The notes beneath the pieces were generated by a model. The model was given only the letters and a program-made list of their open reading frames with translations. It was not told the DNA's origin and searched no databases. 64,000 nt of DNA from Thalassia testudinum (taxonomy: Eukaryota; Streptophyta; Magnoliopsida; Alismatales; Hydrocharitaceae), in assembly GCA_037157565.1 (NCBI GenBank), contig JAZHRO010000036.1:23052501-23116500 (forward strand). The letters run 5' to 3'. Within the stretch, counting starts at the first letter, position 1; the number at the start of each line of letters is the position of its first letter. Positions 1 through 64,000 of this stretch are shown here, piece after piece. The translations under genes and the position numbers were made by a program.

Positions 1-988
1 GAGGTGGATGATACCTCTAAATCAGAAATTCACACACCCGAGAATTACTTAGGCAGCCAGGAAGGGAGAGCCCTACAAAGACCCCTACACGGTAGAGCGT
101 CCCTATGGGTTATAGCATTTCCCCCACCCGACCTTCCTTCTCATTGATGGTCCAGGTAGACCGGAACGTACGAACATAAGTCCTTAAGTCTACGAATTTT
201 ATGTCCTAATTTGTGCCTTTGATTTCACTTGATTAGAAGTTAATTCAACTTACGACCTAATTTGGAGGTTGGTTGGCCTACAATGTAGACCAACTTTAAC
301 TGACCTGCCTTAAAGATGGCAGAATGAGATCTAGGTCAAGACCTAGAAATCACCCTAATTGACTCTCAGGTTATTAGGTCCAAGGATTTTAGAGTTCAAG
401 TAAAATTAGAGCCTAATATTAGGGTTTTTGTTGATTAGATCTTTTCAACCAAGGGCTTGGGTAGCACGCAAATGCAGGTGGGTTTGTTTCCTTTTATACA
501 GGCAAGTGTGAACTAGCACTCCAAAACCCTAAAATTGAAACCCTAAGTGGCTCTATTCTGCATCCAATTTGATCTCAACATGTTACACCTTGGACTCAAA
601 TAAGAAGGTAAGCAATCCAAGATGATTAGAAATTGAGCGTAGTCCTTAATAGGCACAGGAAATTTGGGGTTGGGAATTCTAAACAGAATTGTCTCAGTCT
701 TCAATCAGATTTGAAAAAGAAAATTTTGCAAATCAGGAACTTAGCCTTTAAATGATAATTACTATAAAAATAAGCAGGTGATTCCTAATTGATTGTTTCC
801 TTTTTTGTCTTCCCAAGATTAGAAGGTAGATTAAGGAAGAAAAGAGAAGTTACCTGCTAAGGAGTGGTTGATTTGCGTGGAAATCTCCTCATGAAGTATC
901 ACGCAAAATCAGAATAAAGCAAATAGGGCAAGTTAACGCTCAAAAATATAAAATTATAGCAAGAGAATAGAAGTGAATTGCGCATTGC
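1..988 (-). mobile_element. E1: 5' leader of a minus-strand Athila-like element (partial)
   Basis: This segment lies just downstream, in element orientation, of a primer-binding site and an LTR, so it is the untranslated leader of a minus-strand LTR element whose remaining body is off the left edge. It resembles the leader of E3 near 15.2-16.6 kb in layout: AT-rich, with scattered short direct repeats and no long reading frame. Nothing coding is visible on either strand. The identification comes from position, not from a domain. Confidence 0.6.
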
Positions 989-1006
989 TTCTCGGCAACG
1001 GCACAA
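989..1006 (-). promoter_or_regulatory. E1 primer-binding site (tRNA-Asp type)
   Basis: Read on the minus strand this is TTGTGCCGTTGCCGAGAA, matching the tRNA-Asp-type PBS TGGCGCCGTTGCCGGGGA at about 14-15 of 18 positions. It sits three bases from the LTR end at 1010. It would prime minus-strand DNA synthesis. Confidence 0.7.
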
Positions 1007-1009
1007 AAA

Positions 1010-3819
1010 TGTTAATTGCTATAAAACATGTTTTAAAATTGTAACATTGCCGTATTGGTTGAATCCGTGCAAAAAAGAGATAAGATTTATAACTCGAATA
1101 TCAGAAATGAAGTTCGAGGTCGTTCACTTGGAGCAAATAGGAATTCACACGCTAATCTCAAATAAAATGTAATTGAGCACAAGATTCAAGCCAAATAATA
1201 CCAAGAAATGAATAATAATTACTCAGAAATGATAATCAATGTAGAGCATGAGTTGAACAATAATTGTGCATGGCAAAAAGAATCTCAAAGCAAAAATAAT
1301 GGTGACTTAGATCACCAACTATTCAATTTAATCATATATGCATTGAGTTCAAATAATACAAAAGTGCCATCAACCATTCAAACTTAGGTACTCAAATATA
1401 TCAACAGTATCAACCAAGGCACTGTGCTTCTTCTTCAGCCTCCTCTTCTTTCTCTCCTTCCGCTTCTACTCTTCTCTTCTTCTTACTTCTTCTTTGTGTG
1501 CTTCTTCTACCACTCTTCTCTTCCCCTTTCATTTTCTTCTCTAGTCCTTCTCCTTCCTTCTTTCTTTCTCTTCTATCAAGGCCTTCTTCCTTCTCCTCTT
1601 GGTTTTCTTTCTTAATGCACAGTGGGAGGCAATCCCTCCAATGGCTAAGTGTCACAGAGAGCAAAACCCCCCTACCCCCACACTCTCTTTCCTTCCTCTC
1701 TCTGGGTTTTCTCTTCTTCACCTTCACAAGGCCAAGGTCTGGGTTATCGGATATTCGAGTAGAGCGCACCCGAGACCAAGCTCACCAGCAGTAGGTAGTG
1801 AGCAAGGAGTATGCGGGTTAGGCAGGTCGGATCAGCACTAGGCCCGCAGGGAACAGATCATGGGCGAGGCGCATGTGAAGGGTGTGGAGGACCTCACCCT
1901 CCGTGTTAGGAGGCGATAAGCAGGTAGAATAAAATCAATTTATGCGTGTGCGTTGGTCTGTCACTCTACGATGTGGGACTATTGTCCCACTCCTTCCTTT
2001 GCGTGCGCAGCATTGATGGCACCTTCAATTGAGGTAGCTGCTGCTCCTGTGGACTCCGACTGAGGACCTGGGAAAGATCCTGAAGGTGGTCTACAGGGCC
2101 TGGGAGTAACAGCAATGAAGAACAAGCTCGGAGGAGGGTGGATGTGGTCGGAGAAGGTGGCGGCGATGGTGGAGGATGACAAAACCTGAGAATCACAAAT
2201 ACGGCCTCATGGCCACATTAGAATAGCTCATAAGCATCGCCGGACCACGACGAGTGTAGTGGCACTGGTTCTGTGATGAAATGGGGTGTGTGGTGGCTAG
2301 ACAGAGGCAAGTAGGTGGTGTGAAGGTGATCGTGTCCAATGAGGCAAGTGAGGGACCAATCCCCTTAATTTCCTGAGGGGTTTTGGTCTGTGGAGCACAG
2401 TGGTGCTTATGGGAGTCATGGGTAGGCAAACAGTGGCTTGTGGAGCTGTGGAGGCCTCGTCGGATCTTGGCCGGTCATGGGGAAGATGGAGGGTGAACGA
2501 CATGAATGATGGTCGAAAGGAAGGGGAAAAAGTATAGGTAGAACCTAAAGGGAGAGAGAGAGAGAGTGGACCTAAATTAGGGATGAAATAAGGGAGATTC
2601 CCATGCTGGTGTGATTGCCTAATGTGGGGAAGATGAACCCTCTATGAGGGGGACAGTGATGAAGAGAGGGGAAGATGGCACCTGCTGTGATCGGCGAGGC
2701 ATGAAGAAAGATGGGGAAGGTCGCTATGCTTTCAATTTGGCCATTGCAGGTGCGAAGGAAGGGGGTCGAGAAGGCCACCGGAGCGTACGTTAGAGGAGGC
2801 CAGAGGTACGGATTTGAAGAGGTTTCTAGCCAAAACCTAGCTGAGAAAATGCGCAATGGAGGTCCTTTGAAAAGGCTCTAGATGGAGTTTAGAGCTTGGG
2901 AAGCTTGCTAGGAAAGCTCACTGGTGTTTGGAAACTCTTTGATACCCGAATCTCTCATGCATTTGCATGAGAGATTGGAAAGGTTTTGGGCCTCATGGAT
3001 GGGTGCAATAGAAAGAGGACTCCTTAAGAAATCTCCCTTCCAATTTTGAAAGGGATTGATTGATCAGAAAAGAAGTTCTCTTCAATCAAAGGTCACCGAA
3101 CTTGTAGGAATAGGATTTCATGGTAGTAAGGACCCTTTTGTGAAGAAGAAGATAAAGTTTGGGGGCTATTTGCAAGGATTTTGAAAGTTAACGGCATGTT
3201 TGTGAGATAAAAGAATCAGACAGGACCAAATTGGAAACTAGGTCATGACCTCAGATTGAGCCCAAATTTTGGTACAAATCTAATTTGGATGTATGGAATT
3301 CAATGGTGAAGTTGGATTTTGGTTTTGACCTAGTTTGACTAGGTAATTTATACAAAATCTCAAATTATGGCAAATGTCTGTTTGTGATTCTGTTTTGGGT
3401 CAAGAAGAGTTTTGATGGTCAAATTAAAGGTACCAAACCGTAGAGAATAATTTTCTATGAATTTTAGAGGGTTTAGGTGAATTTTATCATAACCAGAACC
3501 TCAGTAGATTAAGTAGGTCTGCTTTTAAGCTTTCAGATGTCCATTAATTCCTGTAACGCATGAAAATCCTTTTCTGTCTGTTCTATCCCACTTATTAGAC
3601 TCTTAATACCATTTGACCTTTGTTCCGCCTCTAAGAGAACCTGTGATTGTTCTACATTAAAGATATGATGGTAAAATTGCATTTTTAACCTTGGCTTCTT
3701 GTATTTCTCTCTAAAAGGATTTGCAATGAATTATGCCCTTCTGATGATTACGTAAGAGCATTTAATGACTTAGTCAGATCAAATTGAGATAGTTATGGCT
3801 CATGATGGTGTTTCCATCA
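1010..3819 (-). repeat. E1 5' LTR, family B (about 2.8 kb)
   Basis: The minus-strand LTR starts at 3819 with TGATGGAAACACCATCA, a 6-bp inverted repeat, and ends at 1010 with TTAACA next to the PBS. The reverse complement aligns along most of its length with the LTR at 30360-32989; for example the regions around 3440, 3600 and 3700 pair with 30740, 30600 and 30470. The two copies are well diverged. It contains a polypyrimidine tract (plus strand) near 1420-1610 and a GC-richer middle part. The peptides readable here are low-complexity and not considered genes. The partner LTR lies off the window. Confidence 0.8.
1424..1612. repeat. Polypyrimidine/polypurine tract inside the E1 LTR
   Basis: The plus strand is almost all C and T here (repeated CTTCTTC and CTCTTC units), so the element's own strand is a G/A-rich tract. 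Both strands give long spurious reading frames of repetitive Leu/Ser/Pro or Arg/Glu/Lys composition. It lies in the 3' part of the LTR in element orientation, where CT or GA tracts often flank transcription starts. Confidence 0.7.
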
Positions 3820-4376
3820 GTAATACTCTCCCTAAGAATGCATGCATAGTCTTCCCTAGATCCATTAATGCATATCCTTTATATTAGCTAGAATTAGTAT
3901 TACAATTTCCATGTACAAGCTTTCTTCTAGAATCATTATAATGACAATATTTTTGGAGAAATAAAAATCAACAGTTGCTTGCTGCATAAGATATATATAT
4001 TGCAACAAACATGTTGGTTCCTGAAAATAATAACGATCTTGCGATTGCTGCATTTTCTATTAACAGCCATCGTGAAGTGAGAATTTTGTGCACTAGCAGA
4101 CACACTTTCACATTTATTGTTTATCTAACGCATGCACACATAGTTAGGGTTAACAATGCAACTGGCGAAACATACATTAGCAGACTCAAAACCAGCGTAC
4201 AATTTGAAGCTAAGAAAGGTAAAAAAAAACTAAGAATCAATTTCACTATTATTTACCTCCTTAAGATCGACTGAGACTCACTGTCTCATTATTAATTTTC
4301 CTTGGAGTTGTGATTTGCGCTATACTACGACATGTTTTCTACTTATATCTACATTTTGCGACATCAACAAAACTCA
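3820..4376 (+). repeat. E2 5' LTR remnant, family A (R/U5 end)
   Basis: This is the 3' end of a plus-strand LTR cut by the insertion of E1 at 3819/3820. It aligns with the E7 LTR near 42590-43130 (shared GAATGCATGCAT, ATGTACAAGC and GAAATAAAA blocks in the same order) and, more weakly, with the E4 LTR near 18360-18984. It contains the conserved LTR reading frame (4011) and a GAGAC-TCACT-GTCTC hairpin at about 4272-4286. The degenerate PBS follows. The U3 part and LTR start are missing. Confidence 0.7.
4011..4274 (+). CDS. LTR-embedded small ORF, copy 1 (65 conserved codons plus extension)
   Basis: An ATG opens a frame of 87 codons. Its first 65 align without a gap to frames in the LTRs of E4 (18616, 26078) and E7 (42772). 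About 38 of 65 residues are identical to the E7 copy. Conserved blocks are AFS at 14-16, HTF at 31-33, YLTHAH at 38-43, an Arg at 46 and QF at 64-65. Where the other copies stop after QF, this one reads through into a lysine-rich tail. No known domain is recognised; there is no signal peptide and no convincing membrane segment. It lies in the R/U5 part of the LTR, about 100 nt before the PBS, so it would be an early ORF of the genomic RNA. Function unknown. That it was translated is inferred from the conservation pattern. Confidence 0.6.
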   Translation: MLVPENNNDLAIAAFSINSHREVRILCTSRHTFTFIVYLTHAHIVRVNNATGETYISRLKTSVQFEAKKGKKKLRINFTIIYLLKID

Positions 4377-4377
4377 A

Positions 4378-4394
4378 TCGCCCTCAAGTAGGGA
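4378..4394 (+). promoter_or_regulatory. E2 primer-binding site (degenerate)
   Basis: TCGCCCTCAAGTAGGGA followed by GGC occupies the place of the tRNA-Asp-type PBS. Only about half the positions match TGGCGCCGTTGCCGGGGA, but the trailing GGGAGGC block and the distance from the LTR reading frame agree with E4 and E7. Confidence 0.45.
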
Positions 4395-4431
4395 GGCTGT
4401 GCATAACATTCACCACCACTCTTATTAGGGA

Positions 4432-5420
4432 ATGGACCCATATCCACCCCGATTTGACCCCAGTTTCGGAGGAAACTCTGAACCTGCCAACTCTAGTTGA
4501 GGGAACTCTGAACCCTCGTACTCTGACTTCTCTGGAGTTCCTCAGACTTGTGAGGATATCCATACCATCCAGAATGACCCACTCTCCAATACCTAAAACC
4601 CTGGATGGCTCAATCATCCAAACTTCGTGTGGTCAAGAAATAACCACAACACGAGACTGTAATTTCTGCCCCAATTGTAGGCTCAACACCCATATTAGCC
4701 TACTCAACCTGGGCCCAACCCGAATTACCAATCTGGACCGTCAAGGAAGATCAAATGAATCTAATTTTACAAACCTAGCTAACATTCAAAAGACCAATGC
4801 GACCATGCAGAAATAACATGATGATGAGATCACAGAGTTTCAAAATCAGCTCGCACAGATCACTAGGTCTCGCCAGCCTGGTGCACTTCCCTCCCAACCT
4901 CTATCGAATCTGAACAATGTGCTGAACCAGAGGTGCATTATGAACTCGAATCATGACCAAGCGCACTATGTTTGTCAGTCCCCTTCTGCTCCATCACCCG
5001 ACGGGATGGAGGCTTCCACATCGTATTCGGGATATCAGCAGCAACCACCTCTTTTGCCAACTTTGAACCAAAACCAGGCAGGCCTTAATGTTGTCACCAC
5101 CCATAGTGGAAAATCAACTCAGAATCCACCTTGTCCTAGCCACTCTAAGCTTGGTAGTTCAAAGCCTAATCTTTGGATGGTTAGCCAGAACACCCTTATC
5201 ACAGATCCAAAGCCTGAACCAATCCTAGAGGAACACATAGAGGTTCCATTTACCAAGGCCTTGACAAAAGGAAAGAGGAAACCCAAATATGTGGCACTTG
5301 AGGAAGTCTTGGTCAAGCTCTTTATGCAAGTCCGAATAAAACATCCCCTTGATGGATGCGATCCACGACATACCTGCTTACATGCGATTTCTGAAGGACT
5401 TATGTACACCGAACTGTAAG
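4432..5420 (+). pseudogene. E2 gag remnant and gag-protease linker
   Basis: An ATG at 4432 begins a Pro/Ser-rich gag-like start (MDPYPPRF). Further on, the same region encodes NHPNFVW, the Athila-type gag C-terminal motif also seen in E3 as NHPNFPW. Next come GLNVVTTHSGKS, the usual 'TTRSGK' marker before protease, and VPFTKAL. The capsid-like core (FPFSLK..A..W, FY.GL) is absent, so the gene is much shorter than a normal Athila gag of 500 or more residues. Several stops interrupt the frame and the best-matching frame changes. The longest open piece is 4919-5419. It is a dead gene; its position fits the gag end of gag-pol. Confidence 0.75.
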
Positions 5421-5479
5421 TCGCGAAACAAAGAAGGGAGTCCAATCGTATTATCTGAACAAGCCAACTCAATCATCCA

Positions 5480-5960
5480 GAGTAACTCCCATAGAAAGTG
5501 AAAGATCTTGGCACCACTTTGATCTCCTGTAAGATCGGCAACATAGAGATCTTTATTAGATTTAGGAGCCTCCATAAACCTCATCCCTACATCCCCACCA
5601 GATGTTTTCTAGGAAATTAGGCTCAAACTGACTAAGGTGACCTTGCAGCTAGCAGATAGATCAATCAAGTCACCAAGAGAAGTTCTTGAGGATATTCCAG
5701 TTAGGATTCAAGATTTCTACTTTCCAGTAGGCTTCATTGTTTTAAATATGGATACTTCTGAAAATCTGAGAGACACACCGATCATCTTAGCGAGACCAAT
5801 CCTGACCACTGCTAGGGCAAATATTAATTGTGAAGAGGGCCAAATCAAGTTAAAATTCAGGAATAGGATGTTACATATTGATATCTTTAAGGCCCAAAAG
5901 GGAATAAACTGTGGGGCGATCGAAGAAGTATGCGACATAAGTTCTTTGGTCGAGGAATCG
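5480..5960 (+). pseudogene. E2 aspartic protease (Ty3 type)
   Basis: The catalytic motif LLDLGASINLIPT is readable with the Asp codon at 5559-5561. A stop follows about 15 codons later. The same frame then continues as LQLADRSIKSPREVLEDI, IVLNMD and PIILARPILTTA, the flap and C-terminal blocks of Athila/Tat proteases (usual form LGRPFLATG). Frame 5637-6242 stays open for 201 codons and runs into the protease-RT linker. The catalytic Asp is preserved but the protein is interrupted by at least one stop upstream. It would have matured the Gag-Pol polyprotein. Confidence 0.85.
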
Positions 5961-6239
5961 ATTACAGAGGAAGACCCCATTATCCCTAATCCTCAACCAC
6001 AAGAACCTAACCAACAAATAGAGAAGCACAGAATTGATCCAGACATACCCATAGCTTCCACCTTATCTTATGAGGCCCATCCTAAACCCCCACTCGCTGT
6101 TGATAACCCAGTACTGGAATTGAAATGCCTCCCAGATCTTCTGAAGTACATCTTTTTGGGTTCCAATCAAATGTTTCCTATGGTCATCAATTCCCGACTT
6201 TCTCCTTATCAGGAAACAAAGCTAATTTTTGTCCTCCAG

Positions 6240-7040
6240 TAGCATCTAAGAGCCATCAGATGGACTCTAGATGACCTTACTAGAATAAGCCCCTTTTTCT
6301 GCACACATCATATTTACACCGAAGAGGGCTCACGACTATCTCAAGAAATGACTGAATCTAAATCTTCAAGAGGTCGTGAAGAACGAGATCATTAAGTGGG
6401 TAGATGCTAGAATCATATACCCAATCTCCGACAGCAGCTGGGTAAGCCCTATCCAGGTTGTGCCTAAGAAGGTAGGGCTCACTGTGACTACGAACAAATC
6501 TAGAGAGACCATCTCAACACGTATTGCGAATTCATGGAGAGTCTACACAGACTACTGGAGATTGAATGCCTCCACAAAGAAAAATCATTTCCTGCTCCCG
6601 TTCATTGATCAGATTCTCGAAAAACTGGCGAGAAATCAATTTTCTATTTCCTGGATGGGTACTCTGGATATAATTAGGTGGTAATCCATCCCGAAGATCA
6701 AGAGAAGACCATCTTTGCCTACCCCTCCAATACGTAAGTGTTCCGCAGGGTGCCATTTTGGCTTTGCAATGCACCTGCCACCTTTCAGCGGTGCAAGCTA
6801 TCCATATTCTCCAATATGGTAGGTAAAGACCTTGAGGTCTTCATGGATGACTTCTTGGTTTTTGGTGAATCTTTTGATGATTGCCTCCTGCATTTGGTTC
6901 AGATCCTTCAAAGATGCATCGAAGTGAACCTGGTTGTCTCTTGGGAAAAGAGCCATTTCATGGTTCTTGAGGGCATCATGCTTGGACATCTTGTCTCCAA
7001 AGGAGATAACCAAGTTGACTGAGCTAAGGTAAATCTAATT
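6240..7040 (+). pseudogene. E2 reverse transcriptase
   Basis: Blocks appear in the normal order: WTLDDLTRISPFFCTHHIY (6255-6320), then after a frameshift YPISDSSWVSPIQVVPKK (about 6415-6475), RVYTDYWRLNA (6538), VPFWLCNAPATFQR (6748; the usual Gly is Trp), and VFMDDFLVF (6838), which is the YxDD catalytic box. Matches lie in more than one frame, with stops near 6241, 6682 and 7020, so it is not functional. The series PISDSSWVSP and CNAPATFQR is typical of Athila/Tat Ty3 elements. It copies the element RNA into DNA. Confidence 0.9.
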
Positions 7041-7765
7041 TTCAAATTACCAATGCCTACCTCGGTCAAAGACATCAGATTATTTTTGAGCCATGTTAGA
7101 TTCTTCCACCAATTCATATATGATTTTTTCAAAATCGTGCACCCCTTAGCAAATCTTCTCTCGAAGGACACGTCTTTCAAGATGATGAGTAGGTACATTC
7201 ACATGTTTGAAGTCCTACGTGACCCAGTCACCCAAGCACCAATCCTGCAACCTCCTGACTGGTCTCAACCCTTCAAGATCATGGGTGATGCATCTAACTA
7301 TGCAATAGGAGAGGTGTTAGGTTAGAAAATCGACAGGAAATCGGTGGTTATATATTACACCAGCATGACACTGGACGAGTCTTAGCATAATTACATGATT
7401 ACAAAGAAAGAGTTGCTGGCTGTAGTATTTGGTTTAGAGAAATTTAGATCATACCTCCTAGGATCCCATGACATCATTTACTCGGATCACACTGCAGTGA
7501 GCCACTTACTCACGAAGAAGGATACAAAGCCTAGATTAATCTGTTGGATCCTGCTACTGAAAGAATTTGATCCTGAAATTTATGACAAGGAGGGAAAGCA
7601 GAATGTGGTAGCTAACCATCTGTCTCACCTTCCTTCTTCGGTTATTGACCCATCCAGACCTATCACCGAGCACTTTCCAGTTGAGCATCTCTTGGCCATT
7701 AACGAACTTCCATGTTTTATAGATATCATGAACTGCTTGGTTACGGGGCAAGTCCTGCCAGATTA
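7041..7765 (+). pseudogene. E2 RNase H and connection domain
   Basis: After the RT, the frame at 7053 encodes the connection region (FLSHVRFFHQFIYDF, LANLLSKD) and the RNase H start (KIMGDASNYAIGEVLG). A TAG at 7324 and a second stop at 7384 interrupt it. It then resumes as MITKKELLAVVFGLEKFR, IIYSDHTAVSHLL and NVVANHLSHL, the C-terminal marker before integrase. The catalytic acidic residues of the DAS, KEL and SDH blocks are still visible. The break pattern is mostly stops, with little frame loss. Confidence 0.88.
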
Positions 7766-8331
7766 GGCGACCTCCCAGTGGGACAAGCTGATTTCCGATG
7801 CCAAGTACTATGTCTGGGAAGATCCACATCTCTTTCACGTCGGTAATGGCCAAGTGATCCGATGATGCATTCTCGACAATGTGGTCAATGATGTCATCTC
7901 ATTCTGTCATGACCAGGCTTGCGGTGGCCATTACTTTGGGTGTAAAACCATAGCAAAGATCCTCCAGTGTGGGTTCAATTGGCCCACAATGCTCAAAGGC
8001 ATGCAATCCTATTGTAGGGCATGTGCCCATTGTCAGACCCTCGGCAACATGGGCCCATGCGACATGATGCCCTTGAATCCAATCATCGTGTGCGAAATCT
8101 TTGACATCTTAGGAATTGATTTTATGGGTCCCTTTCCAAGATCTAATAACTTCGAGTACATCTTACTCGTAGTTGATTATGTCTTGAAGTGGATCGAAGC
8201 CATCCCTAACAAAAAATATGATTACAAATTTGTTCTTCAGTTCATTTAGGAGAACATATTTTCCAGGTTTGGGGTTCCAAAAGCCATCATCAGCGATGGA
8301 GGGTCACATTTCGTAAATGTGCATTTCTAGT
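7766..8331 (+). pseudogene. E2 integrase, N-terminal and core part (split by E3)
   Basis: The frame at 7881 shows the HHCC zinc finger (two His near CHDQACGGHYFG, Cys pair CRACAHC), GFNWPTM, then the core with its first catalytic Asp in LGIDFMGPFPRS. After a TAG at 8248 it continues with the second Asp in IISDGGSHFVN. The coding sequence stops at 8331, where the LTR of E3 begins. The rest, including the catalytic Glu, lies about 19.8 kb away at 28119. The enzyme would have joined element DNA to the host chromosome. Confidence 0.9.
8327..8331. repeat. E3 target-site duplication (left copy)
   Basis: CTAGT at 8327-8331 corresponds to CTTAT at 28119-28123, a 5-bp duplication with two substitutions. 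Using one copy, the integrase reading frame continues correctly across the insertion, which supports the assignment. Confidence 0.65.
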
Positions 8332-9987
8332 TGTTCGATCCGTAATTCACATTTTAAAAGTTAATTCAGTTGTAGTAAAGCGCGAAAACACGTCGACAAA
8401 TAAATTTAACAAAATGGTGAGTACTAGGCCGTTTGCAGGGAGGCAATCGCAATTTATGTAGAAGTATTTCAAAAGAACTTGCAGATATTTATATATGTAT
8501 AGGAATAAGATACATGCATTCAGAAGATCAGAATTTTATTGCAATTAAAATAAAGCTTTCACAATAGAGAATGCTACTAGAAACAAATAGATAGATAGGT
8601 AGAGAGAGAGATAGAAAGTGGTAAAGAGACGATGCCGCTTGTAGGATGCTTGCGTAAGGTGCGGCAGCACCTCAGATCCAGAGCACTAGGATGAAGGTCG
8701 GAGTAGAGTTGTAGAGGGACGAAGAGTTGTAGAGAAGGTGGAAGAGTTGTATCTGGAGTTGATAGAAGAGAGAGATGCTTCAACTAGGGCGCCCTGGGCC
8801 TTCTTTTATAGTTTTAATGAGGGGCAAAGTGGGTATTTAACCCCTTTATCTTGTGCAACAACTCTTATTTGATTAGATCCATTGATCGGGAGATCAACGG
8901 ACCTGATTAGGCCTCAAAACAACCTCCAACACGCCTCCATTGCACGAATCACACCTCTGCTTGACATGTGGCGGTCGCTACGGCCTTGGATCACGCCTGC
9001 CCACTCCTCATGCCTGCCACATTTTGTCATCGTGCGCTTCAAATTCAAAACATGTGCACTTGATTTCAGCTGTCCGATCTCGCAATCAGACAACTTAAAT
9101 CACATGCGCTTGCAGCCTAAGATTAATGCATGTAGATTGTGCATGACCATCCGATGGCCTTCACTGCACCACGCGTTCACATCCACGCCCTCCGCTCATC
9201 ATCCCACGGTCCAATTAAAATCGAGTGCATCGCCTTCTTGATTTGGAGGAGACGAGGCTCGAACACATCTCTTGTGCTTGTGTGTTGGCGTGCTAACCAA
9301 TGTGCTAAGGTGCTTTTTGTGTTGCATCTAGGTTTTAGGTAACTTCACTCTTAGATGTTGGATGGAGATCCAATGGTTGAGATCTTTTCTTAGTTCATGG
9401 AGAGTGGGGGTGGGGGCGACGTGGGCGCATGGTGGCCATTGGATGATGATCCAACAGCCCACAATGCATGAGGAGAGCTTCTTTAGAGATTGGTCGATGA
9501 TGAGGGGGCGGCTGTGTTGGCACCACGTGACCCCATCTTGGCTGTCCATCATCTTTTCCTTGTATCTGGTGCTGTAGACCTCCGATCAAGTTGATTTTTT
9601 CACCGTTGGACTGGGATCGTTGATCTGGATCCATTCGTGTGGTTAGATTTTTATCTGTGGCTTGGATCTTTGTCCTCTAGCTCCATGGTCTCTTCTCTTC
9701 TATGGACTGCACACAATGCTTTGGTTGTCTGATCAAGATGATTTTGGAAGCATTGGACTCCCATTGTCATCTTGATAAGATCAATACAGTCTGATCTATT
9801 ATCCACGGCTTTGAAACATCTATGATTAAAATCATCTCTCATTAGTACATAAAATGACAATATTATCTATATGACTAATAAACTAGCTATTATGCAAATT
9901 ACGATGCCTTTGAATGTATTATTCCTAAGTTATGCTAGAATCTAGCTTAATTTAGGTGATTTAGGTTGCATGATTGCTGTGCAATCA
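8332..9987 (-). repeat. E3 3' LTR (1656 bp)
   Basis: The minus-strand start at 9987 is TGATTGCACAGCAATCA, a 7-bp inverted repeat around ACA. The LTR ends at 8332 (GAACA). It aligns end to end with 26447-28118, for example 8880-9250 with 26985-27375 and 9360-9560 with 27480-27690. A TATA-like CTATAAAAGA lies at 8811-8802 on the minus strand. The PPT adjoins 9987. Confidence 0.9.
8802..8811 (-). promoter_or_regulatory. TATA-like box of the E3 3' LTR
   Basis: Minus-strand CTATAAAAGA, followed downstream by purine-rich GAAGGCCCAGG. The same box is present in the other LTR at 26907-26916. It is the best candidate for the U3 promoter. Confidence 0.55.
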
Positions 9988-10022
9988 TACCCCCATGCCT
10001 AAATCTTGCTAGTCCCTAGCAA
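9988..10022 (-). promoter_or_regulatory. E3 polypurine tract with upstream hairpin
   Basis: On the minus strand, the stem TTGCTAG / loop GGA / stem CTAGCAA (10022-10006) is followed by ATTTAGGCATGGGGGTA abutting the LTR at 9987. AGGCATGGGGG is the PPT that would prime plus-strand DNA synthesis. The hairpin recurs in E2, E4, E5, E8 and E10. Confidence 0.8.
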
Positions 10023-11492
10023 ATGCAAGACTAAATGTAAAATGGTCCTATATGACTAATTTTTATCAAGAGTTTGACTAGAGGTTTACGTCTTTTGTTT
10101 TCATCCGAAGCTTTAGTAATCGAGATAATTGTGTTCTCTCTTGTTGTAGTCTACAATGGATCCAAGTGAAAAGTTAATCCACATCTAAAGCTCGTACTTG
10201 ACCTTTCGTAAAAATCTATTGGTATAGGCAAACTTCTTCCCTCAGGGTTATCTGTAAATTCAACCCCGATTTTTGGCTTAGGTAGAAGATTTCTAAGTCA
10301 AGTAGATTTGTATTTGGTGGCTCACATTCATCTGGTGCAACATATAGACTAGTACATTAGAACCTAGATTTCCAGATATTAAATAATTCAACTCAAAGAG
10401 AGGTGGGAAACTGTGCTCTCTTTAGTTCTTTTGTACTCATTCTCTCTCCTCTTTCTCTTTCTCTATCTTTTTCTTTTTCTTATCTTATCTTTTCTTTTCT
10501 TTTTGAGCTCACAATCTCACTAGATTTTATCAGTATATTTGGCAGCCTTTTCTGGCATTAACACTTTGATTTGGTTCTGATAACTCTAAGACTAAGTCAG
10601 AATTCCTCTGCCCGTATTCAAGCAGCCAGAAATATAGAAAAGTAGGTCAAGGCTATATTTGGTGGATCGAGAGGGTGGTAGGTATTGTTGCCTCATTACA
10701 TTTGAAAAAAATTCTAAAAACACTTAAAAAATTTTTTTTCTATGTATATATATATTTTTTCTTTGCTTTTCTTTTTCCTCAATTTCTTTTTTGCATCCAA
10801 ATATGTACTAATGCAATGTAGTGTAGCATACGAATTTTTATTTACGAGGCATTATTTTGGATTATGGGTGTTCAAGAGGATATCAGTGGATTATTTGGTG
10901 GAAGTTCCTAATATCGACACTAGGAAGGGAATGGATAGGACATTGTATTTCTGATCTTGATATTAATACCCTCCTTCAGCTAAGGATTTCGTAAAGACAA
11001 TCGTGACCATCCACCTCAGTCCTAGTTTTATTAAAACTCGCTCTCTGTGTATTTTCCTTATTTGGTGGCTCTCAAGATATTCACACTAAGAATTTGTATG
11101 CAGAAATCGAGAGAAAAAACTATGCCTATCTCCGAGTATCATTATCTAATTATCTAGAAGTTAAGGTTTCTCATAATTGCCTTAGAGCACCAGTAGCCTT
11201 TCTACTCTCACCTTACACTTGTTTGGTGGATCTGTTAGAAGATAGTTTGCCTGCCTCCCTAATTACTCTCCAATGGCTTAGGAGAAGAAGCACTGCTTCT
11301 CAATAAACTAAAGATGTTTATCGGCCTTCACAGATGATCTATTGCAAATTTTACGTGTGATTGTGAAATTATATTGGATTCCAAACTCAATAATCAACTT
11401 AAGAATAAATCCCTAATAAAACATTAATAAAAATTATTTATGCCTAAATACAATTTTTTTGTCTGACCTAAAAATAAGACATACAATGTCCA
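10023..11492 (-). other. E3 3' non-coding spacer with TATTTGGTGG (CCACCAAATA) repeats
   Basis: No gene is seen. On the plus strand, TATTTGGTGG or near-copies occur at 10311, 10535 (variant), 10655, 10892, 11059 and 11220 (TGTTTGGTGG). Intervals are about 224, 120, 237, 167 and 161 nt. A CT-rich tract lies at 10440-10505 and T-rich tracts near 10730-10790. The homologous spacers are in E4, E8 and E10. Confidence 0.75.
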
Positions 11493-11505
11493 CCCCCCCA
11501 TGCCT
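11493..11505 (-). promoter_or_regulatory. E3 upstream PPT-like tract
   Basis: Minus-strand AGGCATGGGGGGG, preceded by GAGGACATTGTATT. It lies about 1.5 kb upstream of the PPT at the LTR and just after the coding part. The same second tract occurs in E2, E4, E8 and E10. It may be a central-type PPT or a relic of an older LTR boundary. Confidence 0.55.
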
Positions 11506-11618
11506 ATTCAATACAATGTCCTCATATAGTAAGCAAGAGGAGGGGATATCACCTGACTATGCTTGTTAATCCAAGTCAGTATGGATGTGGAGGATGCAGA
11601 GCTACCTATACAAAGTAC

Positions 11619-11632
11619 TGGGTTGCCTCCCA
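11619..11632 (-). other. Conserved post-coding inverted repeat TGGGAGGCAACCCA
   Basis: Plus-strand TGGGTTGCCTCCCA (minus TGGGAGGCAACCCA) is preceded in element orientation by GCGTTAAACTTAGCGCT(GG). The block recurs after the coding part of E2 (28799-28834), E8 (59829-59844) and E10 (54223-54238). It can fold as TGGG/CCCA. Confidence 0.6.
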
Positions 11633-11879
11633 GCCAGCGCTAAGTTTAACGTCATTTGCCGAACTTAAACCCAAAAATATGTACTTCAATGCTATGGGTT
11701 AAGAGAAGTACTAACTGTTGTAGGGGAATTTAAGATTAGTAGAAAGATATGATCATTTGCTCCCAAAATCAGTGATCCACATATGCGGATGAGCAAATGA
11801 TGCAACCCTATTCCAAAGAGTCTTTCTGATTTGGAATATGAAATAGGGTTGGGTGGATGAGGTTTAAATTGCAGAGCCT

Positions 11880-12480
11880 GTCTGTCAATCTAGTTCGACA
11901 AATCAAGAAGAGGTGGTATAGGGTTTGGATTGAAATCATGATTTATAATTATATCTAGTTCTAAATCAGAGTAATAAGGGTCTTCATAATGGCAGTTGAT
12001 ATAAAATATCATGAGTTCTCTAGGTTCTGAGTCATATGAGGATAAGGGTAGAGTTGTGTGGAATTCATCAAAATCTTCATCAAAAATTTCCTCTTCCTCA
12101 TTTGAAGTCACTTCTTCTAAGTCAAGCCATCCATTTGAACCAGTTGGCTTATAAGTTCTTCCCCAGTCCATTACGTGTTAAACTTCTTCTTCTGAGGTTA
12201 CTTCCTAGTTCATGTCCTTGGATTGTCCATTTTCTTGAACTCCCTTAGAATTCAAAAGTTCTTGAATTTTAGGGTGGATGTATTGAGGATTCTTTATATT
12301 ATCATCTAATTCATCATAAGTTATCCCCAGGAGTTTCTCCATCTCACTAATGTCCAGCTTGATTTGATTTTCCATGGGAGATGGTAGATCAGAATTATCC
12401 TGAAGTACATCCTCTTCTTTCCATTTGTGCTGGTCTTGAGCTTTAGCAGGATTCGGATCATCTTAAGTGTGAATTGCCAA
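11880..12480 (-). pseudogene. E3 acidic replacement ORF fragment
   Basis: The open part 12171-11890 encodes an acidic protein (NEEEEIFDEDFDEF), then SSYDSEPREL and HYEDPYYSDLELD. The same order (acidic run, YDPEPRE, YEDPYDSD) occurs in E4 near 21760-21940. It takes the place where RT-integrase would be in a complete element. Function unknown; stops and short frames show it is broken. It is best described as the C-terminal part of the domain-free protein seen more fully in E4. Confidence 0.5.
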
Positions 12481-12497
12481 AACTTGTTCAATTGTTC

Positions 12498-13000
12498 CTA
12501 CAACCTCAATGAACCACAATTCACCTTATTCTTTTGAGAAGTTTTAAAGATATTGAGTTGACAATTTTTCCTTCCAGTGGTGATGTGCATAATCCCCATC
12601 TCATAGTTGATTAGAGCCTTGGTAGTGGACAAGAAAGGTCTCCTTAAGATTATCGGGGTGCGGTTCAAATTTTCTGATGCCTCCATATCTAAAACAAGGA
12701 AGTCCATAGGATACCCAAAATCGCTCACTTTTATAATCACATTTTGTAGAAGGCCCTTCGGAATTTTGGTTGACCTATCAGCAATCTGAAGGGTCACGTC
12801 AATGTGTTGCAAGGGGCCTAAATTCAACTCTTTATATAATTTTGTGAGGATTAAGTTGATGGAGGCACCAAGTTATGGTAAGGCTCAATCCAGGATGAAC
12901 CCATCTATTTCACATGAAATTAAGGGAGTCCCCGGATCTTTCTTTTTAGGAGGGAACTTATTTACGATGATGGCACTGGCTTGTTAAGAAATCATGACCC
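12498..13000 (-). pseudogene. E3 aspartic protease
   Basis: Frame 12827-12498 encodes VTLQIADRSTKIPKGLLQ, FLVLDMEASENL and PIILRRPFLSTTKALIN, clear Ty3/Athila protease blocks. Just upstream (12830-12960) GTPLISCEIDGFILD and LGASINLI are readable, but the codon expected for the catalytic Asp before LGAS is not Asp and a stop lies there. Non-functional. The next conserved pol domain (RT) is missing downstream. Confidence 0.8.
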
Positions 13001-15152
13001 TTTTTGATGATTTGGCTGGCATTTCGGTGTGCATATTTACTTCAAAAATTTTTCCTAGGCTAGGATGTTCTCAATAGCCTCAAGGAGTGGTATGTTCACT
13101 TGGACTTGCTTTAGAATCTCAAGCCACTCCTTAGATTGGTTGGTTTTCTTTTCCCTGGGTTTGATCAAGGCCTCAAGAAAAGGTGCTTGAGAGAAATCAT
13201 GAGTATTCAAATCCTGAGTCTTGTTTTCTAGATTAGCTTCGTCTCCCAGGTCAGATTCAGGCTCCTCAAGATCTTGCTAAGATTTTGACGTAGAAGGATC
13301 TTGGGTTTGTTTCCCACTTCTCAAAGTGACAACACAAGCATGTGCATTAGGGTTAGAAGGTTAAGGTTCATTTTGTAAGATGGGTTGATCCCGGGTTGGG
13401 TTAGGATTAACAAATCCTAGTGGGTGCTGGGGAGTAGGCTGAATTAGGTGTGCTTGTTGCTCCTGTGTGTTGTGTCGATTAACCCTATTGAAGTTCCTTG
13501 GGTTTGGGATGGGTTGGATGGCAACATCCCGTGTTGTCTAGCATCTACTAGCTGGTCCAGTCGTTCCGTCAATTCTATCCTCAAATGATTCATTTCTTCT
13601 TTATGACTTAGGTTCATCTCTCTCATTTCTTTGAGGACCAAGCTTAGATTAGTGGGCTGGTTTTCCTGAGTAGGTTGTGGCTGGTATGTGCACGGTTGTG
13701 TGTACCTACTAGGTTGCCCATAAGTGTTTGGCTTAGTCAAGTTAGGACCCTGGGTAGGTTTCTGACTTGACCAAGGAAAGTTAGGATGGTTGCACCATCT
13801 AAGGTTGTAAGTGTTTGAATAATGCTCATTTCTAGTGTAACCCTGGAGTGCATTCACATCCTCAAGATAACTAGGCATTGGGCTACCTAGTTGAGAATTC
13901 GAGGGCATCAAGGTCCCTCCTTGGTACCCAGAAAGAGATGGGTCCATGTACAGTTGGCTCATAGGTGGAGTCATGGTAAGGTAATTAATGTTGTACACTA
14001 TTTCTTAACCCAAAGTGTTGGGGAACTGGTTGTTGGTTAATATAAGCACTCCTTGGTTAGGCATAGGATTTAATTTGGATTGTGTACCTAAGGAATTCCC
14101 TCCCTATAGAAGGTTATCCAGCTTCTTATCCAAATTCTCCACATTCTTTCACATGAGTTCCACCTTATCTAATTGTTGTGCAATTAGCTCTAAATCAACC
14201 AAATTTGAATTATTGTTAACTTCATAAACTCCGCTCCTTGGTTGATTATCTTTGTTAAAAGCAGACATTGAGGCATTGTTGAGGGAATTTTCACTCATAT
14301 TCTTAAACAATTGAAAGGCTCCCTCAGCATCTCGAGTCAGGAAATTGCCCCCACATGTCGCATCAACAAAATTTTTCAAATTGTCACTCAACCCATAATA
14401 GAAAATATGGGCCAAGTGCCACTTCGAAATCCCATGATAGGGGCATTTCCTAGTTAAATCATTGAACCTCTCTCAAGCCTCATGTAGTCATGCAATTGTT
14501 CCTCAGGGTTCTGCTTAAAGGTTGTTATGGCACATCTAAGGGCATTAGTTTTTCCTACGGGAAAGAATTTCTTAAGAAATGTGCTTCTCAAGTCTTCCAA
14601 AGTTAGGATTGGTCTACCAATTATCCTCAGCCAATGTGCAGCTCTACCTTTCAAGGAGAATGGGAACATCATCAACATTAGGGTACTTTCATTCATGTTC
14701 CTAGGGCCAAAGGTTCTTCCTATGTGTAGGAGCTCTTCAAGGTGGTGGAAGGGGTCATTTGACTCATTGCCATGAAAGTTGGGAATCAAGTTAATGATCT
14801 AAGGTTTGAGTTCAAAATCTTCCCCATCCTGAGGTACCATAACAAAGGGTTCAGGTCGGGTACTAGGAGGGTTATAAAAGTCACGGAGGGGCCAATCTAC
14901 CCTTCTGTTTTGGAGTCAACTGATGGCCTACACTATGACTTCCATCTGTCGGTCATAATGCTAGCCTTGCTTAGTGATTTTCCTTTGTAAGAGAGTCATA
15001 GGATCCAGATGTTATTCATCAATCTCTTCTTCCTCGTGATGACTAGCCATTGCAGAAGGTTTAGATTCAGATTCTGGATAAATAGGCCTTCTCCTAGGAT
15101 TTCATTCTAATGGTGGTAGCAAATCAAGATTTTGAGATCTTCTACCTTGCAT
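13001..15152 (-). pseudogene. E3 gag (Athila type) and linker
   Basis: A likely start ATG is at 15152-15150 (MQGRRSQNLDLL), in the same frame as the block at 14789. Conserved parts in order: NFHGNESNDPFHHLEELL, MMFPFSLKGRAAHWL and FLKKFFPVGKTNALR (14780-14560), IFYYGLSDNLKNFVDA.CGG (14405-14340), NHPNFPWSS (13775), coiled LKEMREMNLSHKEEMNHL (13640), and VVTLRSGK near 13320 before the protease. Stops and frame changes occur at about 14453, 14148, 14000 and 13443. The product is the capsid/nucleocapsid polyprotein. No CCHC zinc knuckle was seen, which is usual for Athila gags. Confidence 0.85.
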
Positions 15153-16623
15153 ACACCAGAAGAATATCTATAGATGAGAAGGAGAAGATAGATGAGAGAA
15201 AACCATGCCTTCTCAATGCAAGAAATCAAATTGGTCCTTAGAGTGTCAACCCTAATTAGACCTGATCCTAGCTCTCCAAAACACGAATGGGTTAGATCAA
15301 CCCTTGTATTACTTGGCTAGCTAGAAGGGTGGGACCCCTTAAGGCACCCAGCATGGTGGGACACCACTAAAGGTTAACACGGTTACCGCACCAACCTTTC
15401 TTGTCACCACTGGGTCCAAGTAGACAAGGTTGTTACCTTAGCCCAATCTAGTTTCAAGTTCCCAAGTCTATAAGTCCTTCCTAGGGAACCTCTACTTAGT
15501 TTTAGGCGTGGGATTGATGTGCTTTTGGAATATAATGGGTGTTAGGGGGTGTTTGCCCTTAAAAATTGATTTTGAAATGTGTGAAGTGCTTAGGCAAATA
15601 GGGTTCACAAGCAATTTCTTATGATGAAGTGAATTTTAAGATTCAAATGCTTGTGTTAATGCGTTTTAGGGTTCACTTGAGTTAATATTTTCAATCAAGG
15701 TTTTGATGAGACACACAAGAGTTTTGCAAATCCCAATTTGTTTGATAGATTTCCTTTAAGTATGGAAATGTAAGTGTGCCCTATCGTTACCGCGAAACCA
15801 TAAATGGAGATAGTTGCTAGATGTTCTTTTAACTTCAAATTCAAATGAGTGCTGTGACCCAACAACGCAATCAATTGCTCCTATTGCACCACTAACTAGG
15901 CACTCAAAAAATATTTTTCAAGAATTTTTAATGCACCATTTCTATTTTTTTATGATTTAAATTATACTAGGGGTTTTGTAGTTTGTTTTGACCCCCCAGT
16001 TGGTGATTGGATAATTCGCGTAATCAAACATGCAAGAAATAACTTTTTCAGATTTTTTCTAAATTCTTTATTATCTTAGAAATTTAGTGGCATAAATTTC
16101 AATTCAATCAGAGTTGCATAAAAATTCCTATGATATTTTGAACTCTGAAAAATTAAGAACAATAACCTAATTGATAACAGATCAGTGCATGAATTTTTTA
16201 AAATTTTGTGTAGCTTAGATATGCACAAAATTTGTATATGTTGTTCCTGTCTTCAAAACTCACGTTCAGTAAAAATTTGAGAATATGCACGAAATTTGTA
16301 TATGTTGTTCCTGACTTCAAAACTCACGTCTAGTAAAAATTTGAGACTTTTTGGACATGTGAATCTTCGGGAATTGATTTTATAAGTTATGATTTTATTT
16401 CAGCTCAAAAATCAAGAGAAACCCTAACTAATCCTAGGGTTCAAACAAATCCTAAATCTAACAAATCTAAACTACGGGTACTTGCCTGAGGTTCGAACCT
16501 GCAATTACCGTTGTTGTGTTTCATTTTGATTTCCTTGCTCTCCTGCATACACGAAATCAACGAAAATAACATGTTAGAAATCTCAAATTTGCACCAAAGA
16601 AAGCTACAAAAATTTCCGTTGAC
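15153..16623 (-). other. E3 leader (no gene)
   Basis: Non-coding sequence between PBS and gag. It holds a near-tandem duplication of about 68 bp at 16215-16350 (ATATGCACAAAATTTGTATA units in two versions). The block at 15300-15500, with many short AAGG/ACC elements, has counterparts in the leaders of E1, E4 and E7. Nothing else is recognised. Confidence 0.65.
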
Positions 16624-16641
16624 TCCTCGGCAACGGCGCCA
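16624..16641 (-). promoter_or_regulatory. E3 primer-binding site (tRNA-Asp)
   Basis: Minus-strand TGGCGCCGTTGCCGAGGA matches TGGCGCCGTTGCCGGGGA at 17 of 18 positions. It is separated by three bases from the LTR start at 16645. The flanking GTCAAC extends a hairpin with GTTGCC. Confidence 0.9.
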
Positions 16642-16644
16642 ACT

Positions 16645-16650
16645 TGTTCA
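16645..16650 (-). repeat. E3 5' LTR, last six bases stranded by E4
   Basis: TGTTCA (plus strand) directly after the PBS spacer is the terminal end of E3's 5' LTR. The rest resumes at 26447. The corresponding end of the other LTR reads TGTTCG at 8332. E4 lies between. Confidence 0.75.
16646..16650. repeat. E4 target-site duplication
   Basis: GTTCA at 16646-16650 pairs with GCTCG at 26447-26451, differing by two transitions. The undisturbed LTR at 8333-8337 reads GTTCG, consistent with one duplicated pentamer that later mutated. Confidence 0.65.
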
Positions 16651-18016
16651 TGGTTAAGCAGCAATCATAGGTCTTAATTGACCTAAATTAGGATAGAACT
16701 TAGAGTAAGTTAGGGCAATTCATGCATGCATAAGCATTATCTGCATCTTTACTACTTTACTTGAGCTATGCAAAAAATAATGTTATAATGTGATGATTAA
16801 GTGCATTATGTCAATTGCAAGCAATAAGCTGATCTCAAGCTGGATCTGAAGCTGGATCAGGAATAATGGGTGCTGCAGCTAGGCTGGAGCAGAAGACCTA
16901 GATTAGATGTAGTGAATAATAATGTAAGGGAGTTAAGGTATGCCACTCTATTAAGTAGGAATAAAGCAATAAAATGTGAAGAGCTTAGGTCCATCCTAGC
17001 CCTAGGATAGCCTAGAGACTTCACCAAGCCTTAACCACCCTTAGATTAGGTCACCACACAGTAGGAAACCTTAAAACCCTAGTTCCAGCCTTTATCTAGA
17101 CATCCAGATGAATTATAAAACGTCCAGAACTCTTAGCCAACTCCCACACACCTCAAACCCACTTCTGTAGTGTTATTGGACGTTTAGACACTTTGTCAGA
17201 CGTCCAATTTCTGCAGAATACCCGAAACAAAACCTAGAATTCTCCCTGACTCAGATTGGACTTCCAGAACTGAAGTCTAGACTTCTGATTTTTGGGTATA
17301 AGTCGTCTGACTTTGTTTTTGGACGTCTGGGATTGGTCTCCAATTCCTGTTTTGAGATTCAAGCCTTGATCTTGGATCTCTAGCTCCCTAGACCTAATCC
17401 CAACCCCATAGGAACCTAAATTAAGGTGCCCTAACCCAAGTACTTCACCTCTAGACCTCCCTAAGGACCTAATTAGGTCCTCACTAAACCCAATTGACTT
17501 AGATCAAAGTCAATTACCATCACCTAAGCCAATTAGACTCATTGAGTCCAATTGAGCTCAGGTCTCAACCCACATAAGTCCAATTGGACATAGTGAGAGT
17601 CCAATTGACCTAAACCCAACCTAATTGAGTTATTTCACTCTCAATTAGGTTCACACTCATTCAATTAAACTTAGGTTAAGTTTAATTGCAATTTCCCTTA
17701 GCAATTAGTGTTTGCAACCCTAATTCAAGACATACACCTACCCAAACCCTTTAGGACCTAGCCTAGACCTCTTAGCCACCTAGGGCACGACCACACACAC
17801 ACACACACCCATTCACGCACACACATTCCTCTAGAGTTCTCTAGAAATCTATTCAAAGTGGCGCCAACTCTTGGTTGCCAAATTTAGCAACCAAGAGCCA
17901 TTCAATTCTTAGATCCACAAATGGTGGATCTAAGAACCACCTCTCTCTCTCTTGGCTGGCCACTCATGAAGCCCTCTCTAGAGAGTTCCACACTTCTCTA
18001 GAGAGACTCCGTTATG

Positions 18017-18026
18017 TTTATAAAAT
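18017..18026 (+). promoter_or_regulatory. TATA-like box, E4 5' LTR
   Basis: TTTATAAAAT, followed by GACCTAAG(G/C)GGTGGCC. The matching position in the 3' LTR (25483-25494, CTATAAAAAG) and in E7 (42293-42302, CTATTAAAAG) carries a similar box. It likely marks U3/R about 600 nt upstream of the LTR ORF. Confidence 0.55.
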
Positions 18027-18615
18027 GACCTAAGGGGTGGCCATTTGCACCCATCAACTCTTGGCCATCCCATTCTTGGCACTCATCCACTTAGGTTAGC
18101 TACGTCTCCACCTCCACTCTACCTCCACGAGAAGCACCACCATGGAGGCCACCATCTCCACGCCAGGATACTGGATCACCTCTCCAACCTTTCTCCAAGG
18201 GCCGACCTAAGCACCTTTGGCCACCCCTCCTTCTCAACTCAACCATTCCAAGGCCATCGGAGCTCACCTCCGAATCCCTCACTTTCTGATTGATTAGTAG
18301 CTAGTTCTTTATATTTACTACTTTCATTTACTGCTTAGTAGTGTAGTCCTTAATCTCCCCCAATGATGCATGCAAAATCCCCCCGTAGATTCCTGTATGT
18401 GATCGTTTTATGGTAACTTATTTACATTTTCAAGCATTCCTATACAAACTTTCCTCTACATTCCATGCTCCAAATGCTTCTCTAAGTGAATGAATAAAAG
18501 GTACATTTTTATATATGTCTCTATGTTTGAAATCACCATGACCTTATTGGTTGCCATCTTTTCTATGTGATTCAAGTTGCCTATTTTTCACTTGTAGATA
18601 TATTTTGTAACAAGT

Positions 18616-18813
18616 ATGTCGGTTCCGGAAAATATAGAAAACCTAACGATAGATGCATTTTCTGTAAACAGCCACCACGTAACTAGAATTGTGTGCACCG
18701 AAACTCATACCTTTACCTTTGTTATCTATTTAACGCACGCGCACGTAATCAGAATTCGTAATAGAAGTGGCGAAGTCTTAATTTGAAGATTGGAAACAGA
18801 TGTGCAATTTTAA
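18616..18813 (+). pseudogene. LTR-embedded small ORF, copy 2 (one internal TGA)
   Basis: ATG at 18616, 65 codons, then TAA at 18811-18813 after the residues QF. A single TGA at codon 57 breaks it; the 3' LTR copy has CGA there, so this is a simple transition. Conserved residues: AFSVNSH, THTF, YLTHAH, R, LET.VQF. Length is exactly that of the E7 copy. Between this copy and E7, many codons differ only at the third base (for example Thr, His and Ala codons of YLTHAH). It sits about 170 nt upstream of the PBS. Function unknown. Confidence 0.6.
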
Positions 18814-18986
18814 ATAAAGTAGAGAGATAAAAGATCGATTTCAGAATTAAACAAATGCCTCCCAGAGACGAATGACCGGGACTCAAGTCTCATTATTTTT
18901 ACAAACTTATTTTTGATGAACGTTTTTGCATGACAATACTATGATTTCGACGACTTTCAAATGTGCGAGAACAGCTTTCCGTCAAA

Positions 18987-19004
18987 TGGCACCATTGCCA
19001 GGGA
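18987..19004 (+). promoter_or_regulatory. E4 primer-binding site
   Basis: TGGCACCATTGCCAGGGA matches the tRNA-Asp PBS at 15 of 18 positions; all three differences are G-to-A. The next bases GGCAAC pair with (A)TTGCC to form a hairpin with loop AGGGA. Confidence 0.85.
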
Positions 19005-20561
19005 GGCAACGTCATTTTTCTTGATTTCGATCTTTTAAACTTCCACTGACAAATCTGCCTCTACTTTGTTTTTTGATGTGCAGGACAACACAGGAAGAAA
19101 ATGAGATCTGCAACACAACGAGCGCAGAAAAAGAAATCTGGTGCACATCTCTTCTCAAGCTAGATTTCTTCGTAACCCTAGGATTAGATTTGCTTACAGC
19201 AATTTCTTTTTAAAAAAAGAAAAAATTATGCATTTTCATGAAGAAGAAAAAAAATCAAAAAAAAATTCAAAAAAATCTAGACTAGGTTTCTTTTGAATCC
19301 TAGGTTAGTTTGAAAAAAGCAAAAAATATATATATATTTTTGAAACCCCCTTGGAAAAAAAAATTCCTTTTTGAAAAAAAAAATGTGCAAAAGCACTTGA
19401 AAAAAAAACACTTTTGGTGGAAAGTTTGTATTTCATACTCAAACCTTCATTAAAAGCTTCTCCACCATTTCCTATTTTTCGGCCAGATTTCAAAGTCTAT
19501 TTCAAAAATTCGATTACCGAAAAATTAGTTAACAAAAGAATATGACATTCGGGCTAGACCTTCATTTCCAAACCATCTTTCAAGCGGCACCATTATTTTG
19601 AAAAAATTATATGTATAGAATTTTTAAAAATTTACAAAGTGCAACAGGGTCAGACTGACCCAAATCTGAGATTTTTCAAAATTTAAAAAGCAATTTCAAA
19701 CAATCTGGGAATTAGTTTTGACTAAAAATGGTGGGGTTTGAAAGATGATTTCATTAGCTTTATTTTTTGTATTTTTTTCAATTTTTGAAAGTCATTTCAT
19801 ATTGTTTCAAAGTGAAAAATAGACTATAAGTAAAAATTCCAAACCTGACCCCCTGACATTCAAAAATCTCTAAAAATTCAGCTAAAATAGTAAAAATTCT
19901 AAGAAAATATTCTATGAAAGTATAATTGAAAAGGGAATCTACTCATCAAATTTCAAGTTAATTGGATTCCAAATTTTACCAAGGAACTAATTGTAATATT
20001 TGTGGTGTGCTAATGAAGAAAAAAAAAATGAAAGAACAAAATCCTAGAATTGCATGAACCCTAGGTTAAACCTTTAGTGTTACAATTTAGAGACCACATT
20101 TGAGCTAACCTAGACTTAGTAAAGTCTAGTACTTAGCCGGTGAGCTTGGTCACCTTGTGGACCACTCACCAAAAACCCCAACTGAAGAAAAAATGGGCTA
20201 AAAATCAAATCTAAAATAGGAAATCAACCTGAATTCGTTGTCGTACAACTAGGTGCTTTTAACCTCTTGGTTGGGTTAGCCGAGAGGCAGGAATTGCTTT
20301 TATTCAGTTGTACGGCAAATTTTCTTCAGGAATTACAACCTAAAATGAAAAATCTCGTCATTTGATTCATAAGGACCATCTGATTGATAGGACCTTAGCC
20401 TTGTCTAGCTTGGCTACACTAACCCAGGGGTTGGGTGGTGTATGCAAGGGAGGAGGTCACTTAGACCTCAATTGGTTGGACCATGGGAGCTGCTCCCAAG
20501 GAGGCAGGTCACCTCTCTAGGACCATCTTCTCCCCTCACTTCTTCTATTTGCTTAACTACA
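19005..20561 (+). other. E4 leader (no gene)
   Basis: AT-rich non-coding leader with long A-runs (19210-19410) and an ATATATATATAT run near 19327. A block near 20040-20170 (GCATGAACCCTAGGTTAAAC to ACCTTGTGGACCACTCACC) is conserved in E7 at 44048-44168. Another conserved block lies at 20450-20545, just before the start codon. Confidence 0.7.
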
Positions 20562-22204
20562 ATGGCTAACCCTGGATCTGGCCCAAATCAGGATCTAGAA
20601 GAGCTAGAACCATGAGCTTATCTGAGAGCTCGGGTCGCTAAATCAGCTCAACCTTGGGATCAGGACCCAAGGTGGTGAAGATGACTTTTCGCTTCACCTA
20701 ATCCTACTCCTCAGGTTACCTAAATGGTAAACCCATATCTTAACCCTAGATATTATGACCCATACTAGTCAGTCCCTCAAAGGACCGCATCCTGTAACCT
20801 AGGATATGAATTTCATACTCCTGCTTCTCTCCCATGGAATATGGGTAGACCTGATTCACCCCCTGGAACCCCTGAAGAGCTACCGGTGCATATGCGACCA
20901 CATTACAGAATACAGAGAGCTGTAGCAAGCGCTAAGGAGAAGGCCGCATTCTATCTACACGAAATCAAAGCTATCACTGAGCCGAACCAAAGACGAAGTT
21001 GGATTCCACATCAACAGGCTATGAGGGAGCTCCTTCAGGAAACAACAGAGATAACAAGGCTAATTGGACATAATCGGGAAACTCAAGAACTACTGCTTTT
21101 GAGATATTAAGTGGAAAATAGCCTTGAAGACCTCGAAGAATCTGAAAGGACTATACCGGAAGGACACACAGAAGATTCTTAGGAGCAGATGCTGGAAGAG
21201 CTTCCAAGGGAAGAAGAATCTAGCTTGGATATGAGACAGGAGCAGGAAGTATGCCGAATGGATTCATTTGAGAACTCCCTTAAGGAAATTGAGGAGGAAA
21301 GGACTGATATCTCCAAGACTGAGCCACAATCGAATTATCCTAAATCCTAGGAGATACCTCATGGATTAGAAAACCCAACTGAGATAAGGGAAGTAGATCT
21401 AGTTGAGGATATGGATCCTGAGGTAGACAATACATGCAACACTACTAACCAATCTAGGCTGCTTCCTATTGTAGGTGAACCTGTGCTAGAGCAAACATCT
21501 TCTGATCTGCACTCTTCTTCTTTCACCTACATCCCTAATTTGGATGCTAGAGATTTTGAGATGACACTTTCTATCCTTGATCCTGACATCCGAAGACTAG
21601 AAGTAGCTATGGATGTTTTGACCGAAGAAATAAATATGCTACCTGAGGCAGGAATTACTGAGGAACCCAATGCATGTGAGGGTGAAGCTTTGAGCAGAAT
21701 GAGCTTGGAACACACCTATCATCCTAGTCAATGGCTCGACCCCGAGCCTGAAGAGTCAGCCTCCGATGAATTAGAGATGAATACTGATGAGGATGAAGTA
21801 GTTTCTAACAAGGATTTCAGTGACCTCCCCATAGATCTTCTACTTTCACAGATACCCCCATATGACCCAGAGCCTAGAGAGGGCAAGATCTTTGATGTCA
21901 ATATCGTTATGAGGATCCCTATGACTCAGATTCTGGTTTTGAGATACATGTCGTTCTACTTCCTCAGCAACTTCCTGATGAATTGTGGGACATGATAAAT
22001 AAGCTAAATCAACATCGTGATCCCCCTTCTGATTATCCTCTATTTTCCACCACCACTCCACACTTTCTTATAGCTAGACTTTTTGGAGTAGGGTTGCACA
22101 ATCAGCTGGTTCGCATCTCTGAACCACTGATTCTGGGAGCATATGAGCATATCTTTCTCATAATCTTGGTTGGCTCCTATGCTAGAACTGCTACATCTGA
22201 TTGA
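20562..22204 (+). pseudogene. E4 long ORF without retroviral domains
   Basis: The ATG at 20562 opens with MANPGSG, the same start as the E7 gag at 44685 (MANPGPG). One reading frame then runs to about 21900 with eight premature stops (TGA/TAG/TAA, near 20613-21350) but no frameshift. A shift of one base near 21900 moves it to the frame ending at 22204 (YEDPYDSDSGFE, then LHNQLVRISEPL). The middle is acidic; YDPEPRE lies near residue 433. No capsid, protease, RT or integrase motif is present. The ending resembles that of E10 (LHHQLANI) and the acidic part matches E3. It occupies the place of gag-pol. Function unknown; it may have been a trans-acting or packaging-related protein. Confidence 0.6.
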
Positions 22205-22446
22205 GTTTTTGCCCAGCTGGAGGCGTTAAACTCAGCATCTACTCCACATCCATCACCCTATACATATTCATTTTTATACATAGCATATTCTTCTTTTAGC
22301 ATATTTTCTTTCTGTATATTGCATACTGACAGGTTGGCCGGTGCTGAATGTGTACTTTTAGGAGTAATTATAAGTGATTTCTACCCATTCTCTCCCTGTT
22401 GTATTTATTTTCTTTTATATTCATGCATGAGGACATGCAAGAACTT
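22205..22446 (+). other. E4 post-coding region
   Basis: Contains CCCAGCTGGAGGCGTTAAACTCAGC near 22213-22236, the counterpart of the GCGTTAAACTTAGC block after the coding part of other elements. No gene is seen. Confidence 0.5.
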
Positions 22447-22462
22447 AGGCATGGTAGGGATG
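22447..22462 (+). promoter_or_regulatory. E4 upstream PPT-like tract
   Basis: AGGCATGGTAGGGATG, preceded by GAGGACATGCAAGAACTT. It lies 1.7 kb upstream of the LTR-adjacent PPT and corresponds to the second tracts of E2, E3, E8 and E10. Confidence 0.5.
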
Positions 22463-22906
22463 ATACAACAAAAACTGAAAATTTTTATGCCAACATTTAG
22501 GAAAACCTCGGAGCTACATGTAAAATGTACTTTAGAACCCTAAATAAAAGGAAAATCAACTCCACCTCCAATGCTCGCATTGGAGCTAGAAATCATCCGC
22601 AACAACCATTTCCGACTCACTCGCTCACCTCTTATTCTAAATTTAGGGTCAAGCTGAATGTAACCTGATACAGCAATCTCATGAAGTACAAACATAAGAG
22701 GTCACTTGTTTATAGCATATATACATATTACATTCATGAATAAGATTATTTTATTAAGAGAATGCATTAGGGATTCTATCCTCTAGTTGATTCTTGTAAT
22801 ATGGAATCCAGCACAACTTTTCACACACACGTAGAATTTGCAATGGATTCACAGTGAAGGCTGATAAGAAGTATTTTGGGAGTCAGGCAGATTTTCCTCC
22901 AAAAAT

Positions 22907-23809
22907 CCACCAAATAGTATGAGATGAGAGTAGAGTGTACTGGTGCTCTAAGATTAGTGCAAGGAATCTGGAATCCTAGATAATAGGTGATTATACTCAG
23001 AGATTAGACATAATTTTCGCTCTCGGTTCCTGCGTATACATTTTGTGAGAAATTTTGAGAGCCACCAAATAAGGCAAATATGCGGAGAGTGAGTTTTCAT
23101 AAAACTAGGGCTAAGGTGGATGGTTACGGCCATTATTTACAGAATCCTTAGTTGAAGGAGGGTATTGATGCTAAGGTCAGAAATACACCGTCCTATCCAT
23201 CTCTCCCAGTGTCGTGAGTAGGCACCTCCACCAAATAAGCCACCCAATGTCTCTTGATTATCACCAATCCCTAATAATACCTCCTCAATAAAGTCCATGG
23301 ATGTGTGCTAGTTGTGTTATGTTGAAAAAAAAAGAGAAAAAAAATAAAAGAAATGATGAAAAGAAAGAAAAATTGAAAAAAAAAATTAGGAAAAGAAGAA
23401 AAAGCAAAGAAAGAAGAGTGAATATTTAGTTCAGTTGCATTGAGGCAATACCACCAAATAAATTTGAGATCCACCAAATATGGCCTTAACCCACCTTTCT
23501 TGTGTTTCTGACCGCCCGAATACTGGCTGAGGAATTCCAACTTAGTGTTAGGGTTATGGAAACTCAATTAAAGTGTTAGTGCCAAGTGAGACCACCAAAT
23601 ACGGATCATATGTGTGAATCTGGTGAGATTCTGAGCTCTAAGAAAAGAAAAGAAAAAGAAAAAGAGAAAGAGATCATGACTACAAAGGAATCAAAAGAGA
23701 GCATGGTTTTTCTCGTCTTTCTCTAAGTTGAGTGACTTAGTAATCTGGGAATCAAGATTCTGTAGTACTAATTTCTATGTAGCACTAGTCGAGAGTGAGC
23801 CACCAAATA
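22907..23809 (+). repeat. CCACCAAATA repeat array in the E4 3' spacer
   Basis: Seven exact copies of CCACCAAATA, all on the element's sense strand, start at 22907, 23062, 23228, 23451, 23471, 23592 and 23800. The sequence between them is unique, AT-rich and diverged from other elements. Intervals (155, 166, 223, 20, 121, 208) resemble those of E3 read in its own direction (161, 167, 237, 120, 224). No coding potential is seen. A purine-rich tract occurs at 23320-23420 and another at 23640-23700. Confidence 0.8.
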
Positions 23810-24118
23810 TATAATCTTTTCCCCCAGAGATTCTCTACCTAAGCCTAAAGCCGGGATGAAATTCATAGAATATCTTGAATACCTCGAGGGAAGAAGTCCG
23901 CCTATCCCGCTAGAATTTTACTAGGGGCCAAGTACAAGCTATAGAGGTGAATTAGTTTTTCACTCGAATCCATTGCAAATGATAAATAGCTGCACTTTCA
24001 CGATTGTCTGGATTTCTATAGCATAGGATGAAAATAAAAAGGAGAAAAATCTCTATGCAAATACTTGATAAAATAATCAATACCTTAGGGACCCTTCTGT
24101 GAATAATTTAGTTTTGCA

Positions 24119-24154
24119 TTTGCTAGGGACTAGCAAGATTTAGGCACGAGGGTA
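24119..24154 (+). promoter_or_regulatory. E4 hairpin and polypurine tract
   Basis: TTGCTAG-GGA-CTAGCAA (24120-24136), then GATTTAGGCACGAGGGTA directly before the LTR at 24155. The stem is perfect over 7 bp. Confidence 0.8.
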
Positions 24155-26446
24155 TGATTGCACAGCAATCATAGGTCTTAATTGACCTAAATTAGGCTAG
24201 AACATAGCATAAGTTAGGGTAATTCATGCATGCATAAACATTATATGCATCTTTACTGCTTTACTTTAGCTATGCATAAAATAATGTTATAATGTGTTGA
24301 CTAAGTAAATTATGTCAATTGCAGGCAATAAGCTGATCTCAATAATGGGTGCTACAGCTGGGCTGGAGCAGAAGACCTAGATTAGATGTAGTGAATAATA
24401 ATGTAAGGGAGTTAAGGTATGCTACTCAATTAAGTAGGAATAAAGCAGTAAAATGTGAAGAGCTTAGGTCCATCCTAGACCAAGGATAGCCTAGAGACTT
24501 TCCCAAGTCTTAACCACCCATAGATTAGGTCACTGCACCGTAGGAAACCTTAAAACAATAGTTCCAACCTTTATCTGGATGTCTAGATGAATTATAGGAT
24601 GTCCAGAACCCTTCGCCAACTCCCGCACACCTCAAACCCACTTCTGCAGTGTTATTGGACATCCGACACTTTGTCAGAGGTCCAATTTCTACAGAATACC
24701 CAAAACAGAACCTAGAATTACCCCTGACTCAGATTGGACATCCAGAACTAATGTATGGACTTATAATTTTTGAGTATAAGTCGTCTGACTCTATTTTTGA
24801 ACGTCTGGAACTGGTCTCCAGTTCATGTTTTGAGATTGAAGCCTTGATCTTGGATCTCTAGCTCCCTAGACCTAATCCTAACCCCATAGGAACCTAAATT
24901 AAGGTACCCTAACCCTAGTACATCACCTTTAGACCTCCCTAAGGACTTAATTAGGTCCTCACTAAATCCAATTGACTTAAATCAAAGTCAATTGCCATCA
25001 CCTAAGCCAATTGGACTCATTGAGTCCAATTGAGCTCAATCTCAACCCACATAAGTCCAATTGGACTTAGTGAGAGTCCAATAGACCTAAACACAACCTA
25101 ATTGAGTTATTTCATGCTCAATTAGGTTCACACAAATTCAATTAAACTTAGGTTAAGTTTAATTGCAATTTTCCCTTAGCAATTAGGGTTTACAACCCTA
25201 ATTCAAGGCATACACCTACCCAAACCCTTTAGGATCAAACGTAGACCTCTTAGCCACCTAGGGCACGACCACACACACACACACACACACACTCCTCTAG
25301 AATTTGCTAGAACTCTCTTCAAAGTGTCACCAACTCTTGGTTGCCAAATTTAGCAACCAAGAGACATTCAATTCTTAGATCCACAAATGGTGGGTCTAAG
25401 AACCACCTCTCTCACTCTTGGCCGGTCACTCTTGGAGCTCTCTCTAGAGAGTTCCACACTTCTCTAGAGAAACTCCCTTAGGTCTATAAAAAGACCTAAG
25501 CGGTGGCCATTTGCACCCATCCACTCTTGGCCATCCCATTCTTGCCACTCACCCACTTAAGTTAGCTACGTCTCCACCTCCACTCTACCTCCACGAGGAG
25601 CACCACCATGGAGGCCACCATCTCCATGCTAGGATGCTGGATCAGCTCTCCAACCTCTCTCCAAGGATCGACCTAAGCACCATTGGCCACCCCTCCTCTC
25701 AACCATTCCAAGGCCATCGGAGCCCACCTCCGAATGCCCTCACTTTCTGATAGATTAGTAGCTAGTTCTTTATATTTACTGCTTTCATTTACCGCTTATT
25801 AGTGTAGTCCTTAATCTGCCCCAATGATGCATGCAAAATCCCCTCGTAGATTTCTGTATGCGATCGTTTTATGGTAGCTAGGTTTACATTTTCAAGCATC
25901 CCTGTGCAAGCTTTCCTCTACATTCCATGTTGCTAACGCTTCTCTGAATGAATGAGTAAAAGCTACATTTTTATATATTTCTCTATGTTTGAAATCACCA
26001 TGACTTTATTAGTTGCCATCTTTTCTGCATGATTGAAGTTGCCTATTTTTCACTTGTAGATATATTTTGCAACAAGCATGTTGGTTCTGGAAAATATAGA
26101 AAACCAAACTATCAATGCATTTTCTGTAAACAACCACCATGTAACTTGAATTGTGCGCACTGAAACTCATACCTTTACCTTTGTTATCTATTTAAAGCAC
26201 GCAGACGTAATCAGAATTCATAATAGAAGTGGCGAAGTTTTAATTCGAAGATTGGAAATCGGCATGCAATTTTAAATAATGTAGAGCGATAAAATATCAA
26301 TTTCAAAATTAAACAAATGCCTCCCAGAGATGAACGACCGGGACTCAAGTCTCGTTATTTTTACAAACTTATTTTTGACGAACATTTTTGCACGACTATA
26401 CTACGATTTCGATGACTTTCAAATGTGCGAGAACGGCTTTCTGTCA
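24155..26446 (+). repeat. E4 3' LTR, family A (2292 bp)
   Basis: Starts TGATTGCACAGCAATCA and ends TCTGTCA. It is collinear with 16651-18984. Relative to that copy it lacks about 26 bp near 24342 inside a short AGCTGGATC tandem repeat, and it has a longer CA run (25269-25291). TATA-like CTATAAAAAG at 25485-25494. It includes LTR ORF copy at 26078. Confidence 0.9.
26078..26275 (+). pseudogene. LTR-embedded small ORF, copy 3 (3' LTR of E4)
   Basis: 65 codons from ATG to TAA, ungapped against 18616-18813. A TGA at codon 24 replaces the Arg codon (AGA) of the sister copy, while codon 57 is CGA here and TGA there. So the two LTRs carry different, independent nonsense changes and their common ancestor was open. 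Retains AFSVN, THTFTFVIYL and MQF-stop. Confidence 0.6.
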
Positions 26447-28118
26447 GCTCGGATACATAATTCGTGTTTTAAAGGTTAATTCAATGGTTGTATAGCGCAA
26501 AAACATGTTGAAAAATAAATTTATAAAATCAGTGAGTATCGTGTCGTACGTAGGGTGGCAATCACAATTTATGTAGAAGCGTTTCAATAGAACTTGCAGA
26601 TATTTATATATTTACATATGTATAGGAATCAGATGCGTGCATTCAGAAGATCAGAACTTTATTATAAATAAAATAGAGTTTCCACAATAGAGAATGCTAC
26701 TAGAAATAAATAGATAGATAGAATGTGATAAAGAGACGACGTCGCTTGTAGGATGCTTGTGCGAGGTGCGGTAGCACCTCAGATCTAAAGCATCAGGATG
26801 AAGGTCAAAGTAGAGTTGCAGAGGGTGGAGAGTTGTAGAGAAGGTGGAAGAGTTGTATCTGGAGTTGATAGAAGAGAAAGATGCCTAAATTGGGGGCCTT
26901 GGGCCTTCTTTTATAGTTTTAATGATGGATAAAGTGGGTATTTAACCCATTTACCTTGTGCAACAACTCTTATTTGATCAGATCTATTGATCGAGAGAGC
27001 AACAGACCATCTTAGGCCTCAAAATAACCTCCAACATGCCTCCATCGCGTGGATCGCACCTCTGCTAGACATGTGGTGGCTGCTGCACCCTTGGATAGTG
27101 CCCACCCACTCACTCCTCACTCCCATCGCGTTTTTTCATTGCGTGCTTGAAATTCAAACCTTACGCACTTCATTTCAGCCTTCTGATCTCACGATTGGAC
27201 GGATTAAATCACGCATGCTTCCAGCCTTAAGATTAACATGTGCAATTGCGTGTGGATGGATTAGATCGCACGTTGCCATCCCATGGCCTTCACCATGCCA
27301 CGCATTCGCATCCACTCCCTCCACTCATCATCCAACAGTCCAATTAGGATCAAGCGCATCGCCTTCTTGATTTGGAGCATGGCGAGGCTCAAGTGTGAGT
27401 CTCGCGCTTGTGTGCAGGTGCACTAACCAACGTGCTAAGGCATGTTTTGTGTTGCATTTAGGTTTTAGGCAACTCCACTCTCTGCCGTTGGATGGAGATC
27501 CAACGATTGGGATCTTTTCTTAGTTGATGGAGCATAGGGGTAGGGATGACGTGGGCGCATGGTGGCCATTGGATGACGGTCCAATGGCCCACAATGCATA
27601 AGGAAGGCCTCATCAGAGATTGGGTGGCAATGAGGGGGTGGCTATGATGGCACCACGTGGTGCCATCATGGTTATCCATCTTCTTTTCTTTATATCTGGT
27701 GCTGTAGGCCTTCGATTGAGTTGATTTTTTCGCCGTTGAACTGTGATCGTTGATTTGAATCCATACGTGTGGTTGAATTTTTCATCTGAGGCTTGGATCT
27801 TTGTCCTCTTGCTCTGTGGTCTCTATTCTTCCATGGACTGCACATAATGCTCTGGTTGTCTAATCGGGATGATTTCGAAAGCGTTGGAATCCTGTTGTCA
27901 TCCTAATCAGATCCATACGGTCTGATCTATCATCCACGGCTTTGAAACATCTGTGATTAAAATGATCTCTCATTAGTACATAAAATGATGATATTATCTT
28001 TATGACTAATAAACTAGCTATTGTGCAAATTACGATGCCTAGGAATGCATTATTCTTAAGTTATGCTAGAATCTAGCTTAATTCAGGTGAATTAGGTTGC
28101 ATGATTGTTGTGCAATCA
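26447..28118 (-). repeat. E3 5' LTR main part
   Basis: Collinear with 8332-9987 on the same strand. Its minus-strand start at 28118 is TGATTGCACAACAATCA. TATA-like box at 26916-26907 (minus). The first part, in plus coordinates, is detached at 16645-16650. Open frames here (26987-27370, 27458-27679) also occur in diverged form in the other LTR. They lack domain signals and are not considered genes. Confidence 0.88.
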
Positions 28119-28775
28119 CTTATCCCTGATGAAAAAGTATGGGGTGTCGCATCGTATCTTGACTCCTTATCACCCCCAGACCAATGGATTGGCTGAACTA
28201 TCCAATCGGGAGATCAAGAAAATCCTTCAGGTCAGTATTCGACCTAACAGGAAAGATTAGTCTACCCACCTTCCAAAAGCCTAGGGGGCCTATAAGACCT
28301 CCCATACGATCTAGTTAGGAATTTCTCCCTTCAGACTCGTGTATGAGAAGACATGTCACCTCCCTGTAGAAATGGAGCATAAAGCCTACTGGTAGTACAA
28401 AATTGCAATCTAGATCTCATGAAGGCTGGAATCCGTCGCTGGTTGCAAATGAGCAAGATTGAGGAACTACGCAATGATGTGTATGAGAACTCACGTATCT
28501 ACAAAGAGCGGATCAAAGCCTTCCTTGATAGGCACATCTTGCGAAAATATTTCCATTCTTGCCAGAAAGTATTACTCAAGCTCTTCCCAGGAAAACTAAG
28601 ATCAAAGTGGATTAGACCATTCCTAGTTTGACAAGTCTTTTGAAATGGAGCTACCAAATTAAGTGAATTCAACCATGACTTAGAACCATTCGCCGTGAAT
28701 GGTCAGAGACTTAAACTGTTCCACAAACTCATCCATTCAAATCTGGCTGTAGTATCTTTTAATCTCCATTCTGCT
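28119..28775 (+). pseudogene. E2 integrase, C-terminal part
   Basis: Resumes the integrase cut at 8331: KKYGVSHRILTPYHPQTNG, followed by LAELSNREIKKIL with the catalytic Glu at 28194-28196. A frame at 28419 gives [19 protein letters not shown], and [17 protein letters not shown] near 28575-28630 is the GPY/F-type module. Stops near 28259, 28283, 28316 and 28631 break it. No chromodomain follows, as expected for Athila/Tat. Confidence 0.9.
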
Positions 28776-28798
28776 TGAGCTATACTGCACCCAGCTGA

Positions 28799-28834
28799 TA
28801 GCGTTAAACTTAGCACTTAATAGAAGGCAACCCA
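28799..28834 (+). other. E2 post-coding conserved block
   Basis: TAGCGTTAAACTTAGCAC, then AGAAGGCAACCCA. It is the E2 version of the GCGTTAAACTTAGCGC...GGGAGGCAACCCA block that ends the coding part of these elements. Confidence 0.55.
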
Positions 28835-29062
28835 TCATTTGAAAAACCTAAACCCTTTTGACCTATTTTTACATTGAAATCATATTGCACTTTAGGGTTC
28901 TTTCATTAGAATGACCGACTTCACCTTTGATACTTGTGTCAAAGCTAGAAATCATCTACAACAGTCATCCCGACCCGTTCGCCACCCACCAAACCTATTG
29001 TAATGTACGATCTATGCTGAACTAGAAGCCATCTAATTTACAATGAGGACATTGCAAATCTT

Positions 29063-29077
29063 AGGCATGGAGGGGTA
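29063..29077 (+). promoter_or_regulatory. E2 upstream PPT-like tract
   Basis: AGGCATGGAGGGGTA, preceded by GAGGACATTGCAAATCTT, about 1.3 kb before the terminal PPT at 30347. Confidence 0.55.
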
Positions 29078-30304
29078 TGAAAGTGCCAAACACTATTAGA
29101 TTCGATTCATGGAGGGGTTTTAATCAAAAACAAAAATGGAGAAAGGAGAAAGAGGAGGTAAATTTGAGCTAAATTGAAAGAATTGAGGAGAAAAGAAAAG
29201 AAAAGACAAAGGAGTAATCATAAAGAAAGAAAATGAGATAGTCCTTGTGATTGAGTATGGAATTTACCTAAGTTCTAGGCTGGATCGGATGATGAATTAA
29301 GACTTGAAAGGGTGAAACTTAGGAGATTAGTGATGAGTACAGACCTTAGGCCTTTTAGGCCTATTCTAGGGCTTAAACACTCATGTATTTGTTAAGATCC
29401 AAATTAGCCATCAAGAGGTTGAGGAAAGTGTGAAGCTGATGTATTAAGTCTAAGGATTAGGGATTATTCGGCCCCATTGCCTGCCCTTTGGTTTGCTGGA
29501 CTTTGTAACCTAAGCACCAAAATTTCACACACTAGCCTGGTTTAGTGTGCTTAATGAAGAAATAATACCAAAAGTGTGTTTTAAAAAAAGCTTTCCCAAA
29601 CATCTAGCTTAGGAGCAGCTCGAAGACATAAGTTGATTAGACAACTTCCCGACGTGGAGAGGTGGACCCTTGAAGATGAGTAATAACATATCATCTCATC
29701 GGGCTTGTCTCTTAGAATATCTAAATATCCTACTGGGGGCATGTAAGCACCTTGTGTTGGTTTAGGTTCCATAGGAGGGATTACCCTGAAATGTCGATTG
29801 CTAGGTCATGAATTTAGCTACAGAATACGATGGGCGACACTATCCCAATGTGTCGAAAGCTAGGGTTCTGGGGTTTGCCATGGGCGGTGCTATCCCGAAG
29901 CATCGAAAGCCAAGGACACTTTGAGTATTGATAGTAGGGACAAGGAATCTGATACATACTGTGTTTAGGGTCAATCCAATGTTGGATTTAGGGGAATATA
30001 AAAAGAAAAGAGAGAAAACTCACAAAATAAAAAATCCCTCTATCTCTTTTACAAAAAATGCACGGGCAAACAGAACTTGGACTTGATACATCTAACCATG
30101 GGTGCTTTAACCGCTAGGGTCAATGAAACACTAGGCTGTTTTGGCAAGCCTTAGAAACCATCACGGCAATCCCAAGACTGAAGCTATTCAGATTTGGATC
30201 TTGGCTGGTACTTGAGTACCTCTAGGCTTATTTTTGGTATTTTGATTTGATGTCTAGAGATGCGACTTAGTAGGGCATCCTAACGGTTACATCCAACTTA
30301 GGAT
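29078..30304 (+). other. E2 3' spacer (no gene) with a 35-bp repeated motif
   Basis: Non-coding. It lacks CCACCAAATA but has its own repeat: ATGGGCGACACTATCCC...TGTCGAAAGCTAGG at 29830-29864 and a diverged copy at 29880-29915, with a partial copy at 29787-29804. Purine-rich stretches lie near 29120-29240. Confidence 0.6.
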
Positions 30305-30359
30305 TTGCTAGGGCCATAGGACTTTTCTAGGGCCTAGCAAAACCTAGGCATGGGGGTAT
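30305..30359 (+). promoter_or_regulatory. E2 hairpin and polypurine tract
   Basis: TTTGCTAGG (30305-30313) pairs with CCTAGCAAA (30334-30342) across a longer loop than in other elements. AGGCATGGGGGTA follows at 30347-30359, next to the LTR. Confidence 0.75.
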
Positions 30360-32989
30360 AATAGTAACACTATCATGAGTCTTAACTAGCCACATTTAGT
30401 CAAGTTTGAATGATAAAATCTACTAACTAATCATCTGAGCATCATAACTCTGAATTATTCTAATTTGAAAAGAAAATAGGGAATCAGGGTTAATTATGTA
30501 ATTTTAACAGCACATCACAAACACAGATTAGCCATAGGGCCTCTTAGGGGCTAATTGATGTTTAAATGAGCATAAAAGTATAAAAAGTGGGTCAACACTG
30601 ACTGAAATGGGGTTTCACACATTTTGAGGGTGAAAACAACACAAAATCCTAACTATCAACCCACTTAAATTAAAGATGTTCTAGTCAGGATAAAATTAAT
30701 CGAAGACTCCAAAAATTTATGGAAAGATATTCTAAAAGGTTTGGTATTCTTAGTTTGACCATCTGAACTCATTTTGACCTAGAGTAGAGTTTTAGACGGA
30801 AATTTGCTCGGATTTAGGGTTCTATGCAAATTTCCCAGTCAAATGTGGTCAAAAGTCAAATCTAAGTTCACAATTAGCTTCCTTGTGTCTGAATTAGATT
30901 AGCACCAAAATTTAGGCCTAATCATAGTCCATCTTGACCTAGTTTGCATTTTAGCCCTTAAAAGCTCTTTCTTATAGTTAGCCCCCAATTTTTAATTTTA
31001 TTGCGACTAGGTCTCTAACTTTTCTGTCATTTTCTTCAAATGGGTCCCTACCACCATTGGTGTGAATGAAGCTCTACAGCAAGATTTGAGTGAGGATTTC
31101 TCCCTCAAATCAGATCCAAACTCCCCCAAAATTGGAGGGAATGACCAAATGAACCTTCCTAATCAATTGAATCGCCTAATGAGACCTGAATCAGCCCATG
31201 GAGATCTGGCAAAAACGAGGGAATTTGGGGATCTTTTCCTCAAAAATTTCTGGCATTTCAAGCCTCTTTCCTTGCTTTAGAGCTCAGCCTTGAGCTCTAT
31301 AAAGAGCCCTCAAGATTTCACCGTCCTCCTTAACCAAGTTTCGACCAGATTTCCTCCTCTTCTACCTTCTCTAGCCTCCGTGACTTCGACTCCAGTGAGC
31401 CTTCTCTAACAACCACATCAAGGCGACCAACGGTCAAATTGACCGGCTCATCTTCTTTGTTCCTTCGTTGCATGTCCTTCCAGCCAAAGAGAGAGAATTT
31501 CCTTCCTCTTCGCCCTCGCCAACCCCTCATCATCTATCTCATCTTCTTCGAGTCTAACCCAACACCGTCGGACGTCTCCTCCTCCGTCTCACCTCCTGAC
31601 TCCCTCTAACCTCCTCCTCTACTCATGTACTTCATTTTATCCACTCAAATTCCATTTGCGACCATCGTACTACACTCACGCCCCTCATCTTCTCCACAGC
31701 TGGGAAGGCTCCAACGAGCTCGTACGACCACCACACCGCACCAAACTCACTGCCATTACTTCCCAAAACTCTATCTCGCCTTTACCTTCAAAATCCCTCT
31801 CCCTATTTACACATCCACCCACTCCACAACTCCCCTGAACACCCACAACTTTGGTCACTTTCTCCATCACCGACAAACCCTCACCGACCACCGCATGACC
31901 TAAAACCACCAACATTGCGTTTTCCTTCTCACGATGAAGCTTCTGAGCATCTCCGATAAGGTCGCGAGGTCATTTTTCGTGCGTGCAGGACTTCAGTGGA
32001 TCTCTGCCGCTGCCACCGTCTTCCACAACACTGTCCGCTACCATCCAACTACCACTCGACTTGCTGCTACTTTCAACTGATGCAATTTCATCTCCTGAGG
32101 GAAGCAGCAACATCAATCAAGAGTAGCGTGTAGCTACAGCAGCTTGATTGTGAAGGAAAACGAGATGCAATAGTTGAAGGAGAAGTGGGACACTTTAGTC
32201 ACACATCGTTTGGGATAGAGCCTCCAGTAACAAATAAATCGAATTCGTGCCAAGGCCTTATCACCTCGACACAGCAAGGGTGAGGTCTTCGCCTCACGTG
32301 TCACGCACTCGTCCCTCATCACCCAATTTCGGTGAGCCTAGATACTATACACGACTTGATAACTCACTACTATTCGCCTATTTACCCGATTAAGGAAAAA
32401 AGGAGGATTTGAGGAGAGTGGGAGTAGGTTTTGCATTGTGGCCTCGGGAAGCATGCCATATCCTTAGCACTTAGCCATTCTAATGCATATGCATAGCTGA
32501 GCCTTATCTCTGCTACTACTATGTTGTGCTTGTGCAGTCCTTTCGAGGCCTTTGAAAGTTATGGCGTCTGTGCCTTATACTTGTCATCTGAGGCCTTGTG
32601 CTGGTTCTGAGGTTACTGTGGATTCATTGAGTCTTATGTGGATATTTATTTGAGGAGTACTATTCAAATATTTGAGTTTGGTTAGAGCTTAATTTCTAGG
32701 GTTAATTTGGTGGTTTAAACCACCATTTTTACCCATTTTTTTGTACTTTGATATCTACAATCTGAGATACATTTTTTGACATATATTGCATATCTTTTTT
32801 ATTATCTGATTCACTTGCAAATACTGTTTCTGATTATTGTAATTAGTGAATTAATTCACTATACGTAGTTCCCTGCGAACGACCTCGGACTCATTTCCGT
32901 TTCTCAAGCTTACAAATTTAAATGTTGATTCACTTTTGTTGACTATACTACGACGTGTAGTTTTAAAACTCGATGAAAGCATGTTAACA
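30360..32989 (+). repeat. E2 3' LTR, family B (about 2.6 kb)
   Basis: Starts TAATAGTAACACTATCATGAG, aligned base for base with the E1 LTR start TGATGGAAACACCATCATGAG, so the initial TG has mutated. It ends GTTAACA at 32989. The reverse complement of E1's LTR aligns across it. TATA-like CTCTATAAAGAG at 31296-31307, followed by a CT-rich stretch. Several Ser/Pro-rich peptides at 31330-31915 are products of this composition and are not supported as genes. It is a different LTR family from the 5' end of E2. Confidence 0.75.
31296..31307 (+). promoter_or_regulatory. TATA-like box, E2 3' LTR
   Basis: CTCTATAAAGAG, a palindrome-like TATA box followed by CCCTCAAG and a pyrimidine-rich region, typical of a plant LTR promoter. 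Confidence 0.5.
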
Positions 32990-34358
32990 TGCCCCCTCCC
33001 CTCCCTCTCCCCTCTCACTTGGCCATACACACACACATGAACTCATACACACACTCCACAGGATTGGTTGTCCACCTCCCCTCCACTCCATTCTTCCCAC
33101 GGCACCATCTCCTCCATTCCCTGCATGCCACCACCATCATCTCCTCCACAAAGGATTTAAGTGGTTGTATTTCAAGCGCATGAATCCATACGCGAGCGTC
33201 ACTCCATTTTCATTTTTTTGTTTGCTTAGTTGTTTCAATTTTATTTTTCTATTACCTTGTAATCAGCCCTAGTTAATTATAGGAGGGACACTCCATTTCT
33301 TTTTGTAAGCTCATCTCTTGGCCTTCATGTCCAGTGTTTTGTATTAGCAATTCTTTTATTGTAGTAAGTTTGTATGTAAGTCTCTCTCTCTTTATTGAAT
33401 AAAATGCCCTTTTGTTTTATTTGATGCTCTCTAGTTTTCTACTTGTTGATTAGCATTTACTTGTCCTTAGAGAGATTACATTCAGATCTTCTATGTGCCT
33501 TATAAGCTCATTTCATGGCCTTCATTCCACACCCATAGTACTTTCCATTTCTATCACTACAATCTAATCATTTAGACCATAATCTGAAAGACAAAAAAAA
33601 TTTCTATAACTCTAAAAATAAAAATAAAAGAGAAATAAGAAGAGATGAACTGTTCAGAGTAGGGCTAGATGAGAGAGTGAATCTATAAGCCTTCTCATGT
33701 TTAACTCAGGCTCACCATGAGGTTCAATCAACTATGAATTCGATAATTTCAGGCATCATTCAATCACAAAAAGAACACAAAATCACTGGAAAAATAAACG
33801 AAAGTTCCTTACTAATCATGTCAAGTTAATCCAAAAATAGTCACATTAAATCTAATTTGATTTACAGTCAAAATCACACTAAGAAGCAATTCCAGTACGT
33901 TGCCCAGTTGATAGACTATAGCAGAATGACTTCAGGATCCAATCACATAGTATTTGGTTATCTAGTCATTAAACAAGTTGACTGATTACTTATTAACCGG
34001 TCGTCTTATTTTTTCAGTTGGTCGATCAAGCATAATGTCAAATGCTACCACCTGTCAGGAATAATTTCCTTTGTAGTTGATCATCTCGTCTTGCAACCAA
34101 TTGACCGACTATAACAATGCCATTCGGTGGGTTCGCCAACCCGTCGACTTGGTTCTTAATATTTTGCTTGTACACCCAGCATCCAATGTCAAGTGCACAA
34201 CCTTAATAACCAGATGTCTGATTCTTTGCACAACCTTATGTATAAAACTATAAAAATAGAAAAACTTCAAAATTCCTTCTGACCTAATCACTTATTCCTA
34301 AGAATTCATAACTATATTTGAAACCATGGTGCATTTAAATCATCCTATTCACTAGTTA
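32990..34358 (+). other. E5 3' region (no gene recognised)
   Basis: Sequence between the end of the E2 LTR and the E5 LTR. It has a C-rich start, a CA microsatellite near 33028-33040, CTCTCTCTCTTT followed by AATAAAATG near 33383-33406, and an imperfect duplication of AAGCTCATYTCWTGGCCTTCAT at about 33308 and 33504. Several TTGACCGAC / GGTCGATCAAG motifs lie at 33900-34130. No protein domain is seen. It is probably the internal 3' spacer of E5, into which E2 inserted. Confidence 0.45.
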
Positions 34359-34395
34359 TTTTGCTAGAGACTACCAAAACTTTGGGGTGGAAGTG
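34359..34395 (+). promoter_or_regulatory. E5 hairpin and polypurine tract
   Basis: TTTTGCTAG-AGA-CTACCAAAA (34359-34379, one mismatch in the stem), then CTTTGGGGTGGAAGTG, directly before TGATGG at 34396. Same layout as in E2, E3, E4, E8 and E10. Confidence 0.6.
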
Positions 34396-37300
34396 TGATG
34401 GAGGACTCATCATGCCTCCTAATTCATTAAAATAAGCTAGTTTACTTACCTAATTAACTAGTAAATAACATCTAAACATGGTTAATTATGCACAAAGTAA
34501 TAATAGCAAGGACCCTAATTATATGTTAAAATACCTAAATTATTGGTTAATAGGCATTTATTTATGTTTAATTAATAATTAGTACTTATATACAAATATT
34601 TAACTATTAGTAATTATTTAAAACTAAGCTTATATATATTACATGCCTAAGTTATAAATGAAAGATATAATATAAATCACTGAATTAAATAAAGGTAGAG
34701 GAGACAAAAATGTAATCTTAAAGGAAAAATATATTATTTAACATATTTATAATCTTATATAAAATGTTGAAAAAGAAATAAATTAATTTACTTATTAAAA
34801 CTTACCATTTGCATTTTAGTCCCTATGATTTATGTCAATTAAGTCCTTTTTATACATTCTGGCCCTTCATATTTGCATTTGGGTCCCTATGTACATTTCC
34901 TTTCTTTTCTTCTCCTTCCTCACGAATGGCCAACAAACGTCGATAACCACATCCTTCGTGACCACCTATTCGACGTCTATTGACATCCGCTTTGGCCGTT
35001 TAGCTCTGCTGCACGTCCTTCATTTCTTCTAATGGTTTGGATGAGGCCTAAATCCTATTTTTAATAGGTGAATAACCTCACCGTCATCAGAGACAACAAC
35101 ATAGATTAGGATGTACTAGACCCACATTTGTCCAGGTTCAAGCTTCCAGAGCTTCTCCAGCACTTATAAATAGCCCCCGTAACCTCCGATCACCATTAAC
35201 AACTCCCCACCCTCTTCTCCCATCGCAGTTGCTCTATAGGGTTCTTCTCTACTCTGGCGAGTCTTCTCGCCCCTCTCGAGCTCCCTCCAATGGAGAGCTA
35301 CCACTCTCACCTTCTTTTCCTCCCCCCTGCCCTACCAATAATGAAGGATCGACCCATCTCTCTCTAAGTACGCTTCTATCATCATCGAATCTCCCCTCAT
35401 CTCAACTATTTCAATTTTGGCTCTAGCGAGTCCTCATCCTTTTGTCCAGGTAAGAGTAGATTAGTATTAGGTGTAGTCTTTGGATTAGTTTAGAGTAAGC
35501 AATTAGTTAGGAGTAGCTCAGATTAGTCTAAGCTAATCACCTCCTTCAACTCCAGCAAGTCAATTTCGGCTCGTTGGACTTCGTTTCACAGCTTCCATCC
35601 CCTGATCACCTTCCTAACCTCTTTGTGAACACCTTCCACCTTCAGATTCACCTAATTAGTCACCTAATCATCTAAACCACCTCCACCTTCACCTGAAGTC
35701 TCAGCTATTTATGGCAGAGCTACAGAGCCAATCACACACTCAAATAGGCCCTCTGTCAAATCCTACACACTTTAAGGGCCATTTCTACCCTCATTATTGT
35801 GCTAACTAGTTAGCATTTAGGAAACACTCAATCCACCTCAACTCCTGAACTCAACTATCAATGGAGGAGGTCAGGAGAGTTCCTTCATCTAATCTATCCA
35901 TCTCATGACCTTCACAATCACTCATTGAGTGATTCGCCTCACTTAATTGAGTGAATCATTATTTCTAATGATTTGATTAACTCAAATTTTAGTTTTGAAC
36001 ATTTTTAGTTCATATATCTAATTTAGGTATTGATTAATTCAATTAAGAAATTCTTAAGGTTACTGATGACCTCAGGAAAGTTTTAAGCTTAATTTTCATC
36101 TATTTCATGGAGTTTTCTCTTCTATCGATTAAATCCGACTATCACTGGAGCTCCAGTGAGCTTTGGCTATACTAATCGTGAGCTACTGACCTTGAAACTT
36201 TCTAAGAAGCTCTAGATTATCATTTCTTGATATGTTGATCTTGATCCACTCCTTAACTCTATGTTTTAAGGACTTAGTGGCTCTGATCAACTTAATCTTC
36301 ATCAGCTCTGGCAGAGCTGAAGATGTTTTTTCATTCGATCTCAAACCCTCACAACAAGTCAGTAAGCTTTCTTAGGATCTCTAGTGAGAGGAGGTGAGTG
36401 AGTGGTAACCTTAAGGTCCATGAATGAGCCGATGAGCACTAGGGGGCCTAGGGGGAACACCTTTAGTATATTAGACTTGAATTAGAAATGAAGTTCACAG
36501 AGGAGAGTGAGTGGTACCCTAGTCAGGTAGCACGAGGGAACCGATCAATATAAATACAATAGGGGGGCCTGGGGGAACACCCCCAGTAAATGGATCTTGT
36601 AATAACTCAGATTTCGTGGAGTTATCAGAGGTGTTTAGGGTTTAGGATGTTCTAATGAACAACTCCTTTTTAGCCCAGGCAGAAGACCTGGAACTCTATG
36701 CTTCAGGTGTCAAACCACAATCTTTGAAGTTCCATTAGTTCTTGATGAAGTTATAAGTCAATTTAGATAGTTAATTGAAGTTGCAATCCTTTAGAGCCTT
36801 AAGTCAATTTTTGTGTTTGATTTGGTCAAGTCTGACCGTTAATGGAGATCAAAACTTCTGAGCTTAGTTTTAGGAGTTGAATCTTACTCCTTAGGTTGTC
36901 AGGAACTCACTAGGATCAAGTCTGATGAGTTTTAAAAAGAATTAAGGTATGATGTTAACTTTGATCAGTTTGGGTTAAGTTCGATTTTGAATGAGCTTCC
37001 TAGAGCTCCAAGCGAATTTCCAGGCCACAATTAACTTAGAATAGTTAGATTTGATCTCCTAAAGTCATTTAGAACTATTCTTGAGGACCTTAACTCCTGA
37101 TTAGACCTATTTGAGTCACAATTTACTTATTCTGTGAGAAAGTGAAAGCCATTGAATCTTCCTAAGCTCCTAAAGCTTTCTAAGCCTTCTTCTAAGCTCC
37201 AGGTATGTCGAATATTTGTAGGCACTAAGTGCACTTGATAGGCCAGAGGGAGAGAGAGAGATTAGGTCAGAGTTTGAGAGGTCTGCGGCTGAGCACCTAC

Positions 37301-37816
37301 TGCTGTGCATTCATGGAGTGGAGACAATCCTTGGAGAATGATTAGAGGAGCTCCTATGCTTCAAACAATCAATTAATGAGTGGAATCAACAGACCTTCAA
37401 TAGATCTTGAGATCTAGAGTTTCAATCAATGAAGGGATGTTGAGCCGTGAGTGGAATCAATTGGTGAAGTTGGCAATGGTGTTCAGAAGAAATAGGCCTA
37501 TGATAGTCCCACATCATGAGTTTACGACCACGCACAGCGGTATTTAATGAAATGTCTCCTCTACCCTACCAAGCCACATCGACGTGGGCTACATGCGTTG
37601 TGTGCGTGCGTATGGCATGTGCATGCCCTATTGACCATTGACTAAGACGTGGCCCTGTAGGGTGGCCTCCGGGAGCCAATGAAGTTGTGACACATGTCCC
37701 TATGGTAGGGTGGATTGAGTAGTGGTGCTGATCCAACCCAATCTTTGTGAAAGATCCACCATTCTTTTTGACTGAGCCACCACTTGTATTTGCTATGCTC
37801 ATTTGTTGAGACTAAG
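34396..37816 (+). repeat. E5 3' LTR, family B-like, truncated on the right by E6
   Basis: Starts TGATGGAGGACTCATCATG, resembling the E1 LTR start. TATA-like TTATAAATAG at 35164-35173, followed by CT-rich sequence. Near 37503-37545, AGTCCCACATCATGAG...ACGACCACGCAC matches the E1 LTR around 1940-1990 on its strand, about 950 bp before that LTR's end. So this LTR probably lost its end to the copia insertion at 37817. No gene is supported; the CT-rich frame at 35229 is compositional. Confidence 0.55.
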
Positions 37817-39180
37817 TGTTGACACCAACACTTTGTTAGAAATGAGAAGATTACAAGCTATGTTGAGAAGGCTTTGAGATGTCTATACTTTGAAATTAAG
37901 ATGTAATTGTGAGCATTTATGTTGTTACAAAACAACATTTTGTTGTATTTCTTTTTACAAATCAATGCATATTTCTCATTTCTTATGGAGTGATTGCCTA
38001 GAATAACGTTTAATTGTTTGAAATTAACTCATGTAGCTATCATATTATAAGTATGTAAATACTTAAGTAGCTCATATAATTATATAACTTAAGTATTTAG
38101 GTAAATTATAAGTTAATTAAGTATGCTGATATTGTTAACACCCTTGCTTTGATATAACAAAATTATGTTTTTATTGTGGACTAACCATTACAAGTTAAGT
38201 CAAAATTGAAGCATAGATGCATCCTCATTAGCATTTCCATATGGGGAGAAAAGGACTTGAAGACCTTTTTAAATTTTATTGAGTGTAGAAGTATGTACGA
38301 AACCTCAATAAGAAAAACAAACGTAAGGTATTTGTTTTCGCAAAAATCATTTTCCCTATTGCTGATTGACCAACATATCATTTTGATCAACCAAACCTTA
38401 ATTGGCCAATTAATAGTTCTAATCGATTAGATACCCCTAATGGTCATGTTCCTTTTTTATCGATCAACCTATTTTATTTAATCGATCAAATTTACTCCAA
38501 CGGTTGAATTTGTTTTGAAATCTCAAAGTTGATCAAATTACTTCTTTAACCGATCAACATTAAATCGATCAATAATTTTCTTTAATTGACCAAATACTAT
38601 TTTGATCGACCAAACCTGCATTTCCAAAAATGTTGAAAAGTGCCAGTAAATAGGATGGACGATCCCCCTCTCAAAAAACACCTCAAATTCTTTCTAAGAG
38701 AAAAATGCCTACACCCTCTCTTGTACTTTTGCACCTCTACACCTACATCTACTGCGATTCAAAGCATGCTCTCTTGCAATTCACGAAAGCTTGGTTTGTT
38801 CTAAATATTTCTAAGGTTCCATAAGAATACTGTTATATTATTTTATTATGTTGTTCTTGATCTGGGAATCCAAGTTCGATTGGAAGTCCTATTGTTCTTC
38901 TCTTTATTTGGTGTAAGAGGTTGTGCCAACCTTATTCAAGTGGTACGTGTTAGTTGATTGACTAGCATTTCTTAATTGGGAAAATCCTAAGTTGGGAGGC
39001 TTAGGTAATAGTTTTTACCCAGTAGAGTTTCCACTCTAAAATCAGTTGTTATTTCTCTAGTTTGTGATTATACTTTTTGATCTGTAGTGAATGTTTTAAA
39101 GTTTCTATTTTTAAATAGATACTACACTATTCACCCCCCTCTAGTTTATACTTGATCTTTAGGCTTTGCTTGCACTCACA
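37817..39180 (+). repeat. E6 Ty1/copia 5' LTR (about 1.36 kb)
   Basis: Starts TGTTGACACCAACA and ends CACTCACA two bases before the PBS. It carries the CACTATTCACCCCCCTCTAG block common near copia LTR ends (39125-39144). A cluster of ATCGATCAA / TTGATCGACC motifs lies at 38380-38620. Possible target duplication CTAAG at 37812-37816; the partner is outside the window. The start is less certain than the end. Confidence 0.7.
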
Positions 39181-39182
39181 TC

Positions 39183-39194
39183 TAGTATCAAAGC
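39183..39194 (+). promoter_or_regulatory. E6 primer-binding site (initiator tRNA-Met)
   Basis: TAGTATCAAAGC matches the copia PBS TGGTATCAGAGC at 10 of 12 positions. It sits two bases after the LTR end and 20 bases before the gag start. Confidence 0.8.
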
Positions 39195-39214
39195 TGAGTT
39201 TTACTCCAGTCAGG

Positions 39215-40745
39215 ATGTCAAAGTCCTCTGAAGTATATGTCAAGGGTTAATCTACGGTCAAACGACCCCTATTCGTTGGCATCAATTATGGTTACTGGAA
39301 GACCAGAATGCAAATATTCTTGGAATCAATGGATTGTAAAGTCTGGGATGTGGTAGCATCCAAATACACTAGACCAGAAAAGAATGAAGGGGTAGCCATC
39401 ACTGCAGACTAAAAGAAGATGGCCATGCACAATGCTAAGGCCATGAATGCCATATTCTATAGCTTTCCAAGGAGGAATTCAACAAAGTCTCTGCCTGCAA
39501 AATCGCATATGAGACCTAGAACATTTTTGAAGTCACTCACGAAGGGACTTCAAAAGTGAAGGAGACTTGAGTCAATACCCTTACTAAAAAATACGAGCTT
39601 TTCCTTATGAAAAAGGGAGAGACCATCAATTAGATGTACCCAAGATTCACTGACATTATCAACTCGCTGAGGAACTTAGATTAGATAGTCATGAATGAAG
39701 CGTTGGTTCGTAAGATACTTAGATCCCTCACAAGTGATTGGAAAATAAAGATAATAGCGATTTAGGAGTTGAAAGATGTCTCAGTGCTTCAGTTAGAAGA
39801 TCTCATAGGTAGTCTAATGGCCTATGAAGTTCAACTCGAACACATGAAGGAACACAAAAGCGAAGGAAAGAAAAAGAAAGATCTAGGTCTCAAAGCAAAC
39901 ACCGACATCGAAAAGTCAGAAATGGAAGGCGAAGAAGATATAGCTCTTGTCTCCAGAAAATTCAAGTGGTTCCTAAAGAACCAAAAGTGTTGGACCAAAA
40001 AGAATGAAAAGTCTCAAGAAAATTCTGTTCTTTGCTACAACTGCAAGAAGAAAGGGCATATGAGAAAGGAATGCCCTCAAGTAGAGAAGGAGAATGAGAA
40101 AAAGTAGACTCAGAGATTTCCTAAATGTGAAGCAAAGAAGAAGGCTTCGCAAGTCACATGGGATGATAGCGACACAAGCTCAAAAGAAGAAAGTGAAGAC
40201 ACTTCAAGTGAAGAAGCACTCTACGGTCTCATGGCGATCGAAGATGAGGTATCATCATTTACTTTTGAAGAATTATTAGAAGCATTTTAAGGGTGGCATG
40301 ATCTAGCTGGAGGACTTAGAATAGCTAATAAGAAATTGACAAAACATCTAGACAAAGAAATTGATTTGAGAAGTAGTGCTGAATCTCAAAATCAACAACT
40401 GTCACAAGAAATCACCACACTTAAAGCTCATGTTGACACACATCAAATAGAATTAAGAAAGTTATAACAAAAATCTATTGCCCTTGTAAATGATTTGGCT
40501 AAGTTCACCAAAGGAAGAGCAAACCTAGAAATGTTATTAGGCACACAAACTCAAATCACCACAACATTTGGGTTAGGATATATCCCTTGTAATGACCATG
40601 AAGCATCAACTTCACAAACCAGCACACGAATTTCCTCTAGTCCTAAGACCAAGAATAGGTCCACGCCTAAACAGGCACCCACTAACAAAACTGGACCCAA
40701 ACGAAAATGGGTACCAAAAATAGATTTGCAATCTTGTTTTGTATG
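39215..40745 (+). pseudogene. E6 copia gag
   Basis: ATG at 39215. The N-terminal gag block reads INYGYWKTRMQIFLESMDCKVWDVV (39278-39350; key residues YW, W). Later, in a shifted frame, EDLIGSLMAYEVQLEH (39793) and the zinc knuckle CYNCKKKGHMRKECP (40035-40079, CX2CX4HX4C intact). After this come an acidic Ser/Glu run, a coiled segment (LTKHLDKEIDL to HQIELRKL, 40338-40465) and GPKRKWVPK near 40690. Stops at 39248 and 39407, and at least one frameshift before 39769, kill the gene. The long coiled tail after the zinc knuckle is found in some plant copia lineages; I do not assign a named one. Confidence 0.8.
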
Positions 40746-40839
40746 AAACTCTCAAGGATTAGTAAAGTACTCAGACTGGATCTACCATCAAAAAGATGGA
40801 CACCTTGTAGCATTAAGAAAACACACTGGACCTCACGAA

Positions 40840-40984
40840 TGAAAGACAATGACTGATCCAAGGAAAAGGAAGATGGGTTATGGACTGCAAATGTCCAAAG
40901 CACATGACAGGAGAAGACCTATTCATTAACCTCAACCAGAAGGAAGGTGGTTCAACCACCTTTGGCAACAACCCCAAGGGGTCA
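40840..40984 (+). pseudogene. E6 copia protease, 5' part only
   Basis: Reads WVMDCKCPKHMTGEDLFI and GGSTTFGNNPKG, the copia protease start (usual W..DSGC..HMTG). The catalytic DSG reads DCK, so it was inactive or has mutated. It is cut after 40984 by the LTR of E7. RT and integrase would continue beyond E7-E8, outside the window. Confidence 0.8.
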
Positions 40985-43132
40985 TGATTGCACAGCAATC
41001 ATAGAAATTGAATGACCTAAATTAAGTTAGAATTTATCATAATTTTAGCATATTTCATGCATCAGCTGCATACTTTGCATCTTTCCTACTTTATTTAGAT
41101 ATTCATGAAATAATGCTATCATAATGTATTGATTAGTGTATTACGTGGTTTGCAGGTAATAAGAAGCTCAGGAGATGGCCTAAAGCTCGATAAAAGCTAG
41201 GTAGAGGCCAAAGCTACAACAGTGTTGAAGCAGAAGCCATAGAATAAAGTTGCACTCAAGCTGAAGGCATGATGTAGGGAAGAGGTAAACTACATTACTT
41301 GTTGGATTTTAATTCTTAGATTGAATTATGAAGAACATAGGGCATCCCTACACCTATCCATAAAGTTAGGATGGCCATTAGCACCTTACTACACCTTAGC
41401 CACCCTTCCATTTGGTCAAAGTACCCTCGAACACCCTAAAACAACTTTCCAGCATAGTTTTGAATGTTCAGACATTAAGTCCAGACATTCAATTTCTGCA
41501 GAAACCCAAGACAGAACCTAGCATCCATATTGATTCAGTATTAGATGTCCAGGATAGGACTTAGACTTCTAATTTTGAAGTATAAGTTGTCTGATCTTAA
41601 GATCCAACATCTGGTACCGCTCTCCTTTTGCTGTTTTAAGAATCAAGCAAAGATCTTGATTCCTAAGGCCTATAAACCCAATTCAACACCCTAAGAAACC
41701 TAATTTAAGGTACCTTAATCCTAGTACACCACCTTAATACCCTCCTAAGAACCTAGTTAGGTTCTCACTAAGCCTAATTGACTTGGATCAAGTCAATTAC
41801 ACTCTACCTAGTCAATTGAACTCATAGAGTCCAATTGAGATCAAATCTCAACCAACACAAGTCTAATTGGACTCAATGAGAGTCCAATTAACTCAAGCCT
41901 AATTGAAATGGGAATTTTCTCTCCCAATTACACACACATTTACTAAATTAAACTTGTGATGAATTTAATTTCACTTATTACCTTAGTAATAGTTTATATG
42001 AACCTATTTTTAGAAACCCACCTAAACGCAATTACCTAGACCTATAGGACTCAACTTAGACCACCTAGATACCACCTAATTGACGCACACATACATACAC
42101 CACTACCACCACTTGGCTGTCCACTCTAGAGTATTCTAGAGTGGTCCTCCAAGTGGTGCCACCTTGAAAACTAAAAGGTCTTCAAGGAGTCCACAACAAT
42201 TTCCTTGGAAAGTGGATCTCATACGACCCACTCTCCATGACTTGGACAGCAACTTAGAATTCCACACTTCTCTAGATAAGCCATCCCCAAGTCTATTAAA
42301 AGAGTCCCATGGACGGCCAAAACTCGAATCATAGACTCCATTCACTCTTCCATCCACGAGCTCCATCACCACCTCCACAACCACCATCTCCACATCTAAG
42401 AGCAAGCTCCTTCTCCACCTCACAAGAGGTCAGCTTACCAACCATTAGTCATCCCTCTATTCCTTCCTACCACCTCTAGCCCACACGGCCACTAGAGACT
42501 ACCCCTGGTGCTCTGATTTTCTATACCTATAGCATAGTTGTTCTTCATATTTATTTTTGGCATTATCATCTTGCTAAGTAGTAGTATTACTCTCTTCAAG
42601 AATGCATGCATAATCTTTTCAAGATCCATGCATGCATATCTTTTCTGTTAGCATAGATTTCCATTTTTCAATGTACAAGCATTCCTCCATAGCCATTGTA
42701 GTGGCATCAAGATTTTAAGGAAATAAAATAAGGTTGCCTACTTCATATTTCCATTTTGTTGCAATAAAAAGATGTCTATTCTAGAAGATATAAGTGATTT
42801 AGCGATTGATGCATTCTCTGTTAAGAGCCATCGTGAAGTATGGATTGTGCAAATGAGCACTCACACATTCCCCTTCATCATTTATTTGACTCACGCACAT
42901 GTTTTAAGGGTTAATAATTTGACTGGCAAATCTCACATTTGTAAACTTGAAACTAACATCCAATTTTAAGTGAGCAAATAAGATAAAAATCAAAAATCAA
43001 ATTTTCCTTCTTATGCCTCCTTGAGATCGACAGGGACACTCATCATCTCGTAAAAAAGTTTTTTTGCTTGAGTTGTATTTCATGCTATGCTATGACACTT
43101 TTAAACCAAATCCTCATTTTACTAACTCAACA
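40985..43132 (+). repeat. E7 5' LTR, family A (2148 bp)
   Basis: Starts TGATTGCACAGCAATCATAG and ends CTCAACA two bases before the PBS. It is diverged from but collinear with the E4 LTRs: ATGTCCAG/GTCTAGAC-type motifs at 41465-41610, CAATTG-type motifs at 41770-41970, TATA-like box 42293-42302, GCATGCAT near 42603, then LTR ORF. The preceding GGTCA (40980-40984) may be one target-duplication copy; the second is off-window. Confidence 0.9.
42772..42969 (+). CDS. LTR-embedded small ORF, copy 4 (intact, 65 codons)
   Basis: An uninterrupted ATG-to-TAA frame of 65 codons at the same place in the LTR as the E2 and E4 copies, ending 165 nt before the PBS. Conserved blocks: AFSVKSHREV, STHTF, YLTHAH, RVNN.TG, LETNIQF-stop. 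About 58% of residues equal the E2 copy although the DNA differs at many third positions. The product would be about 7.5 kDa, His-rich in the middle, with no signal peptide or transmembrane helix that I can recognise. This copy carries no nonsense or frameshift change, while the adjacent gag does. Function unknown. Confidence 0.65.
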   Translation: MSILEDISDLAIDAFSVKSHREVWIVQMSTHTFPFIIYLTHAHVLRVNNLTGKSHICKLETNIQF

Positions 43133-43134
43133 AA

Positions 43135-43152
43135 TGGCATCACTACCGAGGA
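43135..43152 (+). promoter_or_regulatory. E7 primer-binding site
   Basis: TGGCATCACTACCGAGGA followed by GGCAAC, aligned with TGGCGCCGTTGCCGGGGA with five or six differences, mostly transitions. Confidence 0.7.
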
Positions 43153-44684
43153 GGCAACCCAATTTTGGTTTTTGATTTTCGATCTCAATTTTGACAGATT
43201 TGCTTCTGCTTGCTTTTGGGGTGCAGGAACATGAAAGAGTGGATTTTGCGCACACATCAAGTGTAGTTGAAGATTTCAGGTACACACAAAACATCTTAAA
43301 TTTAGGACTTCTTTTAAATCTTAGGATTAGATTTACTTTTTGAAAAAAAGAAGACTGAAAAACTTTGACCAAAATGAAAAAATAATCTGAAAAAAAAAAT
43401 CACAATTCAATTTTCAAAATAAAAAAAGTATTCTTTGAAAAGGCTCATTTTGTATTTGATAGCTCCTTTAAAGGCCTTTCTATCGCTTTTTGCAATTTGG
43501 CCAAAAATTTTTTAGTGATTTCAAAAATCATTTTCTGAATATTTACTCATACAAAAATTATAAAAATGGGGTTGAAGATAGATTTTCAAATTATCTTCCG
43601 AACACCACCATTCATTTGAGAAAATTTAATTTATAGAATTTTTAAAAATTTGCGAGTGAAAGGGGGTCAAACAAACTCAGATATGAAATTTTCTGATTTT
43701 CAAAAAGTGATCCAGAATAGTCCAGAAATCTGATTTGACTAAAATTATGGGGTTTAAAAGATTATCAAGTTAACTTTCTTTCCATATTTTTAGTTAATTT
43801 TTGGAGTATGATTGATACCGTTTCATAAAGGAAAACCAACATGGGGTCAAATTCCAAATTTGATCGCCTATTAGTTAAAATTTCATAAATATTTATTTGG
43901 AATAGCAAAAATTCTAAAAAAATACTCTCAAAATATTATTGAAAATGAAATCTGTGTGGCAAATTTTAAATCATTTGGATTCAAATTGTGTCTTACAAAG
44001 TATTTTTAATTTGATTTGCTGTCAGCTGCCTGAACACTTGGTTAATTGCATGAACCCTAGGTTCAATCTCTAGGGTCATAACTAGAAACCACATTAGAGT
44101 AGCTTGGACTTAATCAAGTTCAGTGACTAGTCATTGAGTCAGGTCACCTTGTGGACCACTCACCAACACCCAAATTGAAGAAAAAGCTTAAGTAAAATTT
44201 TCGTAAAAAACATCAATTAACCCAAATTTGTTAACGAACTACTGGGCCATCACAACCGCTTTAGCCAAACCTAGTGCCAAGTCTGTGGGGTTGTGTCAAA
44301 CGACCGTGTATAAGGGGTATCAAGGACTCGACGGCGAAAGCCAGAGGAAGAATCTTCCCCTTAATCCCATTGTAATAGACTAGCTGGGTTAGCTTAAGAG
44401 GTTGGGATTATTTTCAGTCGGTTTTGTAACAAATTTTTCTTCAAAAATTAGAATCTTAATGAAATATTCGGTCATCCATTATTAAAGACCACTTTATTGA
44501 CAAGGCCTTAGCCTTGTTTGCCTTAGCCACACCAACCTGGGTTAGCTGGTGTATGCAAGGGAGGAGGTCACTTAGATCCCAATTGGTTGGACCTTGGCAA
44601 CCAACCCCAAGGTGGCGAAGGGAACTCATCACATCACCCAGACCTTCTTCTCCTCTATCTTCTTCTCCTACTTGATTAGATGAG
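43153..44684 (+). other. E7 leader (no gene)
   Basis: AT-rich leader, homologous to that of E4 in several blocks (44048-44168, 44505-44650). No coding frame is recognised. Confidence 0.65.
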
Positions 44685-45714
44685 ATGGCAAATCCTGGAC
44701 CTGGTCTTGGTCAGGATCCAGAAAATCTAGATCCGATGGCTTGTTTGGAAGCCTGTGTCGTTGAGTCTGAACAGAGGTATCAGCAGAACATTGATAGGAT
44801 TCTTACTACATTGGATAAAATGTAGCATCCACCACGTGGAGAATAGCTATGGTATTTCTATGATCCAGCAACTTTGATTCTAGCACCCCAAGTTCAGATT
44901 CCAGCAGGTGGAGATGCATTTGAGCTGAAGCCAAATGTAATAGGTATAATTTTGAATTATTTTATGGAAATTCGAATGACTATCCCTTCCAGCACATTCA
45001 GGATCTAAATTGAATCACAGAAATGTTTCGACCCATGAATGTTGATTTAGGGATTGTTCCCTTGATGCTTTTTCCATTCTCTCTTAATGATAAAGCTTCA
45101 TATTGGTTCAAGACCGATCGGTTAGACAAACGGGATGAGGCATGTGATTACAACTTTCTCCCAAGGACCAGGGGAGAAGTTTCGTGATGCCTTGGATAGA
45201 TTTCATGTTCTTCTCTGGAAATGCCTACACCATGGTTTGCTCAGATGGCACCTAGCTCAAATTTTCTACCATGGGTTGGATGACACACATCGGTATCTTG
45301 CCGATGCATCCAGCGATGGGAATTTCCATGCGAAGGACGAGAACAGCATGTTCAAGTTGTTTGAGCCTTTGGCAGAGAACTCAATGAATGCTGCATCTAT
45401 GAATCAATTCCAGTGACTTGGACAATAATGAGTTAGTGTCCATGAAGCTCACATCGAATCAGTCCAAGCCGATACGGACATTATCACCAAGTTACTAGAT
45501 AAGCTGGATCTACCTAACAAGAAGCTTGATGATTGATACGAGCTCGACTCGAATACTCTGCTAATTCTACTGCATCTAGATCATCCTATGCACCTCCAAT
45601 CCCTCCTGCTTGAGTAAATTTACTCACTCGAGATGCATCTTCTCCATCTTTGCAAGATCTTGCATATCAGGAACCCATGAACAATCCCGATCTGGCACCA
45701 TATAATCAGGGTTA
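44685..45714 (+). pseudogene. E7 gag (Athila type), truncated by E8
   Basis: ATG at 44685 (MANPGPG), with a coiled N-terminal part (ESEQRYQQNIDRILTTLDKM). After a shift near 44940 it reads PFQHIQDL and LMLFPFSLNDKASYWF. Back in the first frame from 45135: HVITTFSQGPGEKFRDAL, then IFYHGLDDTHRYLADASS.GNF and LAENSMNAASMNQF. These are Athila-type capsid blocks. Four to six stops and at least two compensating frameshifts break the gene. The C-terminal region ends at 45714 where the LTR of E8 starts. Confidence 0.85.
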
Positions 45715-47491
45715 TGAAGGAGCAATCTTCATTTTCGATAAAAACTTTAGCATAAAATGACGTGCCATTATATTTCGTTGTGTGGTAGAAAATAACTTTT
45801 CAAAACATTTAATATTCAAAAACTAACCACGAAAATTGTTAGGTTGTCTCCATAGGGATGAATTAGCCTATTGGACTAGTGCATAGTGCTTTGTCTATTC
45901 GGGAATCTCAACGGGTGTGCACATTACTTAGTGCAACTCATTTTCTCACAAGAATGCTTGTTTTAACCAATTAATCATGAATGTAGGTGCTTATATGCAA
46001 AATTACCATAATATAATATTCTATTCAATAATGATCTTAGTAATGGTAATTAATGTAAATACTAATTTCCAATAAAACATTCCTTATTTGCGATAATCAA
46101 CATGGCATGCTCTTATCTAATTCGTGAGATACTCAACTAGAAACAATTTATTAAGAATAGAGAGATATGCATGCAATGCACCTCAATATATTAATTTGGT
46201 AAATAAATGAATAGGAAAGCTTGCAATGGCATTTTTCGTAAATACTAATTGGATGGAAAATATAGGTCTTTGCCTCTCTCCTCCATGTGCACACATGGGT
46301 CGACGGCGGTCGGTGAGGCGCTGGGGGAAGGTCAGCCGGTGCGTTGGCTTCGTGATGGCGGTCATGGTGTTGATGGAGGTGGCCGAAGTTTGCTGGCCAT
46401 CAAGGAGGTGGGCCGACGGCGTTGAAGCCTACGCAAGCTGCTGTGGCAACATGCGTGAGTCGTGCATGGCTGCGTGTGGCTTTAGAACTCGGTAGGGATG
46501 CTGTGACGTGTTGTCAAGTCGGGGTTGAAGGTTGGCAGAGGTCGGTCAAGGTGGCTGCAATGTTGAAGGATTGGGTTCTTTCGTGTGTGGCAGACGGGAG
46601 GTTTAAGAAGAAGGAGAAGACAGAGGATGAGGAGGAAGAAGATGATCATGAGGGGTGTTGGTGGTGATGTTGTTGTGGTTGGAGAAGGTCTGCTATTGGT
46701 TATCGATGGAGACGATGGTGATGGGTTCTAGGTGTAGAAGATGGTGGTGACGGTGGAGGGAGGAAGGCAGTGACAGGAGGTTGAAGATGAAAAGGAAAAT
46801 AAGATGAATAGTGGAAAAGGGTTAGTGTGGGCATGGGGGTAAGGCTTTTGGTGGATAAGGTGAAGGTGGTGATGGCTATGGGAGATGGTGGCAAGGATGG
46901 TGGTGATGGTGGAGGGGCTGTGCATTGTCACCGCATGGCCAGTTGCGGAGGTGATCAAGGTGCGCTCTTAGGTCACGATGTAAGCAAATTCCATGGTGCA
47001 CTCTTCAGCCACGATGTCTGCTCCGACCACAGTGCCAATGGAGGCAACCAAGCACCTGCTCCTAGAAGATGGAGCCTTTTTAAAAGATCTCATCTATTTC
47101 CTTCTGGCAAAACTTCTCTAACCACTCGTGAAGATTTCAAGTGCTTAGAACTATAGATAAGCAATGGACGATCTTTATCAGACGTTTAACTTCATCATCA
47201 GACATCATAAAAAATGTAAAGTCAAAGAACTTATCTTGGCAGTTCCCAAACGTCCATCCTTAGCTCCAGACCTCTTATACATGCAGAATGACATTTGATT
47301 CTTATACCTAGCCTGCATCCAACCATATAGAATATGTGAACATATCATATGTTATTAAACATAAAATTGACACACAAGATTATATATAGACTAAGATGAA
47401 TTACCGTATAACTCCTAACCAATTAGAAGCTGTGAATAGATAATTAAAGATTACTTAGGCTAAATAATGATCCACTAAAGTGGACTTATCA
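45715..47491 (-). repeat. E8 3' LTR (1777 bp)
   Basis: Minus-strand start at 47491: TGATAAGTCCACTTTAGTGG with an internal CCACT/AGTGG inverted repeat. Ends at 45715 (TGAAGGAGC on plus). It aligns with 63275-64000 apart from 805 bp absent there. The G-rich 46230-47060 part gives many Gly/Val/Pro-rich frames that also occur in the other LTR and lack domain signals. ACGTTT/ACGTCC motifs occur near 47185-47255. Confidence 0.85.
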
Positions 47492-47529
47492 ATTTCCCCC
47501 ATGCCTAAGCTTTGCCGGCCCCTAGCAAA
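47492..47529 (-). promoter_or_regulatory. E8 polypurine tract and hairpin
   Basis: Minus strand: TTTTGCTAGGGGCCGGCAAA (hairpin, stem partly eroded) followed by GCTTAGGCATGGGGGAAAT abutting the LTR. Same design as E3, E4 and E10. Confidence 0.75.
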
Positions 47530-47542
47530 AGTAAAAAATAAT

Positions 47543-47547
47543 AGAAG
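47543..47547. repeat. Target-site duplication of solo LTR E9 (left)
   Basis: AGAAG at 47543-47547 is repeated exactly at 50297-50301. In E10 the undisturbed site reads AATAGAAGTAATCAGA (52731-52746), so the duplication and the insertion are confirmed by comparison. Confidence 0.92.
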
Positions 47548-47772
47548 TGTTACGAACGTGAGCGTCAGATGTGGTTTAAGACGTCTGGGAAGCGGCCCAA
47601 ACGTCTGGCCAGACATCTGGAACCCTTCCCAGACGTCTGGTATTAATTTTTTTTGGCATATGAGTTCGCGTCAGCGTGCGTGCGCATGCAGACTGAATCC
47701 GTCGCCTTCGTCCTGCTCTTTCTCTCCCTCCCTGCAGATGCGCCGCTTCTCTTCTCTCTCTCCCTGTGCTGC

Positions 47773-47783
47773 CTTTAAATACC
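47773..47783 (+). promoter_or_regulatory. TATA-like box of solo LTR E9
   Basis: CTTTAAATACC, about 225 bp from the LTR start and followed by CCATCGCCCTCTCCC and other pyrimidine-rich sequence. Confidence 0.45.
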
Positions 47784-48803
47784 ATCGCCCTCTCCCTCAC
47801 CCTCACTCCACCGCCTTCGTCTTCTCCTTATCTCTGCCAGCGTGAGCGCAAGCGAGCGAGTGAGCGACTGCGGCAACAGCGGCCACGGCGACTGTGCGGG
47901 AAGGAGTGTTGCGAGAGGAAGGAAGAAGCTCAACTGCGAGGGTGCGAGCTTGCCGGGGAAACTAGAGCCGGCCGGCGGGGGAGCAGCGGGCGTGGGGTGT
48001 CGCGGAGGAGCTGCTGCAGCTCGGGCAGCAGGCAGACACGGTGCGGCGCGGCTGTGCGTCGCAGGTGGAGAGCGAACTGGGTTCTGATTCTGGGAGAATT
48101 TCCTAGAATTAGACGTCTGGACTTACGTCCAGACGACGCCGAAGACGTCTGGAGGACGGTCTAGACGTCTGACAGGTACAATAATTTTCTATCTTCTCCT
48201 TTTTACGCTTGTACGGCCATGCAGCCATCCGCCGCGTCCTTCTGCGCCTCTTCGTGATGAGAGTAGGTGCGTATGTGCGCAAGTGTTGTTCGGGAGGGCA
48301 CGAGGGCTCGCCATCCCACACGGATCAAACGTCTGGCCACAGTACGAGACGACGGAGAGGACCTCCAGACGTCCGGGGTGACAATCAGACATCTGGAAAC
48401 TAAGGCCAGATGATCCAGTGGGCTTCTGGACGTCTGAAGGACTGTGTAGACTGAGGTACGACATGATCAACCTTTTAAGATGTCTAGAAGATGTTCCAGA
48501 CATCTGATTTTGGACAGATTCGTCATTTTTGACCCGTTTAGGGCTCGTTCGGAGTCCGTTTTCTGCGTTTCGAGTTGCGTTCTTTCCAGATTCATTTTCT
48601 CTACCTGTTTACAGCAATTGTATACTGTTATGAGAAACTACTTGTGTTGATCCTTGTGTTATGACCCTATTTCATTGCGACTCAGGGGGTTGCGGAGGCG
48701 CACGGGATTGCCGATTATGCCTCCAGTACTCCCGATTTTGCCGGTAGAGTGGCCCTTTAATTTATTTAACAAAAACTTGCACAATTATGAAACAAATATT
48801 AGA

Positions 48804-48958
48804 GTCTAGGGCATTTCATGAACCCTAGGACTGAGAAATTAGATTGAATGATAGGTCCTAGGGTATTGCATGAATCCTAGGACTGGAAAATTAGATTGAA
48901 TGATAGATCCTAAGGCATGGCATGAATCCTAGGATTGGAAAACTAGTTGAATATATAA
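48804..48958. repeat. 52-bp tandem repeat, three copies, in E9
   Basis: Units start near 48804, 48855 and 48907. Each contains CATGAA(C/T)CCTAGGA followed by TTAGATTGAATGATAG (eroded in the third). Periods are 51 and 52 bp. Confidence 0.8.
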
Positions 48959-50301
48959 ACAATGTAGTCTTGGAAAAGTAGAAAGGAAATGATAACTTCC
49001 TGTAAATTGGTTAACAGATGCCTGTTATGAATGAATAAATACGATTGGGAACATGGGTTATAGGAATATAAAGCTGGAACGGTGAAACCTAAATTGGCTG
49101 AGTTAAAAGAGCATGAACCCTATGGGGAATGAGGAGTAGAACTCCTGGAAAGGGAATGGAATAGAATTGGGGAAGTGAGTTGGTCCTTGAGTATGGAGTA
49201 CCAAGGAGAGCGACTGTCCCCCTGTTTAGTGCAAAGCGAAGCTAGCCGCCCCAGGGACCCAGGGTTAGGTCTGGCCACTTTGTACCGACTTTTGGCCCTC
49301 GCGTACATAGTATCGAGGAGAGCTACTAGTGTAGGGAGAATACTAGCTACCCCACCGGCCCTGGGGTTCTGCTAGCTCACCTACACCGACTTGTTAGGCC
49401 CACTGGGCAAACCAGGGTAGTCAGGCGAGGGTGCACGGACTGTGGAGGGGCAAGACCCCTGTTTGGTTACTGTGGAGGGGTTGGGCCCCTGTTACTGACA
49501 GGGCTCTGCCCTATACTGGTTCTGTGCTGTGCTTTGGGCGCACCCGTTAACGGAAATGACTAACCGCGTGCCAGTGCGGGGTAGCTACCCCTGCGTTTAT
49601 CGTGCGTGCCGTAGTCACCGTTACGTCTGTCAGTGACCTTGGGGTGGTTGACTGAGGGTAGGACCACCACAGGGGACTCTCCCGCCCAGGAGAGCACCAC
49701 GTGTTACTTCTACTTTTCAGGAAAGACTGCAATCAAGATCGTTCCTACGAGGAACATTCGAGATCAAGAGAAGGATCTGAGAAATAATCAACAGCGAATA
49801 AATGGAAAATATAAGGAAAGAAAGTAAAAATATAAAAGTTACTGTACACTCTACTGCTTCTTTTAGATTTTAGTTGCCATTCTACTCAGCGTTTCACTGA
49901 CATGTCACCCTTGTTGCCTTTTCTGGACCAGGTGTTGAGCAGCCAGAGTCAGCAGCTGCAGAGGGCGCTGGGCCTAGTAGAGTCCAGTAGGGTTACCTGT
50001 AGTACTTACGGCACTTTTCTTTCAGCTGTAGTGAGTAGTTTTCTGTTGCTCCTTGTACTCTCTTTAATGTAAGCTTCATGTTTTGTACATGTTTATTTCT
50101 CTACTGTTGTGGTGGTGTATACTGTAGTATTTCCTTTCCTTACTACTGTATTTTGTTACTGCTAGTTATATACATGGTGAATGTGGTTTATTTTACTGCT
50201 CGTTTGGTTACTTCTCGTTGGACGACTGGGTCTTGGGATTAGTCGAGTCGGTCTGATTCTCATGTCTCGTAGGGATTCGGGAATCGGGTCGTTACAAGAA
50301 G

Positions 50302-51067
50302 TAACTAGAAGATTGCTTCTTTCCTTTTTCCAAAAATTTAGAGATCCAAAAAAAAGTGAAGTGATAGTAGCCAAGGTAATAGATCCAAGTGAAAAGCTAA
50401 CTTATATTTATAGTTCACACTGCACCCTTAAAAATTCTATTGGGATAGACAACTACTTCCCTCGGCGATAAAGTAAAAAACAATCAGTAATTCGACCCTG
50501 GCTTTTTGGCTTAGGTAGGAGATACTGAGTTAAATGGATTCGTATTTGGTGGCACACACTCATTTAGTGTTACATGTAAACTATTACTATAGACTCTAGA
50601 TCTCTAGACTATCAAACAAGTCAACTTAGAGAAAGGCTAAACAACTATGCTCTCTTGATGTTCCTTTGTGCTCACTCTTTTCCTTCTTTTCTTTCTGAGA
50701 TCATAAATCTCACTAGATTTTGTAAATGTACTCACTGTTTGGTAGCCTCACATGGCATTCACACTTCAATTAAAGTCCTAATAACCCTACAACTAAGTTA
50801 GAAGTTCCCAGCCAGTATTCGGGAGATTAGAAATACTAAAAAGTAGGTATGGGTCATATTTTGTGGATTGCAATGTGTGTTTTTGTTGTTGCCTCAAGAA
50901 CATTGACACAAAAAAATGACATGAAGATAAAACTCCAAGCTTAGACTTTTTTTTCTTTCTTCTCTTCTTGTTTTTTTTCTTTAAAATATAAATATTTCTT
51001 TTTTCTTCTTTCTCTCTCTATATTTTTTTCTTTTTATTTTATTTATTTTTATTTTTTATGCTCAACA
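50302..51067 (-). other. E8 3' spacer, part 1
   Basis: Continues the spacer beyond E9. TATTTGGTGG at 50543 and diverged copies at 50736 (TGTTTGGTAG) and 50857 (TATTTTGTGG), each collinear with E10 copies at 52945, 53130 and 53251. T-rich tract 50945-51058. No gene. Confidence 0.7.
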
Positions 51068-51072
51068 CAACA
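51068..51072. repeat. E10 target-site duplication (left)
   Basis: CAACA at 51068-51072 is repeated exactly at 59027-59031, flanking the two LTRs of E10. Confidence 0.93.
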
Positions 51073-51772
51073 TCACGTGTCGACTTTTCGCTTTAGCGTT
51101 ATAGTATTTAAGTGGTGGAAAAATCGACTAATCAAAAATAATGAAAATAACCACTCGCAGAAGAGCTAGTCATGTCCACGGGGAGGCAATGATGCAATCA
51201 ATACTTAATTATTTAATGTTATTTTGGATAATGCGAAATTCCTTTCTAAATTGGACTAAAAATGTGAAGGACAGTAGGTTTGTAATAACCTAAAAGGTTA
51301 AGGGTGTAAGTGCAATTTTCCCTCACAGAAATCCTCAATAAATTTAGGATGAATTAATGCAATTTTCATGTGATGTGTACTATACACAATTAGTACTTAA
51401 ATCAAGTCCAAAATCAATGTTTAAACTAGCCAATATTAATACCATGTAATTAAAAAGACCCGTGAGTGCGTGAATTCAATTCTGCCAAAATATAATATTA
51501 AAAAAAAATGAAATTGCCTGCAAAGGCATTGAATGTAATTTCTAATTAAAACCAAAATAGAGCTTTTCCTCTCTCTCTTCCTCGCGAGAGAGAGAGCACC
51601 GGCGGGGTAGTTGCGAGGCTCAGGAGGACGGCGAGGACGGGGGCTTTCCGACGGTGGCAGCGGCGGCGGCGGAGGTGGCCGGAGGTGGTCGGAGATGAAG
51701 AACGCTGGTTTTCTGGAGGGCAGCTGCTGCTTCGGCTGATCGAGCGGGCGCGCGCGCGCGCTGGTGCGCGGA

Positions 51773-51846
51773 GACGCAACGCCTGCTGTGGCGCTTGGAG
51801 GCACTGCAGGGCGAAGACGCAGCGCTTGCTGTGGCGCTTGGAGGCA
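51773..51846. repeat. 43-bp-class tandem repeat in E10 3' LTR
   Basis: About 1.7 copies of a unit around GCTGTGGCGCTTGGAGGCA(CTGCAGGGCGAAGACG). The 5' LTR has one more unit (58080-58190). Confidence 0.75.
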
Positions 51847-52130
51847 GGAAAGCGCACACACTGTGTGCAGATTGCAGGGACGCCGAGAGGTTTTTGGGTG
51901 GCGCGGGCGGAGAGGGCGTGCGCTTGCAGGCAGAGAGTGCGTGAGCGCCTTCTGGAGGGAGGAGTGGTGTGCTGTTGAGAGCACCTACGGGCATGGCTAC
52001 GAAGGCATGATGGCGTGCGGTTGTTCTACAGTGCGCAAGGAGGATGCTCTGCGGGACATGCGGGTGATGGTGAAGGCAGGGCAGGCACCTGCTTGAAGGC
52101 GGTAGCAAGTGCCTGCGGGCGCTAGAGAGG

Positions 52131-52226
52131 GGTGCTGTGGGGTGATGGCGCTGGAAGGTGGAGCGGCTGTGGGGTGATGGCGCTGGAAGGTGGAGCAGCT
52201 GTGGGGTGATGGCGCTGGAAGGGAGG
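52131..52226. repeat. 32-bp tandem repeat, three copies, in E10 3' LTR
   Basis: Three units of CTGTGGGGTGATGGCGCTGG plus AAGGTGGAGC(G/A)G, the last diverging after GGAAGG. The same three units are at 58482-58577 with TGATGG changed to CGATGG. Confidence 0.8.
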
Positions 52227-52685
52227 ATGCGGCTGGAAATGGGTGCTTGGCGAACAGTGCACGCGGTGGGTCACACGGTAAGCCTTTTCCACGGTGAAGC
52301 CCTTCCCCGCGAAGGGGAAAGATGGATCCTCCTCTCTCCTCGCCTCCTCTCTTTAATTCCTCCCTTGCGCGTGAGTTCTGGGATTTTCCCAAATCCCCGG
52401 TCACAGTTGTTGAGAAAGGCGGCGTCAGAAGTTTTGCCCAATGTCCGGCGGGGGAGGGGGAAAGAGAGTTGCGGTTGTTTGGGGAATTTTATTTCCCCAC
52501 CCTTGCTCTTTGTGTATTTTATTACCTGTATATAAAAATAATAAGATTATTAAGTTATAAAATGTTATAACCTAAATCATGAGGTGTATAATTATTCTAT
52601 AACTTAATTGCCATTATTAACATACCTAAACTATACGATTAAATATTCTTAGGCTTAATATTAGTCTATTTTAATGGACTCATCA

Positions 52686-52723
52686 AATACCCCCTTGCCT
52701 AAGATTTGCTAGTCCCTAGCAAA
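52686..52723 (-). promoter_or_regulatory. E10 polypurine tract and hairpin
   Basis: Minus: TTTGCTAG-GGA-CTAGCAAA (52723-52705, perfect 8-bp stem), then TCTTAGGCAAGGGGGTATT next to the LTR start. Confidence 0.85.
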
Positions 52724-54140
52724 AATGAATAATAGAAGTAATCAGACGACTTCTTCTTTTCTTATTTCAAAACTTTAGAAATCCAAGTGAAAGAGCTGAT
52801 TCGCATTGGGAGTTCATACATCATCCTTGGCAAAAATTTCTGTCGAGATAGGCAACCACTTCCTTCGGGGATAAAGTAGACGATAATCTGTAATTTGACC
52901 CCGGCGTTTGGCTTAGGTAGGAGATATCTAGTTGAATGGATTTGTATTTGGTGGCACACACTCAACTGGTGCTACATATAGTCTAGTACTGCAGACTCTA
53001 AATCTCTAGACTATTAAATAAGTCAACTCAAAGAGAGGCTACACAACTGTACTCTCTTGATGTTCCTGGACACTCCCTCTTATTCTTTCTGAGATCACAA
53101 ATCTTGCCAGATTTAGAAACTGTACTCACTATTCGGTGGCCTCACATGGCATATACACTTCAATTAAAAGTCCTAATAACTCTATAACTATGTTAGAGTT
53201 CTCAACCAGTATTCAGGCGATCAGAAATACTAGAAGGTAGGTATGGGTCATATTTGGTGGAACGTAATAGGTGTTTTGCTGCCTCGGAAACAATGTTACA
53301 TCATACACTTGGCCTTTTTGTTTTTTTTTGTAATATAACTTTTTTTTTCTTTTCTTTTTCCTTTTTCTTCTTTCTATTTCTTCTTTTTCTACTTCTTTTA
53401 TATGTATATATATATATATAATTTTTTTTCTTGTTTTTGTTTCTTTTTCAATCAACATACCACAATACGGACTTTTATGTAGGAGGCATTATTAGGGATG
53501 ATGATGGTCAAGAGAAAGTTGTGTGGCTTATTTGGTGGAAGTGCCTATTCTCGGCACCGGAAAGGAATGGATAAGACAGGCGTATTTCCGACCTTTAACA
53601 CTATTACCCTCCTTCAGCTGAGGACTCTATGAAGGATGGTCGTAACCATCCACCATAGTTATAGCTTTATTAAGACTCAATATCTGTGAATCTGCCTTAT
53701 TTGGTGACTCTCAGGAATTCACTCAAAGTACGTACCCAGGAATAGAGAGTGAAAACTACGCCTAACTCTGAAGTATCATCATCTAAATATCCAAAACTTA
53801 AGAGTCCTTGCACTAGACTTAGTGCACCAGTAATCTCTCTACTTCTTCTCACAAATATGAGGTGGATTTACTAGAAGATAGTATGCCTGACTCTCTATGA
53901 ATTGTCCAAGGGTTCAGTAGACTACAAATGCTCATTGGTTTTCCTCAAGGATCCATTACCAAGTCTACGTGCATGTGAAATAAATGTACTGGATTCTAAA
54001 CTTAAGAAATAATTCAAGAAGAAAACCTCCAATAACAAAGGTATTCTGCTAGGGACTAACCCAATCGGCTCGAGAAAAGAGAAATTTTTTTTTTATATGC
54101 TAACCTAAATGCATGAATGCACCTAAAATGCAAATGCACT
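52724..54140 (-). other. E10 3' spacer with TATTTGGTGG repeats (no gene)
   Basis: TATTTGGTGG at 52945, 53251 and 53529, variants at 53130 (TATTCGGTGG) and 53699 (TATTTGGTGA). Intervals 185, 121, 278 and 170 nt. T-rich tracts and an AT microsatellite (TATATATATATATAT) near 53406-53420. Confidence 0.78.
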
Positions 54141-54151
54141 CCCCCATGCCT
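54141..54151 (-). promoter_or_regulatory. E10 upstream PPT-like tract
   Basis: Minus AGGCATGGGGG, preceded by GGGGACATTGTAAGATTT; 1.44 kb from the terminal PPT. Confidence 0.6.
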
Positions 54152-54222
54152 AAATCTTACAATGTCCCCATTGTAAAATTAAAATAGGAGCAGAAAGGAA
54201 AAATATCACCTGGCACAATTTG

Positions 54223-54238
54223 CTGGGTTGCCTCCCAA
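54223..54238 (-). other. E10 post-coding inverted repeat
   Basis: Minus TTGGGAGGCAACCCAG, shortly after the stop codon at 54281; recurrent in E2, E3 and E8. Confidence 0.6.
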
Positions 54239-54280
54239 CAAGCACTGCATTTTCTGTCAGCAGCCAGACTTAAAAGGAAC

Positions 54281-56164
54281 CTATAAGTCGAGTTCCAAAC
54301 AGAAAAGGTTAGGCCTTAAGAATATGCGTAACAGTGTAGGACTAGAAAATAGGTAACCACAGATGTTGGCGAGCTGATGATGCAATGTAATTCCAAATGC
54401 TCGCCAGAAGATATGAAAGCGAAAAACCTCGTTGGCTACCTTGGGAGGTCTAGGGATAATAAACGGAATATGAAAAGGGACCTCCCGAAACGGAATAGGT
54501 GGAGGATAACAAGGATCCTCCAGAGCAGGACGGGTTTTAAAAGATATACACATTCTTAGTTCAAGCCCTTGAATGGCGAGAGTAAAAGTACAAGCATCAA
54601 TCCAAACTCGCCATTCTACCCTAGGATGTACTAGCCTGATATGTTCTCCAGCAAGAATGTACATGAGCAGAGATCTGAGCCAAGGATCGGTAAGGGAGTA
54701 TAAGGGTTGTTTGTAGTGTTGGAGTGTAATGGTTAAGTCCAATGAGGGCTTAGTAGGTGTTTGGTCCAATTCCAACAATGATTCGAATTGTGTACACTCC
54801 CTAGTAGTAGACAACTTCAAGTTATCCTGCCTAGCATTAATGATCGGAGTCATATTTGAATCAAGGGTAGACTCCAAATTATAACTTTCTAATGGCAGGG
54901 TCAAAATGTAAGAATCATTATCATTCAGCTCATCCCCAGATTCGTTTGGTTCACTGAAATATTTGTCGGGGTGTATATGTGATGCATTAGGAGTTGGATG
55001 AGTATCCTCAATTATTTCTAAAAGAGGATCAGTCTTAATATTTTGGAGGAAGCTTATATCATTGAATTCGTTATTGTTCTCAGGGTGTAAATCCTCAAAT
55101 GACGTGTTTTGTCCCCAAGGGTCTCCCATAAACTTCTTGTTTTGTTTGTCCTCCTCTAATATCAACTCCTGTTTTGATGGAGGATGACTCTCAAAAGAAA
55201 GGAGGAATCTAGATTTAATCATATTATTTCTATCGTCTGGAGCTAAATCCTCAAATGATAAATAATTCTCCTGTGATTCACTCCAGATTTTCAGTCCAGG
55301 TTCCTGTGTTGGGGCATCCTTGTCCTCTGAATTAGACTCTTCATATCCCTGAGACCAGAATTGATCATCCTCCATTCCCTTAGGGTCACCTTCATTAGGT
55401 ACATTTTAATTCTCAGGATATTGAATGATAGGTGTTGATTCCCTAAGTGGAGGGTCAGGAGTAGGCTCACTAAGAATAGAATGGGAATCCACCAAATAAT
55501 CAAGAGGGGAAGTGATAGGAACAATAATTTTCTCTTGATTTTGACTCCAATATAGTTCAGGTGGATAATCACTATGATTGTTGTCCTCTAGTGGCTGCGT
55601 CCCATTGGGAGAGTCTAAATGATCACTACATGAAATTGGATCCCTATTGTCATTAAGTACCTCAGAATTATTTTCATGATCATGATTGGATGGGTAGGGA
55701 TCAGGATTATTGGGAAACGTGTAGCTAAGTTGTCTTATTTCTTTATTTAATTGTTGACTAGTCCTCAACATCTCTCCCATTGATTCCATTATTTCCTTTT
55801 GCTGTTTTTGCATTTCTATCATAAAAGAGGAGAGGCTACTATTATCAGGTTGGGGAGGATAGTCAATTTCAGGCTCTGGTTTCCTAGGGGTATCGATCCA
55901 ACCTCGATATAGAAAATCATGAAGGGTGGAAGGGTTGGGTGTTTGCATGGAAGTAGGGATTTCAGGATTGGAGAATCCCGCTCCTAGGCTCTGCTCAAAA
56001 GTGGGAGTTATCAAGCTAATACTCCCAGGGTAAGAATGAAAATGATCCTATGAATTATCAATGTACCCATCAAAGGATGGATACGCTTGGAGCATGGGAT
56101 CCTGATTAAAAGATGGGAAGTATTGACTCTGATAATCTGAATGATAGGAGTAAGAATAATCAAT
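54281..56164 (-). pseudogene. E10 long ORF without retroviral domains (628-codon frame)
   Basis: One uninterrupted reading phase from 56164 to the TAG at 54281-54283, with no frameshift. The first codon is ATT where the E8 copy has ATG. Two internal stops occur: TAG at about 56048 (also in E8) and TAA at 55406-55408 (not in E8). Contents: Tyr/Ser/Pro-rich N-terminus, coiled segment MIEMQKQQKEIMESMGEM near residue 115, a Pro/Asp/Glu-rich middle with repeated SFEDL modules, then a more ordered C-terminal third with HPRVEWRVWIDACTF (about 513) and FWRAFGITLHHQLANICGY (about 580). No capsid, zinc knuckle, protease, RT or integrase motif. Replaces gag-pol. Function unknown; the near-complete frame suggests it was selected until recently. 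Confidence 0.7.
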
Positions 56165-57338
56165 TTCTTTAAGCAAAACAAATTTAACTCTCTTATGCTT
56201 TAGCAAAATTCAGCAGAACACTTCCTAGAGAGTTCTAATGTCAAAGCAAATGCAAATTCAATGGGATCTGTTTTTAGTAGATTGTAGGTCTTAGAGTTAT
56301 ATGTTTAGTTGGTGGTCAAACAAGTTGTGCAAAAATTACGCTTCCTAGGCCAACCTTCACTGGTGCCTATAACCTACTCGCAAGGGATGGAAGTCTCGAA
56401 TCGAGCCCACACACGAAGAACCGAAGTAACTTGCTGGATAGGCTTATTGATTTCCGACTAACTTCCCTTGTGGTGCAAAAGAGGTGAGGTAGAAATTATC
56501 TAGTGACCTTATGTGTGAGGTGCACAGTGTCTCAAGTGTGCAAGCATACGATCGTGTTTTGATTTTTTTTTTTTTTTTGAAATTCCGCAAACAGGATCCC
56601 TTTGCACATAATTTTTAGTCATAGATTTTAAAGTCCAACCTCTTAACAGTCCCAATTTTTTTTAAAGTGACCACTAAATTAATTTGATTCAAGCACTTTA
56701 GTGGTCTTAGATTTAGGTTTAATGCATATGCATGACAAGTAATTAATGCTCAAGAAAAGACGCACCTTACTCCAGCTTTCTTCGTGCAGTGTATGAATGC
56801 AATGCAATAAAAAAAAATAAACTAGATGTTGCTCATTCAGTCCAAGATGATCATCCTATAGATATGTAACTTCAAGCAGGCAGTTCGATTTTTCTTTTTT
56901 TTTTAATAGTAACAAACAGACCTAATCTAACTAACTAACTGAAATGCAGTTTAAAATAGTTCAAATAATCCTATAATCTAAATAAATGGGAACACGTCCC
57001 CAAAAATACCCAACAAGGGCCCAAAAGACAGTAATTTAAATTCTAATGTCTATCTTACTAAATCTAACTAAGACCTACTGCCTAAATCAGAAATAGGCTT
57101 CTCCGTAAGCCTAAATGCATGGGATCAAGGCCCACGTATTCTTGTTGTCATCCTCCAGGTGGCGTCAAGGTCCACCAAAAAGATCGTCTCCACCGTGCGC
57201 GTTGCTCACATTCAAAGTAGTCGCTTTGCTGCGCCTCGTTGCCGTGTCAGATTCCTTGCAAAATAATAAAGATGATTAGATAATTTCGCAACTCAAAAGA
57301 TTTAAAAATAATAAAGTAAATCTATTGCGTCTGTTGCC
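56165..57338 (-). other. E10 leader (no gene)
   Basis: Non-coding leader between PBS and ORF. A T-run at 56563-56578, A-run near 56810. Blocks such as GACCTAATCTAACTAACTAACT (56918 region) are shared with E8 near 62780. Confidence 0.7.
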
Positions 57339-57356
57339 TCCCCGGCAACGGAGCCA
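57339..57356 (-). promoter_or_regulatory. E10 primer-binding site (tRNA-Asp)
   Basis: Minus TGGCTCCGTTGCCGGGGA, 17 of 18 identical to the tRNA-Asp type PBS, three bases from the LTR. With the following GGCAAC it forms a perfect GTTGCC-GGGGA-GGCAAC hairpin. Confidence 0.93.
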
Positions 57357-57359
57357 ATT

Positions 57360-59026
57360 TGACATGTCGACTTTTCGCTTTAGCGTTACAGTATTTAAGT
57401 GGTGGAAAAATCGACTAATCAAAAATAATGAAAATAACCACTCGCAGAAGAGCGGGTCGTGTCCACAGGGAGCAATGATGCAATCAATACTTAATTATTT
57501 AATGTTATTTTGGATAATGCGAAATTCCTTTTTAAATTGGACTTAAAATGTGAAGGACAATAGGTTTGTAATAACCTAAAAGGTTAAGCGTGTAAGTGCA
57601 ATTTTCCCTCACAGAAATCCTCAATAAATTTAGGATGAATTAATGCAATTTTCATGTGATGTGTACTATAGACAATTAGTACTTAAAAGAAGTCCAAAAT
57701 CAATGTTTAAACTAGCCAATATTAATACCATATAATTAAAAAGAACTGTGAGTGCGTGAATGCAATTCTGCCAGAATACAATATTAAAAAAAAATGAAAT
57801 TGCCTGCAATGGCATTGAATGTAATTTCTAATTAAAACCAAAACAGAGCTTTTCCTCTCTCTCTTCCTCGCGAGAGAGAGAGAGAGCACCCGCGGGGTAG
57901 TTGCGAGGCTCAGGAGGACGGCGAGGACGGGGGCTTTCCGACGGTGGCAGCGGCGGCGGCGGAGGTGGCCAGAGGCGGCGGCCGGAGGTGGCCGGAGATG
58001 AAGAACGTCGGTTTGCTGGAGGGCGGCTGCTGCTTCGGCTGATCGAGCAGGCATGCGCACGTGCTGGTGCGCGGAGACGCAGCGCCTGCTGTGGCGCTTG
58101 GAGGCACTGCAGGGCGAAGATGCAGCGACTACTGTGGCGCTTGGAGACGCTGCAGGGCGAAGACGTAGCACCTGCTGTGGCGCTTGGAGGCAGGAAAGCG
58201 CACACACTGTGTGCAGATTGCAAGGACGCCGAGAGGTTTCTGGGGGGCGCGGGCAGAGAGGGTGTGCGCTTGCAGGCAGAGAGCGCATGAGCGCCTTCTG
58301 CAGGAAGGAGTGGTGCGCTGTTGAGAGCACCTACGGGCACAACTATGAAGGCGTGATGGCGTGCGGTTGTTCTGCAGTGCGCAAGGAGGATGCTCTGTGG
58401 GACGTGCGGGTGATGGTGAAGGCAGGGCAGGCACCTGCTTGAAGGCGGTAGCAAGTGCCTGCGGGCGCTGGAGAGGGGTGCTGTGGGGCGATGGCGCTGG
58501 AAGGTGGAGCGGCTGTGGGGCGATGGCGTTGGAAGGTGGAGCAGCTGTGGGGCGATGGCGCTGGAAGGGAGGATGCGGCTGGAAATGGGTGCTTGGCGAA
58601 CAGTGCACGCGGTGGGTCACAGGGTAAGCCTTTTCCATGGTGAAGCCCTTCCCCACGAAGGGGAAAGATGGATCCTCCTCTCTCCTCACCTCCTCTCTTT
58701 AATTCCTCCCTTGCGCGTGAGTTCTGGGATTTTCCCAAATCCCCGGTCACAGTTGTTGAGAAAGGCGGCGTCAGAAGTTTTGCCCAATGTCCGGCGAGAG
58801 AGGGGGAAAGAGAGTTGCGGTTGTTTGGGGAATTTTATTTCCCCACCCTTGCTCTTTGTGTATTTTATTACCTGTATAAAAATAATAAGATTATTAAGTT
58901 ATAAAATGTTATAACCTAAATCATGTGTATAATTATTCTATAACTTAATTGCCATTATTAACATACCTAAACTATACGATTAAATATTCTTAGGCTTAAT
59001 ATTAGTCTATTTTAATGGACTCATCA
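57360..59026 (-). repeat. E10 5' LTR (1667 bp)
   Basis: Collinear with 51073-52685. It is longer mainly by an extra tandem unit near 58100-58160 and about 12 bp near 57975. Starts (plus) TGACATGTCGAC and ends ATGGACTCATCA. Confidence 0.93.
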
Positions 59027-59031
59027 CAACA

Positions 59032-59732
59032 CGACGCAGAGTTTTATTCAAGAGGCATTATTCGAGATGATGATGGTCAAGAGGATATTGTGTGGCTTAT
59101 TTGGTGGAAGTGCCTACTCTCAGCACCGGGAAGGAATGAATAGGATAGGTGTATTTCTAACCTTTGACATTACTACCCTCCTTCAACCGAGGACTCTATG
59201 AAATACGGTCGTAACCATCCACCATAGTCATAGTTTTATTCGGACTCAATCTTTGTGTATCTGCCTTATTTGGTAACTCTCAAGAATTCACACATTGTAC
59301 GCACACAAGAACAGAGAGCGAAAACTATGCCTAACTCTGAGGTATCATCATCTAATTATCCAGAACTTAAGAGTCCTTGCACTAGACTTAGTGCACTAGT
59401 AGTCTCTCTACTTTCTTCTCACAAATATGAGGTGGATCTAATAGAAGATAGTATGCCTGACTCCCTATTAATTATCCAAGGGTTCAGTAGACTAAAAATG
59501 CTTATTAGTTTTCTTCAAAGATCCATTACCCAGTATACGTGCAATTCAAGTAACTGTACTTGATTCTAAACTTAAGAAACAATTTAAGAATAAAATCTTC
59601 AATGACACCTTCTTGATAAAAATTTTCTGCTAGGGAGTAATCAATTCAGCTCAAGAAAATAAAAGAGAGATTTTTTTTTATGCTAATGCACCTAACCTAA
59701 ATGCATGAATACTACCTAAAAATGCAAAATGC
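59032..59732 (-). other. E8 3' spacer, part 2
   Basis: Continues the spacer interrupted by E10: TATTTGGTGG at 59099 and TATTTGGTAA at 59267, collinear with 53529 and 53699 of E10. No gene. Confidence 0.72.
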
Positions 59733-59746
59733 ACCCTCCCATACCT
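59733..59746 (-). promoter_or_regulatory. E8 upstream PPT-like tract
   Basis: Minus AGGTATGGGAGGGT, preceded by GAGGACATTGTAGGATTT. Counterpart of 54141-54151. Confidence 0.5.
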
Positions 59747-59879
59747 AAATCCTACAATGTCCTCATTGTAAAATTAAAACAAGGGGAGAAAGGAAGGAAA
59801 TCACCTGATGATGGTGTTATTCTGAACGTTGGGTTGCCTCCCAACAAGCATTGCATTTTTTGTCGGCTGCCAGACTTAT

Positions 59880-61814
59880 AGGGAACCTGTAAGTCTGGTT
59901 CCAAACAAAAAGAGCTAGGCCCTGGAAATATGCGTAACAGCACGGGCCTAGAAAATAGGTAGCCACAGATGTTGGCGAGCTGATGATGCAATGTTATCCC
60001 AAATGCTCGCCAGAAGACATGAAAGCAGAGAACCTCTTAGGGTACCTGGGGAGGTCTAGGAATAATAAAAGGAACATGAAAAGGGTCCTCCTGAAATAGA
60101 ATAAGTGGAGGATAACAAGGGTCCTCCAAAGCAGGAAGGGTTTTAAAAGATATAAACATAATAATTTCAAACCCATGAATGGTAAGACTAAAAGTACAAG
60201 CATCAATCCACACTTGCCATTCTACCCGAGGATGTACTGGCCTGATATGCTCCCTAGAAAAAATGTATATGAGCAGAGACTTGAGCTGAGGATTAGGTAA
60301 GGAATCTATAGGTTGCTTGAGTGATTGGGTGGTAATTATTAAGTCCAAAGAGGGCTTAGTTTGTTTAGGTTCCATTCCCAATAAGAATTCGTCCTCCACA
60401 TCCTTACCTAACTCCAACTACTCCTCTACAATAGATGAGACCTGAATAGAATTTAATATCTCATTAGTAGACTCATGATCAACATGCTTTGACCATAGTT
60501 GGGTTTCCTGGGATGTAGCGAGATCAAAATTATCATCAAATCCATCCCCAGGTTCTTTCTTGTGAATTACATCCTTTCCGGGGACTTTGTGTGCTACTTC
60601 ATTATCCATAGTATCTTTAGGAGGATTATCATCTTTAATGCTATGGAGAAAGCCTATATCACTGAATTCTTTGTTGTTCTCGGGCATAAATCCTCAATTG
60701 ATGTATATTGTCCCCAAGAGCCTCCCCTAGGTTTCTCACTATTGTGTTCGTCCTCCAATATCAACTCCTGGTTTTGCGGAGGGTGACTCTCAAAATCAAA
60801 AGAAGGGAGGAATTTGGATTTCACCAGATTATTTATATCCTCAGGGGGTAAGTCCTCGAATAACACATAATCCCCATGTGATTCACTCTAGATTCTAAGG
60901 CCAGGTTCCTCCATCGAGTCGTCATCCTCCTCTAAAATAGACTCTTTGTACTTTTGAGACTAAAATTGATCCAATTCATCCTCCATTCCCTTAGGGTCAC
61001 CTTCATTAGGCGTATTTAAATCCTCAAAATGTTGGATGGTAGCTGTTGATTTCCTAAGTGGAGGGTCAGGATTAGGCTCACTAAGGGTAGAATGGGGTTC
61101 CACTAGATGATTAATAGGGGAAGTGATATGAACAATATGACCTTGACCTGGGTTATCAGGGGTATAGAAAATACTGTCATCAGGGTCAAGGTCCTCAAGA
61201 GGTACCATCTTCCCTTTCTTTTGACTCCAATATAGCTCAGGTGGATAATCACTAGGATTGTTCTCCTCTAGTGGCCATGTCTGATGGGGAGAGTCTAATT
61301 ATAGCTACTTAAAATGGGATCCCTATTGTCATTGGTTTCCTCAAAATTATTTTGATGATCATGATTATACGGGTAGAGATCAAAATCATTAGTTTGAGCG
61401 TAGCTAAGCTATCTAATTTTCTTATTCAATTGTTGACTATTCCTCAACATCTCTCCCATATACTCCATCATTTCCTTTTGTTGTTTTTGCATTTCTATCA
61501 CAAAAGAGGAGAGGCTACTACTATCATATTGGGGAGGATAGTCAATCTCAGGCTCTGGTTGCCTAGGGGTATTGGTCCAACCTCAATACGGAAAATCATG
61601 AAGGGTGGGAGGGTTGGGTGTTTGCATAATAGTGGGGATTCCATGGGTGGAAAATCCCACTCCTAGGCTCTGCTCAAAAGTTGGAGCTATCGGGCCAGTA
61701 CTCCCAAGATAGGAATATGATTGATCCTATGAATTGTAATTTTATCCATCAAAGGATGGATATGCTTGGGGCATGGCATTCAGGGTTAAAATGATAGGAG
61801 TAAGGATAGTCCAT
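59880..61814 (-). pseudogene. E8 long ORF without retroviral domains
   Basis: ATG at 61814-61812 (MDYPYSYH). The protein is collinear with that of E10: coiled MQKQQKEMMEYMGEM (61470 region), NEGDPKGMED (61000), FEDLPPED (60850), HPRVEWQVWIDACTF (60220), LHHQLANICGYLF-type ending (59970; the start of this piece reads MHHQLANICGYLF). Several stops and at least two frameshifts (near 61300 and 60680) break it. The N-terminal TAG of E10 is also present here at about 61726. Function unknown. Confidence 0.65.
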
Positions 61815-63254
61815 TTCTTTCAATTAAATGGTTTAACTCTCTTAGGACTTAGATAAATTAAAAATAGAAACTTCCTAGAGAGCTCTATTACGCACACACC
61901 AAGCAAACACAAGGCAAGAGGTCTTTTGTTGATTTAAAGTTCATTAAGTCCTCTTCCAACTCTTCAGCTTGGCCAAATATAGTCAAGGTAGTGTTTTTTC
62001 GTTCCCACGTAAGTGGTATAAGAGAAATGAGGCACTTGAAATTTCTGGTCAATGACTATTAAGAAGGTTGAGGTTACTTTTAGTCCTTTTTGGGTGATCA
62101 ATCAAGTTGTCAAGCAATTACTCACCCTAAATTGACCTTCGAGTGCCCTAAAGATGTATATTTTGTTGCGATGATATTCTCTAATGCTCAAGTAAAAAGG
62201 TACTCCAAGGATCGAACCAAGGGATGCAAGTAGGGTGAACCCTTCCTTTGAGGCATTACGTTAGTGGTGTCTCTTAACTACCCTTGAATTCCTTTAGAGT
62301 ATCAAGTCACTCAGGAAAAAGTTAATAGTACCGTCACAAAGAGAGATAGGAGGGTTTGCATCGATAAAGAGATCGATGCCTATAGCCTTAAGGGTCCAAG
62401 TCCTAGTGTAGTGCCTATAATGCATGATCAATGTAGAAAGTGTGCATCACACTGCAAAAAGTGATTTTTCCTTTTGAAAATTGCAGTCATGTTATTCAAA
62501 CACTTCCTGTATATTTTTCTTTCTTTTCAAGAAGTAATGTGACCAGTTGATTAATATTTTCAAATCAGCTTAAATGGTCTTTTTTAATTATGTCCAAATG
62601 CAATGCGTGTGCAAATAACTGATGCACAAGAAAAGACATACCTTACTCAGCTCTCTTCAATGCAGGATGTTTGCAATGCAAAAAGAAAAGCTAAATGCTA
62701 CTCATTTAATCCTAGATGGTCCCCCGATAGATATGTAGCTTCTAGCAGGTAGCTCGAATATTTTCTTTCAATAATAATAAGCAAACAAACCTAATCTAAC
62801 TAACTAACTAACCAACATGCAATTCAAACAATTCAAATAATCCTATAATCTAAATAAAATGGGAACAAACTCCCAAAAATATGCTCTTGCATACAAGAGC
62901 GATAAACAATAATAGTATTGGGAATAAGTTCCCAAAAATGCCCAACAAGGGTCCAAATGACCAAAATTAAATGTCTAACGTCTATCTAGCCTAAATCTAA
63001 ACTAAGATCTACTAAGTAAATTAGAAAAAGGTTCCTCTGTATGCCTTCACATGCGTGGGATCAGGCCCACAAGCACCTGTTGCTGGCCTCTAGGTGGCGT
63101 CAAGGTCCACCAAAAATATCCCCTCCGTCATGCACTCCCATCGCATTCGTTTGTTTTTGCAATGCAAATAGAAACAAGGTCAGTAATTCAGAAAAGCTTC
63201 ATTAATAGCATGAAAATAATGAAATTTCCCAAAAAAATTAATAGGCTTATTTCC
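61815..63254 (-). other. E8 leader (no gene)
   Basis: Non-coding, collinear with the E10 leader (for example ACTAACTAACTAACCAAC at 62798 and the CCACNTGGAGG/GGTGGCGTCAAGGTCCACC block at 63090-63115, matching 57160-57180). Confidence 0.7.
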
Positions 63255-63272
63255 TCCCTGGCAACAGCACCA
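63255..63272 (-). promoter_or_regulatory. E8 primer-binding site
   Basis: Minus TGGTGCTGTTGCCAGGGA, 15 of 18 identical to the tRNA-Asp type, two bases from the LTR. Confidence 0.85.
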
Positions 63273-63274
63273 TT

Positions 63275-64000
63275 TGAAAGAGCAATCTTCATTTTCGATA
63301 AAAACTTTAGCATAAAATGGTGTGTCATTGTATTTCGTTGCGTGGTAGATGGGATGTTGAAGAAGAAGGAGAAGATAGAGGATGAGGAGGAAGAAGATGG
63401 GCGTGAGGAGTGTTGGCAATGATGTTGTTGTGGCTGGAGGAGGTCTACTGTTGGTTATCGATGGAGACGATGGTGATGGGTTCTGGATGTAGAAGATGGT
63501 GGTGACGGTGGAGGGAGGGGGCGGTGATAGGAGGTTGAAGATGAAAAGGAAAACAAGATGAATAGTGGAAAAAAGTTGGTGTGGGCGTGGGGGGAAAGTT
63601 TTTGGTGGATAAGGTGAAGGTGGTGATGGTTATGGGAGATGGTGGCAATGATGGTGGTGATGGTGGAGGGGCCGTGCACTGTCACCGCATGGCTAGTGGC
63701 AGAGGTGATCAAGGTGCGCTCTTGGGTTACGATGTAAGCAAATTCCATGGTGCACTCTTTAGCCATGGTGTCTACTCTGGCCACAGTGCTGGTGGAGGCA
63801 ATCAAGAGCCCGCTTCTGGAAGATGTAGCCTTTTTAAAAAATCTCGTATGTTTCCTTTTGGCGAAATTTCTCTAGCACTCGCGAAGATTGCGAGTGGTTA
63901 GAACAGTGAATAAATAATGGTCGATCTTTATCAGATGTCTGACTTCATCATCAGACATATTAAAAAATGTAAAGTCAAGGAACTTGTCCTGGAAGTTCCC
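63275..64000 (-). repeat. E8 5' LTR (runs off the window)
   Basis: Starts (plus) TGAAAGAGCAATC like 45715. At 63342-63349 it jumps from the equivalent of 45789 to that of 46594, so about 805 bp are missing. From there it follows 46595-47250 to the window end. Confidence 0.85.

Follow-up and report, generated by a model that had tools for sequence, protein, structure and literature searches.

Some retroviral proteins, among them MMTV Sag and foamy virus Bel, are coded inside the long terminal repeat (LTR), with reading frames that extend to U3, close to the 3′ end of the RNA. The 65-codon ORF analysed here (ORF65) is likewise coded inside an LTR. A second comparison is with plant conserved-peptide upstream ORFs (uORFs): ORF65, too, is short, conserved and placed before a main ORF, but unlike them it is conserved over the full length of its 65 codons, belongs to a mobile element and lies more than 1 kb from gag.

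Plant LTRs are regarded as promoters and terminators, and surveys of extra ORFs, as far as their available text describes, look between the LTRs and apply length limits. Accessory ORFs of plant elements (aORFs or eORFs) are placed in the internal region, on either side of gag-pol and most commonly in the stretch separating pol from the 3′ LTR (PMC7264820, available portion), and the extra ORFs of Retand are described as internal too (PMC11963269, available portion); the same portions of these two papers mention no ORFs in LTRs. The eORFs scored in a 2019 survey had at least 250 codons according to its accessible text (PMC6317226), so that a 65-codon ORF would have gone uncounted. Diaspora is described, in the part of the report at hand, as having an 873 bp non-coding gap between LTR and gag, a tRNA-Asp primer-binding site (PBS) and no other lengthy ORFs (PMC1142308).

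The element that carries ORF65 resembles Athila, Calypso and Diaspora (plant Ty3/gypsy, OTA superclade) in its long LTRs and its order of gag, RT and integrase, and it shares with Diaspora, as far as that report's available text goes, a lengthy non-coding interval separating LTR from gag (PMC1142308); its PBS may be of the tRNA-Asp type that Diaspora has. For these elements the available text describes no ORF inside the LTR. ORF65 resembles plant aORFs and eORFs in being an extra conserved ORF borne by an element, but it is found in both LTRs of one element (E4) and so falls outside the internal region. Among open-licence papers, searched by title and start of abstract, no report of a similar ORF was found.

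ORF65 in the window and its host element

The window, the whole 64-kb stretch of DNA that was analysed, contains four copies of the frame, all of which translate within LTRs where the original prediction had placed them. The copy in E7 (42772..42969, +) is complete, with 65 codons and a stop. Those in the 5′ and 3′ LTRs of E4 (18616..18813 and 26078..26275, both +) carry TGA at codon 57 and codon 24, respectively, and the E2 copy (4011..4205, +) is open for 65 codons and runs on, its stop codon replaced by TTT GAA. Three of the four, those of E7 and E4, end in QF-stop, as had been noted. A profile search of the 64 kb found no copies besides these.

The E7 LTR (TG...CA, 40985..43132, +, borders set by eye) extends 163 nt beyond the ORF65 stop codon, and the PBS (43135..43154, +, read from sequence) lies 165 nt beyond it, 2 bases past the LTR; the site is similar in most flank-anchored copies inspected. 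This PBS resembles what we take to be the tRNA-Asp type. That ORF65 lies inside the LTR follows from E4, where comparison of the LTR pair (16651..18984 and 24155..26446, both +, 89.4% identical) places a frame in each; the E4 internal region (18985..24154, +) was compared with a stretch downstream of another ORF65-bearing LTR, L071. Because of this position, ORF65 is copied into both ends at each insertion.

Alignment of the four copies revealed no indel, and 38 of 65 residues (58%) are identical between E2 and E7, both in line with the earlier reading of the sequence. The motif YLTHAH, which had been called invariant, is not: E4b has YLKHAD instead. The two E4 LTRs do carry different nonsense changes, and it is reasonable to suppose an open parent, since the codon that is a stop in one LTR is a sense codon in the other, although both stops recur elsewhere (codon 57 in L073, L082 and L092; codon 24 in L081). 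The claim that neighbouring LTR sequence is far less alike stood only in part: E2 and E7 are 24-42% identical further upstream, but 52-80% in the adjoining windows as against 68-71% in the ORF. Between E4 and E7, identity is 59-67% in ORF windows and 37-59% in adjoining ones. The ORF is marked out by its codon pattern and scarcity of indels, not by raw identity.

L071 contains gag (PF03732), RT (PF00078) and integrase (PF17921) in separate broken pieces, in the Pfam order Retrotrans_gag, RVT_1, Integrase_H2C2 and with RNase H-like tblastn matches between RT and integrase; RT_RNaseH and Integrase_H2C2 adjoin E2. This gene order, gag followed by RT, RNase H and integrase, identifies the host as a Ty3/gypsy element. 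In L071, the LTR end is ~1.3 kb from a block that E4 and E7 also have (L071 1711-1881) and ~1.7 kb from the first gag-like match; the other 9-kb stretch, L072, showed no gag-pol in the orientation of the element. The RT motif may be Athila-like. A second RNase H, the marker of Tat in the available text of PMC6317226, was absent from nine scanned L071 pieces, which are incomplete. The host element is perhaps Athila-like, which we offer as a lead.

E4 resembles L071 in its leader and 3′ part, and no gag-pol was found in its internal region, where ~1.6 kb of other sequence (20637-22197) takes its place. Such a non-autonomous body is carried by E4-type elements (20769-22201 in the window, L093:1024-2292, and L097) and has a frame of its own, open for 423 codons in L093; its pieces are ~70-85% alike among copies, and the three E4 pieces scanned gave no Pfam match. 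The leaders of gag-bearing and non-autonomous elements have a block in common (44463-44672 and 20409-20612), a candidate packaging or other cis signal. Elsewhere in the window, Rfam matched the plant snoRNA snoR71 at 14429-14543 (+; 43.6 bits, cut-off 40), on the strand opposite to a piece matching the gag region of L071 (14457-14798, -). This match and the type of element both point to a plant as host.

Protein-level selection on ORF65

Searching the 4.26 Gb genome with the E7 protein gave 12,100 candidates, and with the divergent member L062 11,557; both are first-look figures and not verified copy numbers. The 150 scored E7 matches all had E <= 9e-20 and mostly listed no internal stop, and the 150 scored L062 matches ranged down to 45% identity, many with stops. 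Three sets were chosen by the ORF: L001-L020 (the top 20 of 40 matches to ORF DNA, E7 itself aside), and L021-L040 and L118-L137 (20 each out of 150 protein matches, all from rows without a stop). Two were anchored in the flank: the E7-type set L041-L070 (30 of 40 matches to 42970-43170, L041 being E7) and the E4-type set L073-L092 (20 of 40 matches to 18814-19010). L008 and L011, with shifted frames, were excluded from pairwise dN/dS, group codon-position and conservation counts. As five copies were sampled twice, the 92 full-length frames amount to 87 distinct ones. Choosing many copies by ORF similarity or freedom from stops lowers dN/dS and inflates the open fraction: 69 of the 87 are stop-free, 40 of them picked for that, as against 29 of the remaining 47.

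The original prediction had proposed selection at the protein level in the element lineage, and dN/dS, indels and the other reading frames, the three points it had named as able to refute it, all support it when compared on many more copies. dN/dS is well below 1. Across 42 copies the pairwise median is 0.15 (median dS 1.05), with medians from the closest to the most distant pairs of 0.37, 0.27, 0.12, 0.12, 0.14 and 0.15; saturated pairs were excluded throughout, and the distant ratios are rough since third positions have almost saturated (mean pS 0.68). Whole-tree maximum-likelihood (ML) omega is 0.39 for 46 distinct stop-free copies and 0.27 for 25 divergent ones, on trees that include terminal branches, probably largely neutral, and with a choice of stop-free copies that lowers omega. 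pN/pS is 0.43 in frame, as against 0.84 and 1.07 in the shifted frames.

Within the window, differences at codon positions 1, 2 and 3 number 19, 11 and 29 for E2/E7, 22, 14 and 36 for E4a/E7, and 20, 14 and 30 for E2/E4a, but 6, 8 and 8 for the E4 LTR pair. A third-position excess between elements and not within the pair is expected if selection acted before insertion and change since then has been nearly neutral. Position 3 also diverges more than positions 1-2 in all seven groups of at least three copies (ratio 0.42-0.81). E4-type copies differ from others by 21.0, 15.0 and 36.2 per codon position, and among themselves by 8.7, 6.4 and 12.1.

In the E7-type anchored set (29 copies and E7), codon-phase divergence is 0.30/0.27/0.44 in one half of the ORF and 0.24/0.22/0.42 in the other, a periodicity reached in 0 of 2000 permutations for either half. 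None of five flank windows in the same copies was significantly periodic (p 0.13-0.81), nor was any of six LTR windows at 41460-42053 in another set of 31 copies (p 0.12-0.92). An LTR block of E7 in this region (41658-41954) has a divergence of 0.20-0.25 in 31 copies, shows no codon periodicity and may be a promoter or other regulatory part; it seems at least as conserved as ORF65, judged on a different copy set. The surrounding E7 segment (41460-42100) matches the E4 LTRs at 17176-17806 and 24675-25284.

Relative to E7, the 29 flank-anchored copies have 13 indels in the ORF (9 non-triplet), 253 (207) in the 300 nt upstream and 94 (85) in the 163 nt downstream, shared indels being scored once per copy; per base, frame-breaking indels are ~11- to 15-fold rarer in the ORF than in the flanks. 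The E4-type copies (21 rows, against E4a) have 10 in the ORF (3 non-triplet), 87 (77) upstream and 35 (35) downstream. The remaining two sense frames show no conservation: they average 6.2 and 6.7 stops and are stop-free in none of the 87 distinct copies, while the antisense frames are stop-free in 7, 2 and 0. Each of 20 divergent copies, chosen from stop-free rows, stays open for all 65 codons; the frame terminates at codon 66 in 19 of them, and 17 start with ATG. Taken together, these sequence comparisons show the frame to be protein-coding and to have been under purifying selection across a wide range of element lineages.

This pattern bears on the suggestion that ORF65 is a DNA or RNA element, such as a promoter, packaging or dimer signal, which is open by accident; the flanks and the LTR block at 41658-41954 are likewise well conserved, but codon periodicity, the few indels and the absence of stops from one frame only leave this strongly disfavoured, and RNAalifold predicted no structure in 20 divergent ORFs, with low power at such divergence.

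The predicted product and its possible roles

Conservation covers the whole chain and is maximal at residues 31-49. The most conserved residues among the 87 distinct copies are F33 (86), H31 and F35 (85 each), F65 (84), and T34 and N49 (83 each), followed by L39 and H43 (81 each) and I7 and T32 (80 each). Such a distribution is as expected of a folded protein. AlphaFold gave a helix at 7-15 and strands at 21-26, 32-40, 43-48 and 54-58 from three sequences (mean pLDDT 45.3) and a different model of two helices from a single sequence (46.5). With means this low any fold is a guess, and one helix with four strands is perhaps the arrangement, as a hint only.

No significant Pfam match was obtained (best E 0.03 among 29 copies; MU2_FHA against E7 ORF65 scored 13.7, below the cut-off of 29.2). 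The ORF65 profile matched nothing in the PDB up to E 10, and E7 alone gave one match (E 3.8). No relative appeared in two scans of IMG/VR viral contigs or in a protein search with four ORF65 sequences. The one significant match among 5.8 billion proteins in a wider search was P0002 (E 1.7e-25), 70 aa from a 1,026-base JGI metagenome contig, which makes it unlikely that the family is an artefact confined to a single assembly.

Of 62 copies (the ORF-chosen sets and the window), 54 have ATG as codon 1, 53 of these with A at -3. In the same 62 copies, ATGs number 0.45 per copy in the 50 nt upstream, as against 0.74 in shuffles, and 3.45 as against 1.57 at -200 to -100; given this abundance further upstream, ORF65 would be the first ORF only if transcription begins close to it. 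In L071, 16 ATGs precede gag, counted from ORF65 to position 1700.

We consider it rather probable that translation of the leader yields ORF65 as a small accessory protein. The frame would be transcribed from the LTR promoter within the genomic RNA's 5′ leader, and ordinary scanning would suffice for its translation from a start codon with A at -3. The small folded product of 65 residues would then serve as an accessory factor in the element cycle, with Gag/RNA or a host factor as its target. For gag-pol, which lies more than 1 kb farther downstream with many AUGs ahead of it, translation would work differently, from a spliced RNA or an internal start.

The chief rival, which we judge unlikely yet worth serious attention, is that ORF65 is a conserved-peptide uORF whose nascent chain, or reinitiation after it, gates gag-pol translation, with no free protein made. 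It would fit the place of ORF65 in the presumed 5′ leader, ahead of gag in L071, and the good start context, the conservation at the peptide level and the fixed length of 65 codons with F as the last residue in 84 of 87 distinct copies. In arrest peptides conservation usually lies towards the C-terminus, but here it peaks mid-chain, and positions 62-63 are poorly conserved, their commonest residues occurring in 38 and 41 of 87 copies. Simple reinitiation at gag is also unlikely without splicing, because of the 16 intervening ATGs in L071.

Splicing could also make ORF65 a first exon, joined in frame to downstream sequence in a longer protein. Behind the PBS there is an acceptor-like TGYAG (43200-43290 in the window and the equivalent in L045-L070; the AG is conserved in 15 of 21 copies inspected by eye), and ~50 nt past it a donor-like AG/GTAC, so that a spliced leader mini-exon is possible. 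In two sets of copies, however, the codon after the 65th is a stop (36 of 42 and 19 of 20), and a donor directly after it was rejected as weak, GTRRG occurring within 35 nt past codon 65 in 10 of 62 copies against a shuffle mean of 5.2 (s.d. 2.3). We therefore regard a first exon as improbable.

Copies without an intact frame and their meaning

Of the E4-type frames, only 3 of 22 are open. A deletion of ~150 bases in ORF65 is common to 7 of 20 E4-type copies, with gag downstream in L076, L085, L086 and L089 and a non-autonomous body in L083, L084 and L090; LTR and body types are thus mixed. Since the seven differ among themselves, the ORF-less LTR has multiplied, and their existence means that element copies spread without ORF65. 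The 12 typed E4-type copies lacking that deletion (11 fetched, including L077 with an extra base, and E4) comprise 8 with gag and 4 without. L075 has a different, partial deletion and carries gag, and the L074 stretch (L095) matches neither body. Five E7-flank copies were typed: L045 and L054 have gag, L062 is non-autonomous, and L046 and L060 gave no match. Coupling of ORF65 loss to gag-pol loss, which the first four copies fitted (two each way) and which would have meant that both are complemented in trans together, was not borne out by this wider typing.

A protein formerly needed and now dispensable, with selection only ancestral and the frame decaying, would account for the few open E4-type frames and the spread of the deletion class. 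This too we find very improbable, as 17 of 30 E7-type frames (29 flank-anchored copies and E7) are still full-length and open and the third-position excess holds in 7 of 7 groups. If ORF65 encodes an accessory protein, that protein may be supplied to ORF-less elements by other copies, or may be useful but non-essential.

The fuller picture, on which we are evenly divided, is of a protein family not described before, apparently numbering thousands of copies in this genome, whose coding sequence lies entirely inside the LTR of one lineage of plant retrotransposons and whose product acts in trans as an accessory protein, so that the spread of ORF-less copies would be parasitism on ORF65-bearing relatives. 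Natural copies with and without ORF65 within one element lineage offer ready test material. If this picture is true, the LTR, usually deemed non-coding, carries a gene that is doubled at every insertion, and plant LTR retrotransposons would possess small accessory genes, like those of retroviruses, that annotation has overlooked.
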